From contig JAFRQR010000020.1 in the NCBI GenBank assembly GCA_017428545.1, forward strand, positions 248,001 through 312,000: a DNA stretch of 64,000 nt. The letters run 5' to 3'. Made by a program: the position numbers and the translations under genes. Shown here piece after piece: positions 1-64,000 of the stretch. The number at the start of each line of letters is the position of its first letter. Position 1 is the stretch's first letter. This DNA is from Clostridiales bacterium. Its GTDB lineage: Bacteria; Bacillota; Clostridia; Saccharofermentanales; Saccharofermentanaceae. The notes below the pieces were generated by a model, which was not told where the DNA came from, searched no databases, and saw only the letters and a list, made by a program, of their open reading frames with translations.

Positions 1-3000
1 ACGCAAAGATCGGAAACTATTCCATATCGTTCAATGACCTTTCCACCGGCCTCAACAATTTTCCTCTCCAGATTTATAGAACGTATGATTCCAGGCGAAG
101 AGACGAACTTGGAGATTTCGGATATGGCTGGGAAATGACAATTGGCGGCCCGAGAATATCCGTCTCAGGCGATCTTTCCTCTGGATGGGGATATGAAAAA
201 CATACGACTGTCGCGGTTCCACTTAATTACTGGAAGCCCGATCATGCTCATGAGATTTATATCGATTGGGGAAATGGGCACTCGGAGACATTCGAATTAT
301 CGCTTTCTCCTGAAAAATGGATTGACGCACCGATGGGAACAGTATCTGCATGTTTCATCAACAAGTCTGGGAAAAGCGATAAGCTGACGATTCTTGACAA
401 ATGTGAAGGCTTGTCCTATGAAAAACCTTCTAAAACAATTCTTGACAGTAGTTATTCTATCTGGAATCCTCAGAATTTCCTCCTTACAACCAAAGATGGT
501 GTGAAGTATTACTTTAATCTGCATAGTGGTCTTTATAAGGTGGAAGATACATATGGACGGACTATCGAGATTACTGATGACGGTGTATTCTATTCAGATG
601 GATCCGGAATTGAGTTTGTCCGGGACGAAGAAGGTAAGATCACCTCTATTTCTGATGGTACTCAAAGTGTATCGTACTCCTACGAGAATGGCGATTTAAC
701 ATCTGTAGTTGACCGCGCAAATAACACCACATCTTTCAAGTACAAGACGGATCCGGCTCACTATCTGGAAGAGATTATCGATCCGCTGAATCATCGTGTC
801 GCAAAGAATATCTACGACGAGGATGGCCGCCTGATAAGTACGATTGATGCAGACGGAAACGAAATCAAGTTTGATCACGTCCTTGATAAAGATCACAAGG
901 TTGAGGTTGTAACAAATCGTCTGGGATATTCAACCGTATACGAGTATGATGATTGGGGAAATGTTATTTCTGTTAAAGATGCTTTGGGAAGAATCACATA
1001 TACGGAATATGACGAGAATCACCATGTAAAAACCAAGACAGATGCAAAAGGGAATACGACGTATTATGACTATTCTGTTGACGGAGATCTTCTTTCTGTC
1101 ACAGACAGTCTTAATAGAACCATGGAGGCATCCTATACCTCTGAAGGATACATGAGTAATGTCAACCAATGCGGTCTTGATGTCTTGGATCTTTCTTATG
1201 ATCAACATGGGAATATCCTTAATGCGACAGATTCCTTGGGGAATACAGAAACCTTTGAATATTTCTCAGATGGCAATTTGAAGAGTGTTACGGACAGTAT
1301 AGGACTTCTATATAATTGCGTCTATGATGATTCCGGAAGAGTCAAGCAGATGACAAATTCCGAGGGCCTTGTTATTGCTTTCAGGTATAACGAGCAGGAT
1401 CTGATCTCTGAACGAACGGTTACAACTAACGGAAAATCTTTGACTACATCGTACGAATACGACCTTTATGGGAATGTCACCAAGAAAACATATCCCGACA
1501 GGACTTATGAGATCTACACATATGATGCTGTCGGAAATATGACAGGTAGCATCGACTATCTAAACCGCAAAACTGAGTATTCGTACGACATATACGGAAA
1601 TTGTACTCAAATTACCTATCCAGACAACACCACAGAGTCTTTTGAATATGACGCGGAGAATCAGCTTATTCATGCAGAGGACAGACTCGGTAATGGCGTC
1701 GATTTCAAGTATGACGGGGTTGGCAATGTTGTTGAGAAGAAGTACTCGACCGGGGCGATAATATCCTATGAGTACGATGCAAACAACCAACCGATATATG
1801 TCACAAATAGCCTTGGTGGAGTAACTTCTTATAAGTATGATGCTATTGGCAGAAACACAGAGGTAAAGGATCCTTTCGGAAACACAACCACCTATGACTA
1901 TTCTGATCTTGGACTTATTTCTTCCGTTACAGATGCGAACGGGAATACATATTTCTTTGAGTACGATGATGGTGGAAACAGGACGAAAGTCACTTACCCG
2001 GATGGAACATCGAATACCTGGTCGTACGACGTTCGTGGCAGATTAAAGACGTGCACGGATGCTGAGAACAACACAACATCGTACGATTATGATTCCATGG
2101 ACAGACTCATCAAGGTTACTGATCCATCAGGAGCATCGTGGAATTACGAGTACGATAAGCTCGGCAACTTGACAAAAGTAACGGACAGTCTGAATAACGA
2201 GACGAAGTATTCTTATGACGAATATGGAAGACTCGTTAAGACAACAAATGCCAAGGGCAACGAATCGGCCGTTTCTTATAACACGGCTGGCCAGGTGATA
2301 TCCAGCACTGATTTCGGAGGAAACGAAACCTTATATTCTTATGACGAACTCGGGAGAGTCTCTTCTGTGGAAGACGGAGAAGGAATAACTACCTATGTAT
2401 ACAACGAAAAAGGACAACTGATTCGAGTTGAGTCACGGGACGGAGATATTTCTTATTCGTATAACCAGCAGGGGTACCTTGCTTCTAAGACGGATGAAAG
2501 AGACAGGACAGTATACTACTATTACGACGAGAGTGGGTATCTTACTGATGTTTCCTGTTCCGAAGGTTCTGTTACTTATTCGTACGATAAATCCGGTCGG
2601 CTGACCAGCGTTACCGATGCGAATGGCAATACTACTTCGTACAGTTACGACGAAGTCGGAAATCTAAAAGACACAGCCTATCCGAACGGCATTACTACCA
2701 CTTATGAGTATAACGATAACAATCTTCTTGTCGGACAGGTATCAAAGAATGCTGCCGGAACAGTCATTGCGAGTTATGAATATACACTTGGAGAAAACGG
2801 TGAAAGACTGATCTGTCAGGAATTGAACAGAAAAGTGACCTACACCTATGACAATCTTCAGAGGTTGACGTCAGAGACGATTGAAAGTAACGGAACAACG
2901 TCTGTCACCACCTACTTCTACGACTCGAACTCGAATCGTACTGCAATGAACAAAGACGGAGTTGTTACGAACTACACATATAACGAACTGAACCAGTTGG

Positions 3001-4238
3001 TTCAGGCTGGAACGGTTGTATATACCTATGACGATGCCGGTAATCTGGTTGCGCAGAGCGATAACGGCATGTTGATTGCTTCTTACGAGTACAACTCCAG
3101 AAATCAAATGGTCAAAGCGGTTGTAAATACTGTAAACGGAACGATTACCGAGACATATACTTACAATTATCTCGGCGATCGCACTTCCAAGACCAGTAAC
3201 GGAGTAACAACGTACTATACTCTTGACTATAGCTCCGGACTATCTCAGAACCTTGTCATTGAGAAGGAAGGAACAACTACTTTTTATGTTCGCGGATTTG
3301 AGTTGATATCCGGGGAATGTGGAGCGGACACATTCTATTACCTGTACGATGGTGGCAATTCAGTTCGTGGCATCACGGATGCAAATGGCAATATCTCAGA
3401 CGAGTATATGTTTGATGCTTTCGGAAATAAGATCGAACATACTGGAGATTCTGACAACGCATACGGATTCCAAGGCGAACAGCAGGATGAAACTGGACTC
3501 TACTACCTAAGAGCAAGATATATGGATCCGACAACAGGTACCTTCACTAGCATGGATACCTATGCCGGAAGTCTTTCTGATCCGATGAGTCAGCATAAGT
3601 ATCTATTTGCGAACAGCAATCCAGTTAAGTACTGCGATCCGAACGGACACGAGAGTGAACTGCTTAAACAGGTCGTTATAGTTTCCACAATAGCTATGTT
3701 GTCTACAGTCTTGCTAGCAGGTTGCTATATGTTGCTTCAATCACAATCGACTAATCAGGATGCTAAAGGAATAAATGAGTTGGTGATTGATAAAATCGAT
3801 GATTGGAGTAATCGGAACTGCATGCTTTGGTCTCTGATGAACTATTTGATTTTTGGTAAAGAAGGAGATAATACTTCAGATGGTGAAGACGGCTATTATG
3901 AGGGTGATTATGGCAACTACGATCCTAATTATGAACATTATTATGACGATTATTATAATGGGTACTATGAAAGCGGTAATCAGCCTCCCCAAGATCCAAA
4001 TCGAAAACCAAAGAAAAACGGGAATAAAAGAAATGATATTCAAGACTTTAAAAAGGTGGATGATAAATACTTAAAACAACATGGCTATGATGCACATGCA
4101 ATCAAAAACAGTGCTATAGGGAATCAAGCCCCAATAAAACAATATGACATTTTCATTAATAAAAACACAGGTGAGTTGTATGTGTTTCCCAAAAACGGTG
4201 CAGGAGAAGGTGTTGCTACAGGATATTTTATAAATTGA
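1..4238 (+). CDS. RHS/YD-repeat polymorphic toxin, C-terminal type-33-like toxin tip (5' end outside window)
   Basis: The frame is open from base 3, so the gene begins upstream; the first ATG at 135 is internal. The first residues read LSTGLNNFPLQIYRTYDSR, typical of the entry to an RHS core. About 1,100 residues of YD repeats follow (YDxxGN..., about 20 residues each). The core closes with GLYYLRARYMDPTTGTFTSMD and NPVKYCDPNG, the usual RHS boundary. After it come a hydrophobic segment, an acidic Tyr-rich linker (about 3885-3990) and a short tip of about 65 residues (DDKYLKQHGYDAHAIK ... GEGVATGYFIN). I recognise the tip from memory as polymorphic toxin type 33, not by search. RHS shells encapsulate and deliver C-terminal toxins to competitor cells. 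The tip is more AT-rich than the core, as expected for swapped toxin ends. The immunity gene follows 65 bp downstream. Confidence 0.9.
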   Translation, partial: AKIGNYSISFNDLSTGLNNFPLQIYRTYDSRRRDELGDFGYGWEMTIGGPRISVSGDLSSGWGYEKHTTVAVPLNYWKPDHAHEIYIDWGNGHSETFELSLSPEKWIDAPMGTVSACFINKSGKSDKLTILDKCEGLSYEKPSKTILDSSYSIWNPQNFLLTTKDGVKYYFNLHSGLYKVEDTYGRTIEITDDGVFYSDGSGIEFVRDEEGKITSISDGTQSVSYSYENGDLTSVVDRANNTTSFKYKTDPAHYLEEIIDPLNHRVAKNIYDEDGRLISTIDADGNEIKFDHVLDKDHKVEVVTNRLGYSTVYEYDDWGNVISVKDALGRITYTEYDENHHVKTKTDAKGNTTYYDYSVDGDLLSVTDSLNRTMEASYTSEGYMSNVNQCGLDVLDLSYDQHGNILNATDSLGNTETFEYFSDGNLKSVTDSIGLLYNCVYDDSGRVKQMTNSEGLVIAFRYNEQDLISERTVTTNGKSLTTSYEYDLYGNVTKKTYPDRTYEIYTYDAVGNMTGSIDYLNRKTEYSYDIYGNCTQITYPDNTTESFEYDAENQLIHAEDRLGNGVDFKYDGVGNVVEKKYSTGAIISYEYDANNQPIYVTNSLGGVTSYKYDAIGRNTEVKDPFGNTTTYDYSDLGLISSVTDANGNTYFFEYDDGGNRTKVTYPDGTSNTWSYDVRGRLKTCTDAENNTTSYDYDSMDRLIKVTDPSGASWNYEYDKLGNLTKVTDSLNNETKYSYDEYGRLVKTTNAKGNESAVSYNTAGQVISSTDFGGNETLYSYDELGRVSSVEDGEGITTYVYNEKGQLIRVESRDGDISYSYNQQGYLASKTDERDRTVYYYYDESGYLTDVSCSEGSVTYSYDKSGRLTSVTDANGNTTSYSYDEVGNLKDTAYPNGITTTYEYNDNNLLVGQVSKNAAGTVIASYEYTLGENGERLICQELNRKVTYTYDNLQRLTSETIESNGTTSVTTYFYDSNSNRTAMNKDGVVTNYTYNELNQLVQAGTVVYTYDDAGNLVAQSDNGMLIASYEYNSRNQMVKAVVNTVNGTITETYTYNYLGDRTSKTSNGVTTYYTLDYSSGLSQNLVIEKEGTTTFYVRGFELISGECGADTFYYLYDGGNSVRGITDANGNISDEYMFDAFGNKIEHTGDSDNAYGFQGEQQDETGLYYLRARYMDPTTGTFTSMDTYAGSLSDPMSQHKYLFANSNPVKYCDPNGHESELLKQVVIVSTIAMLSTVLLAGCYMLLQSQSTNQDAKGINELVIDKIDDWSNRNCMLWSLMNYLIFGKEGDNTSDGEDGYYEGDYGNYDPNYEHYYDDYYNGYYESGNQPPQDPNRKPKKNGNKRNDIQDFKKVDDKYLKQHGYDAHAIKNSAIGNQAPIKQYDIFINKNTGELYVFPKNGAGEGVATGYFIN

Positions 4239-4303
4239 TGAACTAAACTGTAAGAAAAGACCAGTACTAACCTGTTATAGCAAGATAGCTAAAGGAGGAA
4301 AAG

Positions 4304-4726
4304 ATGATAGATAAAACAACATGTTATACGTATTTTGGTATACGAGGAGATTTCAACCCGGATGACATAACTAACATACTGAGGATAAGTCCAGAACATT
4401 CCTTTCTCAAAGGCGAATTGAACGAAGTAGGAAAACCATACAAGTTTTCATGCTGGTGTGGTTGCTATTGCAGAGATTACGATATTGATTTGAGCGTACA
4501 GATGAAAAAAACTATCGAACCGCTATTGAACAAAACAGAAGAGCTTGAGTCAATAAGAACAAAATACGGAGCCTCTCTCTCTTTGGAGGTTGTTCCTGAG
4601 ATCGTTTGGGGCTCTGATAAGCCTATCGTTGCGCCTTCGATTGAAGTGATGGAGTTTTGTTGTCGGACACATACTGATTTGGACATTGACTGGTATTTCT
4701 ATGTCGATGATGATTATAAAGAGTAG
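4304..4726 (+). CDS. DUF4279-like protein, probable immunity protein for the upstream RHS toxin
   Basis: A 140-residue acidic soluble protein with a strong ribosome site (AAAGGAGG) ahead of the ATG. The N-terminal pattern CYTYFGIRGDFNPDDITNIL, then LRISPEHSFLKGE, matches what I know of DUF4279 (an aromatic-rich strand, then GxxxxPxxIT, then SP...xxGE). DUF4279 proteins are often encoded directly after polymorphic toxins and are regarded as candidate immunity proteins. Its position 65 bp after the toxin tip on the same strand supports the role. No signal peptide is visible, so it would act in the cytoplasm on incoming or self-made toxin. The family call is from motif memory; the immunity role is inferred from position. 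Confidence 0.72.
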   Translation: MIDKTTCYTYFGIRGDFNPDDITNILRISPEHSFLKGELNEVGKPYKFSCWCGCYCRDYDIDLSVQMKKTIEPLLNKTEELESIRTKYGASLSLEVVPEIVWGSDKPIVAPSIEVMEFCCRTHTDLDIDWYFYVDDDYKE

Positions 4727-4789
4727 TGTTAAGAACTCCATGGGCCGTCACTAAATTACCCTTTAGCCCTGTTGAAAGGAATGATAATC

Positions 4790-4813
4790 TGACGACAATT
4801 TTGACGACAATTT
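4790..4813. repeat. Tandem 12-bp direct repeat
   Basis: TGACGACAATTT occurs twice with no gap, in the 380-bp gap after the immunity gene. It lies about 110 bp from the tRNA fragment. Short direct repeats next to an attachment site can be arm-type integrase binding sites; that reading is an inference. The rest of the gap (4727-4924) shows no convincing gene. Confidence 0.6.
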
Positions 4814-4924
4814 GGTGTGGATTTAATGGAAATAATGGGCTGACCAATACATAATTCACTTCTTTCATAGTCTGAAAGTGCCTATTTTCAACATATTGTG
4901 CGGATTGGGAGTTTTTGTCTCTAA

Positions 4925-4947
4925 TTCGAACCCCATAGTTTCCACCA
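4925..4947 (+). other. tRNA 3'-end fragment, candidate attachment site of an integrated element
   Basis: The bases read as a T-loop (TTCGAAC), a 5-nt T-stem 3' arm (CCCAT), a 7-nt acceptor 3' arm (AGTTTCC), a discriminator A and CCA. This is exactly the 5+7+1+3 layout of a tRNA 3' end. The sequence upstream does not supply the matching 5' half (no GGAAACT acceptor arm at the right distance), so it is a fragment. A terminator-like hairpin follows at once, as after a tRNA gene. Tyrosine-integrase elements commonly insert at tRNA 3' ends and leave such a fragment at the far end. No integrase lies in this window. Confidence 0.55.
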
Positions 4948-4958
4948 GACGCATAAAG

Positions 4959-5003
4959 ACCTGAAAGCATGACAGACGCTCGCTTTCAGGTTTTTCTTTT
5001 TCT
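4959..5003 (+). terminator. Rho-independent terminator
   Basis: A 10-bp stem (ACCTGAAAGC with GCTTTCAGGT) and a 13-nt loop are followed by a T-rich run. It would end transcripts from the toxin-immunity pair, and may originally have ended the tRNA whose 3' end lies just before it. Confidence 0.8.
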
Positions 5004-5106
5004 CTTGAACGAGGTCCGCTTCCAAATGTTATAATGAGCCTGTAACGGGGACTGTCTATATGACATCTTATTGGGGTAAGGTGCATTTCTAAAGGAGGTT
5101 GTACCT

Positions 5107-6075
5107 ATGTCAACATTCAGAGATCGAAACGTCATCGATATTACCGTAGCGGATACAGATAAGAACCGCTTTCTTCTGATCATCATAGACGATATGGAAT
5201 GGTCATCGCTCGACAGGCAATTACACGCACAAATGCTGAACGAAAAGATCATGGACTACTATGGTTATATTGCCAGCGGTCAGGCGGAAAAGGCCAAACC
5301 CGGCATGCGTCCGGTCATTCAGATCCTGGCGCAGTATTCCTTCAGTCAGTACGCTCTCGATTTCTTCGGAAGAGTTACGGACTTCGTGAAAAGCAACGGG
5401 GATCTTTGTGACGTGGAATGGACCCACGATGAAGAAATGGGTCCTTACGATGACGGGTTCAGCGATGATTTTGTCTTCGATCTGAATATGGTTTTTCCAA
5501 GGCTTAAGAAGAACTGGGCGAAGGATCCTTTGAACGAAGTGTCTTTGCTTTCGCCTCATAGTTCATCCCCGAACTGGCCGCCGAATCTTGTCATGATGCG
5601 CATCATGGAGAAATATATCGGGCTTTTCATGCAGGATATGGGAAAAGGTTTCACCTATCTGACCTACAACATGCTCCCGGAAGGTATCACTGTGGAGAAG
5701 CTTCAGGAAGCGGCATTTCAGAATCTTACCCGTGACATCAAGTTCCAGATCTGCGAGATGAAAATACCCGGATTATACGGCGTTGCCTGCGGAGGAGATT
5801 TTGAAGCGGAAAGCCTCTGTATATGGGGGATCTGGAAGGAGCAGGCAGCACGCCTCAATGACGATCTTGTGATCTGCGCTCCTACTAAGGATATGATCAT
5901 CTTCACCAAAGCAAGCGATAAGAAACTCGTCAAGAAACTGATCAAAAAGGCGGAAGAGATCTTTGCCGTGAACCGTAAAACAAGTCCGTTCCTTCTTTAT
6001 TCGCAGGATGTTTTCCGGTTCACAAGATCCGACGCAACACTTCGCATCGATCCGAAGATGTGGATACGGCCGTAA
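5107..6075 (+). CDS. Hypothetical protein, DUF6572-like N-terminus
   Basis: 322 residues with an excellent ribosome site (AAAGGAGG) before the ATG. Residues about 8-110 (VIDITVADTDKN, then LLIIIDDMEW, then LNEKIMDYYGYIASGQ) resemble DUF6572, a small domain of unknown function. The C-terminal 130 residues (LYGVACGGDFEAESLCIWG, then LVICAPTKDMIIFT) look like the DUF1444-type fold found in proteins of unknown role; this match is weak. There are no membrane segments or signal peptide, so it is cytoplasmic. It stands alone, converging on the 6098 gene with only 22 bp between. No function can be assigned. Confidence 0.7.
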   Translation: MSTFRDRNVIDITVADTDKNRFLLIIIDDMEWSSLDRQLHAQMLNEKIMDYYGYIASGQAEKAKPGMRPVIQILAQYSFSQYALDFFGRVTDFVKSNGDLCDVEWTHDEEMGPYDDGFSDDFVFDLNMVFPRLKKNWAKDPLNEVSLLSPHSSSPNWPPNLVMMRIMEKYIGLFMQDMGKGFTYLTYNMLPEGITVEKLQEAAFQNLTRDIKFQICEMKIPGLYGVACGGDFEAESLCIWGIWKEQAARLNDDLVICAPTKDMIIFTKASDKKLVKKLIKKAEEIFAVNRKTSPFLLYSQDVFRFTRSDATLRIDPKMWIRP

Positions 6076-6097
6076 AGAATAATAATCAGGAAGTGAA

Positions 6098-6466
6098 TTA
6101 ACGGTTTACGATAAGATAGACCAGTGGTGACCCTATGAAACAGGACACCACATTTAATATCAGTGCCATGAGATACGGCGGCACTTTCCGGAAATCGAGA
6201 TATTTCTTATAAACCGCGCCTTCCACAAGAACTACGAGGATCTCCAAAACGGCAAAGGGCAGCCAGATCGGAACCGGTGTAAGACTTGCAAAAAACGACA
6301 GGATCACATTCAACGCCGGGTTGGTAAGTACATTTGCCAAAGCGATTATGGCAAAATCATACTTATCTCTTACCCCCAGCAAAAACGCGGTCCCCAGTTC
6401 GAGGATCTCGGTCAATACAAGGCATAATAGAAATATCAGGGCAGCTTCACCTGCGGTCATTATCAT
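6098..6466 (-). CDS. Small membrane protein of unknown function
   Basis: About 122 residues if it starts at the ATG at 6466; an earlier in-frame ATG at 6505 is possible. There are four hydrophobic stretches (AALIFLLCLVLTEIL, AIIALANVL...ILSFF, LPFAVLEILVVLV, LMALILNVVSCFIG...VYLIV) and little else, so it is an integral membrane protein. It overlaps the end of the upstream 77-residue gene, which implies translational coupling. It is the last of three co-directional genes led by an MFS transporter. I do not recognise a family. Confidence 0.65.
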   Translation of the reverse strand: MIMTAGEAALIFLLCLVLTEILELGTAFLLGVRDKYDFAIIALANVLTNPALNVILSFFASLTPVPIWLPFAVLEILVVLVEGAVYKKYLDFRKVPPYLMALILNVVSCFIGSPLVYLIVNR

Positions 6467-6680
6467 TTTCGCTGCGTTCTCTCTTCTGCTGTTCCAGCAT
6501 TTCAATTGTTTTCTTTTGGCGTTCTATCTTTGCGCGTTCTTCATTCCTCTTGTCCGCCAACTTAGGAATCAGGTAAAAACAGACACAAACAATGCCGATT
6601 GGGACTGCAAGGAAGGCCAATAACAATGGTAACACGATAATCGGCGGAAACCCTATATCCAGACACACATAATTAAACAT
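6447..6680 (-). CDS. Single-pass membrane protein with coiled-coil tail
   Basis: 77 residues. One N-terminal transmembrane helix (IIVLPLLLAFLAVPIGIVCV) is followed by a charged, probably helical cytoplasmic tail rich in K, R and E (NEERAKIERQKKTIEMLEQQ). A perfect AAGGAGGT lies eight bases before the ATG, inside the end of the transporter gene, and the two reading frames overlap by 8 bp. This is a real, coupled small gene. The function is unknown; an accessory subunit of the transporter is possible but unproven. Confidence 0.7.
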   Translation of the reverse strand: MFNYVCLDIGFPPIIVLPLLLAFLAVPIGIVCVCFYLIPKLADKRNEERAKIERQKKTIEMLEQQKRERSENDNDRR

Positions 6681-7746
6681 TATTCTTTACCTCCTTTTCC
6701 GGTACCAGCACATAATGTGCGAATAAGAAACAGATCGCGGAAGCGATCACTATGATCATGCAGTTCTGAAGGAAGCCATCTGCTTTGAAAGCGGTGGCCA
6801 TAACACTTCCGAAGAAGATGGCGATCGTCGTGACGCCGAAAGCCGCGCCCGGCGCGATCTTCATAACGGACACGAGCATACCGACCGTGATCGGCATCGT
6901 CATACTGAAAAACATAATTCCGAGAAGAGATATGATCATGATCTGATCCCCGAGGATCAGAAACGGAAGCGCGCCGATGATGCTGATGAAAGCCGTCTTC
7001 CGAAGTCCGATCGCATCGGAAAGAACGCCGCCGAGTGCTTTTCCCACGCCCATAGAAACATAAAGAAGGATCGTCTCGACGACCGTTGTATTCCACGACG
7101 TCGGGATCGCATATCCCAGATACGTTCGGACCATTACGATCAGAAAAGCAACCGCGATGACGACACCGGTGACCGTCTTCGAAGTGGTGAAGTTATAGTC
7201 GTCACAAAAATCGTTTTCAACGGAATTATCCTTGTATAAGGTTTCGCCGTAGATCACCAGCGGAAACATGATCACGCCGAGAAGCGCGATCCACCAAAAC
7301 GACAGATCCGTCTCTGCGGAAAGCAGCTGTCCGGTGATCACGCCGAAAGCTCCGCCGCTGACATAGATCGCAACAGGAGACAGTTTTCCTCCGGAAGTTC
7401 GAATCGTCAGTTCCGCGCCGGATATATGAAGAAGCGCATTGCCGGTACAAAGAAGGATCAGCGAGATCCAGAACAGAAAGCCCGTTGCGTCGAAAACGAA
7501 ATAGATGAGAAACCCGCCGAAAAGCAGCGGCACACCGATAATGCCGGGATGGAACTTATCGAAAAGATCACGAAGCGTACCGAAAAACATCTGCGGGATA
7601 AAAGCCACGCCGTTATACACGGTCATTACTGCGGCGATCGTCTTAATGTCGCCGACGACACTGTACAGCATAAAGAAGCACACCACTTCCAGCATGAAAT
7701 GTATGGCAAAGTATAAAGCTGCCGATTTTTTAGCTCTTGCTGTCAT
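6673..7746 (-). CDS. Major facilitator superfamily transporter
   Basis: 357 residues from the ATG at 7746, chosen because GAGGG lies five bases upstream. The protein has about 12 hydrophobic helices and an MFS-like loop between helices 2 and 3 (FFGTLRDLFDKFHPGIIG). An equivalent loop follows in the second half (LGGVLSDAIGLRKTAFIS). There is a longer hydrophilic break near residues 170-195 between the two six-helix halves. The substrate cannot be read from the sequence. It heads a three-gene unit with overlapping ends. The gene faces away from the LysR gene, with 170 bp between them. Confidence 0.85.
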   Translation of the reverse strand: MTARAKKSAALYFAIHFMLEVVCFFMLYSVVGDIKTIAAVMTVYNGVAFIPQMFFGTLRDLFDKFHPGIIGVPLLFGGFLIYFVFDATGFLFWISLILLCTGNALLHISGAELTIRTSGGKLSPVAIYVSGGAFGVITGQLLSAETDLSFWWIALLGVIMFPLVIYGETLYKDNSVENDFCDDYNFTTSKTVTGVVIAVAFLIVMVRTYLGYAIPTSWNTTVVETILLYVSMGVGKALGGVLSDAIGLRKTAFISIIGALPFLILGDQIMIISLLGIMFFSMTMPITVGMLVSVMKIAPGAAFGVTTIAIFFGSVMATAFKADGFLQNCMIIVIASAICFLFAHYVLVPEKEVKNNV

Positions 7747-7915
7747 ATACGCCCTCAAACAGACCCATAAATGCTTCCGTGCTTTTCATCCGAAAGCAAC
7801 CCCAACTGTTTACATTATACTACATTCGAGATGCGCAAACATGAAAGTGGTAGCGATTAAGGTGTCAGCATAACGACCGGCGAGCGCTGATAACAAAAGA
7901 AAGGGGAGCTGGTCA

Positions 7916-8815
7916 TCATATGGAAAACTCTTTGAGGATGCGGATGTATTCTTCCGTCAGATGCGAGGGGTGGATCCTTTCCGGAAGGATGTATCCGATC
8001 TGCATGTAATCGTCGACTTTTAAGGGCTTGGCGATGATGCTCGGGCCATTCAGTTCTTCGTTGATGACACCGCTGCAGATCGTATATCCGTCAAGACCGA
8101 TCAGAAGGTTAAAAAGTGTCGCACGGTCGCGCACGATCAGTTCTTTATCACAATCCACGGTACTTAAAATCTCTTCGGAAAAGTAAAAGGAGTTATGGCT
8201 TCCCTGCTCGTAGGAAAGCCGCGGATAAGGTTTCAGATCATCAAGTGTCAGCGATCTCTTTTTGGCAAGCGGCGAATGCGTGCTGATAAATACATGTGGC
8301 TTCGCACGGAAAAGCGGCTCGAAAAGAAGTCCGTTGTCGCGAAGGGTCTTGCGGATCACGGTCTCGTTAAATTCATTGAGATAAAGCACACCGATCTCGC
8401 TTCGGAGCTTCGCGACGTCGTCGATAATGTCATAGGTCTGCGTCTCTCTCATGTGGAATTCGTATTTGTTGCCGCCGTAAAGTTTCAGAAGTTCCACGAA
8501 AGCTTCGACCGCGAAGGAATAGTGCTGCGCCGAGACACAGAAGCGGGTCTTCCCTTCCGTTTTTCCCGTATATCTTTCTTCGATCAGATCAGCCTGCTCT
8601 AAGATCTGTCTGGCATAGCCCAGAAACTCCTCACCTTCGGCCGTGACTTCGACGCCTTTATTACTTCTGTCGAAGATCGTAACTTTGTATTCGTTTTCGA
8701 TCTCACGGATCGCGGCGGTCAGGCTCGGCTGCGCGATAAATAGTTTCGCGGCAGCTTCCGTGATGTTTCCGGTATCTGCTACCGTGACGACATATCTCAG
8801 CTGTTTCAGTGTCAT
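7916..8815 (-). CDS. LysR-family transcriptional regulator, probably of metEF
   Basis: 299 residues, the standard LysR length. The N-terminal helix-turn-helix is canonical (TLKQLRYVVTVADTGNITEA, then AKLFIAQPSLTAAIREIE), and residues about 90-295 form the effector-binding domain. The start has GGAGGG six bases upstream. It is divergent from metE-metF, with a palindrome of LysR type in the 220-bp shared region. In Gram-positive bacteria, LysR proteins such as MtaR/CmbR control methionine and cysteine supply, so control of metEF is the simplest reading. The ligand is unknown. Confidence 0.88.
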   Translation of the reverse strand: MTLKQLRYVVTVADTGNITEAAAKLFIAQPSLTAAIREIENEYKVTIFDRSNKGVEVTAEGEEFLGYARQILEQADLIEERYTGKTEGKTRFCVSAQHYSFAVEAFVELLKLYGGNKYEFHMRETQTYDIIDDVAKLRSEIGVLYLNEFNETVIRKTLRDNGLLFEPLFRAKPHVFISTHSPLAKKRSLTLDDLKPYPRLSYEQGSHNSFYFSEEILSTVDCDKELIVRDRATLFNLLIGLDGYTICSGVINEELNGPSIIAKPLKVDDYMQIGYILPERIHPSHLTEEYIRILKEFSI

Positions 8816-8931
8816 AAAGGTCCCTCCGGATGCCTGAAATTTCAGGTGTTTCGTTCCCCGGAAGCAGATGGTTTCCGGGAACGGTGCTTTTCGCGATACA
8901 TAGAGCTTTTTCTATAACTATAACACTCGTC

Positions 8932-8946
8932 ATAGATAAAATCTAT
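8932..8946. promoter_or_regulatory. Palindromic LysR-type operator in the metE/lysR divergent region
   Basis: ATAGATAAAATCTAT is a perfect 6-bp inverted repeat around AAA and contains the T-N11-A spacing typical of LysR boxes. It lies about 90 bp before metE and 115 bp before the regulator start. Nearby TATAACTATAAC may be a second, weaker half-site. The role as the binding site of the adjacent regulator is inferred. Confidence 0.5.
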
Positions 8947-9035
8947 CGTCATGTGCCGATTTTATGTATTTTACCTACCGAAATGCTAGGCGTATACTTC
9001 GAACTACGAAAAACAAGAACAGGAGATTAAGGAAA

Positions 9036-11291
9036 ATGAAAACATCAGTCATCGGATTTCCGAGGATCGGAAGAAACAGAGAGTTAAAGTTCGCAAGCGA
9101 AAAGTATTTCGCGGGCAAAATCAGCGAAGCCGAGCTTCTGGAGACGGGACGAATGCAGAGGGAGTTCAATCTCAAGACGCAGAAAAACGCGGGGATCGGC
9201 TTCATCTCCAGTAACGATTTTTCCTTCTACGATAACGTGCTGGACACCGCTTTTCTTTTTAACGCGGTACCGCAGCGATACAAGGATCTGGGGCTTTCCA
9301 CGATCGACACATACTTCGCCGCCGCCAGAGGCTATCAGGGCGATAAAGGAAACGTCAAGGCGCTCGCCATGAAAAAGTGGTTCAACACGAACTATCACTA
9401 CATCGTGCCGGAGATCGACGACGACACGAAGATCGAGCTCGTCGGGACAAAGCCGCTCGATGAATTTTCCGAGGCAAAAGCACTTGGCATCGACACAAAG
9501 GTGGCGCTCACAGGTCCTTTTACCTTCTTAAAACTTGCGCGTTTCACGGGTAAGAAAAAGGCAGAAGATTTTTCTTCTGTTCTTACGACGGAATACATCA
9601 AGCTCATCAACAAGCTTGCCGGATCCGGCGCTTCGGTCATCGAGTTTGACGAGCCGTATCTCGTCCGTGACCTCGACGGAAAAGACATCGCTTTATTTGA
9701 AGAGATCTACAAACAGATCCTGTCTGAAAAAGGCGCGCTTCAGATCTTTCTTCAGACCTATTTCGGCGATATCCGTGACATCTATAAGAACGTCGTGGCT
9801 CTGGATTTCGACGCGATCGGTATTGACTTTGTCGAAGGCAGAAAGAGCCTTGAACTTGTGAAGGAAAACGGCTTCCCGAAGGGAAAGCTCCTGATCGCAG
9901 GTGTCGTAAATGGTAAGAACATCTGGAAGAATAACTACGGTAAGACAAAGAAGCTTTTAGATGAGCTGTCCGCTGTCGTATCTGAAGACGCTCTCGTCGT
10001 CGGCACTTCCTGCTCTCTTCTGCACGTGCCGTACACGCTCGAAAGCGAGACGAAGCTCCCTTCTTCTTACAAGGCTCACTTCGCTTTTGCAGAAGAAAAA
10101 CTCATCGAACTTTCCGAGATCGCTTCTTCGGACAGCGCAGTTTTTGCCAAGAATGCAGAACTTTTTGCCAACCGTCCGGATGTTCTCGATCAGGCCGTAA
10201 AGGACCGTGTCAGCGGAATCCGCGAAGAAGATTACACCAGACTTCCGGTCTTTGAGGAAAGAGAAAAGATCCAAAAAGAGCTTCTGGGGCTGCCGCTTTT
10301 CCCGACGACAACGATCGGTTCGTTCCCGCAGACCGAAGATGTCAGACGCTATAGAAAAGACTTTAAGAACGGTGCGATCTCTGAAGCACAGTACGTTGCT
10401 TTTAACGAGGAAAAGATCCGTGCCTGCATCAAAAACCAGGAAGAGATCGGGCTGGATGTCCTCGTTCACGGCGAATACGAAAGAAACGACATGGTCGAGT
10501 ATTTCGGCGAGCACCTCTCGGGCTACGTCTTTACCGAGAAGGCGTGGGTCCTCTCCTACGGCACACGCTGTGTAAAGCCGCCGATCATCTGGGGAGATGT
10601 CTCTCGAAAAGAACCGATCACGGTCAGATGGTCCGTCTTTGCCAGAAGCTGCACGAAAAAGCCGGTTAAGGGCATGCTCACAGGTCCGGTCACGATCCTG
10701 AACTGGTCCTTCCCGCGTGAAGATATTTCCATCAAGGAAAGCACACTTCAGATCGCGCTTGCGATCCGTGACGAGGTCCTCGATCTTGAAAAGAACGGTA
10801 TCGGCATCATCCAGATCGATGAAGCCGCACTTCGCGAAAAGCTCCCTCTTCGAAAGTCCGACTGGTATTCTGAGTACCTCGACTGGGCGATCCCGGCCTT
10901 CCGTCTCGTGCATAGCGGTGTCAAGCCGGAAACGCAGATCCACACGCATATGTGCTACAGCGAATTTACGGACATCATCCCGGCGATCGATTCGATGGAC
11001 GCGGACGTCATCACTTTCGAGGCTTCCCGTTCCGATCTTCTGATCCTCGATGCCCTGAAGGAAAATAACTTTAAGACCGAAGTCGGCCCGGGCGTTTACG
11101 ATATCCACAGCCCGCGTGTCCCGTCCGTAGATGAGATCGTCGGACAGCTTACGAAGATCCGCGAAAAGACCGAAGACAGTAAACTCTGGGTCAACCCGGA
11201 CTGCGGCCTGAAGACTCGTGGCGAGACCGAAACAAACGCCAGCCTGAAAAACCTCGTTGCAGCCGCGAAGATCATCCGCGCAGGAAAATAA
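9036..11291 (+). CDS. metE: Cobalamin-independent methionine synthase
   Basis: 751 residues, the normal length for MetE, which methylates homocysteine using 5-methyltetrahydrofolate-polyglutamate. The ATG at 9036 was chosen over the longer frame because [18 protein letters not shown] is the classic MetE N-terminus and AGGAG precedes it. The zinc site is visible: HTHMC near residue 640 and [10 protein letters not shown] near 722. Substrate-site motifs include [11 protein letters not shown] near 425 and [11 protein letters not shown] near 485. It is followed 54 bp later by metF, which supplies its methyl donor. Confidence 0.97.
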
Positions 11292-11345
11292 GAGAGCCGG
11301 CAGCCACCGGCCCCGCCCTCTTATGAAAACGAAAAGGAGGATCGC

Positions 11346-12206
11346 ATGAAGATCTCTGAACTTTATAAAAACAAAAAGAGAAGTCTCTCGTTTGAGATCT
11401 TCCCTCCCAAAAAGGACACCGAGCTTGCGAGCATCGATGAGACGTTAAAAGTACTGTGCGAACTGCACCCGGACTTCATCAGTGTGACGTTCGGAGCCGG
11501 AGGAAGCGCAAACAGTAACCGTACGATCGAGATCGCGAAGAACATCAAGCAGAACTACGGGATCGAACCGGTCGTGCACCTGACTTCCCTTCACTACGAT
11601 AAGTCGGAGATCGATGAATTTGCAAAAGCCATGAAGGAAGCAGGGATCGAAAACATCCTCGCGCTTCGTGGTGACAGAAATCCGACGATCGCCGAAAAGG
11701 ATGATTTCCACCATGCTTCGGACCTGATCGGATACTTAAAATCGAAATACGATTTCTGCGTGCTCGGGGCCTGCTATCCGGAATGCCATCCGGAATCGGA
11801 AAACAAAGTTTCCGACATGAAGGGCCTGAAAGCTAAAGTCGATGCCGGCGCGGAAGTGCTCGTGTCCCAGCTCTTTTTCGAAAACCAGAAGTTCTATGAT
11901 TTCCAGGAGCGCTGCCGTATCGCGGGGATCGAAGTTCCTCTTATTCCGGGCATTATGCCGGTCATCAACGCCAACCAGATCAAGCGCATGATCAGCCTTT
12001 GCAATGCAAGTTTTCCCGAGCGCTTTTGCCGTATCATCAGACGCTACGAAAACAACAGTGAAGCGCTTTTCGATGCGGGCATGTCTTATTGCTTAAGCCA
12101 GATCATAGACCTTATCGCCGACGGCATCCCGGGGATCCATCTGTATACGATGAATAACCCGAAAGTCGCAAGAAGGATCTGTGACGGTATACGAAATCTC
12201 GTCTGA
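11346..12206 (+). CDS. metF: 5,10-methylenetetrahydrofolate reductase
   Basis: 286 residues starting MKISELYKNKKRSLSFEIFP, the standard MetF start (SFEIFPPK). The FAD TIM barrel shows VTFGAGGS near residue 40, LALRGD near 105, and GACYPECHPE near 142. The enzyme makes 5-methyl-THF from 5,10-methylene-THF, feeding MetE just upstream. The ribosome site is AAAGGAGG. The unit metE-metF ends at a strong hairpin after the gene. Confidence 0.96.
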   Translation: MKISELYKNKKRSLSFEIFPPKKDTELASIDETLKVLCELHPDFISVTFGAGGSANSNRTIEIAKNIKQNYGIEPVVHLTSLHYDKSEIDEFAKAMKEAGIENILALRGDRNPTIAEKDDFHHASDLIGYLKSKYDFCVLGACYPECHPESENKVSDMKGLKAKVDAGAEVLVSQLFFENQKFYDFQERCRIAGIEVPLIPGIMPVINANQIKRMISLCNASFPERFCRIIRRYENNSEALFDAGMSYCLSQIIDLIADGIPGIHLYTMNNPKVARRICDGIRNLV

Positions 12207-12232
12207 TGCAAAGAAGACGTCAACAAGAAGAA

Positions 12233-12270
12233 AGCAGGGTCTCCGCTTCCGGGCGCCCTGCTTTTGTTTT
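12233..12270 (+). terminator. Terminator of metE-metF
   Basis: Stem AGCAGGG with CCCTGCT and a GC-rich loop, followed by TTTTGTTTTCTTCTTTTCT. It lies 27 bp after the metF stop. Confidence 0.8.
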
Positions 12271-12330
12271 CTTCTTTTCTATCTTCGTGATGGAAATTCT
12301 TCCAAATGCCCTGTTTTCTACTCAACAGAC

Positions 12331-12513
12331 TTATTCTTTTGTTTTCTTCGGAGAGTGGCACATCGAAGCGGACGGACAGGACGCGCAGTTACATCCGCAT
12401 GAGGACTTTCCTTTGCGCTTATCGGAGATCATCTTATAGATCACAAGTCCCACGACAACAAGCAGAATAAGACTTATGATGATCGTTCCTAAATTGTCGG
12501 AGATCCAGGTCAT
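12331..12513 (-). CDS. FeoB-associated Cys-rich membrane peptide
   Basis: 60 residues: one N-terminal transmembrane helix (TIIISLILLVVVGLVIYKM) followed by a basic Cys-rich tail (SSCGCNCASCPSASMCH). This is the pattern of the FeoB_associated family, often encoded at the end of feoAB operons and thought to support ferrous iron uptake. No feo gene is near, so this is a stand-alone copy. The ribosome site AAAGGA precedes the ATG. Function is inferred from family only. Confidence 0.85.
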   Translation of the reverse strand: MTWISDNLGTIIISLILLVVVGLVIYKMISDKRKGKSSCGCNCASCPSASMCHSPKKTKE

Positions 12514-12540
12514 TTCTTAAATCCTTTCATACGCATGCGG

Positions 12541-12623
12541 GCGTCAATATACCGTTTTTTTCCTCATATTGACGCAAGTGTTGACACTTTATGGGTCAAT
12601 TCGTCAACAAGTGCGTCAATATA
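12541..12623. repeat. Palindromic repeat cluster with 15-nt loop (family B)
   Basis: GCGTCAATAT and ATATTGACGC form a perfect 10-bp inverted repeat around a 15-nt T-rich loop. Next come GTTGAC...GTCAAC and a third GCGTCAATAT arm. The TTGAC/GTCAA core therefore recurs at least five times in 83 bp. It lies between the FeoB-associated gene and the esterase. The architecture resembles the larger arrays at 21.9 and 30.9 kb but the arm sequence differs. Confidence 0.7.
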
Positions 12624-12775
12624 CTCTTAAGGCAACTTCATTTTATCATACAAATGGAGAGCAACATCTCCTTTTGCTCCCGGCTACCATACTTCTGTTC
12701 CCTGCTATCGCACAAATTGAAAACACTTCTTTCTTATGGTACCTTGGAAATAGTAATCATCAGGAGGTGCATTTT

Positions 12776-13690
12776 ATGGCAGGATTTGGGATCCTCAAAA
12801 GAGTAGCGGACGAAAACAGAAAGTTTTTCATCAAGAACTGCATCCAGTTCGATACCCCGCGTCTTCAAAACGAACAATATCCGGACGGCGTGAATGTCGA
12901 ATCCGACATCCCCTATATCGAAGGAGAAAATGTCGTAACTCCGAGCTTTGACGAAAGCCTCTGCTCTTCTTTACGGGTTCTCGATATCTATACTCCCGAA
13001 AACAGCAAAGCCGATGAGATCTTCCTTCTGATCCACGGCGGTGCTTTTGTATACGGATGCAAAGAACTGGACAAATGCTTCGGTATGCATCTTGCGAAAA
13101 AGTCCGGTATCACGGTGGCGAACATCAACTACCGTCTCCTTCCGACGACTGATCTTCAGGGCGTTCTGAGCGACGTTTTTGCGGCGGTCACTTTCCTTTC
13201 TAAAAAGGGCTTTTCGAAGTTCCATACGATCGGCGATTCTGCCGGTGGTTACCTCTGCCTCATCACGGCGCTCCTTCTGAATTCCAAGCAGATGCGCGAT
13301 GAGTGCGGTCTTTCCGATTTTTCGGCGGACGTCTGCTGCCCGAGTACCAGCCCGATCTGCGGAGACCACATCGAGAGTCCGAGACAGTTCGCCGGCATTT
13401 TCTTCGATCCAGACAAAAAGATGCCTTCGTACATCTACGATCTCGGCGATGCCGTCGAGAAATACGGCTGCCCGCCGTGTGTACTTACCACCGGTGACCA
13501 GGACATGATGCTTAAGCAGAACGATCACCTTTATAAGCGCCTGAAGAAGATGGGCATTACGGTCGAGTACTACTGCGCGGAGACCACGGAAGAAACCCGT
13601 CCGATGCATCACGTTTATGCGATCGCACATCCCGAATGGCCGGAAGGCATAAAAACGATCGACCTGACGATCGAAAACGCGAAGAGATAA
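12776..13690 (+). CDS. Alpha/beta hydrolase (acetyl-esterase/lipase type)
   Basis: 304 residues from the ATG at 12776, which has AGGAGGT eight bases upstream; the open frame extends further 5' without a ribosome site. Hormone-sensitive-lipase features are clear: oxyanion motif HGGAF near residue 87, nucleophile motif GDSAGGY near 152, the acid in TGDQD near 240, and the His in MHHVYAI near 277. There is no signal peptide, so it is probably a cytoplasmic carboxylesterase. The substrate is unknown. It is monocistronic. Confidence 0.88.
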   Translation: MAGFGILKRVADENRKFFIKNCIQFDTPRLQNEQYPDGVNVESDIPYIEGENVVTPSFDESLCSSLRVLDIYTPENSKADEIFLLIHGGAFVYGCKELDKCFGMHLAKKSGITVANINYRLLPTTDLQGVLSDVFAAVTFLSKKGFSKFHTIGDSAGGYLCLITALLLNSKQMRDECGLSDFSADVCCPSTSPICGDHIESPRQFAGIFFDPDKKMPSYIYDLGDAVEKYGCPPCVLTTGDQDMMLKQNDHLYKRLKKMGITVEYYCAETTEETRPMHHVYAIAHPEWPEGIKTIDLTIENAKR

Positions 13691-13726
13691 TCGGTATCGA
13701 ATAGTTTGAAAATCCCATAAAAGTAT

Positions 13727-13763
13727 ATGAAAAAGAGGCGCCCCGGAGACCCGGAGCGCCTCT
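13727..13763 (-). terminator. Terminator for the 13827 gene (possibly bidirectional)
   Basis: GAGGCGC pairs with GCGCCTC around a GC-rich loop. An A-run on the + strand gives a T-run on the minus strand, so it mainly serves the minus-strand gene to its right. Confidence 0.7.
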
Positions 13764-13826
13764 TCCACTAAAGAAAGAAGGTAACTATGAAAACATGACA
13801 AACACTCAACAAACTTATTTCACCTT

Positions 13827-14249
13827 TTAAGCCGTCAGGACCGGCTGCGGAGCCCTTTCGGAAGCCGGCCTGCGCTGCGTTTTTCTCCGGATCGGCTTTC
13901 TATTCGGAGCATAACCATATCCCATCACGCTATAAGAAACGTATCCAGATCTCGCCCCGTTTTGCAGATCATAACCATATCCCACATTATTCTGCCGGCC
14001 GCAGCGCGCCTGTCTTTCTCTTTCCGAAGATGCGACACTTCTTGCTGCATCCATCTGAGCCCGGTACTGCGCCTGCATCTGCGCCTGAGCCTGAAGCTGA
14101 GCCTGCATCTGCTCTCTTCTTCTAAGTTCGGCATTTCTTCTTGCCTCTCTTCTCAGCTGTCTTTTTCTCGCCTGCGCTTCCTTCGTAATATCTGCCGAAC
14201 CTTTCATCAGAAAGATCACTCCTGCCAAAAATACCAACACACTCCACAT
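13827..14249 (-). CDS. Membrane-anchored Arg/Gln-rich protein, unknown function
   Basis: About 140 residues if translation starts at the ATG at 14249 (GAGGG eight bases upstream); an in-frame ATG at 14288 would add 13 residues. An N-terminal transmembrane segment (WSVLVFLAGVIFLMKG) is followed by a helical region rich in R, Q and A (MQAQLQAQAQMQAQYRAQM). The C-terminal tail is basic and Tyr/Gly-rich. This is low-complexity sequence with no recognised domain. Being bracketed by its own terminator and a ribosome site supports a real gene. Confidence 0.6.
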   Translation of the reverse strand: MWSVLVFLAGVIFLMKGSADITKEAQARKRQLRREARRNAELRRREQMQAQLQAQAQMQAQYRAQMDAARSVASSERERQARCGRQNNVGYGYDLQNGARSGYVSYSVMGYGYAPNRKPIRRKTQRRPASERAPQPVLTA

Positions 14250-14323
14250 ACTTGCTTCCCTCACTTTACTTGCCTCAGCCTTCCTCATTTCCGGCTTCGT
14301 TTCTCATATCGTGACTACATGAT

Positions 14324-14356
14324 ACAAAAAGTGCTGTCCGATTAATCGGACAGCAC
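14324..14356 (-). terminator. Terminator of the 14421 gene
   Basis: GTGCTGTCCGAT and ATCGGACAGCAC form a perfect 12-bp stem with a two-base loop, next to an A-run that reads as T on the minus strand. Confidence 0.85.
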
Positions 14357-14420
14357 CAGAGGGATTTGATTCTGTTTTCAAAAGTTCTCAATCGCCAGTA
14401 TTACAGCGCTTTTCGATAAG

Positions 14421-15566
14421 TTATACCGTTTCGCCGCCCCACTCGACAAGGACGAATCCTTCACGCTCTTCGAGTGACGGATTCATGGAAGCAAGATCCT
14501 GTTCTTTTATATCCACATATTCATCGGATGCGTAGAAGAACATGTTCACGCGGACGATCGTATCCGGTAAAGGATCAACTTCCAGCTTCGCGGCATTTTC
14601 GTATGCTTCGGTCTGGAAAGAGATCACGTTATACGGATTTTCTTCCATCTGCGGGAGCCAGTACATGATAAACGTATTCGCCTCCGTGTCAGAAAGACCC
14701 AGGTCGGAAAGTGCTTTTTCCAAAAAAGCGGCGGTGTCTTCGCCCTTCACGCAGAAGCCACGGGAAGTATCCGGGTCCATGTTGAGATCTGCCTCCCAGA
14801 AGAGATACTCGTACTTCCGGCCGTTTGCGTCGGTGATCGTGCCGTCCGGTGAAGTCTTCACGGTCCATCCTTCGCCATATTTCGGGTATGTGTGAGTCAG
14901 TTTTCCGTCGATACTAAGGTTCACCGAAACTTCGCGGCACTGCTCGTCGTAAAGGTAAATGATCGGCGCGTGGATACACATCTCCCGGTAGGAGGAGTCG
15001 GGCTCCACATGAGATTCCGTTCTGATCGCCTGCCAGATCTTCACACAGCCGAAAGCGCCAAGCGCAAATACAAACAACATCGCAAAGCTGCTCAATGCCA
15101 GTGCTCTTTGATCTTTAAGCTGGGAACTGCGGATAACAAAATATAGTGCAAATCCGATCGCAGCAAGCGTTGCGGCGACAGTCAGAATAAACCCGCCGAA
15201 GACCGCCAAGGATCTAAACGTAAATTTAAACGATTCTCTGGAATAAGATCCATTAGGTCCGCGTGTGGTTTTTTCCAGCCCGTTCCACTCGACTGTCGTT
15301 TCGGGAACCGGAGCCTGCGTCGGTGTAGATGTTTCCGCCGAGCCCGGAGTCGGCGTCGCTTCACCGATAGCAACTGCTACCTCATCGTATAATCCTTCAA
15401 ACCAGATCGAGTTATCCCAACCGGTTTCCTTATGGATAGGCTTGAGATAACAGCGTACAAGATCTGGTTTTACAAAGAATAAGATAAGCAGGAAAAGCAC
15501 TGTGATGACGATCACGGTGATCACTTTTTTTATGTACTCTCCCTTATACTCTGAGATCGGTGCCAT
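14421..15566 (-). CDS. Two-to-three-pass membrane protein with conserved extracytoplasmic domain, unknown function
   Basis: 381 residues. The N-terminal helix (VITVIVITVLFLLILFFV) is followed by a Pro/Thr-rich segment (TPTPGSAETSTPTQAPVPET), then two more helices near 115-170. A C-terminal domain of about 190 residues starts with HAPIIYLYDEQ and contains KYGEGWTVKTSPDGT and YLFWEADL. I have seen similar IYLYP...YLFWE domains in conserved hypothetical proteins of Clostridia, but know of no function. Topology is inferred from hydrophobicity only. Confidence 0.7.
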   Translation of the reverse strand: MAPISEYKGEYIKKVITVIVITVLFLLILFFVKPDLVRCYLKPIHKETGWDNSIWFEGLYDEVAVAIGEATPTPGSAETSTPTQAPVPETTVEWNGLEKTTRGPNGSYSRESFKFTFRSLAVFGGFILTVAATLAAIGFALYFVIRSSQLKDQRALALSSFAMLFVFALGAFGCVKIWQAIRTESHVEPDSSYREMCIHAPIIYLYDEQCREVSVNLSIDGKLTHTYPKYGEGWTVKTSPDGTITDANGRKYEYLFWEADLNMDPDTSRGFCVKGEDTAAFLEKALSDLGLSDTEANTFIMYWLPQMEENPYNVISFQTEAYENAAKLEVDPLPDTIVRVNMFFYASDEYVDIKEQDLASMNPSLEEREGFVLVEWGGETV

Positions 15567-15630
15567 AAGTCATTCCTCCGCTTTTAAAAGGACTTCACTT
15601 ATCAGACGATTCTTTTTCTTTATGCGTTGC

Positions 15631-15668
15631 AAAAAGCGGCAGTTCCGATACCGGATCTGCCGCCTTTT
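15631..15668 (-). terminator. Rubrerythrin terminator (bidirectional)
   Basis: GCGGCAG pairs with CTGCCGC, with A5 on the left and T6 on the right. It lies just after the rubrerythrin stop. Confidence 0.85.
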
Positions 15669-15684
15669 TTCACTCTTTCGGGGA

Positions 15685-16230
15685 TCAATAGTTATCTGCG
15701 TTGATCTCGAAGTAAGACTGCGGGTGGTTGCAGGTCGGGCAAACGTCCGGAGCCTTTGTGCCGACTACGATATGACCGCAGTTTCTGCACTCCCAGACCT
15801 TTACTTCGCTCTTTTCAAAGACCTGCGCGGTCTCGATGTTTTTCAGAAGTGCACGATAACGCTCTTCGTGGTGCTTTTCGATCGCTGCGACAAGGCGGAA
15901 CTTCTTGGCAAGCTCCGGGAAACCCTCTTCCTCAGCGGTCTTGGCAAAGCCCTCGTACATGTCGGTCCACTCATAGTTTTCGCCGTCAGCTGCAGCCTGA
16001 AGATTTGCCTTTGTGTCGCCGATGCCCTTGAGTTCCTTAAACCACATCTTTGCGTGTTCTTTTTCGTTCTCAGCGGTCTTCAGAAAAAGCGCCGACATCT
16101 GTTCGTAGCCTTCTTTTTTCGCCACGGATGCGAAGTATGTATACTTGTTTCTTGCCTGAGATTCGCCTGCAAAAGCAGCCTCAAGGTTCTTTTCGGTCTG
16201 TGTGCCGGAATACGGATTCGGATTTGCCAT
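15685..16230 (-). CDS. Rubrerythrin
   Basis: 181 residues starting at the ATG at 16230 ([10 protein letters not shown]...), with AGAGGTGG just upstream. The N-terminal ferritin-like di-iron domain shows the expected Glu/His ligands ([32 protein letters not shown]). The C-terminal rubredoxin domain has two CxxC knuckles (CRNCG, CPTCN). In anaerobes it reduces hydrogen peroxide with electrons from NAD(P)H-dependent carriers. The AAAAGCAC-type motif lies 77 bp upstream of the start. It appears to be monocistronic. Confidence 0.96.
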
Positions 16231-16364
16231 AGTTGCCACCTCTTTCTAATTGGTTTGGTTCTTGATTTCGCTTGGTTTCTTCTTAGAAACCTATGAATCT
16301 ATTATAGTGCTTTTCGCGAGGTAAAGATAGCACGTCAGTGTTCCATCTTCCAGATCGCGGATTT

Positions 16365-17000
16365 TCATTCCTTCGGAAGATGTTTTTTCAGATCTCTTCG
16401 GATCTTCATTTCCTCATAATCAAGCCGCTCAACATGCGGTGCGTGACGCTGAATGCGCGCTATGGCTTCCTCCTGCTCTTCTTCACTGGAAAGCGAAAGA
16501 CCGTTGGCCCGGGTGCCTTTGGCCATCTTTTTCAGTTCAGACTTACTGAGCTGCTTTTTCCCGACATTGATCGGCACGACCGGATCGTTGTTTTTATCAA
16601 GAAACGCAACAATAAAAAAGTCCGTATACGAATTACCGTGGCCGTACCTGTTTACAATGCGCAAACGGTTCACATACGGGCAAACGAACTTGATATCCGC
16701 AAGCTTATAGGCGATGGCCAGTTTTCCGTTTCTCGTACCGTATGCTTTGGAAAGATCATCCGCATGCTCGATCAGGATCAAACCATCTTCGGTGAAGTGC
16801 ACATTTCCGAAAGATTCTGTAAACGGATGCTTCGACTGAAGATCGGCGATGATTTTTTTTGCGCTCCTTTTACCTACGGCCTTTCCGATCAAAACGATGA
16901 TCAGGATCACTGCCGGAATAATGAGTGCGCCAAGAATTCCGCGGATATGATCCGCCGTCGTTTTGGCAGTCTGCGCTGCCAGTAAAACTACAATATTCAT
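16365..17000 (-). CDS. Membrane-anchored protein of unknown function
   Basis: 211 residues from the ATG at 17000, with GAGGG upstream. One transmembrane helix lies near residues 22-42 (ILGALIIPAVILIIVLIGKAVG). The cytoplasmic domain has the segments FGNVHFTEDGLILIEHADD and IVNRYGHGNSYTDFFIVAFLD. The charged C-terminal part is rich in K and E and probably helical. No family was recognised. It is followed by the rubrerythrin gene on the same strand, 135 bp away. Confidence 0.65.
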   Translation of the reverse strand: MNIVVLLAAQTAKTTADHIRGILGALIIPAVILIIVLIGKAVGKRSAKKIIADLQSKHPFTESFGNVHFTEDGLILIEHADDLSKAYGTRNGKLAIAYKLADIKFVCPYVNRLRIVNRYGHGNSYTDFFIVAFLDKNNDPVVPINVGKKQLSKSELKKMAKGTRANGLSLSSEEEQEEAIARIQRHAPHVERLDYEEMKIRRDLKKHLPKE

Positions 17001-17079
17001 ACCCAAAACCCTCTTGTTTTAAACTAACCCAACGCCATCATTATATTCAATATCAGCTTGTATGGCACTCGTTTTTAAG

Positions 17080-17109
17080 AAAAAACAGCCGGGACAATCG
17101 CCCGGCTGT
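17080..17109 (-). terminator. Terminator of the GH13 operon
   Basis: ACAGCCGGG pairs with CCCGGCTGT around an 7-nt loop, with an A-run that reads T on the minus strand. Confidence 0.85.
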
Positions 17110-17140
17110 TTCGGTTGTTTCGGAAAAAGATGCTGCTTCG

Positions 17141-18574
17141 TCAGTTTTCCATTTTCCAGATCGCGCAGGAGTAAGGCGGAAGGACCGAACCGCCGCCGAA
17201 GTCGTGGAGGTTTCCGGTCAGAAGGTCGACCGCCTGCCCGCAGCCGGCATCAAAGTGCGCGGTGTATTCGCTGTCCGCGGCGTTGATCGCGACCAGGATT
17301 CGCTCGTAGGTCTTGCCGGCACGGCAATCCGGATAGGTCAGGGCGCCTTCTCCGGATGAGGGACCCGAACCTGAACCGTCGCCTTCCCAGCGGCGCTCGA
17401 AAATGCACTGCTGGTTGGTAAGAACGACGGAGCGGAAACTGCCGTAATTGAGCGCAGGGCTATGGGACTTGATCTCGGAAAGTTTGGCAATATGCTCGGT
17501 TAGATCTGTCCATTCGGGCTTTTCAAAACAGGGCCTTAACGCCGGATCGCCGTCTTCCTTTTTTGCCTTTTCGCCCCACTCGGAACCGTAGTAGACGCAG
17601 GGAAATCCGGGCATGCCGAATGCCAGCGTGTAGATCAGCGGAAGGTGTGCGGGGTTATTGAGGTTTGACGCGATCCTCGTAACGTCGTGGTTATCGACAA
17701 AACTCATCAGGTGAAGGCCTCTGAACCAGCTCCAGTTCTCAGGACCGAACTGCTGGATCAATGTGTGGATGACCTCAAACATGTTCAGGCAGTTAAAGCT
17801 GCTGAAAAGGCCCTTGTAGCAGGCATAGTTGGTGCACGAATGGCACATCTCCCCGTTGACCCACATCTTGTAGTCACCGTGCAGGAGTTCCCCGAGGAGC
17901 AGGAACTCAGGCTTTAAGGAGTCCGTAAAGCTTCGTAGTCTCTTCAGGAAATCCCGGTCGAGGCAGTATGCGACATCGAGCCTTAATCCGTCGATATCGA
18001 AATAATCGACCCAGTAGCGGATCTTGTCGAAGATATGGTTTACGACGGCGTCATTTCGGAGGTTGAGTTTGACAAGGTCGAAGCAGCCTTCCCAGCCCTC
18101 GTACCAAAAGCCGTCATTGTAATTGGAATTTCCGTCAAAGGAAATGTGGAACCAGTCTTTATAAGGCGAGTCCCATTTCTTTTCCTGTACATCGTGAAAC
18201 GCCCAAAAGCCTCTGCCGACGTGGTTGAAGACGCCGTCGAGGACGACGCGGATGCCGGCTTCGTGAAGTGCCTCGACGACTTCCTTAAAGTCAGCGTTCG
18301 TGCCGAGACGGCGGTCGATAAGGCCGTAGTCTCTGGTGTTATAGCCGTGCGTATCCGATTCGAAGACCGGGGAAAAATACACGGCGGTGATGCCGAGTTT
18401 TTGAAGGTGCGGGATCCAGCCGATCACTTTTTTGATCGGGGCTGCGGGACAAGTGCTTTTCGCGCAGGAAACCGCTACCCCCTGATCGGTATACTCTGCC
18501 GGTGCATTTTCAAAAGGCGCGCCGACAAAACCCAGCGGGTATATCTGATAAAAAACGGATTCTTCAAACCACAT
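17141..18574 (-). CDS. GH13 alpha-amylase-family enzyme (maltodextrin-degrading type)
   Basis: 477 residues with the complete GH13 barrel. Region I is DGVFNHVG near residue 113. Region II is DGLRLDVAY with the nucleophile Asp near 205. Region III is LLGELLHGD with the acid/base Glu near 230. Region IV is FVDNHDVTRI near 296. There is no signal peptide, so it is intracellular; the layout suits a cyclomaltodextrinase/neopullulanase-like enzyme acting on imported maltodextrins. A short insert near residue 36-44 (CAKSTCPAAP) is encoded by a copy of the dispersed AAAAGCAC word. It starts 3 bp after the PPOX gene stop, so the two are co-transcribed. Confidence 0.9.
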   Translation of the reverse strand: MWFEESVFYQIYPLGFVGAPFENAPAEYTDQGVAVSCAKSTCPAAPIKKVIGWIPHLQKLGITAVYFSPVFESDTHGYNTRDYGLIDRRLGTNADFKEVVEALHEAGIRVVLDGVFNHVGRGFWAFHDVQEKKWDSPYKDWFHISFDGNSNYNDGFWYEGWEGCFDLVKLNLRNDAVVNHIFDKIRYWVDYFDIDGLRLDVAYCLDRDFLKRLRSFTDSLKPEFLLLGELLHGDYKMWVNGEMCHSCTNYACYKGLFSSFNCLNMFEVIHTLIQQFGPENWSWFRGLHLMSFVDNHDVTRIASNLNNPAHLPLIYTLAFGMPGFPCVYYGSEWGEKAKKEDGDPALRPCFEKPEWTDLTEHIAKLSEIKSHSPALNYGSFRSVVLTNQQCIFERRWEGDGSGSGPSSGEGALTYPDCRAGKTYERILVAINAADSEYTAHFDAGCGQAVDLLTGNLHDFGGGSVLPPYSCAIWKMEN

Positions 18575-18577
18575 GGA

Positions 18578-18979
18578 TCAGAAAGTCTCTACTTCCGGTG
18601 CTTTTGTAAAAGAAGAATATGTCGCTGTCGCGTTGCGGATATAGAAAGCTTCGGTGTTTCCGTCGTCTTCGCTGTACATGGCGCGCAGGTGCGGATATGC
18701 ATCGAGCATGGCGGCTCTTGCTTCTCTTCGATTGTCTTCGATCAGTTCGCAGGCGATCCTGAGCCACTCACCGTCCTTAAAGGCGCAGATCTCGGCCTTC
18801 GGATTGATGTGAAGCTGCTTCGAGACCGGCTTGGATTTTCCGGTCTGGATATAGAGTTTTCCTTCGAAGATATTTGCGGTGCCGAACGGGCGGACACGCG
18901 GCTGGTCGCCTTCAACTGTGGCGAGGTAATAAGTTTCTGCATCTTTTAAGAATTTGCATGCTCTTTCAATACTGCTCAT
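18578..18979 (-). CDS. Pyridoxamine 5'-phosphate oxidase-family (FMN split-barrel) protein
   Basis: 133 residues. The pattern YYLATVEGDQPRVRPFG, then IFEGKLYIQTGKSKPVSKQL, then KAEICAFKDGEWLRI is the usual PPOX-type FMN-binding split barrel found across Clostridia. Such proteins bind flavin nucleotides and act as small reductases of mostly unknown substrate. The ribosome site AGGAG precedes the ATG. It is immediately upstream of the GH13 gene; a functional link between them is not obvious. Confidence 0.88.
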   Translation of the reverse strand: MSSIERACKFLKDAETYYLATVEGDQPRVRPFGTANIFEGKLYIQTGKSKPVSKQLHINPKAEICAFKDGEWLRIACELIEDNRREARAAMLDAYPHLRAMYSEDDGNTEAFYIRNATATYSSFTKAPEVETF

Positions 18980-19373
18980 AAATTTGTTCTCCTGTCTTTT
19001 AGTTTCGGATTACATATCCATGTTACCTTTCTCGGGGTGGCAAATCAAGAAAGAACCATGAATTATCGGTCCTTCAGATATTCATTTAAGTTATAGGTGG
19101 TGAAAAGAAAGATGCGGATACAAACAGATCCGTTTTTACTGAGGGTTATTAGAATTATTATCTCACAAATACTTCGCGTGGTGGCTATACCGTTCGTATC
19201 TTTCTTCTTTCCGCGCATGTTTGTTATCATGGAAACGGAAAAAGGAAGGCGTGGGGCCGGCGCAGGTTTCCCGTTACTGAAAGGGCAGAGATGGTGGAAC
19301 GTCTTACCCTTGTTAAAGGTGCCGGGATCCCACCAGGAGCCGCTTGAAAATGGCGGCAGAAAGAGGTGTAACA
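18980..19373 (+). other. 394-bp gap, possible structured leader before the HAD gene
   Basis: No credible gene; frames on both strands lack ribosome sites and homology-like pattern. The last 170 bases before the HAD start are more GC-rich and can pair: GGAAAC with GTTTCC (about 19231-19275), CCTT with AAGG (about 19310-19320) and GGTG with CACC (about 19318-19335). I compared it mentally with T-box, cobalamin, SAM and glycine riboswitch patterns and found no match. Reported as a possible leader only. Confidence 0.25.
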
Positions 19374-20054
19374 ATGTTACAAATCGTGATTTTTGACATG
19401 TTTGAGACGCTGGTGACTCTTTTCACCGGCCGGACGTACTTCGGCGAAGACGCCGCCGCGGATGTGGGGATCGACACCGCGACCTACCGCAAGGCATGGC
19501 ACGAAAACGAGGTCGACCGCTCGACCGGCAAACTCACGATTAAGGAAGGGATCGCCAAGACCCTTAAGTCTTTAGGACTCTATTCTGAAGAGAAAGTTGA
19601 ACTGATCGCTTCTAAAAGGCTCGCTGCGCTGGGAGATACTTTTGACGCGATCCCGGATGACACGATGAAGCTTCTTGAAGAACTCAAAAAGCGCGGCGTC
19701 CGGATCGGTCTGATCACTAACACCTTCTCTGATGAGCGCGATCTTATCCGGGATAGCAAACTCTTCCCCTTCTTTGACGCCGTGCGCATCTCCTACGAAG
19801 AAGGGATCCAGAAACCGGATCCCCGCTTATATCAGTCGATCATGGATGAATTCGGAGTGACCGCAGACCAGTGTCTTTTCGTCGGCGACGGTGGGTCCAG
19901 AGAGCTTTTCGCGGCGAGAGATATCGGCATGAAAGCTATTCAGGCATCCTGGTTCAGAGAACTTGCCTTTGAGCCGCACATCCCCTGCCCGGTATTGCCG
20001 GAATTTCCGCAGGTCAAAAACCAGCTCGACGTGCTGGAGTATCTTGATGATTGA
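19374..20054 (+). CDS. HAD-superfamily hydrolase
   Basis: 226 residues from the ATG at 19374 (AGAGGTG upstream). HAD motif I is FDMFETLVTL: the nucleophile Asp is present, but the residue two places on is Phe instead of the usual Asp, as in dehalogenase-like members where it is Tyr. Motif II is LITNT near residue 110, motif III the Lys in IQKPDP near 140, and motif IV GDGGSREL near 165. Likely a small-molecule phosphatase or dehalogenase-type enzyme in the cytoplasm. The substrate cannot be told. Confidence 0.85.
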   Translation: MLQIVIFDMFETLVTLFTGRTYFGEDAAADVGIDTATYRKAWHENEVDRSTGKLTIKEGIAKTLKSLGLYSEEKVELIASKRLAALGDTFDAIPDDTMKLLEELKKRGVRIGLITNTFSDERDLIRDSKLFPFFDAVRISYEEGIQKPDPRLYQSIMDEFGVTADQCLFVGDGGSRELFAARDIGMKAIQASWFRELAFEPHIPCPVLPEFPQVKNQLDVLEYLDD

Positions 20055-20141
20055 TGATTGATGCTTGGCGATTGATGCCTGATTCCTCTTTGTGCCGCTT
20101 CATGTCCGGGGACCGATGCCGGGAAAAGCGCATCCGCCGGA

Positions 20142-20891
20142 TCAGTTCTCTTTCATATAATCGTCTGCGCTGTAGATCGCAAAATCGAAGATTCTATCAT
20201 TGCCTTCCGCCTGCGCAAGGATATAGAAACCCGGGTCGCCGGTATTCGAATAAACTTCGGAAGGGACCTCATGCTGCCGGCTCGTTCCGTTGTCATCGAG
20301 AACAAGGTAATACTTCGTGGTCGTGTGCTCGTCCCCGTCACTGTCTCTGCGCGTTTCTGTATGCGTCTTCTTGTCGAGGACCTTGATCTGGTAAAGCTTG
20401 ACTGTCTCCTGACCGGGCTCCGGCGGCATATTGCGGTTGATCAGTTTTTTAAACACGACCGAGCCGACGATCAGGACCGGGATGATAATGATCACGGAAA
20501 TGATGCCTCGAAGTTTTATGCTGCGGCCTTTCGATAAAGCCACGATCGAATCTGCAATACTTGTAAAGACAGCGATTGCAACGAATCCGAGGATAAAGAT
20601 CAGAACGACATTCTTAAAGAGCGCGCCTCCGGATTTTCTGGTCGCGTAAAACTTTTTATAGTCCTTGGAAAGATAGTTTTCCGTAAGGATCGTCTTTCCG
20701 GTTTCGGGATCGGTATTGTTTTCTCCCAGTTCCGAATACTCGGTCTCGATCCTGGTCTTTTCTATTTCCAGATCTTTCGAGGAGTCTTTGATCGCGCGGA
20801 TCACGAAGAATCCAGCGATGACCATTGCGGCGATACTCACAACAGCCGTGATGATAGGAACGATGATCCTTATTAGTTTATTGCTACCCAT
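20142..20891 (-). CDS. Three-pass membrane protein, unknown function
   Basis: 249 residues from the ATG at 20891 (GGGAGG five bases upstream). An N-terminal helix (IIVPIITAVVSIAAMVIAGF) is followed by an extracytoplasmic loop of about 65 residues, two more helices (NVVLIFILGFVAIAVFTSI, GIISVIIIIPVLIVGSVVF), and a soluble domain of about 90 residues. That domain contains KLYQIKVLDKKTHTET and YYLVLDDNGTSRQHEVPSE, which looks like a small beta-rich domain. No family was recognised. Confidence 0.65.
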   Translation of the reverse strand: MGSNKLIRIIVPIITAVVSIAAMVIAGFFVIRAIKDSSKDLEIEKTRIETEYSELGENNTDPETGKTILTENYLSKDYKKFYATRKSGGALFKNVVLIFILGFVAIAVFTSIADSIVALSKGRSIKLRGIISVIIIIPVLIVGSVVFKKLINRNMPPEPGQETVKLYQIKVLDKKTHTETRRDSDGDEHTTTKYYLVLDDNGTSRQHEVPSEVYSNTGDPGFYILAQAEGNDRIFDFAIYSADDYMKEN

Positions 20892-21054
20892 GAAAGCCTC
20901 CCGAAATCTCTGTCCTTTGTTTTTGTTGCAGCGCAGATCCAAATGATCCGGCTACGCGTTCATTATACCATTACGGTGCTTTTCGGAAGGTGGTCTCATT
21001 TCAGGATTACGGAAGGTTATTCGGGGCGAGTTACTGAAGTAATTCTTGCATGAA

Positions 21055-21861
21055 TTACGGAAGTGCTTTTCCAAAGAGCTCCGCGGTGTTTTTCCGGAAA
21101 GAAGCCATATCAAGTGGGCAGCCATCTATTTCCGTCGTCAGGATCAGGTTCTTACCGGTAAAGATTCCAATGCGGCGGTACTCGTTGAGCTTGGTCATGT
21201 TTTTACAAACGTACGCGGGATCGTCCATTCGCCCGAGATGCTCGTGATAGATGACCCGTTTGTTTCTCACATCCAGCACCGCAAAGTCAACGTACTTCTT
21301 CTTTCCATTTCCCACCTCGACCGGATAATCGTACTTGTACGGGATCCCCATATCAAAGTAAGTATCCGCGATCATCGCTTCCGACTTCGATCTCACTTTC
21401 TCACCCCGCTTGGTAGAAAACAGTTTTTCTTCCGGAAGGTATGGATTTTCTTCAAACGGTTGTGCCTGCCACAGTTTCGCATAATCCTCACCTTCAACAA
21501 AAAGCGGCGTCACAAGTGCTTTTCGGGCAGGAATCAGTTTTGCAAAAACTTCTTCCGGCGATGTAGACGGATAGGAGCGAAGATAGTTTTCTATCGCCTT
21601 CTTCTCTTTTCTAATTGACTTCAACAAGTTGGAAAGGTACTGTTTCTGAGCCAGCGAGCGGACCAGATCGATCTTATCTTCACCTAAATACAGACCATTC
21701 TTGGCAGTTTGTCCGAAGACATGATAATACCTGGACTTTCCCCTCTTCTCATCAATCCGCAGGCGGCCTTCCGGCAATTGTCGAAGTTTCTGCAGCGATT
21801 CCTTTTCCGCAGCCTCCAGGGTCTCCATGCGCCTGCTCATTCCTATTCTGAATGCCCTCAT
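21055..21861 (-). CDS. PD-(D/E)XK nuclease-like protein
   Basis: 268 residues starting MRAFRIGMSRRM with AGGAGG upstream. The N-terminal half is basic and helical (RSLAQKQYLSNLLKSIRKEK). The C-terminal half has a nuclease-like order: RSKSEAMIADTYFDMGIPY, a Glu-bearing helix; then KYVDFAVLD; then YHEHLGRMDDPAY. This fits the E...D-X(n)-E-X-H layout of restriction-endonuclease-like folds, although Y-H-E-H replaces the more usual ExK. Related proteins of unknown function occur in many Clostridia. The palindromic repeat array begins 30 bp upstream of its start, an unusual neighbour. Catalytic activity is inferred. Confidence 0.6.
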   Translation of the reverse strand: MRAFRIGMSRRMETLEAAEKESLQKLRQLPEGRLRIDEKRGKSRYYHVFGQTAKNGLYLGEDKIDLVRSLAQKQYLSNLLKSIRKEKKAIENYLRSYPSTSPEEVFAKLIPARKALVTPLFVEGEDYAKLWQAQPFEENPYLPEEKLFSTKRGEKVRSKSEAMIADTYFDMGIPYKYDYPVEVGNGKKKYVDFAVLDVRNKRVIYHEHLGRMDDPAYVCKNMTKLNEYRRIGIFTGKNLILTTEIDGCPLDMASFRKNTAELFGKALP

Positions 21862-21890
21862 AAGTTCCTCCTATCTTGTGGGTCGGTGTG

Positions 21891-22196
21891 TTGGGACTAA
21901 ATATGGGTTTCTGATTATTTAGTCCCACATGTTTTCATGTGCTGTGGGACTATTCACTAAGTTTTCACTTATTTAGTCCCACATGTTTTCATGTGCTGTG
22001 GGACTATCTGCTCGTTTTTTCTTGTTTAGTCCCACTTTTGTTTTTGTCTGGTGGGACTATTCTCTAGGTTTTCACTGATTTAGTCCCACCCGCTCTGAGT
22101 TTTGGTGGGACTATTTGATTGCATTTTCCTCATTTAGTCCCACGGCTGGTTCTTTTTGATAAGACCATTCGAGAAAATGAAGCAGTTTAGTCCCAC
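21891..22196. repeat. Palindromic repeat array, family A, copy 1
   Basis: Arms TTTAGTCCCAC and GTGGGACTA alternate across 306 bp. Each TAGTCCCAC is followed by exactly 15 variable, T-rich bases and then GTGGGACTA. Each GTGGGACTA is followed by about 20 bases with a TTTTC core before the next TTTAGTCCCAC. There are five TAGTCCCAC arms; the last right-hand arm is degenerate (ATAAGACCA) and the first left-hand arm reads TTGGGACTA. The period is 53-54 bp. The array ends at a copy of the AAAAGCAC word (22201-22208). A second array with the same arms lies at 30.9 kb. Confidence 0.9.
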
Positions 22197-22444
22197 TCAA
22201 GTGCTTTTCGATAGGTAGCTTCTTCATTGAAAACTGTTTCTAATCGCCATTCAATCACTTTTTCACGACAAAACCCGACAAAACTACGAGCATTGTCGAT
22301 TTCTCCTCTGAATCGGACATTTCCAAGCCGATAGTTTTTTCCCGCGCAAAAAGCACTTTTCCCTGCAGCGGCCAATTCCCCGAAGGTCTGCTATAATGTG
22401 ATCATAGACGCCCGGCGCACCCGGGCACCACGAGGAGATGCATC

Positions 22445-23125
22445 ATGAAAACGATCCTTTGCTACGGCGATTCCAATACCTACGGCTATGACCCGAAAAC
22501 GGGCCTTCGCTACCCGAGGGAGATCCGCTGGCCCGGCCATCTCCAGGCGGTTCTCGACGATTCCTGCCCGAAAAGCACTACCGCCGGTCATTCCTTCGTG
22601 GTCATCGAGGAGGGCTGTAACGGCAGAACAACAGTGGCCGACGATCCGATCGAAGGCTGGAAGAACGGTCTGGACTACTTAAAGCCCTGCTTAAATTCCC
22701 ACAAGCCCGTAGATATCGTGATCCTGATGCTCGGCACGAACGACCTCAAAGAAGTCTTCCATCAGACCGCAAAAGAGATCGCCGAAAACGCAGGTATCCT
22801 CGTCGACACGATCCAGGCTTTCACCAAAGAAAAGCAGGGATTCATCCCGAAGATCATTCTGGTCTCCCCGCCGCTGATCGGCGAAGGCATGCCGGATTCC
22901 GTCTTTTCCGTCTCTTTTGCCCCGCGCTCGATCGAAGAGTCGAAGTTCTTTTCTGAAAACTACAAGATCGTCGCCGAGAAGAAAAACTGCATCTTCTTTG
23001 ACGCCGCCAAATACATCACCCCTTCGAAAGAAGACTCGCTGCACCTGACCGAAGACGGCCACCGCACCCTCGCGGAAGAGCTCGCCAAAGTCGTGCTGCA
23101 AGAAAGTATTGAGGAAACAAAATGA
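22445..23125 (+). CDS. SGNH/GDSL-family esterase
   Basis: 226 residues. Block I GDSNTYGYDP places the catalytic Ser at about residue 10. The oxyanion Gly/Asn are in EEGCNGRTT and in LGTND near 98. The catalytic Asp-His pair is in DSLHLTEDGH near 200. It resembles the bacterial arylesterase / lysophospholipase-type SGNH hydrolases and has no signal peptide. The ribosome site is GAGGAG. It overlaps the next gene by ATGA, so both are translated from one message. Confidence 0.9.
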   Translation: MKTILCYGDSNTYGYDPKTGLRYPREIRWPGHLQAVLDDSCPKSTTAGHSFVVIEEGCNGRTTVADDPIEGWKNGLDYLKPCLNSHKPVDIVILMLGTNDLKEVFHQTAKEIAENAGILVDTIQAFTKEKQGFIPKIILVSPPLIGEGMPDSVFSVSFAPRSIEESKFFSENYKIVAEKKNCIFFDAAKYITPSKEDSLHLTEDGHRTLAEELAKVVLQESIEETK

Positions 23126-24501
23126 GCGAAGAAAAAACAAATCCGGAAATGAACGGCGAAATAAACGAAGAAATGAGAAACGAAACCGCAGAGAATACCG
23201 CGGAAAAAGCACTTGAAACCGCAGCATCCGCGGAAGCGCCGGAAACTGCAGCGGCAGCGGCTGAAGCTGCAGCGGAAGCGCCGATAAAAAAGAAAAAGAA
23301 ACTCACGAAGAAGCGTCTGGCGCTCCGCATCGTCCTGATCGTGCTCGCGGTCATCCTCGCGGTCGTCGGGTCCTACGTGATCTATGTCTTTACCAGTTAT
23401 CACCGCCTCCCCGACAACCTCGAGCTCACGCCTGAGCCGGATCCGCTTATGTATGACACCATGAACCGCCTGCCTCCGGAGCGTATCAACGTAGAACCCG
23501 GCCAGAAGACCTATACCATCATGACCTATAACATCGGATTCGGCGCCTATACATCCGATTACAGTTTCTTCATGGACGGCGGCAAATATTCCTGGGCAAG
23601 ATCCAAAGACGGCCTGAACCAGAACCTTGTCGACATGTCCTCCGCGATCAGAAGCTACGATCCCGATTTTCTGCTCCTGCAGGAAGTCGACGAAGACGGC
23701 ACGCGAACATACCACGTCAACGAAGTGAATTACATGTGCGCTCTTCTTGACTACTTTCAGCACGTTTACGCGCAGAACTTCGACTCGCCGTTTCTGTTCT
23801 GGCCGCTCTGGCAGCCCCACGGCGCCAACAAGTCCGGTCTTCTGACGCTCTCGTCTGCTTATATTTCGAGTGCGTTGAGAAGAAGCCTTCCGGTCTCAAA
23901 CTCCGTCACCAAGATCGTCGATCTTGACCGGTGCTACTCGATCACCCGTATTCCGCTGGGCGATCCTACGCCATTACCCCTCGATCCCGCCGAGAAGACC
24001 GCCGATCCGGCTTCAGATCCCTCTGATCCCGATGCAAAAGAACTTGTCCTCATCAACGTCCATCTTTCGGCCTACTCCACCGGTTCCGTCAGAGAGAAGC
24101 AGCTCGAAATGCTCTACGGAGATCTTCAGAAGGAATACGACAAAGGCAACTACGTCATCTGTGGCGGCGACTTTAATCACAATCTCCGTGGCGGAGACGA
24201 TGACAAAGCACCGACCTGGGCGCAGCCTTTCCCGATGGAAACTCTTCCGGACGGATTTCATTTCGGTTTTCTAAAAGATGAAAACGGCAAGTCAGATCCG
24301 GAAGTAAACATCGAGCACAATTCCTGCCGTGACGCCAATGAGCCTTATAACCCTGACACCACATTCACGGTCCTGGCCGACGGCTTTCTCGTCTCCGATA
24401 ATATCGAAGTGACCTACTATGAGTCTGTCGACACACAGTATACCTATTCCGACCACGATCCGGTGCTCATGGAATTCCGTCTTCTCGAAGAAGACGCCTG
24501 A
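23122..24501 (+). CDS. Membrane-anchored endonuclease/exonuclease/phosphatase-family protein
   Basis: 459 residues. Residues 1-60 are a low-complexity Ala/Glu stretch, then a Lys patch (KKKKKLTKKR) and a transmembrane helix (IVLIVLAVILAVVGSYVIYVF) near 70-92. The rest is an extracytoplasmic EEP fold: TYNIGFGAY near 134, LLQEVDEDG near 188, INVHLSAYS near 313, GGDFNH near 350 and YSDHDPVLMEF at the end. These carry the expected metal and catalytic Asn, Glu, Asp and His. It may cleave phosphodiesters or remove phosphate at the cell surface; the substrate is unknown. It overlaps the SGNH gene by 4 bp. Confidence 0.85.
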   Translation: MSEEKTNPEMNGEINEEMRNETAENTAEKALETAASAEAPETAAAAAEAAAEAPIKKKKKLTKKRLALRIVLIVLAVILAVVGSYVIYVFTSYHRLPDNLELTPEPDPLMYDTMNRLPPERINVEPGQKTYTIMTYNIGFGAYTSDYSFFMDGGKYSWARSKDGLNQNLVDMSSAIRSYDPDFLLLQEVDEDGTRTYHVNEVNYMCALLDYFQHVYAQNFDSPFLFWPLWQPHGANKSGLLTLSSAYISSALRRSLPVSNSVTKIVDLDRCYSITRIPLGDPTPLPLDPAEKTADPASDPSDPDAKELVLINVHLSAYSTGSVREKQLEMLYGDLQKEYDKGNYVICGGDFNHNLRGGDDDKAPTWAQPFPMETLPDGFHFGFLKDENGKSDPEVNIEHNSCRDANEPYNPDTTFTVLADGFLVSDNIEVTYYESVDTQYTYSDHDPVLMEFRLLEEDA

Positions 24502-24547
24502 TCCCCGCGCCGCCCGTTCCGGGAATTACCAAAAAAGGCAGCAAAAA

Positions 24548-24577
24548 AGAGAAGCCAAGCCGGCTTCTCTTTTTCTT
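24548..24577 (+). terminator. Terminator of the SGNH-EEP operon (bidirectional)
   Basis: AGAGAAGCC pairs with GGCTTCTCT around a 5-nt loop, A-rich on the left and T-rich on the right. It serves the + strand pair and may also serve alkD converging from the right. Confidence 0.88.
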
Positions 24578-24632
24578 ATTATCAGTATCTCTTCGGCACT
24601 ATCGCGGCGCGGGAAAACCGAAATGCCGGTTC

Positions 24633-25328
24633 TCACTTCGCCTTTACTTTTAGTGTTTTCAGATACGCCTTCTGTTCGTCCGTGATGCGGTAGCTTTCGA
24701 CCGCTTTCTGGATCGCTTTGTTGTGTGCCCACGGTGCCAGGCGTTTCTCTTCGATATAAGGTAAAACAGCCTCATACTGCTTGGCGAGCGCAGTCGCGAA
24801 ATACCACGCGATCATCATGTTCACGTAGTATTCATCGGAGCGGATCTTACTCACCATTTCAGGATATTTCGGATCGAAATCCTCATCCAGAAAATGCTCC
24901 ATCAGCATCCCGATCCCGAAGCGGATCGTGTATGTTCCCTTAGAGCGAAGCCATTTCTTAATATGTACAAGCAGATCCTTTCGATTCTTCTTAAAGATCT
25001 TCGGCGACATCTGATCGCAGGTCGCCCAGTTATCGACATAAGGAAGGAACGTCTCAACTTCGGCGATGCACGTGTCATAGTCTTTCATCGAAGAAAGGAT
25101 GAACGCATGAAGCTGGTCCTCGTCAAAATACTTGTGCGGAAGATCCGAAAGAAACTCCGAGACCGAAGGATCCTTGACCAGTGCTTTTGCATAGGAACGA
25201 AGAGCCGGAGTACGCACCCCGATCGCCGAACCTGCCTCGCGCGTCGGGATCAGTTTCATCTGGAAATCCCGATACTCCACATCCTGATTTTTGAAAAGTT
25301 CTTTTCGTATATCATCAATAATACTCAT
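24633..25328 (-). CDS. DNA alkylation repair protein (AlkD-like glycosylase)
   Basis: 231 residues, all helical with HEAT-like repeats. Recognisable AlkD patterns are VRTPALRSYAK near 40, the segment VDNWATCDQMSPK near 98-110 and SKGTYTIRFGIGMLMEHF near 132. APWAHNKAIQKAVESYRIT lies near the end. AlkD excises cationic alkylated bases without flipping them. The ribosome site is AAGGAG. The gene is monocistronic, converging on the EEP gene. Confidence 0.9.
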   Translation of the reverse strand: MSIIDDIRKELFKNQDVEYRDFQMKLIPTREAGSAIGVRTPALRSYAKALVKDPSVSEFLSDLPHKYFDEDQLHAFILSSMKDYDTCIAEVETFLPYVDNWATCDQMSPKIFKKNRKDLLVHIKKWLRSKGTYTIRFGIGMLMEHFLDEDFDPKYPEMVSKIRSDEYYVNMMIAWYFATALAKQYEAVLPYIEEKRLAPWAHNKAIQKAVESYRITDEQKAYLKTLKVKAK

Positions 25329-25370
25329 CTAACGCTCCTTCGGAACAACCCGGTATCGCTCCTTCGAAAT

Positions 25371-25410
25371 AAAAACAGGCAGGCACTTCTTCGCGAAAAG
25401 CACCTGCCGT
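25371..25410 (-). terminator. Terminator carrying a copy of the AAAAGCAC word
   Basis: GGCAGG pairs with CCTGCC, and the loop side holds CGCGAAAAGCACC. T-rich on the minus strand, so it ends the 25422 gene. The word is part of the hairpin. Confidence 0.65.
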
Positions 25411-25421
25411 TGTTTCATTTA

Positions 25422-26048
25422 TCAATTCCAATATAGGTCCTTCGTGCCGAGCTCCATCACGAGCGCGTAGGCCGGAACGTACTTCGGATCGATCTCTTCT
25501 TCGACTTCGCGAGGGACGAGCTCATTGCTGTCGGCGATCCCCGGCGCGGTCTTCGTGCCGTTCGCACCATCCCTCCAGGTCATGACACTGTTGTATTTGT
25601 CGGCGGTTCCCGTATCAAAGACTCCTGCGTTTTCGAGCATGCGGATCTTGCCGGCACCAATCGCGACGATGCGGAAACCTCTGTTCTCATAAAGATCGGC
25701 GATGACCTGAGCCTGCTCTTCCGTCAGGAAATATTCATCGTTCGGATCGTAAAGGATGAGGATATGGCCGACGTGATTCTTCGGGGAATCCTCGCTCTCG
25801 ATCGTGTAGTCTTCGAAATTGAAGATCCTTCTGAACTTGGCTTCTACCGGAAGGCCCATCTCACTTCCGTAGTACATGATGTCATAATTTCTTTCGTTGA
25901 CTTTGTCCACGTAGCCGTTAAAGTAATTCCAGGCTCTCGTGCGACTGTCTCCCGGCGAACCCATCACCTTAAAAAGAATCAGCATACCGATCAGAAGGGC
26001 GGCAGCGGCGCCGAGGATTGCATACAAAGTCCGTCTGTTTCTAAACAT
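25422..26048 (-). CDS. Membrane-anchored protein, unknown function
   Basis: 208 residues from the ATG at 26048, which has AGAGGTG upstream; the longer open frame overlaps the previous gene without a ribosome site. A single N-terminal helix (LYAILGAAAALLIGMLILF) anchors a soluble domain (YFNGYVDKVNERNYDIMYYG, then HVGHILILYDPND, then FLTEEQAQVIADLYENRGFR). The last part resembles a Rossmann-like strand-helix element. It follows the lipoprotein gene by 19 bp on the same strand and is probably co-transcribed. No family was recognised. Confidence 0.65.
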   Translation of the reverse strand: MFRNRRTLYAILGAAAALLIGMLILFKVMGSPGDSRTRAWNYFNGYVDKVNERNYDIMYYGSEMGLPVEAKFRRIFNFEDYTIESEDSPKNHVGHILILYDPNDEYFLTEEQAQVIADLYENRGFRIVAIGAGKIRMLENAGVFDTGTADKYNSVMTWRDGANGTKTAPGIADSNELVPREVEEEIDPKYVPAYALVMELGTKDLYWN

Positions 26049-26067
26049 AAAGCACCTCTTTAGAATC

Positions 26068-27153
26068 TCATCCCTCCGGGATCTCATCGCTGCTGCGATA
26101 GATCTCCGGGAGGTGGAGCACTGATTGCTGGTCGAATCCCGAGGCACTGATAAGCTGCAGGTTCAGGTCGTCGCTGATCTTAATCGTCGACGGATCAGCA
26201 ATCTTGAACTCCTCGTAGATCTTTCCCATTGTTTTGCTTTCAGCAAACTCATGTGGCGGCCAGGAATCCTTATAGACCCCTTGGTATCCCACGTACTCGT
26301 AATAACGGGAGTTAAACAGGAAAAGTACCTGATTTCCGTTAAGCTGCAGGGACAGATCATTTACCGCGTGCACGAAAGTGATGAATAGCGGATCATCACC
26401 CGTACGGAACATGTCCGGGACAAATCCCCATCGGTCGTCGATGTGATAAGTAAAATGGCCTTTTCCCTCTTTCTCATCCAGAGCATACACATCCTCCGGA
26501 AGAGTCTTCAAATCATAGACCTCATGCGGCTCGATCTCGATATTCTCTTTGAGCATGTTCCTCGGATGACGCATAAAGAGCGTATCTGAGTTTTCTTCGT
26601 ACCAGTCCAGGTCTTCTTTGTATTGTTCTGCCGGCTGAACGAAATTCAGATCCATAAAACTTTCGAAGAATTCGAGCGCATCGGAATCCTCGTCAAAAGT
26701 GATCAGCGTGGCATAGCACACTTCTAATTGCGTTTCCGAAGGATTGATCGGGCTGTCTTCGGATACCTCTTCATCATCGTGATCCATACGGATCACAACG
26801 TTATTAAAATACGAGACCATGTGGTTCACGGATTCCCGAAGTCTCGAGCTTCCCACTACATTTTTCAGATTCCTCATCGGATCGACTCTTTTGAAAACGT
26901 TCGTCATCACCATTTTCTGGTATCCGAGACTACTTGGTTCCAAGAACTCATCCGTTTCAAGATAGAATCCTTTCTTCCAGCCTTCTTCCGGAAAGTTGAA
27001 TTCGGTTGTCTCTTCGGCGTTCAGATCCTTTTTCAGAAAACTGATAAAATCGTCATTTGACGGAAAGGAACCTTTCTTTTTCCCGCAGCCGGTAAGCGGC
27101 AGCAACATCGATGCAGCCAGGCATCCTGAAATAACTTTCTTTGTCCCCTTCAT
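26068..27153 (-). CDS. Lipoprotein, unknown function
   Basis: 361 residues with a lipoprotein signal: basic start (MKGTKK), hydrophobic core, lipobox LTGC with Cys at residue 23. The mature part is acidic, with no recognised domain; segments include NHMVSYFNNVVIRMDHDD and LFNSRYYEYVGYQGVYKD. Length and acidity suggest a surface-exposed solute- or partner-binding protein, but this is only a guess. It leads a two-gene unit with the 25422 gene. Confidence 0.75.
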   Translation of the reverse strand: MKGTKKVISGCLAASMLLPLTGCGKKKGSFPSNDDFISFLKKDLNAEETTEFNFPEEGWKKGFYLETDEFLEPSSLGYQKMVMTNVFKRVDPMRNLKNVVGSSRLRESVNHMVSYFNNVVIRMDHDDEEVSEDSPINPSETQLEVCYATLITFDEDSDALEFFESFMDLNFVQPAEQYKEDLDWYEENSDTLFMRHPRNMLKENIEIEPHEVYDLKTLPEDVYALDEKEGKGHFTYHIDDRWGFVPDMFRTGDDPLFITFVHAVNDLSLQLNGNQVLFLFNSRYYEYVGYQGVYKDSWPPHEFAESKTMGKIYEEFKIADPSTIKISDDLNLQLISASGFDQQSVLHLPEIYRSSDEIPEG

Positions 27154-27328
27154 GGTCGTCCCCCTTTTTATGCTTCAAAAGCACTTGTCCCTTGTCGTTT
27201 CATCTGCGGGCAGGCTTGGTTCACGCCCCCGCAATTCTCAAAAATCTGTTATCAGTATACCATTATCGGAAACGCGGGCAAAGGCTTCGAATCTGCGAAT
27301 AAACGGGGACTATTTCCTCGGGAAAAGC

Positions 27329-27359
27329 AAAACCCCGAATCTTTCGGATCCGGGGTTTT
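27329..27359 (-). terminator. tRNA-Val terminator
   Basis: ACCCCG pairs with CGGGGT with further pairing inside, followed on the minus strand by TTTTGCTTTT. It lies 32 bp beyond the CCA end of the tRNA. Confidence 0.8.
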
Positions 27360-27390
27360 CATCTGACGGGTGACAGGTCCGTCTTAACAA

Positions 27391-27467
27391 TGGTGGGTAG
27401 TATTGGACTCGAACCAACGACCCCTTGCATGTCAAGCAAGTACTCTAACCAGCTGAGCTAACCACCC
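27391..27467 (-). tRNA. tRNA-Val (anticodon GAC), CCA encoded
   Basis: Read on the minus strand: acceptor GGGTGGT pairs with ACTACCC, discriminator A, encoded CCA. The D-arm is GCTCAGCTGGTTAGAGT-like. The anticodon stem is CTTGC/GCAAG with loop TTGACAT (anticodon GAC, Val). The T-loop is TTCGAGT. The fold is complete with one G-T pair in the acceptor. It stands alone between the lipoprotein gene and copA, with its own terminator. Confidence 0.95.
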
Positions 27468-27542
27468 ATTCATGCGACTTCAAAATTGTACTAGAAGTCG
27501 CAGAAGAAATCAAGAGGGAACTCAAAAGATGCGCGGCGCGGG

Positions 27543-30377
27543 TCAGGCTTCGCCGAGATACTTATAATCCTTGCCCTCGATCGTTGCTTTTACCGTGGCT
27601 TCGTCATAAGCGGCATCGTCGGAGATCTCGATCTCGCAGGAATTGGTGTTGTGGTTCGGAGATGCGCTTGCGATGAAAGGAAGCTCTTCCAGTGCTTTTT
27701 TCACGGAAGCCTCGCAATGGCCGCACATCATGCCTTCGATCTTAAGTGTCTTTTTCATAGGGGTACTCCTTTTCTCCGTTTCCGGAATGGTTATTTCTTC
27801 GGGGGCTGTCCCGGGAAGATTCTTGTCCAAAAGCACCGCGCCGGCAGCCGGAGCTGCCTGGTCTTCAAGCGCCGCGGGCGCGCCGGAAAGCGGCTTGTCG
27901 TGGGCGGCGTTGTGCATGTTAAAAAGATTCAGGCGCAGTGCATTCATGCAGACGGTGAAGCTGCTGATACTCATGGCCGCGGCGCCGATCATGGGGTTCA
28001 TTTTCCACGAGAGGATGCCGGCCGCCACGGGGATGCAGATCAGATTATAGAAGAACGCCCAGAAGAGGTTCTCGTGGATGTTCTTCACGGTCTTTCTGCT
28101 CAGGCGCACCGCCGCGGCAACATCGGTGAGCGTGCTGTTCATGAGGACCACGTCTGCGCTCTCGATCGCAACATCCGTTCCCGCGCCGATCGCGATTCCG
28201 ATATCGGCTGTGGTCAGAGCGGGCGCGTCGTTGATGCCGTCGCCGACCATGATGACCTTAACGGGTCTACCCGTCTTGTCTTTTGCACTCTGCAGGTTTC
28301 GGATGACCGCGCCCTTCTCTTCGGGCATGACGCCCGCGATGACCTTATCGACATCGGCTTTTGCGCCGATACTTGCAGCGGTCTTTTCGTTATCGCCGGT
28401 CAGCATGACGACCTGAAGTCCCAGGTTTTTCAGCTGGCGGATACCCTCCGGCGAGTCTTCTTTCATCGTGTCTGCAACGGCGATCATGCCGAGCAGTTTT
28501 CCGTCTTCTTCAAAGAACAGCGGTGTCTCGCCGGAGTTTGCGCACTTTTCTTCTGCTTCTTCGATCTCCTTCGGGAAGGCCGCAAATCCGCGGATGTACT
28601 TCCCGCTTCCGCCGTGTACGGTCTTTCCGCTGATGGTTCCCTCCAGGCCGCTTCCGGAGCGGATGGAGAAGTTCTCGACCATGTAAAGATCGCACTCGCC
28701 CGTGGTGCAGGCGGGGGCGGCTGGGGCGGCCGGGTCTTCGGGCGAGGCAGGTGCTTCTTGGGCGGCCGCGTCAGGTGCCCCCGCCGAACCGGGGGCGGTG
28801 CCCTCAAACTTGTCTACGATTGCTTTTGCCAGAGGATGCTCGCTTCGTTTTTCAAGAGTATATGCACGAGAAAGAAGATAATCTTCCGTTACCCCTTCTG
28901 CAGGCAGGACCGATGTCACGCGGGGCTGTCCGGATGTGATCGTCCCCGTCTTATCCAAAGCCACGACAGTTGCTTTTCCCAAGGTCTCAAGAGCCTCGCT
29001 CGTCTTAAAAAGCACGCCGTTTTTGGCGCCTAAGCCGTTGCCGACCATAATGGCGACGGGGGTCGCGAGGCCGAGCGCGCACGGGCAGGAAATGACGAGC
29101 ACGGAAATGCCGCGGGCGAGCGCGAAGCTTACAGACTGGCCTGCGATCAGCCAGGCGGCGATGACGAGGGCTGCGATTCCGATGACCGCGGGAACAAAGA
29201 TGCCCGAGACCTTATCCGCAATACGTGCGATCGGTGCTTTGGTCGCGGCCGCATCGGAAACCATCTGTATGATCTGTGAAAGTGTGGTGTCCTCGCCGAC
29301 TCTCGTGGCGCGGCACTTCATGTAGCCGGAACGGTTGATCGTCGCGGCGCTGACTTTACTTCCGACGGCCTTATCGACGGGGACCGACTCGCCGGTAAGC
29401 GCTGATTCGTCGACTGCCGATTCACCTTCGATCACGATGCCGTCGACCGGGATGTTCTCGCCGGGTTTGACGATGAAGATATCACCGACAGCGACTTCTT
29501 CGATCGGAACGATGGTCTCGGCGGCGGTTTCAGAAGGTGTGCCGGAGCTGTTCTTTTCGGACGGATCCGAGCCGTTTTCTACAACATCGGCTGAGTTTTC
29601 CGGACGCAGCACGCGGGCTGTCTTCGGAGCGAGATCCATCAGGGATTTCAGGGCATTTGTCGTTTTCCCTTTACTTAGGGATTCCAGTGTCTTTCCGACC
29701 GTGATGAGCGCGGGGATCATCGCGGCAGATTCGAAATACAGCTGGTTGTGGTACAGTTCATGAAGTTCGGAATTTGCAGTGCCCGAAGTGATCATGCCGC
29801 ACATTTTGAAGAACACGAAAAGGCTCCAAAGGAACGACACGCCGGAGCCGAGCGCGACCAGCGTATCCATATTCGGGGCGCCGTGAAGGAGCGACTTAAT
29901 GCCGCTTTGGAAGAACTTCCTGTTGATGTACATCACGATCAGGGCCAGGAGCATCTGCGTGAGTGTCAGGCCCAGATGGTTGTGGTCAAAGTAGGATGGG
30001 AGCGGGAAGTTCCACATATTGTGCCCCATCGACACGTACATCAGGAGCAAAAGGAAGCCGGCTGAAAGGATCAGGCGCCGGACGAGCCGGGGTGTCTCTT
30101 CGTCCTTAAGAGAGAGGGTGTCGGGGGAAGGTGCTTTTCGAGCGGGACCGGAAGGATCTGAAGAAGCGGATGCCGCCGGGGTTTTCAGGGACGCGCCATA
30201 GCCGGCTTTTTCGACCGCTTCAATGACCGCGGCCGGTTCGGCATCGCCCTCCACGCCCATGGAATTCGTCAGCAGGCTCACGGCAACAGAAGTCACGCCC
30301 GGGACTTTCCCGACCGCCTTCTCCACGCGCGACTGGCACGCCGCGCAGCTCATACCTGTGACCTTGTACTGCTTCAT
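27543..30377 (-). CDS. copA: Copper-exporting P1B-type ATPase with N- and C-terminal metal-binding domains
   Basis: 944 residues. The N-terminal heavy-metal domain has GMSCAACQ. Then come the membrane helices, the actuator motif LTGESVPV, the metal motif CPC in VISCPCALGLATP near 427, the phosphorylation motif DKTGT near 474 and MVGDGINDAP in the hinge. The signature is Cu(I) type (IB-1). An extra heavy-metal domain with MCGHCEAS sits at the C-terminus, an unusual position. Two low-complexity inserts (Ala/Pro-rich in the nucleotide domain; Ser/Glu-rich before the actuator) lengthen the protein. It follows csoR by 90 bp and is almost certainly controlled by it. Confidence 0.96.
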   Translation of the reverse strand: MKQYKVTGMSCAACQSRVEKAVGKVPGVTSVAVSLLTNSMGVEGDAEPAAVIEAVEKAGYGASLKTPAASASSDPSGPARKAPSPDTLSLKDEETPRLVRRLILSAGFLLLLMYVSMGHNMWNFPLPSYFDHNHLGLTLTQMLLALIVMYINRKFFQSGIKSLLHGAPNMDTLVALGSGVSFLWSLFVFFKMCGMITSGTANSELHELYHNQLYFESAAMIPALITVGKTLESLSKGKTTNALKSLMDLAPKTARVLRPENSADVVENGSDPSEKNSSGTPSETAAETIVPIEEVAVGDIFIVKPGENIPVDGIVIEGESAVDESALTGESVPVDKAVGSKVSAATINRSGYMKCRATRVGEDTTLSQIIQMVSDAAATKAPIARIADKVSGIFVPAVIGIAALVIAAWLIAGQSVSFALARGISVLVISCPCALGLATPVAIMVGNGLGAKNGVLFKTSEALETLGKATVVALDKTGTITSGQPRVTSVLPAEGVTEDYLLSRAYTLEKRSEHPLAKAIVDKFEGTAPGSAGAPDAAAQEAPASPEDPAAPAAPACTTGECDLYMVENFSIRSGSGLEGTISGKTVHGGSGKYIRGFAAFPKEIEEAEEKCANSGETPLFFEEDGKLLGMIAVADTMKEDSPEGIRQLKNLGLQVVMLTGDNEKTAASIGAKADVDKVIAGVMPEEKGAVIRNLQSAKDKTGRPVKVIMVGDGINDAPALTTADIGIAIGAGTDVAIESADVVLMNSTLTDVAAAVRLSRKTVKNIHENLFWAFFYNLICIPVAAGILSWKMNPMIGAAAMSISSFTVCMNALRLNLFNMHNAAHDKPLSGAPAALEDQAAPAAGAVLLDKNLPGTAPEEITIPETEKRSTPMKKTLKIEGMMCGHCEASVKKALEELPFIASASPNHNTNSCEIEISDDAAYDEATVKATIEGKDYKYLGEA

Positions 30378-30467
30378 CTTTTCTCCTTTTCGCCGAGATG
30401 TCCGCCGGAAGCGGGAGCCGGGCGGGGATGGTACCCGCGAGATCTCGCGCGTTCACTCGGCCGTTTT

Positions 30468-30779
30468 TTATTTCATCAGTTTCTGCATGACCTTGACGAA
30501 CTCATCGATCGCCTCATCCTTGCCTTCGCGGATATCGTCCGCCACGCAGGATCTCATGTGGCACGCCATCAGCTCCTTGTTGAAGCTGTTGAGCGCCGCC
30601 GTGACCGCCGCGACCTGCGTCAGGATCGTCGGGCAATATGCGTCATCCTCGATCATTTTCTCGATGCCGCGGATCTGGCCCTCCGCGCGGCGAAGGCGCT
30701 TGAGCAGTTCTTTTCGCTCCTCCTCGGTGCGGAGTTTCTTTCTATCACTGCAATGCGGACATTTCTTTGTTTCAGCCAT
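30468..30779 (-). CDS. csoR: Copper-sensing repressor CsoR
   Basis: 103 residues from the ATG at 30779; the longer frame runs into the operator and is not translated. The all-helical CsoR/RcnR fold is clear: LLKRLRRAEGQIRGIEKMIE, then the Cu(I) ligands Cys in YCPTILTQ, and His and Cys in CHMRSC. An extra N-terminal CPHC-like motif (KKCPHCSDRK) is common in Clostridia. Copper binding releases it from DNA. Two matching operators lie directly upstream, so it represses its own operon with copA. Confidence 0.95.
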   Translation of the reverse strand: MAETKKCPHCSDRKKLRTEEERKELLKRLRRAEGQIRGIEKMIEDDAYCPTILTQVAAVTAALNSFNKELMACHMRSCVADDIREGKDEAIDEFVKVMQKLMK

Positions 30780-30830
30780 AGTTGTGTTCCCTTTCGTATG
30801 CTTGTTTCGTTTGTGTTTATGTTCTATGGT

Positions 30831-30850
30831 GTATACCCCCTGGGGGTATC
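30831..30850. promoter_or_regulatory. CsoR operator 1
   Basis: GTATACCCCCTGGGGGTATC is an almost perfect palindrome of the published CsoR type (GTATA-C/G-run-TATAC). It lies between the promoter and the csoR start, where bound repressor would block elongation or initiation. Confidence 0.9.
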
Positions 30851-30864
30851 TGTTATCGTCTCCG

Positions 30865-30893
30865 ATTGTATACCCCCCTGGGGTATCTGTCAA
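30865..30893 (-). promoter_or_regulatory. csoR-copA promoter overlapping CsoR operator 2
   Basis: On the minus strand TTGACA is followed 17 bases later by TACAAT. The spacer holds a second CsoR palindrome (30868-30887, GTATACCCCCCTGGGGTATC). The operator thus sits between -35 and -10. Centre-to-centre distance to operator 1 is about 37 bp. Confidence 0.85.
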
Positions 30894-30898
30894 CTCAC

Positions 30899-31211
30899 GT
30901 AGGACTAAATTCTCTTTTTTTCGCTTTTAGTCCCACTGTTTTATCCGACCAGTGGGACTAATTTGATATTTCTTCGTATTTAGTCCCACTCTTCTTCTCG
31001 AAAAGCACTTGCCCGGGCTCTTTTCGAGCTGAATTAATACAAAAAACACCTCATATACCCCTTGCCAATAGGACTGAAATCGGTTTTTTGTTAATTTAGT
31101 CCCACCCGGCTCTTTTTTCTGTGGGACTATATTTGCATTTTCCTCGAGTTAGTCCCACACAGCTCATTTTTCCGTAGGACTAAATTCGCAATTTCATCGT
31201 TTTAGTCCTAC
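30899..31211. repeat. Palindromic repeat array, family A, copy 2
   Basis: The same arms as the 21.9-kb array (TTTAGTCCCAC / GTGGGACTA), again with 15-nt T-rich gaps after TAGTCCCAC: TGTTTTATCCGACCA, CCGGCTCTTTTTTCT and ACAGCTCATTTTTCC. In the third full unit the right arm reads GTAGGACTA and pairs exactly with the final TAGTCCTAC. That is a matched change, suggesting pairing across the 20-nt gap. One unit is interrupted after TTTAGTCCCACTC by a copy of the AAAAGCAC word (31001-31008). It lies between csoR and the DUF4428 gene's terminator. Confidence 0.9.
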
Positions 31212-31253
31212 AACGGAGTTCCCCGACATTCTCAGTAGCAAATAAGCATGAAA

Positions 31254-31281
31254 AAAGAGCACCTCCTTGCGGAGATGCTCT
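31254..31281 (-). terminator. Terminator of the DUF4428 gene
   Basis: AGAGCA-CTCC pairs with GGAG-TGCTCT around TTGC, with an A-run that reads T on the minus strand. Confidence 0.85.
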
Positions 31282-31321
31282 CTTATCTACTTCGTGAAAA
31301 GCACTGGTCCGGGCAATCAGA

Positions 31322-32584
31322 TCACACGATCTTGCTTCCGCAGAATGTGCAGATTCCTGCGGCACCGACTGCCGTGGTTGCCTGGCAGAATGGGCAGACC
31401 ATCGTTCCGCCTGCTGCCGGCGTTGCCTGAGCCATCGCCTGTTGCTGCATCGGCTGACCATAGCCACCCTGGGCCATTGCCTGCTGTTGCATTGGCTGTG
31501 CATACTGTTGCGGCATTCCCTGCTGCGGATAGCCGCCCTGAGCCATCGCCTGTTGCTGCATCGGCTGACCATAGCCACCCTGGGCCATCGCCTGCTGTTG
31601 CATCGGCTGAGCATAGCCGCCCTGCGCCATCGCCTGCTGCTGATTCAGCTGGCCTACCAAGCCCACGCCCATTCCGGCTGCACCCATTCCGGCTGCGCCC
31701 GCCATGTTCATGCCAGTAAATGCAATTCCCGAATGGCGGGTAGCTTGAATTTGCGTGATCTGCATTGATATCTGCAGAAGACGAGCCTGGTCATTCGGAT
31801 CCGAATATCCCTGCGCCATCTGAGCATTGATCTTCATCTGAAGCTCCGCCCGTTCTCTATTCAAAGCCTCCAGCTGAGCATCCTGCTGAGCCATCGGATT
31901 CGGAGCAGCGCCAGCGCCGCGCATACCGTCGACCGCAGCCTTGATCTCGTTACCGCAATCCACGCACTTATAGTACTCATCGATCTTATTTCCGAGAAGA
32001 TTGAAGCCCGAGCGGGAAACGCTCCAGCCGCCGCTCTGTCCCGGATTCATCGGCTGCTCGCCGACCTCGATGTATCCGCTCGAAAGCGCGAATCTCATCT
32101 CGTCGAAGTACGGATGGTTTACGCGGATGATCGCGTGGAACTCATAGGAATATTTATATCTCGGAGGATTGTAGCTGACGGACTTTCCGGAGCTGTCAGT
32201 CCTTCTGATCTCGGATCTGTGCTCCTTAACGTCGAGGTCACAGCCCAGTGCCTGCGAGAAATCCAGAACATCCGGGTTAGCAGATGCAAGATCTTTTGCC
32301 GATGTGACCATGAATTTTCTGGCGTTGTCGTCGATCAGGAGCTTCGTGCTCGCAGTGCCGAGCGTTCTCGTCGCATTGAAAGAAGCAACCGCCGACTTGT
32401 TCTGCTCTCGATACTCCAGCTGCTTATCGATGTCGGCCTTCGTGCTGTGCCGGCGCTCGGAAAACCACGGAGAAAGCTTACTCGCGCAGTCCTTACACAT
32501 GTTCGCATCTTCGAGTTTCTTATTGCCCAGAAGACCGATCTTATTGCCGCAAAAATCACAGAATTTCTTATCAAAAAGTCCCAT
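31322..32584 (-). CDS. DUF4428-type zinc-ribbon protein with Gln-rich tandem repeats
   Basis: 420 residues. The N-terminus is a DUF4428-like zinc ribbon (FCDFCGNKIGLLGNKKLED, then MCKDCASKL). A middle domain has no recognised fold (KYSYEFHAIIRVNHPYFDEM) and a third CxxC knuckle near 220 (YYKCVDCGNEIK). Next are a helical segment (QLEALNRERAELQMKINAQM) and several 14-20 residue repeats built on QPMQQQAMAQGGYGQ. A C-terminal zinc ribbon follows (CPFCQ...CTFCG). No signal peptide. Similar proteins are thought to be adaptors; function is unknown. The repeat tract is likely length-variable between strains. Confidence 0.75.
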   Translation of the reverse strand: MGLFDKKFCDFCGNKIGLLGNKKLEDANMCKDCASKLSPWFSERRHSTKADIDKQLEYREQNKSAVASFNATRTLGTASTKLLIDDNARKFMVTSAKDLASANPDVLDFSQALGCDLDVKEHRSEIRRTDSSGKSVSYNPPRYKYSYEFHAIIRVNHPYFDEMRFALSSGYIEVGEQPMNPGQSGGWSVSRSGFNLLGNKIDEYYKCVDCGNEIKAAVDGMRGAGAAPNPMAQQDAQLEALNRERAELQMKINAQMAQGYSDPNDQARLLQISMQITQIQATRHSGIAFTGMNMAGAAGMGAAGMGVGLVGQLNQQQAMAQGGYAQPMQQQAMAQGGYGQPMQQQAMAQGGYPQQGMPQQYAQPMQQQAMAQGGYGQPMQQQAMAQATPAAGGTMVCPFCQATTAVGAAGICTFCGSKIV

Positions 32585-32717
32585 AATATCCTCCCTTGTT
32601 TATTGGATTTGTCAACGTAATTTTACCATTTACCGCATGCATCTTCAATCACTCTTTCCCAAACACATCGCCTAAATAACCCCTGTTAATGATGCTTGAA
32701 AAGCACTTGTCCCCGAC

Positions 32718-32750
32718 AAAAAAAGATCATCCCGAAGGACGATCCTTTTT
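32718..32750 (-). terminator. Terminator of ald (bidirectional)
   Basis: AGATCATCC and GGACGATCC-type arms close on a CGAA/TTCG tetraloop with two wobble pairs. A-run on the left, T-run on the right. Confidence 0.75.
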
Positions 32751-32770
32751 CGCATCGTACTATGTGCAAA

Positions 32771-32873
32771 CTTTTATGATCACAAACCCAGATGAGAGCT
32801 GTTCAAAACTCTTCGTGCGTGAAACCCAGATGTGCAAAGCGCAAACCTTTACGTGCGTGAAACCCAGATGTGC
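32771..32873. repeat. Tandem repeat with 38-bp period and 19-bp sub-period (family D)
   Basis: A 22-bp word (32814-32835 and 32852-32873, beginning CGTGCGTGAAACCCAGATG) repeats exactly at 38 bp. A diverged third copy lies further left (ACAAACCCAGATGAG). On the minus strand a GTTT core recurs every 19 bp. It lies between the ald stop and its terminator, so it would be in the ald 3' untranslated region. Confidence 0.7.
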
Positions 32874-32884
32874 GCAGCTGAACC

Positions 32885-33997
32885 TTACATCAAACTCGAA
32901 AGTTCAGTGTACTCGTAGCCGAGTGCACTCGCCACATTCTTGTTCGTGCACTTGCCGGCATAGCAGTTGACGCCGGAAGTGATGACTTCGCTCTTCTTGC
33001 AAGCCTCCTCGAGACCCGCCTCTGCGATCTGAAGGCCGTAACGCAGCGTTGCGTTGGTCAGCGCGATCGTACTCGTTCTCGGAACGGCACCCGGCATGTT
33101 GCCGACGCAGTAGTGAACGACGCCGTCCTCGGTGAAGACCGGATCGTCGTGAGTCGTAACGTGAGAAGATTCACCGCAACCGCCCTGGTCGATCGCAACG
33201 TCAACAAACACCGCGCCGTCCTTCATCTCCGGCAGATACTTCTTCTTAAAGAGCTTCGGTGTAGAACCGCCCGGGATCAGGACAGAACCGATGACGAGGT
33301 CCGCATCCTTGCAGACACGCTCGACGTTGGAATCATTACTTACGAGGGTCTGGATGTGTGCACCGAACATGTTGTCGAGCTCCTCGAGACGCTTGAGGTT
33401 AACGTCGAGGATCGTAACGTTCGCGCCCATGCCGACCGCGATCTTGCAGGCGTTCATGCCGACCGTACCACCGCCGAGGATAACGACATTTGCCTTCGGA
33501 GTACCCGGAACACCGGCCAAGAGGATGCCCTCACCGCCGAACTTTTTCTCAAGATACTTCGCGCCTTCCTGAATGGAAAGACGGCCCGCGATCTGGGACA
33601 TCGGCGCCAGACACGGAAGCGATCTGTCCTTTTCCTGCAGTGTCTCGTAAGCAACTGCCTTCACCTTCCCGGCAAGAAGCGCATCCGCCTGCTCTTTGTC
33701 CGCAGCCAGATGGAGATATGTATAGAGGATGAGCCCGTCACGGAACAGCGGATATTCCTCCGGAAGCGGTTCCTTGACCTTGACCATCATGTCCACGAGA
33801 TGCCATACATCGGCGGCGTTGTCGATCAGCGACGCGCCCGCGTCGACGTACTCATTGTCCGAAAAACCGGAACCGACGCCCGCGCCCTTTTCCATGTACA
33901 CATGGTGGCCGGCGGCGACGTAGGCCTTCACGTTGTCCGGCGTCAGGCCGACACGGAACTCATTGTTCTTGATCTCTTTAACACAACCGATCTTCAT
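32885..33997 (-). CDS. ald: Alanine dehydrogenase
   Basis: 370 residues, the standard length. It starts MKIGCVKEIKNNEFRVGLTP, the classic Ald/PntA N-terminus (active-site Arg and Lys). YLHLAADKEQ lies near 95, and the NAD-binding Rossmann motif VVILGGGTVGMNA near 170. Catalytic-region DVAIDQGGC lies near 268, and NMPGAVPRTST near 300. It interconverts alanine and pyruvate plus ammonium with NAD. It is monocistronic with GAGGAT as ribosome site. Confidence 0.96.
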   Translation of the reverse strand: MKIGCVKEIKNNEFRVGLTPDNVKAYVAAGHHVYMEKGAGVGSGFSDNEYVDAGASLIDNAADVWHLVDMMVKVKEPLPEEYPLFRDGLILYTYLHLAADKEQADALLAGKVKAVAYETLQEKDRSLPCLAPMSQIAGRLSIQEGAKYLEKKFGGEGILLAGVPGTPKANVVILGGGTVGMNACKIAVGMGANVTILDVNLKRLEELDNMFGAHIQTLVSNDSNVERVCKDADLVIGSVLIPGGSTPKLFKKKYLPEMKDGAVFVDVAIDQGGCGESSHVTTHDDPVFTEDGVVHYCVGNMPGAVPRTSTIALTNATLRYGLQIAEAGLEEACKKSEVITSGVNCYAGKCTNKNVASALGYEYTELSSLM

Positions 33998-34035
33998 AAG
34001 TCACATCCTCACTCTACTTCTATTTTTGATTTCTT

Positions 34036-34055
34036 CGCGAAAAGCACTTTTCGCG
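34036..34055. repeat. Palindromic copy of the dispersed AAAAGCAC word
   Basis: CGCGAAAAGCACTTTTCGCG, in which the word and its partial complement form a near-perfect 20-bp palindrome. It lies 38 bp before the ald start. It is one of about 44 copies of AAAAGCAC/GTGCTTTT in the window (see findings for positions). Confidence 0.8.
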
Positions 34056-34114
34056 GCTACTTTTCATTGTAGCATAAGTATCTGCGTGTAAAGATGCATA
34101 TATGAAGATTTGAA

Positions 34115-34702
34115 TTAACTTTCTGGTTTATTACTCTTCTTTTTCGGCTTTCTCAGAACCGGGATCAGGCGGTACCCGACGATCGTGGCGAGCACCATTT
34201 TGATCGCATCCGCCGGCATGAAGGTAAGGAAATAGTCGACCAGCAGCACGCGGAATCCGATGATCTTATCGAGGTGGAAACGGCACACCAGATAAAGGTA
34301 CGGCACGCCGACCAGATAGACCGCCATAAGTCCCGCGTAGCACGACAGGAAGATCCTGACGATGCCCGGCTTTCCGGTCTTGGTCTGTGTCAGTTTTCCC
34401 GTGACAAAAGCTCCGGGGATCATGCCCAGAAGGTATCCGAAGCTCGGCTGCAGAACATACGAAAATCCGCCTCCGCCGGTAAATACCGGAAGTCCCAGAA
34501 GGCCGATCAGCACATATACTCCGACCGAAAGAGCGCCGAGCTCACCGCCGAGCAGAAGTCCCGCCATCGTCGTAAAGAAAAGCTGCAGCGTAAACGGTAC
34601 CATCGGCATCGGCACACGTATAAAAGCACCGATCGCCGACAGCGCGGCAAACATCGCCACGAGTGCGATCTTATAGGTTTTTTCACGATTACTTGTTTTC
34701 AT
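34115..34702 (-). CDS. bioY: Biotin transporter S-component BioY
   Basis: About 195 residues (start at ATG 34702, or three residues earlier at 34711). There are six hydrophobic helices with the BioY signatures ALSAIGAFIRVPMPMVPFTL and GGGGFSYVLQPSFGYLLG, the biotin-binding part. It is the substrate-binding subunit of an ECF-type vitamin importer; no energising module lies nearby, so it must use a shared one. It is next to birA, downstream on the same strand, which fits control by biotin. Confidence 0.95.
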   Translation of the reverse strand: MKTSNREKTYKIALVAMFAALSAIGAFIRVPMPMVPFTLQLFFTTMAGLLLGGELGALSVGVYVLIGLLGLPVFTGGGGFSYVLQPSFGYLLGMIPGAFVTGKLTQTKTGKPGIVRIFLSCYAGLMAVYLVGVPYLYLVCRFHLDKIIGFRVLLVDYFLTFMPADAIKMVLATIVGYRLIPVLRKPKKKSNKPES

Positions 34703-34897
34703 AAATTTCATCTTCCCTCATGTGTTTTTGGAGAACATCGAAAAGCGAGATATGAAAACTCTTCTATTCAATTATCTTATTCAAAAGCGCCTGTCGCGGC
34801 GCCTTCTACCGGCAGCCGCTGTCAACGGCTCGGCGGCTTTCGGGACCGGCGCATCGGGCGATCGCTACACGTACCGCCGCCGGGCCGTCTGCCTCTG

Positions 34898-35911
34898 TTA
34901 CTTTTTCAGATCCTTCGGCCGCACACATACCTCGCCGGACGAAAGCACTTCTTTCGTCTTATCCGGGAATTCCACGAGAAGATTACAATCCTCCGTGATA
35001 TCCAGGACCTTGCCGCGGCGGATCTTGCCGCCCCCGGTCGGGATCACATCGACCTGCTTTCCCAGAACAAGACTTCTTCTTTTATATTCGGCCTCGTACC
35101 CGCCGTGATCGGCGGAACGGTAAATGGCAAAGAACTGATTCAAAAACTCTGCGGCGATGCGGTTTTTCGCATCCGGGATCCTCTCAGTAAGGATCGCTCC
35201 CGCAATGTCCCTGATCTCTTCCGGGAAGCCCCCCTCAGGAGGATACACATTAAACCCGATGCCCGGCACGGCATATTCGAGATTGCCGTTTTCCATACTC
35301 ATCGCGGCTTCGGTCAGGATCCCCACGACCTTTCTTCCACAAAAATATATATCGTTCACCCACTTGATCTGCGGACGGTGCTTTTCACTAAGAGGAAGCA
35401 CTGCCTCGATCGCACGGCACGCGGCCACCGCCGACATCGTTGTCATCTTCAGCGCTTCCTTCGCAGGCATATCCGACGGGCGCATGAGGATGCTGATATA
35501 AAGCCCGGTATTTAAAGGAGAATAGAACGAGCGTCCGAGACGTCCTTTTCCGCCGGTCTGGGAATTCGCGATAATGACCGTACCCTCCCGGGCTCCGGCC
35601 GCCGCTTTTTCCTTAAGAAGCGTATTTGTGGACGTGACTTCCTCGTAGACCTCGAAATCGAGATCCAGGTCGGATCGAAGATACTTACCGACTCCCTGTG
35701 CGGAAACGATGTCCGTGTCCGGCGACAGGCAGTAGCCGCGGCCCTTCTGCGCCTCGATCGCATACCCTTCCAGACGCAGCGACTCGACCGCTTTCCAGAC
35801 GGCCGCGCGCGACACCGAAAGCGTCTCCGCGATCTCCTCGCCCGAAAAGTAATGTCCCTTATTCTTTTCAAAAAGCACCAGTAGTGCGTCTTTTGTGTTC
35901 GTCTGTTTCAT
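34898..35911 (-). CDS. birA: Biotin-protein ligase / biotin repressor
   Basis: 337 residues from the ATG at 35911. The N-terminal winged helix (EEIAETLSVSRAAVWKAVES) binds DNA. The central ligase has STNTLLKEKA near 95, the biotinyl-AMP loop GGKGRLGRSFYSP near 123-136 and KWVNDIYFCGRKVVGIL near 185. The C-terminal SH3-like domain ends the protein. It attaches biotin to carboxylase carrier proteins and represses biotin genes when charged. A perfect inverted repeat overlapping its own -35 box implies autoregulation. Confidence 0.95.
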   Translation of the reverse strand: MKQTNTKDALLVLFEKNKGHYFSGEEIAETLSVSRAAVWKAVESLRLEGYAIEAQKGRGYCLSPDTDIVSAQGVGKYLRSDLDLDFEVYEEVTSTNTLLKEKAAAGAREGTVIIANSQTGGKGRLGRSFYSPLNTGLYISILMRPSDMPAKEALKMTTMSAVAACRAIEAVLPLSEKHRPQIKWVNDIYFCGRKVVGILTEAAMSMENGNLEYAVPGIGFNVYPPEGGFPEEIRDIAGAILTERIPDAKNRIAAEFLNQFFAIYRSADHGGYEAEYKRRSLVLGKQVDVIPTGGGKIRRGKVLDITEDCNLLVEFPDKTKEVLSSGEVCVRPKDLKK

Positions 35912-35961
35912 ATAGTTCTCGCTTGATATTCTCCGCAAAGAAGATACCACTTAACGAAGAA

Positions 35962-35995
35962 GTAGTCAACCACTTTTCATTTATTGGTTGACTAC
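35962..35995 (-). promoter_or_regulatory. BirA operator overlapping the birA promoter
   Basis: GTAGTCAACC, 14 bases, GGTTGACTAC: a perfect 10-bp inverted repeat with the spacing of known BirA sites. On the minus strand TTGACT of one arm is followed after 17 bases by TATCTT, a plausible promoter for birA. Confidence 0.85.
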
Positions 35996-36100
35996 TCCGA
36001 AGAATCAATTTACCGGTTTACTTCCCCTGTCAGCGGCGCTTCACGAGCCGGAAAATGCGTCGCGGCAGTTTTGTGGGTGCCGTGCCACGGTGCTTTTCGA

Positions 36101-38845
36101 TCAGTGCTCGAGAACCAGCTCCGGAATGCCCTGGATCGTGTACTCATCTACGATCTCATAGGAGATCTGTATACCGCGGTTCTCATCCATATTCCACCAC
36201 CAGATCTCGACGTAACAAACATCGTCCGGGATCGAAGAAAGCGAGAAGGATGCCATTCCGTCTCCGGAAGTAAGTGTCTTACTGGTCGTAATGCCGGCAT
36301 CATAACCATTGACCGTCAGATCCCACTTCTGCGAGGAATTCGTCGAAGCGCTGATACTCAGCGAATCACCGCGCTTGAGATAACCGAGGAGCCACCAGTT
36401 TCCGTTCGTTCCGTCGAAAGAATCACCATCAAACTTCACGCCGCTGAAGCGCCCGCCGACGATGGAGTAGGAATTGATCTCGCCGCCATATGTGAGCGTG
36501 ATAGCGCATGTATCGTAGAACTCACCGATGACGTCAAAGACCAGATTCTGAGATGGGATCGACAGGAGCTTTTCGCCCTTCTCATTCGTGACATACTCCG
36601 AAAGATTTGCCGTGACCGTAATGGTATTACTGACCTGCTCCGGCGGTCTTACATTGGTAAAATCAATGGTCTGCTCGTTATCAATATTCTCGATCGGGAA
36701 ATACTCCGTATACTCGACGCCGTTATTGCCCTTCAAAGTCAGGGCATATCCTTCGATCACTTTCGCTTCCGCCGCATCTGTTTTCTTTCCGAAAACCACC
36801 TTCAGGGAATTCGTTTCTTTTTCATAAGTGATCTCCGGCTTTTCGGGTTCGGCCAGGCCCCATACCGTGTATCCCGGCTTGAGGTTCGTCTTATCCGTCA
36901 CATCTCCGTAGATCTCCAGGATCGCCGTATAAAGATCCGTCGAATTGTACTTTTCAAGCGGTGCGATATAGTAACCGTTTTTCACCTGCTGATAATCACG
37001 GGTCGGCACAAGATCGAGATTCCCGCGGTTGAGCGCGCTGTCTTCATCTGCAACGACCAGGATCGGGATCTTTATATTCTCCTGCACAAGCGTATTGATC
37101 GTCAGGCTGTCGCTTCCCTCGCAGGCCGGATCATAATGGATCTTCGCGCCGCGCGTAAGCGTCTGCACCGCCGGGAATTTATATTCCTTCAGATTCACTT
37201 CGTTGATAAGATTGTCTCCGATCTTCGCGCGGATCGAAATGATGTAATCGTGGAAGTGCTTTTCGATCTCCGCCTTCGTCAGCCCGAAAGCCGTCGACAG
37301 CGGTCCGGTCGTAGTGGCCGTTTTAAAATACGGTCTTGCATCCATCAGATTCTTCGCCGTGATACCCTTATTGACGTGATCGCGCAGATAGTCCACGAAA
37401 CCTGCCAGCGTGTAGCCCTCGTGTCCTAATAATTCACCTTCATCAACCGAGCTGTCGCTCACGGCACCGTCGATCGGAAGACGGAGCGAGCCGTAGTAAT
37501 TTCTCGGAGTCAGGGAAAGCGTCGTGCTGACGATCTTTCCGGACGTCTTATAGTCTTCGTACGCATCCTCTTCCATGATCAGACAGACCATCTCGTCAAA
37601 ACGCGGTGTATCTGTCAGGTAGGCGCGATAACGGTTCTGGCAGAGATGGAACAGTTCATGGGTCACCGTCAGAAGCAGATCATCCTTCTGCTCCTGCGTG
37701 CATTCGATGAACGAATTCAGATTCAGTTCGATATACGAAGTGGAAAAAGTCCGGTTGACCGCCATGCCCAAAGGTCCGCTCTTAATGCATTTGAAGACGA
37801 CCTTCGTCAGCGGCATCTTAAAGCCTTTTCCGCCAAGATACTCAAAAGCGGTCCTCACCTGTCTGATGACGACATCGATCGACTCCGGGAACGGCCAGTC
37901 GGTCTCCTGCATCTCTTTAAGAAGCTCCTGATATTCCTTATCCTCCTTGAGAAGTTCCTTGTACTTCGACTCGACGACGCCTGCTTTTCGATAGGTGGTC
38001 AACGCATCAAAGGTCTTGGCGAAATCCTGCGCTTCTTTCTGTTTTTCGGCCTCGATCTCCGCAGCTCTTTTGACCTTTGCACCGAGGATCGGATCGGCGT
38101 CTTCCATCAGCCATTCAATGCGGAAAGAACCATAATCGTTCTTGCCGTCGTACGTGCATACTTTTTTGCCGGAATTATAGTAGTACTTGTTTCTCTCCTT
38201 ATACTCCTTATGCGCCGCCCAGCCGGCAACACCGGCGAGGACGAAGCCCAGGACGACCGCACTGTTCTGATTGGAACTGTATCGCAAAACCGTTCCGTCA
38301 AGGATCGTGTTGTACTCATAGTAATTGCCTTCGTCATCAACTCGGAAAACAGACAGATCTTCATAAAGATCCGGATCGATATCGAGATACTCAAGATCCA
38401 GCGAAACGTTATATTTTCCGGGGAGCTTTTCTTCGGACTCCAGACCGCAGTCCACTTCCCAGGCGGCCAGTGTGTAGATGCCGTCTTCTTCTAAGATATC
38501 CGCGACTTCGACCAGCTCGTCATCGTCTTCGTCAAAGGACGTGAATGTGATCTCCGTGTCCGGATTGAGCTGGTTTTCCTTCGCGTTGACATGCACGCCC
38601 GCGCACGGCGAGAACGAAAGCGCCTCGCTGTCGCCTTCCGCCGGAGGATCCGCCTCATCCTCTACATCCCAGTAGTCCTCGATCTCGTCTTTATATTTTT
38701 CTTCCTTCTTCTCCGAGTTCTTGGTTTTTTTCTTATTCTTTTTCGACTCGGAAGAACCGCCTTTCGAGCAGCCCGAAAGGACGAAGGAAAAAACCAGGAC
38801 CATCGAAAGGACCTTGATCAGTTTACTGCGAACAGAAGTACTCAT
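36101..38845 (-). CDS. Large lipoprotein with HExxH metalloprotease-like motif
   Basis: 914 residues. The lipoprotein signal ends at lipobox LSGC (Cys near 26), followed by a Ser/Lys and then Glu/Asp-rich linker. Near 195-210 a hydrophobic stretch (AVVLGFVLAGVAGWAAH) is visible. A zincin-like motif, THELFHLCQNRY, lies near 393-404, followed by EMVCLIMEEDAYEDY, which could supply the third ligand. The C-terminal 350 residues look like beta-sandwich (Fn3-like) modules. It would be surface-anchored. A peptidase role is inferred from the motif alone; there is no family match I can name. Confidence 0.7.
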   Translation of the reverse strand: MSTSVRSKLIKVLSMVLVFSFVLSGCSKGGSSESKKNKKKTKNSEKKEEKYKDEIEDYWDVEDEADPPAEGDSEALSFSPCAGVHVNAKENQLNPDTEITFTSFDEDDDELVEVADILEEDGIYTLAAWEVDCGLESEEKLPGKYNVSLDLEYLDIDPDLYEDLSVFRVDDEGNYYEYNTILDGTVLRYSSNQNSAVVLGFVLAGVAGWAAHKEYKERNKYYYNSGKKVCTYDGKNDYGSFRIEWLMEDADPILGAKVKRAAEIEAEKQKEAQDFAKTFDALTTYRKAGVVESKYKELLKEDKEYQELLKEMQETDWPFPESIDVVIRQVRTAFEYLGGKGFKMPLTKVVFKCIKSGPLGMAVNRTFSTSYIELNLNSFIECTQEQKDDLLLTVTHELFHLCQNRYRAYLTDTPRFDEMVCLIMEEDAYEDYKTSGKIVSTTLSLTPRNYYGSLRLPIDGAVSDSSVDEGELLGHEGYTLAGFVDYLRDHVNKGITAKNLMDARPYFKTATTTGPLSTAFGLTKAEIEKHFHDYIISIRAKIGDNLINEVNLKEYKFPAVQTLTRGAKIHYDPACEGSDSLTINTLVQENIKIPILVVADEDSALNRGNLDLVPTRDYQQVKNGYYIAPLEKYNSTDLYTAILEIYGDVTDKTNLKPGYTVWGLAEPEKPEITYEKETNSLKVVFGKKTDAAEAKVIEGYALTLKGNNGVEYTEYFPIENIDNEQTIDFTNVRPPEQVSNTITVTANLSEYVTNEKGEKLLSIPSQNLVFDVIGEFYDTCAITLTYGGEINSYSIVGGRFSGVKFDGDSFDGTNGNWWLLGYLKRGDSLSISASTNSSQKWDLTVNGYDAGITTSKTLTSGDGMASFSLSSIPDDVCYVEIWWWNMDENRGIQISYEIVDEYTIQGIPELVLEH

Positions 38846-39050
38846 ATATACCCCCCCAAGACACGGATCCTCTTCCGCGCCTTTGCCTATATGATCAGTG
38901 TAGCATTCGCGGCGCTCCGTTTCATGTCTATAAAAAATACAAGTTATGTACCTTCTGTAAACTTTGGGAAAAGCAGCTGCCCGAAAGCCCTTCTTTTCTT
39001 TGCGAAAAGCGCCTGTCGCAGATCCTTGATATTAATTTTCCGAAAAGTAC

Positions 39051-39113
39051 TTTACATTTCCGGAAAAAGGTATATCATATGAATTGTCAGACATATGAGC
39101 GTTTATTCATATG
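39051..39113 (+). promoter_or_regulatory. Promoter and ArsR/SmtB-type operator of the metal efflux genes
   Basis: TTTACA (39051) and TATCAT (39073) are 16 bp apart. Overlapping and just downstream are three CATATGA-type half-sites; the last two (39092-39113: CATATGA...TTCATATG) form the imperfect palindrome typical of CzrA/CadC/SmtB operators. A zinc- or cadmium-sensing ArsR repressor is therefore expected, but none is encoded in this window. Confidence 0.65.
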
Positions 39114-39195
39114 TTTTCGATTAATCAAACAACTACTGATCCAAAAGAACTTCTCCCGGCGACTTCAGCAGCCGGATGAAACGGAGGAAAAACCT

Positions 39196-39414
39196 ATGAA
39201 AAGAACATTCAAACTCGAAGATCTGGATTGCGCAAACTGCGCTGCGAAGATGGAAGATGCCATCAGCAAGCTCCCGGGCGTTACCAAATGCAGCATCAAC
39301 TTCATGGCCCAGAAGATGATCCTCGAAGCCGATGACGACAAATTCGACGCCGTGCTCAAAGACGCCGTCAAGTGCGTCAGCAAGGTAGAGCCGGACTGCC
39401 GCATTATCATCTAA
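39196..39414 (+). CDS. Heavy-metal-associated domain protein
   Basis: 72 residues from the ATG at 39196 (GGAGG upstream). A single ferredoxin-like HMA domain with the metal motif DCANCAAK near 12-19 and a regular beta-alpha-beta pattern. It lies 142 bp before a P-type ATPase that lacks an N-terminal HMA domain, so it probably is that pump's separate metal chaperone or sensor domain. The DCANCA motif with a preceding Asp is frequent in Zn/Cd/Pb-type proteins. Confidence 0.9.
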   Translation: MKRTFKLEDLDCANCAAKMEDAISKLPGVTKCSINFMAQKMILEADDDKFDAVLKDAVKCVSKVEPDCRIII

Positions 39415-39430
39415 CCGGTTATTCACCTTT

Positions 39431-39548
39431 CTGTTCTACGTTTCGTTCTAAAAAAGTGAAAAAAATTGAACAGAACATAGAACAAGCGGTACTGTTCTAC
39501 GTTTCGTTCTAAAAAAGAGCGAAAAGTAGAACAAAACATAGAACAAAG
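39431..39548. repeat. Two direct repeats of an imperfect palindrome (family C)
   Basis: CTGTTCTACGTTTCGTTCTA recurs at 39431 and 39492 (period 61 bp). Each copy is followed after an A-rich stretch by AGAAC-AACATAGAAC-type arms, so each can fold: GTTCTA with TAGAAC, GTTT with AAAC, GTTCT with AGAAC. It fills the gap between the HMA gene and the ATPase gene. Confidence 0.75.
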
Positions 39549-39556
39549 GAAATCAC

Positions 39557-41539
39557 ATGACGAAGAAACAAAAGAAAACTATAAAACGCATTCTGGTAGC
39601 AGCCTTGCTTCTTGTGGTATTGAAGCTGCTTCCTCTTTCCGAGATGCTCGGATCCGTGTTCGGCGAGGCCGAGGACGGAACTCCTTTTGTACTTCGAACG
39701 ATCGCCACGATCGTTTTATATCTCATCCCCTATCTTGTCGTAGGATATGACGTTGTGATAAACGCACTGAAAAAGATCAGGACAGGTGATTTTCTCGATG
39801 AAGAATTCCTGATGATGATCGCCACGATCGGTGCTTTTGCCATAGGAGAATACCCGGAAGCGACAGCCGTCATGCTCTTTTATCAGGTCGGCGAACTCTT
39901 CCAGAGCATTGCGGTCGGAAAGAGCAGAAAGTCCATCGCTGACATGATGGACATCTGCCCGGATACCGCGATCGTGTTGCGCGACGGTTCCGAGGAGGAA
40001 GTCGACCCGTCCGAAGTTTCGGTAGGCGAGATCGTTGTGGTCAAACCCGGCGAGAAGATCCCGATCGACGGCCTTATCTTAGACGGCACCTCTTCTCTTA
40101 ACACCGCGGCGCTGACAGGCGAGAGCCTGCCGGTCGAGGTCACACCCGGAAGCCCCGTTTATTCGGGCTCCATCAACCTGACGTCCGCCATTAAGGTCAC
40201 CACTACGACCGAATACGAAAACAGCACGGTCGCGCGCATTCTGGAACTGGTCGAAAACAGCACTGATAAGAAGTCACGCTCCGAAAAGTTCATCACCAGA
40301 TTCGCCCGCTTTTATACCCCGATCGTCGTTATCCTGGCGATCCTGATCAGTGTGTTCTGCGCAATCTTTACTGACCTCGGGGTATCGGGAAGCATTTACA
40401 GAGGACTTATCTTCCTCGTCGTTTCCTGTCCGTGCGCCCTCGTCGTCTCCGTCCCGCTTTCTTTCTTCGGAGGCATCGGTGCGGCCAGCAGAAGAGGCAT
40501 CCTTGTTAAGGGCAGCAACTACCTGGAGGCGCTTTCGAAGATCGACACCATCGTGCTCGACAAGACCGGAACGCTGACGGAAGGTGCTTTTGCCGTAGAT
40601 GCGGTACACCCGAATCAGATCGACGCCGATACACTGATCGACATTGCCGCTGTGGCCGAGAGCCGCTCGCACCATCCGGTCGCCGAGTCGATCGTCAATG
40701 CGCACGGCAAACACATCGATCCTTCCCGTCTGGGCGACGTCGAGGAACTCCCCGGCCGCGGCATTCGCGCGGTCATTGACGGAAAAGAATACTATGTCGG
40801 TAACGGCAAGCTCATGGATGAAGTCCACGCGGATTTCCACGAGTGTCATCTGCCCGGCACGGTCGTGCATGTGGCGATGGCCGTGGCGACAGGCGACAGC
40901 GAGGCCGCCGGAAATTCTGTCGCAGCGGACGATGGCGCGACCGAAGGAAATAAAGAAAAAGTTTCCGAATACCTCGGGCATATCGTCATCAATGATGTTC
41001 TGAAGAAAGACTCCCCTGACGCAATCGCCGATATGCGCCGTGCAGGCATCTCCGATATCGTGATGCTTACGGGCGATAACGAAAAAGTCGCTGCGAAAGT
41101 GGCAGGAGAAACCGGCATCGACAAATACTACGCGGGACTTTTACCCGGCGACAAAGTCGATAAACTCGAAAGCCTGCTCGACGGGACACGGCATGTGGCC
41201 TTTGTCGGTGACGGCATCAACGACGCACCGGTACTGACCAGATCCGACGTCGGAATCGCCATGGGCGCGCTCGGTTCGGCCGCTGCGATCGAAGCTGCTG
41301 ATGTAGTCCTGATGGATGACCGTCTCGGTAAGATTCCGGAAGCGATCCGCATCTCGAGAAAGACCATGCGCATCGTCAAAGAAAACATTGCGTTCTCGCT
41401 GTTTGTAAAGATCGCTATCATGGTGCTCGGCGCGCTTGGGTTTGCCGACATGAAGCTCGCTGTATTCGGAGACGTCGGTGTACTTGTCCTGGCGATCCTC
41501 AATTCCATCCGCGCGATGCGTATCCCGAAAAGTTCGTAA
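39557..41539 (+). CDS. Zn/Cd/Pb-type P1B ATPase
   Basis: 660 residues: helices, actuator motif LTGESLPVEV near 195, CPC in VVSCPCALVVSVPLSFFGG near 290, phosphorylation motif DKTGTLT near 334, HHPVAES in the nucleotide domain and FVGDGINDAPVL near 552. The CPC context and the missing HMA domain fit a ZntA/CadA-like exporter. A short Ala/Asp-rich insert lies near 455-475. It follows the single-domain HMA gene on the same strand and shares its operator. Confidence 0.93.
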   Translation: MTKKQKKTIKRILVAALLLVVLKLLPLSEMLGSVFGEAEDGTPFVLRTIATIVLYLIPYLVVGYDVVINALKKIRTGDFLDEEFLMMIATIGAFAIGEYPEATAVMLFYQVGELFQSIAVGKSRKSIADMMDICPDTAIVLRDGSEEEVDPSEVSVGEIVVVKPGEKIPIDGLILDGTSSLNTAALTGESLPVEVTPGSPVYSGSINLTSAIKVTTTTEYENSTVARILELVENSTDKKSRSEKFITRFARFYTPIVVILAILISVFCAIFTDLGVSGSIYRGLIFLVVSCPCALVVSVPLSFFGGIGAASRRGILVKGSNYLEALSKIDTIVLDKTGTLTEGAFAVDAVHPNQIDADTLIDIAAVAESRSHHPVAESIVNAHGKHIDPSRLGDVEELPGRGIRAVIDGKEYYVGNGKLMDEVHADFHECHLPGTVVHVAMAVATGDSEAAGNSVAADDGATEGNKEKVSEYLGHIVINDVLKKDSPDAIADMRRAGISDIVMLTGDNEKVAAKVAGETGIDKYYAGLLPGDKVDKLESLLDGTRHVAFVGDGINDAPVLTRSDVGIAMGALGSAAAIEAADVVLMDDRLGKIPEAIRISRKTMRIVKENIAFSLFVKIAIMVLGALGFADMKLAVFGDVGVLVLAILNSIRAMRIPKSS

Positions 41540-41573
41540 CATTGTTACAAATCCTATGGTTTCAGCTATTAAC

Positions 41574-41608
41574 AAGCGCCTCCCCGGCTCGATCGGAGAG
41601 GCGCTTTT
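41574..41608 (+). terminator. Terminator of the metal efflux operon
   Basis: GCGCCTC pairs with GAGGCGC around a GC-rich loop, followed by TTTTGTATTT. Confidence 0.85.
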
Positions 41609-41649
41609 GTATTTGGATCGATATGGATCTCAGGGCAATAACGAGCGGA

Positions 41650-42426
41650 TCAGACGTTCGGATCACGGATCTCGATGACATTATCGCCGTATTCGATTCC
41701 GTGCTTTGCCAGAAATGCACTAAGTCCCGGAGCGGACTCGGGCTGGCGGATGAGTTCCGGTATATGCGCGTCGCAGCCCAAAACGAACTTGGGCTTGAGT
41801 TCTTTTGCCATTTTGAAGAATCTGTCACACGGATAATGTCTTCCGTCTGAGAAACCATACATGTTGATCTCCAGCGGGATCTTCAGCTCTACCGCTTTCT
41901 CCACGATGCGGCGCATGTGCTTGCAGTAGATATCGTCGGGGCCCTCGTATTTCGGCAGATCCGGGTGCGCCAGATAGGTAAACAGGCCCGTCTCCATACC
42001 CTCGATAGTGGTGTCGACATAGGAGATCAGCTTCTCTTCACTGTCGAATGCCTCACCGACATAGAATCCGTCGACCTCATTTATCGCGAAGTGCTGGCCC
42101 TGGATCAGATAATCCAGCGGGTATTTCCGAAGTTCCTTGATCAGGTCCGGGAAGAAACGGCTGGAATACTCGACTTCGTAGCCGATCAGGATCTGGATGT
42201 CCTTTTTGTACTCCTCACGAAGTTTTACAAGCGTTTCGGTATAATCCGGGAGTTCCGACATCCTCATGCGGATCCAGGAATAGAAATCCTCCGGATACGG
42301 CTGCGGCACATGGTCCGAAAAGCCCAGGATCTTAAACCCTTCTTTTATCGCCTGCTCGATGTATTCCCGCTCCGTGCCCTTAGCATGGTTACAGCGGATC
42401 GTATGTGTATGGTAGTTAGCAATCAT
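41650..42426 (-). CDS. PHP-family phosphatase (histidinol-phosphatase type)
   Basis: 258 residues. It starts MIANYHTHTIRCNHAKG: the first His pair (HTH) and the next His are PHP metal ligands. FSDHVPQPYP near 36, the Glu in IGYEVEYSS near 85, GQHFAI near 110, YLAHPDLP near 150, and GCDAHIP near 215 complete the metal site. This is the pattern of HisK-type histidinol-phosphatases, though no other his genes are nearby, so another phosphate ester is possible. A ribosome site (TGGAG) is present. Confidence 0.88.
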   Translation of the reverse strand: MIANYHTHTIRCNHAKGTEREYIEQAIKEGFKILGFSDHVPQPYPEDFYSWIRMRMSELPDYTETLVKLREEYKKDIQILIGYEVEYSSRFFPDLIKELRKYPLDYLIQGQHFAINEVDGFYVGEAFDSEEKLISYVDTTIEGMETGLFTYLAHPDLPKYEGPDDIYCKHMRRIVEKAVELKIPLEINMYGFSDGRHYPCDRFFKMAKELKPKFVLGCDAHIPELIRQPESAPGLSAFLAKHGIEYGDNVIEIRDPNV

Positions 42427-42459
42427 AAATGCTCCAAAAAATATTTCCGGACCCGGCGG

Positions 42460-42729
42460 TCAGCGCTTTTCGCGAAGGATGAATCCGCACTCGGAAGATG
42501 CGTCCCTGAAGCAGGAAAGGATCTTCTCGGCGTAGTCACCGAGGTACTCTTCGAGGAGCGCGGTGTTCACGAAATGGATCGTGTTATCGGCGCTCATATC
42601 GGACAGGCAGTCATAGAGCGCGTCCAGGTTCTTTCCGAAATAATCGGGGAAATCCATCTCCCTGGCGATCAGCTCATATGCGGCTTCCCTGCTCGTCATG
42701 TCTTTTCCGTCCAGAAGGTAAATGCTCAT
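42460..42729 (-). CDS. Barstar-family ribonuclease inhibitor
   Basis: 89 residues, the barstar length. It has DGKDMTSREAAYELIAREMDF, then the signature FPDYFGKNLDALYDCLSDM, with the Tyr and Asp that plug the barnase active site in the known complex. It is cytoplasmic. The start is 1 bp after the ribonuclease stop, and the ribosome site (GGGGAGGAG) lies in the end of that gene, so translation is coupled. It protects the cell from enzyme that folds before export. Confidence 0.93.
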   Translation of the reverse strand: MSIYLLDGKDMTSREAAYELIAREMDFPDYFGKNLDALYDCLSDMSADNTIHFVNTALLEEYLGDYAEKILSCFRDASSECGFILREKR

Positions 42730-42730
42730 A

Positions 42731-43375
42731 TTACTCCTCCCCGTAAAGCAGTTCGAATGTCTCGTAATGGTCTTCGGTGTAGTAGATCAGGCCGTCGTTA
42801 GAAAAGACGATTCGCTTGGCGCCGCGGGATTTCTTGCCCTTGGTGTCGATATCGCACTCCGTGTATTTGCGGCCTTTCTTCGTGGGCAGATTGCCTTCTC
42901 TGTTTCCGAATGAGTCGCCACCGATGCTGCAGCCCGGGAAATAGTCCTCGAGAGAGCCGCCTTCCCAGCCCTTTTCACGCGCCTCGTTCTTCGTGACGTA
43001 GTTCTTCGGCAGATGCCCGTATGTGTAGATATAAAGCGCAACGTCGTCTTTGGAGTTGTACTCGCCGTCCTCGTCGATGAGAGGCTCGGTCTCTTTTGTC
43101 GTTTCTTTCTTGGACTCCGTAGTCGTCGCTTCGGTGGTTGTCGTCGCTTCGGTCGTGGATTCCGTAGTCGTTTCGGATTCCTTCGACTCTTCGGTCTCTT
43201 CAGAGCTCGGAACTGTATCCTCGGTCTCCTTCGATTCTTCCGTCGTCGCTGTTGTTGTCGTCGGCGCAGAAGTTGCCTTCGTTTCTTTCTTTTTCTTCTT
43301 ACATCCCGTAAATGCGCCCAGCGCGATCACCGCGCACAGGATCAGAAGCCACAGCTTGAATTGTTTCTTTCCCAT
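42731..43375 (-). CDS. Barnase-family ribonuclease as a predicted lipoprotein
   Basis: 214 residues from the ATG at 43375 (AAGGA upstream). The signal sequence ends at AFTGC (Cys near 25), followed by Lys and a Thr/Glu/Ser-rich linker of about 85 residues. The C-terminal 105 residues match barnase closely: HLPKNYVTKNEAREKGW, then SIGGDSFGNREGNLP. The catalytic Glu is in the ECDID segment near 173, Arg in GAKR, and His in EDHYETF near 202. All catalytic residues are present, so it should cut RNA after G. Lipid anchoring with a long linker is unusual for a barnase. Confidence 0.92.
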   Translation of the reverse strand: MGKKQFKLWLLILCAVIALGAFTGCKKKKKETKATSAPTTTTATTEESKETEDTVPSSEETEESKESETTTESTTEATTTTEATTTESKKETTKETEPLIDEDGEYNSKDDVALYIYTYGHLPKNYVTKNEAREKGWEGGSLEDYFPGCSIGGDSFGNREGNLPTKKGRKYTECDIDTKGKKSRGAKRIVFSNDGLIYYTEDHYETFELLYGEE

Positions 43376-43455
43376 TTTGATTCCTTCTTCCGTCATCAAC
43401 TCATCTTTTCGCGCTCTATTATAGCAGAATACTTCTAAAATCGGTGAACGCCCGC

Positions 43456-43497
43456 ACAAAAAGAAACCTCCCCGGGGAAAGTCCCAAGGGAGGTCTC
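43456..43497 (-). terminator. Terminator of the ABC exporter operon
   Basis: AGAAACCTCCC pairs with GGGAGGTCTCT, with an A-run that reads T on the minus strand. Confidence 0.8.
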
Positions 43498-43567
43498 TTT
43501 GCAGTTTCTTTTTCTTTCTGTAAGCGTGCCTCCGCTCCTTCTCGAAAAGCACCTGTCGTCACCACAA

Positions 43568-45247
43568 TCAGCGGTTTACCAAAAAGTGCGGAGTCATCAG
43601 CGTGAACAGTGTGCCCATGCCGACATTGAAGCACGAGCCCAGAAGCATCGGGATCAGCGGCAGCTTGAAGTAAACGCCCAGTACGACAAAGACCGCGGCC
43701 GGCAGAAGTCCGAAATAAAGGATCATGATCTGCGCGAAAGTCTTGATCGTGTTTGCCTGATCGCCCGGCAGAGATACGTCTACGAAAGTACCGACCGTTG
43801 TGCCGAATACCGACACAGACAGGATGAAGAAGAACCATCCGATCACTGTCAGAGGATTCGTTCCGAGCATAACGGCAGCAACGATGGTCGGGATAACCAG
43901 GTCGATCGCGTTGACCGCAACGCTGCCGAGAAGCGAATACCAGATCTTCGAAAGCGGAGATTCAGGGATCAGAACGAAGAACTCACGCTTGGTGTCCTCA
44001 AGAAGCGGATTTCCGAGAGTCCTGTAGAACATCAGGAACGTCATTGTGCAGGCCGGGACCAGGAACGGATCGACACCGCCCGGAAGCGTCTTCGTACCCA
44101 CGATCCAGGCAGAACCTGCCGCGGCGAGCGTAAAGACGACGACCGTCTTGTTGAGGATCTTGAACTTGCTGAAGCGCAGACGGTTGAAGATCGCCTTGTG
44201 GAAGAAGACATTTGCGCCGAAACCGCGCTTAAAACCGTCACGGTCGAGCTTGTCGCTTCTGTCCTTCTGACGCTTCATGACACCGCCCTTGGACGCGTTC
44301 TGCACGCCCTCGAGCATGACAGCCATCTTATCTGCCTCAGTAAGAGCATCCTCGTAGAAGTCCGCCTTGACCTTCCAGATCAGGACGACCACCAGTGCAC
44401 AGGCCAGAACAAAGAGCGCCAGATACAAAAGTGAAAGCGCCGTCTCGCCGGTGATCGCGTAGTAGGAGATACCACGCAGCCAGCCCCAGAACGGGACCCA
44501 GAAAGTATTCTTTCCGGAGAAGAAGTCAAAAGCCGCGGTCAGCATCTCTTTTCCGCTGGCCATCTTGTAGATGAAGAACGCACCCGCAAGAACACAATAG
44601 AAGACTAAAACATATGTCTTAAGGTCCTTGGTGCCACGCTTCGTTCTCGAAAGGATCGTATAAAGAGCCACCTGTACGAGCGTTCCGAAAATGAGTCCCA
44701 GCGCATATACGACAATCAGGGAGATCGCGCCCCACATGCCGAGCTTGGCGTTATAGATCAGGTTCGGCAGCTGGAAAAGCATATAAAGCGAAATCATAAG
44801 AGACGCTGCCAGTGTTCCGATCAGGCGGAACATCAGGACCGACTGAGGTTTCATCGGACTTGCGAAAAGCATCGGCACGTCGGCCGGTTTGAAGATCTTT
44901 CCGGATTTATCTGCTGTTGAGACATTGTAAGCGAGCGAAAGGAGAACAACTCCGCTGACGATCAGGTCAACGAGATCCGCCTTTGTCTTGCCTCTTTCCT
45001 CAAGGAAACTCAGTTCTTTGGCTTCCTCTTCCTCAGTGACCTCTTCTCCGTCTTCGTTGACAACGATCGAAGACTCGGTTTCCTCTTTCTTATCCTCTTT
45101 TTTATCGTCCGGTGCGATCAGGCTGATGCCGAATCCGATCAGAAGGCCGATCAGCAGGCAAGCCAGCATGACAGCCATCCAGGTCTTCATCACTTTTTTG
45201 ATCGTGTTGACAAAAGAGTGCCAGGTGTAATAGCAAAACAGTTTCAT
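43568..45247 (-). CDS. ABC exporter membrane protein (putative)
   Basis: 559 residues with about 12 hydrophobic helices. The first helix (WMAVMLACLLIGLLIGFGI) is followed by an acidic Glu-rich loop (residues about 50-80), then VLLSLAYNVSTADKSG and FASPMKPQSVLMFRL. This motif set is typical of large Clostridial ABC-2-like permeases. A second half starts near 330. It is translated from an ATG overlapping the ATPase stop by 4 bp, so the two form one transporter. The substrate is unknown. Confidence 0.85.
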   Translation of the reverse strand: MKLFCYYTWHSFVNTIKKVMKTWMAVMLACLLIGLLIGFGISLIAPDDKKEDKKEETESSIVVNEDGEEVTEEEEAKELSFLEERGKTKADLVDLIVSGVVLLSLAYNVSTADKSGKIFKPADVPMLFASPMKPQSVLMFRLIGTLAASLMISLYMLFQLPNLIYNAKLGMWGAISLIVVYALGLIFGTLVQVALYTILSRTKRGTKDLKTYVLVFYCVLAGAFFIYKMASGKEMLTAAFDFFSGKNTFWVPFWGWLRGISYYAITGETALSLLYLALFVLACALVVVLIWKVKADFYEDALTEADKMAVMLEGVQNASKGGVMKRQKDRSDKLDRDGFKRGFGANVFFHKAIFNRLRFSKFKILNKTVVVFTLAAAGSAWIVGTKTLPGGVDPFLVPACTMTFLMFYRTLGNPLLEDTKREFFVLIPESPLSKIWYSLLGSVAVNAIDLVIPTIVAAVMLGTNPLTVIGWFFFILSVSVFGTTVGTFVDVSLPGDQANTIKTFAQIMILYFGLLPAAVFVVLGVYFKLPLIPMLLGSCFNVGMGTLFTLMTPHFLVNR

Positions 45248-46032
45248 TTCTCCGGCTCTCCCTTCGAATCAGCATCCGAAGCCGCATCATTTGCCTGCGC
45301 CTCTTCCTCAGCCGTAGCTCTTACGGAAGAAGGCTCCAGACCCTCAGTTACCTCGAAGAAGAGTTCTTCCAGAGTCTTTCCCTGTCCCTCGATCTCGGAA
45401 CGGGAAACATTGGCTCTGACCTCACCGTTTTGCATGATGATCGTCTTGTCCCAGAGCATATCCACACTGTCGATAATGTGCGTACTGATCAGGAGCGTTT
45501 TTCCCGCCTGGCGCATCTCCTCGATATAATTCTTCAATTCCTTGATCGCGTGCGGGTCGAGGCCGAGCAGCGGCTCATCCATGAGAAGGATGTCCGGGTC
45601 AGGCAGAAGACCGATGCAAAGGTTCAGCTTCTGCTGCATACCTTTACTCAGTTCATCGCCGAACTTCTTTTTCTTGTCGGCCAGTTCAAAACGCTGAAGC
45701 AGCATCTCGATACGGTCTTTATAGTTCGTCATCTTATACGCACGGGCAATAAACTCCATGTGCTCGATGACCGTAAGTGTCGGATAAAGCGAAGGCAGCT
45801 CCGGGATATATCCCAGGATCTTTCTGGCCTCCGAAGTCTTGTTGGGGATCTCATTGACCGTGATCTCACCATCATATTTCAAAAAGCCGATAATCGACTT
45901 GATGATCGTACTCTTACCTGCGCCGTTCGGTCCGAGAAGGACCGTCAGTGAACCCGGCTCAAGCCCGAAAGTAACGTCGTTTACAGCGATCGTCTTTCCA
46001 TACTTCTTCGTGACATGATTTACATACAACAT
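45244..46032 (-). CDS. ABC transporter ATP-binding protein
   Basis: 262 residues from the ATG at 46032 (GGGAGAG upstream). It has Walker A GPNGAGKST near 38, ELSKGMQQKL as the signature near 130, Walker B DILLMDEPLLGLDP near 155 and the switch His in ISTHIID near 188. The C-terminal 30 residues are an acidic Ala/Glu tail. It overlaps the permease gene by 4 bp. Single-domain ATPases of this class power ABC-2-type exporters. Confidence 0.95.
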   Translation of the reverse strand: MLYVNHVTKKYGKTIAVNDVTFGLEPGSLTVLLGPNGAGKSTIIKSIIGFLKYDGEITVNEIPNKTSEARKILGYIPELPSLYPTLTVIEHMEFIARAYKMTNYKDRIEMLLQRFELADKKKKFGDELSKGMQQKLNLCIGLLPDPDILLMDEPLLGLDPHAIKELKNYIEEMRQAGKTLLISTHIIDSVDMLWDKTIIMQNGEVRANVSRSEIEGQGKTLEELFFEVTEGLEPSSVRATAEEEAQANDAASDADSKGEPEK

Positions 46033-46146
46033 AAAATACTCTCCCAACTTGTTTCCTCGGAGCGCTTTTTCGCGTCTCCCCTGCTGTGCATGATTACATA
46101 ATAACGATTACTCTTCAAGCAAAAGCCAAGAAAAAGTTAAGAAATA

Positions 46147-47187
46147 CTAAAGATTGGACAGGAACTCAATTACCTGGGATCTGTCCCGGAGTGCCGTGAT
46201 CGCGCCGATCTTCGTCGTGCAGATCGCCCCGCAGGCGGTGGCAAACAAAAGGATATCGCGATAGCACGATTCTAATATATCTAAAGAGATAGTCGCGTCT
46301 TCAGAAGGCAACTCCGCTCCGGCTCCGGTTCCTCTGCCGAAAGACTCCTCGCCCGCTTCTTCCGAAAGGATCCTTAAAACTTCACAGGTCAGTCCCGCCA
46401 CAAAGCAGTCGCCCGCACCGGTCGCATCGGCGGCCTCGATCGGGAAAGCCGGAAGGAAGAAAGAGGTTTTAGAGTTTTTAAAGAAGCAGCCCTTTGCGCC
46501 CAGTTTGATGACGACATTCTTTACCCCATAAGAAAGGAAAACATCCGCCATCTCCTCGGGGTCGGTCTTTCCGGAATAGTACTTCGCCTCATCCTCGTTC
46601 GGCGTGATGAAATCCAGAAGCGGAAGCGAGTCCGCGATATCGGCAAGCGAGAGCTTAACAAAGTTCGGAAGTTTCGTATCCGCCACCACGATCTGCCCTG
46701 CCTTTTTGGCTTCACTGACTACAGAATAAATGATCTTCGGATCGTTAAAAGGCGCACGGAAAAGCGAACCCAGGATCAGGGCACGCGAACATGTAAACGC
46801 CGGGACATGAAGTTCCGGATGAAAGTTATACTTATGCGATGCGTTCGTGATGGACTTTCTCGTTCCGTCGGAATTTACAAACATCGTCGTGACCGGCGTC
46901 GGATGGTCGGCGCTTCGAAGTACCCCCACCGTATCGACTCCGTCTTTTTGAAGCTGCGAAAGGATCATATCGGCCGCGCCGTCTTCTCCCAGAGCGCAGA
47001 CAATGCCGGTCTTCATGCCGAGACGCGCGGCAGAAACCGCTTCGTTCACTGCTTCTCCGCCGACATTCAGAGACCCCGACTGCGCGCAAAATCCCGAAGC
47101 CGATACCGGCTCGGGATCAAAGCCTTTTATGATGGAATCTACAAGAGCCATGCCCATGCAGATGATGTCCAGACGTTTCTTTTCCAC
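46147..47187 (-). CDS. PfkB-family carbohydrate kinase
   Basis: 346 residues starting at GTG 47187 with GAGG upstream; no better start lies nearby. The ribokinase fold shows SGSLNVGGEAVNEAVSAARLG near 37-58 and LGEDGAADMI near 67. The second PfkB signature DATGAGDCFVAGL near 260 carries the catalytic Asp and anion hole. The sugar substrate cannot be read; adjacent genes do not help. A short Glu/Gly-rich insert near 285-303 is a feature of this copy. Confidence 0.9.
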   Translation of the reverse strand: MEKKRLDIICMGMALVDSIIKGFDPEPVSASGFCAQSGSLNVGGEAVNEAVSAARLGMKTGIVCALGEDGAADMILSQLQKDGVDTVGVLRSADHPTPVTTMFVNSDGTRKSITNASHKYNFHPELHVPAFTCSRALILGSLFRAPFNDPKIIYSVVSEAKKAGQIVVADTKLPNFVKLSLADIADSLPLLDFITPNEDEAKYYSGKTDPEEMADVFLSYGVKNVVIKLGAKGCFFKNSKTSFFLPAFPIEAADATGAGDCFVAGLTCEVLRILSEEAGEESFGRGTGAGAELPSEDATISLDILESCYRDILLFATACGAICTTKIGAITALRDRSQVIEFLSNL

Positions 47188-47211
47188 GCGAAAACCTCTA
47201 TCTAAAAAGGA

Positions 47212-48393
47212 TTACTTCTTAACCATAACATCCATGATCTTGTTTCCACAAGTCTGGCAGACATACGTGTCGCTCGCGGCACCCACGATCGGCGCGGCGC
47301 AGCTCGGACAGGTGTCCTTGACGATCTTCTTCGCAAGAGATGCTTTCAGGGTTCCTTCGTTCATCTCAAGTGTGCAGTGATCCAGATAGTTTCTTCTGAT
47401 CGCTCCGCGAAGAGAACCGAGTCTTCTCTTCGAAGACTTGACCGAAGGGATCTCTTCCGTCGGAATAAACGGCTGTTCGACCGTAGAAAAATACTTCGCG
47501 GTCTTCTCTGCCTCGCTGACGTATCTGATGCGGAAAACTCTTCTAAGCGAAAGAACGAGCATGATGACCGTAAGAACGCCGAAGAAAATGATCACTCCGA
47601 TCAGTTCTTTTCGGATGGACGCATAGTCGTAAAGGTGGTTTTCCGGATCCAGGATCATCTTATTAAGATACTCCTTGTCGTTGTACTTGCTTGCCTGGTC
47701 GATGATAGCGATCGCGCTGATCACCAGCACACCGATCGCCGCCACGACATAGCAAAAGAAGATCCTCTTCTGCATATCCAGGTTCTTTTTCTCATAGTAG
47801 CTCGGATTATTATGTCCCTTGGAGATCTCGCTTGAAATGCTGTAGAAACGGTCGCCGGCAAGAACTTTGGCAAAGACATCGGAACTGCCGCAGTAATTAC
47901 AATGGCCTGCGAAATAGTCCTTTTTCTCGACCGGCGCGCCGCAGTTTTTACACTCGCAGAGCGTTGTCTTACTGAAAAGCTCTATCCGCGTCTTTCCGTC
48001 GATCGTTTTAAAAGAATACTTCTTCATGTAAAGCACACGGTAAAGCGCCAGCTCAGCTCTTACCAGCCATGCGGGCTTACCCGTCACCTCGGAAAGATCC
48101 GAAAAATCGATGACACCATCGAGAGAATTTTCGAAATAGCTCGAATAGAAATATGCGTTACCGATCATCATTCTCGAAATGAAAACAACGACCAGCGCAG
48201 CCATGGAGTACTCCAGCCACTCGATGCAGCCCGGCATCGCCTTACAGTGCAAAAACGTGTCGATGTCATCGTGATAAGTGGCAAACAGGTCAATGATAAC
48301 GGTCACCGACATAAAAATGAGGGCGACCGCTAAAACGATCAAGAGAACATTCTTGATCTTAAAGATCTTCAAAAGTTTTTCTTTGACGTACAT
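47212..48393 (-). CDS. Membrane protein with two zinc ribbons, unknown function
   Basis: 393 residues from the ATG at 48393 (AAAGGA upstream). Helices at about 14-35 (NVLLIVLAVALIFMSVTVII), 60-78, 220-240 and 268-290. Between helices 2 and 3 is a zinc ribbon (CKNCGAPVEKKDYFAG then CNYCG). The C-terminus carries another (CPSCAAPIVGAASDTY then CQTCG). Zinc ribbons on both sides suggest a cytoplasmic sensor or scaffold at the membrane. No family was recognised. Confidence 0.7.
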   Translation of the reverse strand: MYVKEKLLKIFKIKNVLLIVLAVALIFMSVTVIIDLFATYHDDIDTFLHCKAMPGCIEWLEYSMAALVVVFISRMMIGNAYFYSSYFENSLDGVIDFSDLSEVTGKPAWLVRAELALYRVLYMKKYSFKTIDGKTRIELFSKTTLCECKNCGAPVEKKDYFAGHCNYCGSSDVFAKVLAGDRFYSISSEISKGHNNPSYYEKKNLDMQKRIFFCYVVAAIGVLVISAIAIIDQASKYNDKEYLNKMILDPENHLYDYASIRKELIGVIIFFGVLTVIMLVLSLRRVFRIRYVSEAEKTAKYFSTVEQPFIPTEEIPSVKSSKRRLGSLRGAIRRNYLDHCTLEMNEGTLKASLAKKIVKDTCPSCAAPIVGAASDTYVCQTCGNKIMDVMVKK

Positions 48394-48415
48394 GTGTTTT
48401 TTCCTTTGAATCTGG

Positions 48416-48526
48416 TTACGGATTACTCGGATAAATGTTTCCGAGGTCGATATCACCACTTTCAGTGATAATATCATCAGATTCAAATTCTATCACATCT
48501 ATGATCAGTTTTTCATATTCTTTCAT
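48416..48526 (-). CDS. 36-residue peptide gene beside the transglutaminase
   Basis: An ATG with GGAG nine bases upstream opens a frame of 36 residues: MKEYEKLIIDVIEFESDD, then IITESGDIDLGN and IYPSNP. It is acidic, has no signal peptide and no transmembrane segment. The EKLIIDVIEFESDDIITES pattern is like small Clostridial peptides with a conserved LEVIEF-x-x-x-DVITTS core, seen near secreted proteins or peptide-modifying genes. It starts 13 bp after the stop of the transglutaminase gene on the same strand. Reality is supported by ribosome site and pattern; function unknown. Confidence 0.55.
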   Translation of the reverse strand: MKEYEKLIIDVIEFESDDIITESGDIDLGNIYPSNP

Positions 48527-48539
48527 TGCTTAACGCTCC

Positions 48540-50384
48540 TTATTTCGTAGTCTGCCAATAAGTGTAAGCAGCATCACAGTAATCGTAATAAGCCACCATC
48601 GCATACTTTTTTGCTTCAGGGAAATTACCGTTCAAAACCGCGTCAACATATGACAGGGTGCAAATTTTTGCGCCTGTGATATCGGATTGGGCTTTATAAC
48701 TGATCGGGGTAATTCCGGTGATCGTGTATTGATACCAGGTATCTCCATTAATTGTAACCTCTGAAAAAGCATCAATCGGGAAACCGGACGGAACCGAAGA
48801 GAATTTAAAATACAAGTTGATCTTCGTTTTCGAGTTCAAAGTCATAGAGTATGCAACTCTCTCGAGGTTTCGAATTCCCGTCGGATATACAAAAGCATAC
48901 TGTGAAGTTTCAGACGCAACACGAGACAGGTCTGAGCCATCCGCAGCGTATGCATTCGCGCAAGTAATGGGATTATGATTTGTTTTCTTGTCGGTCCAGC
49001 CATCCGGCAGAGACTGCTGCTGTTGCATATAATATCCGTAATTCATAATGGCACTTGCCAAAGATACTACCGAAGCCTGGTACTTATCACTGTACTTAAT
49101 AATGTACTGGCAGTAACTTTGAGCCGAATATGTGTCTTTGGTCGTACTGGTACCGTTTTCCCCGAAATGAAGAGTTGCCGTGATGTCATCCGCGACTTCC
49201 AATGCATTGATCGGGCATGTGAATACATATGCCGATAAGCTGCTCATCTCATCTTGCGCTTCACTCAGATCAACACTGATCTTTCTTCCGTCAGAAATCA
49301 CAAAATCCATGTATGCTCCGGTCATATCAGTTCCCGTCGGAACATATACATAGAACTTTACACCGATTTCATCAGAGAGTGAGATCGCATGTCCCATAAA
49401 TGAAGGGTTAGCATAATCTGTAGTACTCTTCGGATGCTGACTAATAAAAGAAGCCTCCGTAAATCTGCTCTCAGGAGAGTGGTCAGGGAAGTTCTCATCA
49501 CATCTGAGACGCCAATTCATTGTATGCCTGATTTCAGCTGTACCACTATTAGTGGTATATGTCATTATGTACCCGCTATCCCAAGTAGCGTCCACATTGT
49601 AGTAGTAGTCGCCGATCTTTACGATGTTCCAGGCATGTCCGCCTCGCGGAGTGTCTCCTGCGATGATTCTATTTGGAACACCGGCTTCCCAAAGCATTCT
49701 GTATAGAAGATTTGCATATCCCTGGCAGACTGCTGTTCCATTACACATTGCCGCATAAGCAGTATATTTCAGTTTATAAGAATCATCACTAAAATGCAGG
49801 TCATCATAGTCAACATTTTCAACGATGTAGTCATAGATCGCGATAAACTTGTCGTAATCCGACTTGCCCTTCAGTTTGAGAGAATCAAGTACCTGACTGA
49901 TCTTACCGGCAAGTTCTTCTTCCTGCTCCTTTGTCGTGTAATACGTAAAGGAATATCTGAAGATAAAGCGATCCACGTTATCGCCATAGTCAACTCCATA
50001 ATCGACTCCTGCATAATGATAGCGATTATAATCGCCCTCATTTCCGACGCCGGTCTCCTCAAAAACAGCTTGGTAAATCTCATTAAATACCGTATTGAGG
50101 TCCTTATCTCCATAAGAAAGATCATATGGGACGTATATATCACTTGCTCGTTCTGCAAACTGCTTGCGAACATACTTAGCTGCATCTTCAACGTTTGTAA
50201 AATACGTCGTGTCTGCCGGGTCTGCAGAAACTGCCGCGGCAGGATCGTCCATCTTGTAGGACAATGGTGCTTTTGCCGTGTCTGCCATGACTGTTGCCGG
50301 GATCAGGGTGATCACCATGCAGATCGTAAGTAATACTGACAGCCATTTTTTATTCTGTTTTATGTGTAGTGCCTTGTTGTTCAT
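48540..50384 (-). CDS. Secreted transglutaminase-like protein
   Basis: 614 residues. A signal peptide (KKWLSVLLTICMVITLIPATVMA) ends near residue 34. The transglutaminase core has NGTAVCQGYANLLYRMLW with the catalytic Cys near 218. GGHAWNIVKIGDYYYNVDATWD has the His near 250 and Asp near 264, so the triad is complete. The C-terminal 300 residues look beta-rich (ISLSDEIGVKFYVYVPTGTD) with no named domain. Such proteins act outside the cell as proteases or crosslinkers. There is no cell-wall anchor motif. The gene is AT-richer than its neighbours. Confidence 0.9.
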   Translation of the reverse strand: MNNKALHIKQNKKWLSVLLTICMVITLIPATVMADTAKAPLSYKMDDPAAAVSADPADTTYFTNVEDAAKYVRKQFAERASDIYVPYDLSYGDKDLNTVFNEIYQAVFEETGVGNEGDYNRYHYAGVDYGVDYGDNVDRFIFRYSFTYYTTKEQEEELAGKISQVLDSLKLKGKSDYDKFIAIYDYIVENVDYDDLHFSDDSYKLKYTAYAAMCNGTAVCQGYANLLYRMLWEAGVPNRIIAGDTPRGGHAWNIVKIGDYYYNVDATWDSGYIMTYTTNSGTAEIRHTMNWRLRCDENFPDHSPESRFTEASFISQHPKSTTDYANPSFMGHAISLSDEIGVKFYVYVPTGTDMTGAYMDFVISDGRKISVDLSEAQDEMSSLSAYVFTCPINALEVADDITATLHFGENGTSTTKDTYSAQSYCQYIIKYSDKYQASVVSLASAIMNYGYYMQQQQSLPDGWTDKKTNHNPITCANAYAADGSDLSRVASETSQYAFVYPTGIRNLERVAYSMTLNSKTKINLYFKFSSVPSGFPIDAFSEVTINGDTWYQYTITGITPISYKAQSDITGAKICTLSYVDAVLNGNFPEAKKYAMVAYYDYCDAAYTYWQTTK

Positions 50385-50623
50385 AATTCATGGCCTCCCT
50401 ATCGTATTATCTCATTATTATTTTACTGGCATATTACCGCAATATCAACTTTTTAGTAGTTTTCCACCAATAATTCTGTCAATTTTGCTTTACTTTTATA
50501 CTCTTTCATAAATCTATTTTAGGGCAGGTAGTGCTATAATAGCGGTGTTGTTGTTTTTCTTCAGACGGTCAGTCATCATGTTGAAAGCACAAGATAAAAA
50601 ACAGAATTTAGGAGAAATGAACT

Positions 50624-51076
50624 ATGAAGACAGTTAAGAAAATGGCTGCTATCGTTCTCGTAGGTGCTATGGCTCTTTCCATCGCAGCTTGCAAGAAGGG
50701 TGCAAAGAAGGTATCCGCTGATGATTTCAAGAAGGCTTGTGAAGAAGTTGGCCTGACAGTTACCGAAGGCAGCGAGGAAGGTCTGAAGCAGTCTATCGGA
50801 GCTAAGAACGAAGATGATTCTCTCGACGTTGCTTATATGCAGGCTGAGAGCACAGACGATGCTAAGGAAGGTTTCGAATACTTCACAAGCAGCGTTGATT
50901 CCCTTGAGGCTATGGGCGCTAAGGTTGATAAGAGCAGCACAAAGATCGAGGCTGAAGTAGAAGGCACGATGTTCATGTATGCTGTACGCGCTGATGATAC
51001 GATCATCACAATCTCTGCTGCCGGCGAAGAGCAGGTCAACACAGCTAAGGATCTCGTTAAGAAGCTCGGTATCTAA
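50624..51076 (+). CDS. Small lipoprotein, paralogue 1
   Basis: 150 residues. Lipoprotein signal with lipobox IAAC (Cys at 23). The mature part (VSADDFKKACEEVGLTV..., then AGEEQVNTAKDLVKKLGI) has two beta-alpha units and no named domain. It shares start, signal and tail with the gene at 51271, so the two arose by tandem duplication. It has its own terminator. A TATAAT-like box lies about 90 bp upstream. Function unknown. Confidence 0.8.
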   Translation: MKTVKKMAAIVLVGAMALSIAACKKGAKKVSADDFKKACEEVGLTVTEGSEEGLKQSIGAKNEDDSLDVAYMQAESTDDAKEGFEYFTSSVDSLEAMGAKVDKSSTKIEAEVEGTMFMYAVRADDTIITISAAGEEQVNTAKDLVKKLGI

Positions 51077-51107
51077 TCTGTAGTTTTAACTGGTTCAACA
51101 AAATAAG

Positions 51108-51137
51108 ATGGTCTCGGAAATCCGGGACCATTTTTTT
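51108..51137 (+). terminator. Terminator of lipoprotein 1
   Basis: ATGGTCTCGG pairs with CCGGGACCAT (one mismatch) around AAAT, followed by a T7 run. Confidence 0.88.
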
Positions 51138-51270
51138 GTTTTCTTCGGGAAAGACAGCCTGTAATGGTTTTTTGATAATTATGATGATATAATGACTCCA
51201 CTGTTTCTTTTAGCAGGGTACAGATCATGCGTGAAACAGAGTTTTTTGAATAGGTAAGGGAGAATGGGTT

Positions 51271-51723
51271 ATGAAAACAGTAAGAAAACTGGCAGCGATC
51301 GTTCTTGTAGGTGCAATGGCTCTTTCCATCGCAGCTTGTAAGAAGAGCGCTAAGAAGGTTTCTGCCGATGAATTCGTCAGTGCATGTAACGAAGTCGGAC
51401 TGATCATTGAAAATCTCGGTGGCGGCAAGGGCATTAAAGAAGCATGGGGCGGACAGAGTTCCGACGGTTCTTTGGAAGCAAATTACGTCATCGTTGAGGA
51501 CAAATCCGCGGCCAAAGAAGAATTCAAAATGTACACGGATATGGAAGATACCTTCAAGGCTATGGGTGCTGACGTTAAAATGAGCAGTAACAGAATGGAA
51601 ATGTCCATGAACGACAACTACATGCTCGCAGTTCTTGCAGATGACATGATGATCTCCATCAGCAGTCAGGGTGCTGAAAGTACCGAAGCTGCCAAGAAGA
51701 TCGTTGAAAAACTCGGCATCTGA
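51271..51723 (+). CDS. Small lipoprotein, paralogue 2
   Basis: 150 residues, same length as the 50624 protein. The first 35 residues are nearly identical (MKTVRKLAAIVLVGAMALSI..., lipobox IAAC), and both end in KK-LGI. The middle differs, with Met-rich segments (MSSNRMEMSMNDNYMLAVLA). It therefore looks like a diverged duplicate under relaxed or changed selection in the mature domain. It also has its own terminator, with a stem similar to that of copy 1. Function unknown. Confidence 0.8.
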   Translation: MKTVRKLAAIVLVGAMALSIAACKKSAKKVSADEFVSACNEVGLIIENLGGGKGIKEAWGGQSSDGSLEANYVIVEDKSAAKEEFKMYTDMEDTFKAMGADVKMSSNRMEMSMNDNYMLAVLADDMMISISSQGAESTEAAKKIVEKLGI

Positions 51724-51753
51724 TACGAAGCATTTCATTTAAGAACAACACAA

Positions 51754-51786
51754 AAATGGTCCCGGCTTTCCGGGACCATTTTTCTT
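51754..51786 (+). terminator. Terminator of lipoprotein 2
   Basis: AAATGGTCCCGG pairs with CCGGGACCATTT around a 4-nt loop; T-run follows. The stem shares ATGGTCxCGG with the terminator of lipoprotein 1. Confidence 0.88.
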
Positions 51787-51835
51787 ATTAAATCCGAGTG
51801 TTTTCTTTGAGGTCTTTTATATGAATCAAAGTCTT

Positions 51836-54800
51836 TCAGACGCCGAGGTCGACTTTGAAATTGCTTCCGGTCGGAGTCTTCTCGACCCTGATCTGCTGGG
51901 GGATGCCGGCGATCAGTTCCTGTCTGTGGCTGATGACACCGACAAGTTTGTTGGCGCTGGTGAGTCTGGTTAAGACATCCAGAGTAGTTTCGAGAGACTT
52001 CTGATCGAGCGTGCCGAAACCTTCATCAACGAAGAGGGCATCCATCTGGACACCGCCCTGATTCGAGGATACGGTATCCGAAAGACCGAGAGCCAGGCTC
52101 AGAGAGGCTTTGAAACTTTCTCCGCCGGAGAGATTTCCGACCGGTCTTGATTTACCCGTATAGTGATCGAGCACCTCAAGATCCAGGAAAGTATTACTCT
52201 TATGCCCGATCGAATCTTTCTTGCGTCTCATTTCATACTGCTGGTCACTCATCGGAAGCAAGCGTCTGTTCGCCGCTGCGATGATACCGTCAAATCCGGC
52301 CGCCTGGATATACTGTTCAAGAGTGATCTTCCCGTTACTCGTCGTTCCTCTGACCAGTTTATACAGTTTTTCGCAGATCGCGAATTCATGGCGGGAAGAA
52401 TCAAAGTCTTTTCTCTGTGCATCGATATTTCTCTTCTTCTCCTCATTGGTCGCAATGCGGTTCAAAAGCGTATTCTCTGATGTACGAAGAGCCGACACTG
52501 CAGTTTCCTGCGATTCACACAATGCCTTAAGTTCTTCCTCATCAACAAGCGTTCTGCCCTTCGCATCTTTTTCAGCCTGCTCGAGCTGCGTCTTATTCGT
52601 TGCCTTCGCCGTCTTAAACTCGTTGATCTCATTTTCTGTCTGAGCAAGAGTTTCTTCATCGGTAACAAGTGCGAGCATTTCTTCGCAGGAAGTAAACTTC
52701 TGCTCGGCAAACTTTTTGTTCAGCGAATCCAGAAGATCCTTTTCGGTCTTCTTCTGTACCTGGAGGTTTTCTTCGAGTGTCTTGATCTCCGCGGTAACCG
52801 CCGCCAGATCTTGAACGGCTTTATTCTTCGCTTCCGTGGACGTCTTAATGAGATCCGTGATCTCATCATAGACCTTCTGCGCTTCTGCTTTTTCCTTTTC
52901 AGCCGTCTTCTTATCCGGATAACTCAGAGAAGCGAGTTCTTTCAGAGTCGTCTGATTGGCAACGATCGAAGATTCGTTGGCACTCTTCTTCTTAGCCAGT
53001 TCTTCCTTTTCAGCGGATATCGAATTCAGGCTTTCCATCGTCGCATCGTATTCGGTTTTAGATTTCGCCAGAAGCTTGCACTCTTTCTGAAGAGAATTCT
53101 GCAGAACGACATTTTCCTGGATCTTTGCCGTCAGAACCGCATCAGCGTTCTTCAGATCAGAAAGAAGTTCATCGAGTTCTTTGTCGTCTGTCGAAACAGC
53201 CAGAAGCTCATGTTGGAGACACTCGCGGGAAGCCTTGACCATCTGATTTTCGTAATCTGAAAGAGCGTTTCTGGCGACTTCCGCCACTGTAACCGCCTTG
53301 TTCTTCTTTTCGAGACCTTCGCTCTCACGAGCCTTGATCTCCTCGAGTTTTTCTTCCGTGATCGACTCATCGGGAAGAACCGCCAGTTCCGGATGGTGTT
53401 CGGATCCGCAGACCGGACACTTCTGCCCTTCTTTAAGATCCTTTGCGAGGATGCCCGCACGGCAGTACTCGAGGATCTTCTCGGCGTGGTCAAATTCGCG
53501 CTTCAACTCGTCATATTCATCAGAAAGAATTACAAGAGCATCCTGCTTCTCTTTCAGATCAGCGGCGCGTTTTGCGCGATCTTTTACCTGAACATCGAGG
53601 ATCGCCTTCACATCAGAAGAAAGCTGCCCGCACTGTTTTCCGAAGGTAGCCGCAACCTCTTTTTCCAGCGGCTTTCCTTCAAGAGACGCGATCGTCTTTT
53701 TGAGTTCTTCGCTTCTGGATTTCAGCTCGGTCTCTTTTTCTTTCAGCGCATTTTCCTGCTCGGCGATCTTCTTTCTCTCTTCGTCCAAAGATGCCAGAGC
53801 TTTCTCACACTGATCCTTCTTGTCGTACTGCTTTTCATCCTCGGTGATCTTGAGGATCTTTTTCTTGAGCTCGTCTGCCTCGCCGCTTCTTACTTCGGCA
53901 GCCTTGAGCTGCTCGTCCAAAAGGTCTGCCTGCTTTTTGGTGCCTTCCTTCAAGGACGTTTTTGTGACGATCAGTTCTTCCGTCTTCTTTGCCTCGGAGG
54001 ACTTATTATTCCACGACACATAAAGCGGATTCACCTCACGGGAAGCTGCCTTCTGACGTGCCAGAACAGCCTCGGTCTCCTTGATTTCCGGCTCTCGTCC
54101 GGAGAGTTCCTTCTGCTCGGAAAGAAGAGCTTCGCGTCTTTGGATGAACGCGTTATTCGTCTGCGCCTGGGCAAGTTTTTCTTTATTCTTACCGAGTTCT
54201 GCCTCGGCCTTTTTCAGACCTTCCGTGATCGTCTTTTTTCTGGAAGACTCGGATCCGATCGCTTTGTCGATCATATCGATGAGAGACTGGATATCCCAGA
54301 CCATATCTTTATTCGAGGTTTTCTGTTTCAGGTCCTCAAGTTCTGGAAATACCGGATCATCTGCCGCCACGGAAACATCGCTAAAGTACTGGGCGATACT
54401 CTGCGCGATGCTGTCCGATCGGTCTTTATTGGCATCCATCTTTCCCTTAAGGATCCCCTCCATCCGCTGATAGCCGGACGTAAGGAAGATGGTACGGAGG
54501 ATCTCGGTCCTCTTATCCGTCTTGGCGTTCAGAAGATCAAAGAACTCTCCCTGGGCGATCATGGCGATCTGCTTGAACTGGTTGACATCGATATTCAGGA
54601 TCTCCCGGATCCTGTTGTTGACCTCCGTCAATCCCTCGACCGGCGGCTGTCCGTCTTCCTGAAGGGTCGCTTTCTCACCTTCCGTAATAAACCCTTCTCC
54701 GCGCTGTTTCTTCCTGGTATAAGAAGGCCATCTGCAGACGGTGAAATTCCTGCCCTGATGCGTGAAATGGAATTCTACGAAACTCTCCGCGCTCTCACTT

Positions 54801-55015
54801 GCGTACTCGCTCCGGAGATACTTCTCATCACGGTTGGACATACTCGTTTTCCCATAAAGTGCATAACAGATTGCATCGAAGATCATGGTCTTTCCCGCAC
54901 CGGTATCCCCCGTGACCAGGAACAGTCCTTTTTCATCGAAATCTTCGAAGTTGATTTCCGGCATTTTTCCGGCGTAGGGGCCGAATGCACTGATGATCAA
55001 TTTAGTCGGCTTCAT
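51836..55015 (-). CDS. sbcC: Exonuclease subunit SbcC
   Basis: 1,059 residues from the ATG at 55015. N-terminal Walker A is GDTGAGKTMIFDAICYALYG near 37. Long coiled coils flank the zinc hook GQKCPVCGSEHHPE near 533. The signature NLSGGESFKASLSLALGLSD lies near 960 and Walker B DALFVDEGFGTLDQ near 992. It is the SMC-like half of the SbcCD complex that cuts DNA hairpins and trims ends during recombination. It follows sbcD with a 14-bp overlap, the usual order. The presence of SbcCD is relevant given the many palindromic arrays here. Confidence 0.95.
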   Translation of the reverse strand: MKPTKLIISAFGPYAGKMPEINFEDFDEKGLFLVTGDTGAGKTMIFDAICYALYGKTSMSNRDEKYLRSEYASESAESFVEFHFTHQGRNFTVCRWPSYTRKKQRGEGFITEGEKATLQEDGQPPVEGLTEVNNRIREILNIDVNQFKQIAMIAQGEFFDLLNAKTDKRTEILRTIFLTSGYQRMEGILKGKMDANKDRSDSIAQSIAQYFSDVSVAADDPVFPELEDLKQKTSNKDMVWDIQSLIDMIDKAIGSESSRKKTITEGLKKAEAELGKNKEKLAQAQTNNAFIQRREALLSEQKELSGREPEIKETEAVLARQKAASREVNPLYVSWNNKSSEAKKTEELIVTKTSLKEGTKKQADLLDEQLKAAEVRSGEADELKKKILKITEDEKQYDKKDQCEKALASLDEERKKIAEQENALKEKETELKSRSEELKKTIASLEGKPLEKEVAATFGKQCGQLSSDVKAILDVQVKDRAKRAADLKEKQDALVILSDEYDELKREFDHAEKILEYCRAGILAKDLKEGQKCPVCGSEHHPELAVLPDESITEEKLEEIKARESEGLEKKNKAVTVAEVARNALSDYENQMVKASRECLQHELLAVSTDDKELDELLSDLKNADAVLTAKIQENVVLQNSLQKECKLLAKSKTEYDATMESLNSISAEKEELAKKKSANESSIVANQTTLKELASLSYPDKKTAEKEKAEAQKVYDEITDLIKTSTEAKNKAVQDLAAVTAEIKTLEENLQVQKKTEKDLLDSLNKKFAEQKFTSCEEMLALVTDEETLAQTENEINEFKTAKATNKTQLEQAEKDAKGRTLVDEEELKALCESQETAVSALRTSENTLLNRIATNEEKKRNIDAQRKDFDSSRHEFAICEKLYKLVRGTTSNGKITLEQYIQAAGFDGIIAAANRRLLPMSDQQYEMRRKKDSIGHKSNTFLDLEVLDHYTGKSRPVGNLSGGESFKASLSLALGLSDTVSSNQGGVQMDALFVDEGFGTLDQKSLETTLDVLTRLTSANKLVGVISHRQELIAGIPQQIRVEKTPTGSNFKVDLGV

Positions 55016-56156
55016 GGAACACACCCGCCTCTCTTCCTGCCATACGCATCACGGCCATCTCTTCCTCGGAGATCTCGCAGCCGTAGATCTCTTGGTAGAA
55101 ATCACCGATCAGATCTTCAAACTTCCTGCCTTCGGCGAACTTGGAAATATCGACCTGCTCGACTTCTCTCGTATGGGAGTTATCAAAGTCGATCTTCACG
55201 GTATTCTTATAGGTCCCCTGAATGATCCCCATAACATCGTTGATGATCTCCTCATCCGTCAGCGTCGCGTAGATGAAGTCTTCGGAATCCCTGACATTTT
55301 CAGGCTTAAGGAGCTCCGATAGAGTGCCGCGGATATGACGCACATTTCTCATCGGAACAAGAGGAATAAGATCGATCTTGACGTCTTTGCCGTCGATCGT
55401 GATGAGCGGGACACTCTTTTCGATATCCACTTCACTCAGGGAATACTTCAGTGGCGATCCGGCATAGCGGACCTCATCTCTTCCAACGCGCTGCGGTCTG
55501 TGGATATGGCCGAGCGCCACATAATCAAACTTATCGAAAAGGTCATATCCGATCTTTTCGACCATGCCGACACTCAGTGTGGCAACGCCCTCAGATCCGC
55601 CTGTAAGAGGATCTTCGCCTTTCCCTGAAACGAACTGATGCGCAAGAAGGACATTACAGACATTCTCATCGATATCCGCGTGATCGAGGATCACACGAAC
55701 GGCATCCTCATAATTCTCGATAGTCTCCTCCGGATAAAAATGTCTGACCTGTGAGGCCTTAACGAACGGCAGAAGATAGAAATGCACCTCGTTTTTCCCG
55801 TCGGAAACGACCTGCTTTTCCAGAGTCCCGTTAAAGACGGAAGCGATGAACACCTTGCGGCTTTCAAAAAATGCCTTGCCGAAATTCAGCCGGTCATCCG
55901 AATCATGGTTACCGGAGATCATGAAGGTCTTCACATTCATTTCCGCAAGCCGGCTCAGGAATCTGTCCAGAAGCCGGGTCGCAGCTTCGCTCGGGATGGC
56001 CTTATCGTAGACATCCCCGCAGATCAGGACTCCGTCTGCAGATTCTTTTTCGACTATCTCCAGGATACGGTCCAATATGTACTCCTGGTCACTTATCAGG
56101 TCAAATTCACCCAGCGTCTTTCCCAGGTGAAGATCTCCAAGATGAACAAGCTTCAT
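55002..56156 (-). CDS. sbcD: Exonuclease subunit SbcD
   Basis: 384 residues from the ATG at 56156 (GGAGGTGAT upstream); the longer frame starts without a ribosome site. The Mre11-type phosphoesterase motifs are in order: GDLHLGK near 6, GDVYDKAIPS near 50, GNHDSDDRL near 85 and ALGHIHRPQ near 217. It supplies the nuclease active site for SbcCD. It is the first gene of the pair. Confidence 0.95.
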   Translation of the reverse strand: MKLVHLGDLHLGKTLGEFDLISDQEYILDRILEIVEKESADGVLICGDVYDKAIPSEAATRLLDRFLSRLAEMNVKTFMISGNHDSDDRLNFGKAFFESRKVFIASVFNGTLEKQVVSDGKNEVHFYLLPFVKASQVRHFYPEETIENYEDAVRVILDHADIDENVCNVLLAHQFVSGKGEDPLTGGSEGVATLSVGMVEKIGYDLFDKFDYVALGHIHRPQRVGRDEVRYAGSPLKYSLSEVDIEKSVPLITIDGKDVKIDLIPLVPMRNVRHIRGTLSELLKPENVRDSEDFIYATLTDEEIINDVMGIIQGTYKNTVKIDFDNSHTREVEQVDISKFAEGRKFEDLIGDFYQEIYGCEISEEEMAVMRMAGREAGVFHEAD

Positions 56157-56361
56157 ATAAAGATCACCTCCGTTTGCGATCTTAAGGCCGGACAGCGGTG
56201 CTTTTGGCAAAGTGCAAAGGCACGCTTCAAAAAGAAAATTCACTGACTATAGTATAAACTATTTTGCTGTCCGATTATTGTGCCTGCATAGACTTGACAA
56301 AGTACTTTTTTCCATTTTCGATTTCGAAAACAAAAAGCATTTCCGAGATACACTGAAATAA

Positions 56362-56390
56362 TTGAAGAAAAAGCCTGTTAATGGTATTAT
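56362..56390 (+). promoter_or_regulatory. Predicted promoter of the glycerophosphotransferase/YidC-sulfatase cluster
   Basis: TTGAAG (56362-56367) is followed by a 17-base spacer and TATTAT (56385-56390), about 74 bp before the first start codon. The 56157-56361 stretch upstream is AT-rich with one AAAAGCAC-word copy (56198) and nothing else obvious. Confidence 0.55.
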
Positions 56391-56463
56391 ACAGATTTGT
56401 GGGCGTTTGCTTCATGTGACTTGGCAGACCGCCCTCTTGCGAGGAAAAAGAAGAGGAAACAAA

Positions 56464-57822
56464 ATGGAACTAATGGTGCGTCTTTATATCGATCCGGGTA
56501 CGGGTGGAATGCTTTTCACCGTCTTCTTTGCTATATTCGGTGTTGTCTTCTTCTCCGCGAGAACCGCTTATGATAAGCTGAAATTCAAGATCAGCGGCGG
56601 TAAACAGGCCAAGATCAGCAAGGAGAAGATCCCGCTCGTTATCTTTTCCGACCACAAAAGATACTGGACGACTTTTGAGCCGATCGCAGATGAGCTCGAG
56701 AAAAGACAGAAAAAGACCGTCTATCTCACCTGCTCCAAGGATGATCCGGCGCTTTCCAAGAAATACGAATACATCACCTGTGAATACATCGGTGAAGGCA
56801 ACAAAGCCTTTGCCAAGCTCAATGTCCTAAATGCGGCCGTCGTTCTTTCGACAACGCCGAGCCTGGACGTTTTCCAGTGGAAGCGCAGCACGAACGTCAA
56901 CTGCTATATCCACATCCCGCACGCGGCAAGTGACATCACGCTCTATCGCATGTTCGGCATCGACCATTACGACGCATTTATTCTTTCCGGCGAGTACCAG
57001 GAAAAACAGATCCGGAAACTCGAAGAACTCCGCAATATCAAGCCACGTGACATCGAGCTTTGCGGCATTCCTTACATGGACGAGATGAAGAAACGCCTCG
57101 AAAGCCGAAAAGACGCTCCAAAACACGACCGGACAGTGCTTTTGGCGCCGTCGTGGGGCGAAAGCGGAATCCTTTCCCGATTCGGTGAAAAGCTCATCGA
57201 TTCCCTCATCGCGACCGGCTACAAGGTCATCGTCAGGCCGCATCCGCAGTCTTTTACCTCGGAAAAAGCACTGGTCGACAAACTCATGGAGAAATATAAC
57301 GACACATCGAAAGTCACCTGGAACCGGGATAATGACAACTTCGACGTGCTTTATAATTCCGACATCCTGATCTCGGATTTTTCGGGCGTCATGTTCGACT
57401 ATACGCTCGTTTTCGATAAGCCCATCCTCTACACGAATACGGACTTTAAGAAAAATCCGTACGATGCATTCTGGATCGACGAGCCGCTCTGGACATTTGA
57501 GATCCTGCCGTCTCTTGGCCTTGAACTGAATGATGAAAATGCATCTCACGTCAAAGACCTGATCGACAAGTGCATCGAGGATTCGTCTTTTGCCGAAGGT
57601 CGTGATAAAGCACGATCCGAGACGTGGGTCCATATCGGTGAAGGCGCAGAAAGATCGGCCGATTTCATTTTGAAAAAGCTCGATGAAGTAACGGCGCTGA
57701 TCGCTGCCGAAGAAGAGGCCAAGGAAAAAAAGAAAAAACACGGCAAAAAGGCGGCCTCAAAAAAGCCGGAAAATACTGAAGATAAATCTTCTCCGAAAAA
57801 GAAGAAAAAGAAGGAGGTGTGA
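56464..57822 (+). CDS. CDP-glycerol glycerophosphotransferase-like protein, copy 1
   Basis: 452 residues from the ATG at 56464; the start matches the copy-2 protein residue for residue (M..., then LYIDPGTGGMLFTV). The N-terminus has a YIDPGTGG motif and one transmembrane helix. The TagB/TagF-type domain follows: VLLAPSWGESGILSRFG near 226, RPHPQSFTS near 262 with the catalytic His, and DILISDFSGVMFDYTLVFDKPI near 302. This fold transfers glycerol phosphate or similar from CDP-linked donors in teichoic-acid synthesis. The C-terminal 45 residues are a Lys-rich tail. The next gene starts 6 bp later. Confidence 0.88.
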   Translation: MELMVRLYIDPGTGGMLFTVFFAIFGVVFFSARTAYDKLKFKISGGKQAKISKEKIPLVIFSDHKRYWTTFEPIADELEKRQKKTVYLTCSKDDPALSKKYEYITCEYIGEGNKAFAKLNVLNAAVVLSTTPSLDVFQWKRSTNVNCYIHIPHAASDITLYRMFGIDHYDAFILSGEYQEKQIRKLEELRNIKPRDIELCGIPYMDEMKKRLESRKDAPKHDRTVLLAPSWGESGILSRFGEKLIDSLIATGYKVIVRPHPQSFTSEKALVDKLMEKYNDTSKVTWNRDNDNFDVLYNSDILISDFSGVMFDYTLVFDKPILYTNTDFKKNPYDAFWIDEPLWTFEILPSLGLELNDENASHVKDLIDKCIEDSSFAEGRDKARSETWVHIGEGAERSADFILKKLDEVTALIAAEEEAKEKKKKHGKKAASKKPENTEDKSSPKKKKKKEV

Positions 57823-57828
57823 TCGGGT

Positions 57829-60615
57829 ATGTCATTTCTATCTGCTATCTACACCATCGCGATCACTCCGATCGAGCTTCTTCTCGAAGTGATATTCACG
57901 CTTGCAAATAAGGTCATCGGGAACACCGGTCTTTCGATCATATTCCTGAGTCTTGCCGTCAACTTCCTCGTGCTGCCTCTTTACATCCGCGCGGATGAAC
58001 TGCAGAACGAAGAGCGCGAGATCCAGAAAAAGATGGCGTTCCATATCAAGAACATTAAAAAGACGTTTAAAGGAAACGAACAGTTCCTGATGCTTCAGGA
58101 ATACTACCGCATCAATAACTATAAGCCGATATACGCGCTAAAAAGTACGACTTCCCTGCTCCTTCAGATCCCGTTCTTTATCGCGGCTTATAACCTTCTT
58201 TCTCATATGCAGAGCCTGCAGGGCATGTCCTTTTGGTTCATCAAAGATCTCGGAAAAGAAGACGCCGCCTTCATGATCGGATCTTTTGCGGTCAACATCC
58301 TGCCGATCCTTATGACGGTGATCAATATCGTTTCGGGTATCATCTACACCAAAGGTCATCCGGTAAAGGAAAAGATCCAGATCTACGGCCTTGCGCTGAT
58401 CTTCCTGGTACTCCTTTACCACTCGCCGGCAGGACTTGTTTTCTACTGGCTCCTCAACAATGTTTTCTCACTTCTGAAGAACATCTTCTATAAGCTTAAG
58501 GACCCGAAGAAAACGCTTTCCGTTATCTTTGCGGTTGCCGGCATTGCCGCGGCCATCCATACCCTTACGAGAGCAGATTTCGGTCCAAGACAGAAATCCC
58601 TTCTCTGCTTCTGCTGTTTCCTTATGATCCTCCCGTTTTTGTCGGGACTTTCCAAGAAGGAAAGAAAAGCACGTCCGAAAGACTATATCGTTTTCGTTTG
58701 CGGCGCTGTTTTCCTGACACTCGTTACGGGTTTCCTCATCCCGTCCGCGGTTATCGGTGATTCTGTTGCGGAATTTTATGACTCATTTCATCTTTCGAAT
58801 CCTGCTCTTTATCTTCTCCATTCGGGACTCATCGCATTTGGTACCTTCGTGGTATGGGGCAGCATTTTCTACTTCTTCATGAGCGATAGGGTCAAGGCCT
58901 TCTTCAGCGACGGCATCTGGATCATCTGCGGAACGGGGATCGCTAACTACATGCTGTTCGGTAGAAATCTCGGCATCCTTTCTTCTAGTCTCCGCTACGA
59001 AGACGAGCCTGTTTTCACGAAAAATGAGTATATCATCAATACCCTCGTGGTCTTAGGTATCGCGCTTGCCATGCATTTCTTCTACATCAAGCTCCATAAG
59101 ATCGCCCGAGGCATCCTTATCGCGGGAGCAATAGCTGTCATTCCGCTCTTCTTCACAAACTTCGACGTGATCTGGACAACATATCAGGAAGATTCCTTCT
59201 ACTTTACACGTTATGTATCAGGTAAAACGCCTTCTGTCCAGCTCAGCACGGAAGGCCAGAATGTCATCGTCCTGATGCTCGACCGCGCCATCGGTCCGCA
59301 GGTCCCGTACATTTTTAAAGAAAAGCCGGAACTTGCCGAAAAGTTTGACGGATTCACCTATTACCAGAACACGGTCTCTTTCGGCAGTCACACGAATATC
59401 GCGGCACCGGCGCTTTTCGGCGGGTATGAGTACACACCGAAAGAGCTGAATAAAAGAGACACCGAGCTTCTCGAGGATAAGCACAACGAGGCACTGAAAG
59501 TGATGCCGGTGCTTTTCGGTGAGAACGGATACGACGTCACGATCTGCGATCCGCCGTACGCAGGCTATTCCTGGAATCCGGATCTTTCGATCTATGACGA
59601 TCATCCGGAATTCCACTGCTACAACACGACCGGCTATTTCGACTATTTCAATGGTTCTGAGGAGTCCAAAGAACTGATGGCTCAGGTCGACGAAGTCCGA
59701 AACAGAAACTTCTTCTTCTACTCGCTTACGAAGATCGCGCCACTTGTCATGCACCATACACTCTATGACAACGGTGCCTATAACGACTCCAAGTTTTCGG
59801 GCAAGGGCGAGATGACGATCGCCTCGATCCAGTATAACGACGGCATTTCGAAAAGCACCGGATACGATCCGGACTTCTTGAATTCGTTCGCTGTTCTTAC
59901 TCACCTTAAAGACCTGACCACGATCACGGACGACCCGCAGAATACTTTCCTCATGATGGCCAACGATACGACTCACCAGCAGTGTCTCCTTCAGAAACCG
60001 GATTACATGCCGGCACTTGTCGTCGACAACACCGCATACGATGTGGATCTTCAGAATCAGCCGCAGTTTCAGGTCGACGGAAGAAAGATGAAGATGCGTT
60101 CCTACACGCAGGTATCGCACTATCACATCAACATGGCCGCGTTTCTGCAGCTCGGCGAATGGTTCGACTACCTCAGGGAAATGGGCGTTTACGACAATAC
60201 CCGAATCATCCTCGTTTCCGACCACGGCTACGAATGCGGAAGTTTCGGCCTTTCCTGCCATGCGTTTAGGATGAGTGGCGACAGAACCTCAAGTTTCGAT
60301 GAAGATGTCGAGTTTTACATGCCGCTTCTTATGGTCAAAGACTTTAACGCCACCGGCTTTACGGTCAACAAGGACTTCATGACCAATGCCGATACCCCGG
60401 CGCTCGCGACGGAAGGGATCATCGAAGATCCGACAAATCCGTTTACCGGGAATCCGCTTATAACTGATGCCAAAGACGAGCCGCAGTATATCCTTTCGAC
60501 CACACACTGGAGCATCTATGTCAACAACGGAGAACAGTTCATGGAGGACTCCTGGTTCACGGTTTCGGACGATCCGTACGATATCAAGAACTGGAAGTAT
60601 GTCGGAGAGGGCTGA
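57829..60615 (+). CDS. YidC/Oxa1-sulfatase fusion protein, copy 1
   Basis: 928 residues in three parts. (a) Residues 1-220 follow the YidC/Oxa1 layout: GLSIIFLSLAVNFLVLPLY, then a basic cytoplasmic helical hairpin, then SLLLQIPFFIAAYNLL, then SPAGLVFYWLLNNVFSLL. (b) Residues about 230-455 add roughly seven helices. (c) Residues about 475-880 are an extracytoplasmic alkaline-phosphatase/sulfatase-type domain. It has VIVLMLDRAIG with a metal Asp at 485, GSHTNIAAPALFGG with a candidate nucleophile Thr at 522, and VSDHGYECG with metal Asp/His at 798/799. The groove Arg of YidC is Asn45 here. A role as LtaS-like phosphoglycerol transferase coupled to membrane transfer is inferred. Confidence 0.85.
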   Translation: MSFLSAIYTIAITPIELLLEVIFTLANKVIGNTGLSIIFLSLAVNFLVLPLYIRADELQNEEREIQKKMAFHIKNIKKTFKGNEQFLMLQEYYRINNYKPIYALKSTTSLLLQIPFFIAAYNLLSHMQSLQGMSFWFIKDLGKEDAAFMIGSFAVNILPILMTVINIVSGIIYTKGHPVKEKIQIYGLALIFLVLLYHSPAGLVFYWLLNNVFSLLKNIFYKLKDPKKTLSVIFAVAGIAAAIHTLTRADFGPRQKSLLCFCCFLMILPFLSGLSKKERKARPKDYIVFVCGAVFLTLVTGFLIPSAVIGDSVAEFYDSFHLSNPALYLLHSGLIAFGTFVVWGSIFYFFMSDRVKAFFSDGIWIICGTGIANYMLFGRNLGILSSSLRYEDEPVFTKNEYIINTLVVLGIALAMHFFYIKLHKIARGILIAGAIAVIPLFFTNFDVIWTTYQEDSFYFTRYVSGKTPSVQLSTEGQNVIVLMLDRAIGPQVPYIFKEKPELAEKFDGFTYYQNTVSFGSHTNIAAPALFGGYEYTPKELNKRDTELLEDKHNEALKVMPVLFGENGYDVTICDPPYAGYSWNPDLSIYDDHPEFHCYNTTGYFDYFNGSEESKELMAQVDEVRNRNFFFYSLTKIAPLVMHHTLYDNGAYNDSKFSGKGEMTIASIQYNDGISKSTGYDPDFLNSFAVLTHLKDLTTITDDPQNTFLMMANDTTHQQCLLQKPDYMPALVVDNTAYDVDLQNQPQFQVDGRKMKMRSYTQVSHYHINMAAFLQLGEWFDYLREMGVYDNTRIILVSDHGYECGSFGLSCHAFRMSGDRTSSFDEDVEFYMPLLMVKDFNATGFTVNKDFMTNADTPALATEGIIEDPTNPFTGNPLITDAKDEPQYILSTTHWSIYVNNGEQFMEDSWFTVSDDPYDIKNWKYVGEG

Positions 60616-60707
60616 TCTGCGCTTTCATTGCAATAATATATAGTTCGTTATAAAATATTTGTTTGTGAATGGACGCGTAAGTGCAAATTGCCATTCTGGA
60701 GGGTTTT

Positions 60708-62054
60708 GTGGCTGATCATATGATTCTGTATATCGATCCGGGCACGGGAGGCATGCTCTTTACCGTCATGTTCGCGGTATTCGGCGTTCTGTTTTTCTCC
60801 CTTCACGCTCTTTTCGATAAAATGAAGTTTCGACTGAGCGGCGGAAAAACGGCCAAGATGTCCGGCGAAAAATACCCTCTCGTCATCTTTTCCGACCATA
60901 AGAGATACTGGAACACCTTCGAACCGATCGTCGAAGAACTCGAAAAGCAGAAGCAGAAGACTGTGTATATGACCTGTTCCGAAGATGATCCGGCGTTCGA
61001 CAAAAAGTACGAATATATCACATGCGAATATATCGGCGAGGGAAATAAAGCTTTTGCCAAGCTCAACGGCCTCAATGCTTCCGTCGTTTTCTCGACGACC
61101 CCGAGCCTTGACGTTTTCCAGTGGAAGCGCAGCAAGAACGTAGACTGCTATATCCACATCATGCACGCGGCCAAAGACATCACGATGTACAGGATGTTCG
61201 GCACCGACCACTACGATTCCTTTATCCTTTCGGGAGAACTTCAGGTCAGACAGATCCGCCAGCTCGAAAAGCTGCGCGGCATTCCGGAAAGAGATTATGA
61301 CTTAAGCGGCGTTCCTTATCTCGATGAGATGAAAAAACGCGTAGACTCTGCAGATCCCGTTCCTCCTCACGAGAGAACCGTGCTTCTCGCGCCGTCGTGG
61401 GGCGAAAGCGGCATCCTTTCAAGATTCGGCGAAAAACTCATCGACTCTCTCATCGCGACAGGATATAAGCTCATCGTAAGGCCGCATCCGCAGTCTTTCA
61501 CTTCGGAAAAAGAACTGATCGACAGACTGATGAAGAAGTATTCCGACACCTCGAAAGTCACCTGGAATTCCGATATCGACAACTTCGACGTACTCATGAA
61601 GTCCGACATTCTGATCTCGGACTATTCCGGTGTCATGTTCGAATTCGCGATGGTCTTCGACAAGCCGATCATCTACACAGATACCAAGTTTGATCCTCGT
61701 CCTTACGATGCCGACTGGATCGACGAGACACCGTGGACTTTCAGCATTCTCCCGTCCTTAGGTCCTGAACTGAACGACGAAAATGCCGGTAATATCAAGG
61801 AACTGATCGACAAGTGCATCGATGACAAGTCCTACCTCGAAGGAAGACAAAAAGCCCGTGAGGATATCTGGGTCAACATCGGCGAAAGCGCTAAGAGATC
61901 CGCCGACTTTATCATTAAGAAGGTCAACGAGATCGAGGATCGGGCGGCAAAAAAGGCAATGCAGGAAAAGATCGAGAAAAAGAAACAGCTCGAGGAGAAA
62001 ATGAAAAAAAGCACAAAGAAGCCTCTTTCTAAGGAAAAGGAGGTGAAAGCATAA
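60708..62054 (+). CDS. CDP-glycerol glycerophosphotransferase-like protein, copy 2
   Basis: 448 residues from GTG 60708; GGAGGG lies four bases upstream, and this start aligns exactly with copy 1. The same motifs are present: LYIDPGTGGMLFTVMFAVFG, LLAPSWGESGILSRFG, RPHPQSFTS and DILISDYSGVMFEFAMVFDK. Identity to copy 1 is high over the whole domain and lower in the Lys-rich tail (KKKQLEEKMKKSTKKPLS). The stop overlaps the next ATG (TAATG), stronger coupling than in copy 1. A short gap of 92 bp separates it from copy 1 of the fusion. Confidence 0.88.
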   Translation: MADHMILYIDPGTGGMLFTVMFAVFGVLFFSLHALFDKMKFRLSGGKTAKMSGEKYPLVIFSDHKRYWNTFEPIVEELEKQKQKTVYMTCSEDDPAFDKKYEYITCEYIGEGNKAFAKLNGLNASVVFSTTPSLDVFQWKRSKNVDCYIHIMHAAKDITMYRMFGTDHYDSFILSGELQVRQIRQLEKLRGIPERDYDLSGVPYLDEMKKRVDSADPVPPHERTVLLAPSWGESGILSRFGEKLIDSLIATGYKLIVRPHPQSFTSEKELIDRLMKKYSDTSKVTWNSDIDNFDVLMKSDILISDYSGVMFEFAMVFDKPIIYTDTKFDPRPYDADWIDETPWTFSILPSLGPELNDENAGNIKELIDKCIDDKSYLEGRQKAREDIWVNIGESAKRSADFIIKKVNEIEDRAAKKAMQEKIEKKKQLEEKMKKSTKKPLSKEKEVKA

Positions 62055-64000
62055 TGTCGTTTCTGTCATTTTTGTACCACCTTCTGATCACACCGCTGAT
62101 GCTTCTGTTCGAAGTCATTTTCACGATCGCGAACAGACTGATCGGCAACGAAGGCCTTTCTATCATCGTGCTATCCATCGCCGTAAACTTTCTGGTACTT
62201 CCGCTTTATAAAAGAGCCGACGAACTTCAGGCCGAAGAGCGTGATATCCAGGCGAAGATGGCATATCGTGTCAAAAGGATCAAGCAGACATTCAAAGGTA
62301 ACGAACAGTTCCTGATGCTGCAGGAATACTACCGGATCAACAACTATAAGCCGGTCTACGCGCTGAAAAGCTCCGCTTCCCTTCTTCTTCAGATCCCGTT
62401 CTTCATCGCGGCCTATAGGCTCCTTTCGGGAATGCAGAGCCTGCAGGGCATGTCCTTCGGATTCATCAAGGATCTCGGAAAAGAAGACGCGACCTTCATG
62501 ATCGGATCATTTGCGGTCAACATCCTGCCGATCCTGATGACGCTCATTAACGTCCTGTCCGGTATCCTTTACACCAAAGGCCATCCGACGAAGGAAAAGA
62601 TCCAGGTCTACGGTCTTGCGCTCGTATTCCTCATCCTTCTTTACCATTCTCCGGCGGGACTCGTTTTCTACTGGCTCCTCAACAATGTATTCTCGCTTGT
62701 AAAGAACATCTTCTATAAGCTCAAAGATCCGAAGAAAATTCTCTTCCGCATATTTGCCCTGGCAGGCGCCGCGGTCCTGATCCATACCATCATAAGAAAC
62801 GACTTAAATCTCCGCCAGAAGATCGTTCTTTCGATCGGATGCATCCTTCTGATACTGCCGTTTGTTCTTTCCTTCAAAAAGAACAAGACGGAGAAAAAAG
62901 CACGTCCGAAGGATTATCTTACATTCCTTTTCGGCGCCATCTTCCTGACGCTTGTTACGGGTCTTCTGATCCCTTCTGCCGTCATCAGTTCCTCCGTCGA
63001 GGAATTCTTCAGCATCATTCATATTTCCGACCCGATCAATTACGTCATCCGGACACTTGTCATCGCAAGCGGAACATGGATCGTCTGGGGCAGTATCTTC
63101 TATTTCTTCATGAGCGATCGCAGTAAGTCCTTTTTCAGCGACGGTGTCTGGATATTAAGCGGAACGGCGATCCTCAACTACATGCTGTTCGGCACAAAAC
63201 TCGGCATCCTCTCGTCTGCTCTTCAGTACGAAAACAAACCGGTCTTTTCGGTATCGGAATACCTGATCAACACACTTGCTGTTCTTATTGCCGCTATCGT
63301 ATTGCATCTGGTCTATACGCATTTCCACAAGATCTCCAGGATCATCCTGATCGCCGGCTGCGTGGCCATTTTCCCGGTCGCACTCGGAAACATCAATATC
63401 ATCCGGGTCATTTACGATGCGAAGACGGAATACTACTTCCAATACATCGAAGGAAAAGAGCCTTCGTTTGAACTGAGCAAAGACGGCCGGAACGTCATCG
63501 TCCTGATGCTCGACCGCGCGCTGGGTCAGCAGGTTCCGTACATCATGAACGAAAAACCGGAGCTTGTCGAAAAGTTCGACGGCTTTACCTACTACCCGAA
63601 TACGATCTCCTTCGGCGGACACACAAACATGGCCTTACCGGCGCTTTTCGGCGGGTATGAGTATACTCCGGACCGCATTAACCAGCGAAACAGCGAGCTT
63701 CTCGTGGACAAGCACAACGAGGCAATTCGCGTCCTGCCGGTGCTTTTCGGCCAGAACGGATATGAGGTCACGATCTGCGATCCGAAGTACGCGGGATATT
63801 CCTGGGATCCGGATCTTTCGATCTACGACGACCATCCGGAATTTAACTGCTATATCACAGAAGGATACTATGACTATTTCGAAGATCAGGAAGAAGCGGG
63901 ATCGGCCATAGAACGTGTTGACACAGTCCGTAACCGTAACTTCTTCTTCTTCTCACTTATGAAGATCGCACCTGTCCTTCTGCAGGATACGATTTATGAT
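62054..64000 (+). CDS. YidC/Oxa1-sulfatase fusion protein, copy 2 (3' end outside window)
   Basis: The frame opens at ATG 62054 (AAAGGAGGTGAAAGCATA upstream) and is still open at base 64000 after 649 codons. It matches copy 1 throughout: MSFLSFLYHLLITPLMLLFE, GLSIIVLSIAVNFLVLPLYK (Asn45 again), SLLLQIPFFIAAYRLL, and SPAGLVFYWLLNNVFSL. The sulfatase part has VIVLMLDRALG with Asp487 and GGHTNMALPALFGGYEYTP. The metal-site DH motif lies beyond the window. Conserved sulfatase-part sequence but a diverged middle-membrane part suggests two substrates or two polymers. Confidence 0.85.
   Translation, partial: MSFLSFLYHLLITPLMLLFEVIFTIANRLIGNEGLSIIVLSIAVNFLVLPLYKRADELQAEERDIQAKMAYRVKRIKQTFKGNEQFLMLQEYYRINNYKPVYALKSSASLLLQIPFFIAAYRLLSGMQSLQGMSFGFIKDLGKEDATFMIGSFAVNILPILMTLINVLSGILYTKGHPTKEKIQVYGLALVFLILLYHSPAGLVFYWLLNNVFSLVKNIFYKLKDPKKILFRIFALAGAAVLIHTIIRNDLNLRQKIVLSIGCILLILPFVLSFKKNKTEKKARPKDYLTFLFGAIFLTLVTGLLIPSAVISSSVEEFFSIIHISDPINYVIRTLVIASGTWIVWGSIFYFFMSDRSKSFFSDGVWILSGTAILNYMLFGTKLGILSSALQYENKPVFSVSEYLINTLAVLIAAIVLHLVYTHFHKISRIILIAGCVAIFPVALGNINIIRVIYDAKTEYYFQYIEGKEPSFELSKDGRNVIVLMLDRALGQQVPYIMNEKPELVEKFDGFTYYPNTISFGGHTNMALPALFGGYEYTPDRINQRNSELLVDKHNEAIRVLPVLFGQNGYEVTICDPKYAGYSWDPDLSIYDDHPEFNCYITEGYYDYFEDQEEAGSAIERVDTVRNRNFFFFSLMKIAPVLLQDTIYD

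Follow-up and report, generated by a model that had tools for sequence, protein, structure and literature searches.

Which function is served by a gene pair that combines a TagF-like transferase with a protein in which a YidC domain is fused to a phosphotransferase domain? Two consecutive copies of such a pair, here designated T1-F1 and T2-F2, are located at the end of the 64-kb stretch of Clostridiales DNA that was analysed (the window). A preliminary description of the locus had proposed that the pair makes, exports and modifies a phosphopolyol surface polymer from CDP-glycerol and that the YidC part was recruited for lipid or polymer passage. The enzymes that load phosphonate or phosphocholine head groups onto the cell surface are largely unknown, and the evidence below indicates that the pair might belong to them.

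Two T-F pairs at the end of the window

All four reading frames are open on the plus strand at the coordinates given in the preliminary description. T1 (56464..57822, 452 aa) is separated by 6 bases from F1 (57829..60615, 928 aa). T2 (60708..62054, 448 aa) starts with GTG, and its stop codon and the start codon of F2 overlap by one base. F2 occupies the plus strand from 62054 to the window end at 64000 and continues beyond it; in the genome it is complete (917 aa, C16:310054-312808). T1 and T2 share 71% and F1 and F2 66% identical residues. Since, in addition, the pair recurs across many genomes, the T1/F1 and T2/F2 arrangement is not due to chance. The same recurrence rules out that the pair is unique to one strain. 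The tandem duplication suggested earlier is borne out by the two adjacent pairs, but these represent only two of six genomic F copies and are the smaller part of the story. A further local duplication in the window comprises two similar neighbouring genes for lipoprotein-like proteins of 150 aa (50624-51076 and 51271-51723).

Altogether, the host genome encodes six F and four T (PF04464) proteins, and each T gene adjoins an F gene. Two host F genes without adjacent T, L013:8044-10851 and L012:7113-9737, may borrow T from elsewhere. In L013, the gene that follows F was considered as a diverged T and ruled out, as it has no Pfam match and only 19% identity.

Domain composition of the fusion protein F

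The composition of F1 was derived from Pfam searches, structure superposition and an AlphaFold2 model built from 64 relatives (pLDDT 89.3, pTM 0.85). Residues 1-222 (57829..58494) adopt a YidC/Oxa1 fold according to Pfam, alignment and superposition. The 60KD_IMP/YidC profile (PF02096) matches residues 34-221 of F1 with 8.2e-23 and F2 with 2.2e-22. In the model, this part superposes on YidC 3wo7 with Z 18.2 (rmsd 2.8, 208 aligned residues) and, with Z about 18, on Bacillus and E. coli YidC. An extra helical hairpin follows at residues 226-284 (58504..58680; alignment and model). It is optional, being absent from 7 of 64 aligned F proteins, the shorter family members. Residues 285-465 (58681..59223) comprise five predicted TM helices of the LtaS/EptA/PbgA type in the model, and 6xlp could be aligned with residues 280-928. 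The loops alternate in charge, and from the positive ones the catalytic domain is predicted to face the outside of the cell.

The catalytic domain (residues 474-928, 59248..60612) was assigned to the alkaline-phosphatase superfamily by alignment, Foldseek and superposition. Residues 475-928 of the model superpose on members of this superfamily with Z 18-21: EptC, LtaP and MCR-1 yield Z 18-20, LtaS/LtaP Z 18.5 and phosphonate monoester hydrolases the highest value, Z 21.0, and these Z values do not tell the EptA, LtaS and hydrolase subfamilies apart. The top Foldseek matches are EptA and MCR-1. The Pfam Sulfatase profile reaches 20.9 bits with F1, below the cut-off of 25, and exceeds the threshold in sister F copies (1.4e-08 and 9.7e-07). 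Both assignments made for F in the preliminary description, a YidC-like N-terminus and an alkaline-phosphatase-like C-terminus, are thus confirmed.

Five residues are invariant in all 64 aligned F sequences: Asp485 (59281-59283), Thr522 (59392-59394), His716 (59974-59976), Asp798 (60220-60222) and His799 (60223-60225). The Thr nucleophile, the acidic, Asp and His metal ligands and the further His presumably correspond to the active-site positions of LtaS and EptA. Thr522 is found in a context of the type T-N-x-x-x-P-x-L-x-G-G. A C/S-x-P-x-R formylglycine motif is not present in F, which rules out that F is a sulfatase proper.

The YidC part is the best conserved region of F with a mean majority share of 0.73. 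The column aligned to R366 of E. coli YidC, the groove arginine, contains Asn in 62 and Ser in 2 of the 64 F sequences; in F1, it is Asn45 (57961-57963). The host genome keeps one canonical YidC with the groove Arg in an rnpA-yidC-jag context. Judged by alignment, F carries a YidC-derived domain minus one feature that defines an insertase, since the groove position is Asn or Ser throughout. Lipid passage, already considered in the preliminary description, is plausible and compatible with the published scrambling of lipids by YidC in vitro (PMC10491306). A phospholipid head group is a candidate donor for the catalytic domain.

The TagF-like partner T

T combines the PF04464 family profile (3.8e-16 in T1, 3.9e-15 in T2) with a GT-B fold. 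The best Foldseek match of the T1 model (pLDDT 87) is TagF with CDP-glycerol (3l7k, E 1.3e-12). Superposition on TagF yielded Z 21.7, a value tied with epimerases. The RPHP and SD-x-S (SDFSG) segments align with TarL. At its N-terminus, T1 has the membrane segment LYIDPGTGGMLF (plus strand, within 56464..57822), and in the N-terminal hydrophobic segment of T proteins the motif YIDPGTG is nearly invariant. With the NCBIfam equivalog models for TarF, TarL and TarB, T scores about 18-24 bits, whereas the cut-offs are 500-1000. Relatives of TagF normally extend polymers and do not load lipids, which counts against the lipid loading by T proposed below. The combination of a TagF-type protein with an outward-facing phosphotransferase, as originally described, agrees with the family profile, the GT-B fold and the predicted topology of F.

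Distribution and co-divergence of T and F

The catalytic domain of the F type was found in 96 of 115 genomes of the family, with up to 12 copies, in 12 of 391 genomes of the class and in 3 of 398 of the phylum (among them G318, to which locus L082 belongs). Most of these frames comprise 850-950 aa and were taken as fused; shorter ones were counted by the catalytic domain alone. Carriers include rumen Saccharofermentans, Lachnospiraceae, Oscillospiraceae, a Solobacterium and the diderm Schwartzia succinivorans. T is present in 94 of the 96 F-containing genomes of the family and in none of the 19 F-less ones. In the class sample, it was detected in 11 of 12 genomes with F and in 0 of 379 without. 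Weak T matches (E 1e-52 to 1e-59, long frames) were scored as other TagF proteins. Together with the invariant catalytic residues, these counts support the recurrent two-gene system that had been expected.

Of the 86 F clusters in the fetched loci, 60 include T, the median gap being 2 bp; another 18, which are interior, have no T next to them. The distances of paired T and F proteins correlate (Mantel r 0.83). When partners were swapped within genomes, the mean r was 0.70, and only 10 of 2000 swaps reached the observed value. This means that paired T and F diverge together. Long tandem arrays with up to eight F frames, some of them partial, around one T occur in L017 (whole locus), L033:1197-15046 and G423:C37, which suggests a diversified donor or acceptor. 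A small CAAX-protease-like (Rce1-like) membrane protein is encoded between or before T and F in L047:7378-7989 and L053:593-1315. LCP, PilT and CAAX-protease neighbours occurred in few clades and were kept out of the model.

Head-group activation genes near the pairs

The recurrent third partners of T-F are genes for the activation of head groups, either to CMP-aminoethylphosphonate (PepM, Ppd, transaminase, putative PntC) or to CDP-choline (LicABC); some of them share an operon with the pair. Locus L118 is a co-directional run on a single strand in the order F-T-PntC-AEPT-PepM-Ppd-flippase-LicD, and L110-L112 show the order F-PepM-FeADH-Ppd-T. In the host genome, F-T faces Ppd-PepM-AEPT-PntC on contig C22 (L011). 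In L051, L052 and L054, LicC-LicA-LicB are followed by T-F, and 12 loci contain a LicC-type cytidylyltransferase or a choline kinase relative within the T/F gene run. PEP mutase, phosphonopyruvate decarboxylase and AEP aminotransferase beside the pair (L011, L118) passed the NCBIfam cut-offs. The PntC candidate is an NTP_transferase protein in the expected place that resembles the one from Schwartzia; no dedicated curated model matched it.

In 37 of the 77 genomes in which both genes were listed, pepM is located at most 10 kb from T, compared to 1.1 expected and a maximum of 8 in 100,000 simulations; these 37 genomes are related, and independent events are fewer. In the host's own genus, this applies to 19 of 21 genomes. 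Despite this relatedness, gene order varies among genera, and the choline cases are separate. Twelve of the 96 F genomes lack pepM, and five genomes have pepM without F. Beside the two T-F pairs of the window itself, head-group genes were not found; these pairs would use a conjugate made elsewhere in the genome.

The host genome (98% complete) has no TagD (glycerol-3-phosphate cytidylyltransferase) above cut-off (best TIGR01518 matches 43 and 34 bits vs 165), and neither a choline kinase nor LicD exceeded the cut-offs. In L071, a TagD-like cytidylyltransferase precedes T-F. On contig C25 of the host (L122:730-3054), a 774-aa protein fuses a MobA-like NTP transferase, a TagD-like cytidylyltransferase and an iron alcohol dehydrogenase, possibly a second pathway for a CMP-activated alcohol. 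In L120:14460-18001 and L115:4924-8644, the genes next to T-F encode PepM and, after it, a metallophosphatase, an epimerase and a DUF6564 protein, perhaps a further phosphonate branch.

Proposed mechanism and alternatives

We propose, with a probability of about 0.5, that T and F constitute one surface-decoration module for phosph(on)ate head groups, in which T loads a lipid and F moves the head group outward. In the cytoplasm, enzymes would couple a small phosph(on)ate head group to CMP and so activate it. In the host genome, this conjugate would be CMP-2-aminoethylphosphonate synthesized through PepM-Ppd-transaminase-PntC, in relatives CDP-choline via LicABC or probably CMP-hydroxyethylphosphonate. 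At the inner face, membrane-bound T would use the CMP conjugate to load the head group onto a lipid. The loaded lipid might then cross the membrane through the YidC domain of F that has lost the groove arginine. Outside, the EptA/LtaS-like domain would take the head group onto Thr522 and pass it to a surface glycan or polymer. EptA and MCR-1 move phosphoethanolamine. Aminoethylphosphonate, its phosphonate counterpart, is close in shape and therefore a cargo that fits the fold of F. Weighing against the module are the F clusters that have no T beside them, the incomplete match between F and pepM genomes, the kinship of the 37 genomes, the absence of head-group genes next to the window's own pairs and superposition values that do not separate EptA-type from other enzymes. 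A more specific version is put forward only tentatively: a YidC-family insertase may have evolved into the part of F that flips lipids, so that flipping and transfer are united in a single enzyme. T would load aminoethylphosphonate or phosphocholine onto a carrier lipid inside, which F would flip and discharge outside. If so, T-F would supply the transfer step still missing from phosphonate cell-surface tailoring, and F would be a member of the Oxa1 superfamily with a dedicated lipid-linked substrate.

The polymer proposed in the preliminary description would require T to build a chain of glycerol phosphate or a different polyol phosphate, with a CDP compound as donor, which F would then export and extend like LtaS. 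The PF04464 membership of T and its best Foldseek match, TagF with CDP-glycerol, agree with this, as do the resemblance of F to LtaS/LtaP and the TagD-like gene in L071. However, T remains far under the TarF/TarL/TarB cut-offs, the host has no TagD above cut-off, and the recurrent neighbours yield CMP-phosphonates or CDP-choline. Polymer synthesis is therefore unlikely, and T-F is better explained by decoration with phosph(on)ate head groups.

Two other explanations concern F. Its YidC domain might serve as an insertase or chaperone, either for the membrane part of F or for membrane proteins that are its partners; the catalytic domain would then act on ordinary phospholipids and would not depend on T. 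The clear PF02096 match and YidC fold and the high conservation of this region would be expected in this case, but the groove arginine is replaced in 64 of 64 sequences while the genome keeps a canonical Arg YidC in the rnpA operon, and the close linkage to T would be left unexplained; we regard this explanation as rather improbable. Even less can be said for F as a remodelling hydrolase that strips phosph(on)ate groups outside the cell for T to replace them. Phosphonate monoester hydrolases, which provide the highest superposition matches, use a formylglycine, whereas F resembles phosphotransferases in its invariant Thr and in lacking a C/S-x-P-x-R motif, and its five-helix membrane part is typical of lipid-dependent transferases. 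This role is very improbable. Decoration with phosph(on)ate head groups by T and F together remains the preferred reading.

Comparison with known systems

The T-F module is real, recurrent and undescribed in the open PMC literature searched: neither a YidC-phosphotransferase fusion nor a connection of YidC with teichoic acid, phosphocholine or phosphonate systems was found there. With EptA/MCR-1 and LtaS/LtaP, F shares five predicted TM helices, the extracytoplasmic domain of the alkaline-phosphatase fold, the position of the Thr nucleophile and the Asp/His metal ligands. What sets it apart from these enzymes is the YidC domain at its N-terminus and the TagF-like gene that almost always accompanies it. 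YidC/Oxa1 insertases such as SpoIIIJ and E. coli YidC correspond to F in fold and in the PF02096 match over residues 1-222, but F differs from them by the exchange of the groove Arg for Asn or Ser, by its fusion to a phosphotransferase and by its occurrence in multiple copies beside a canonical YidC. Since F lacks the groove arginine and joins its YidC domain to a lipid-type reaction, it provides a natural test of YidC-fold proteins as dedicated lipid scramblases. T resembles TagF/TarL/TagB (PF04464) in its GT-B fold and in the RPHP and SD-x-S segments. In contrast to them, it carries the nearly invariant YIDPGTG membrane segment, lies below the NCBIfam TarF/TarL/TarB cut-offs and has neighbours that supply CMP-AEP or CDP-choline.

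The T-F loci resemble the Lic and Pnt tailoring pathways with LicA/B/C or PepM, Ppd, AEPT and a putative PntC next to the pair (PMC6697681). In these pathways, PntC synthesizes CMP-AEP and LicC CDP-choline by a shared logic. Bacterial phosphonate genes serve mostly surface tailoring, and the steps past C-P bond formation were termed enigmatic, with only nucleotidyl activation resolved (PMC6697681). The same paper names LicD-like phosphotransferases or glycosyltransferases, and its text mentions neither YidC nor sulfatase genes. With its wide distribution and the physical linkage of its genes, T-F is a concrete candidate for the phosphonate transfer and export steps, common to phosphonate and phosphocholine pathways and to rumen and gut Clostridia and a diderm Negativicute. 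It is carried by many gut and rumen bacteria, and its neighbours suggest that intracellular phosphonate or phosphocholine is loaded onto the cell surface. Within the Lic/Pnt pathways, T-F would take charge of transfer and export.
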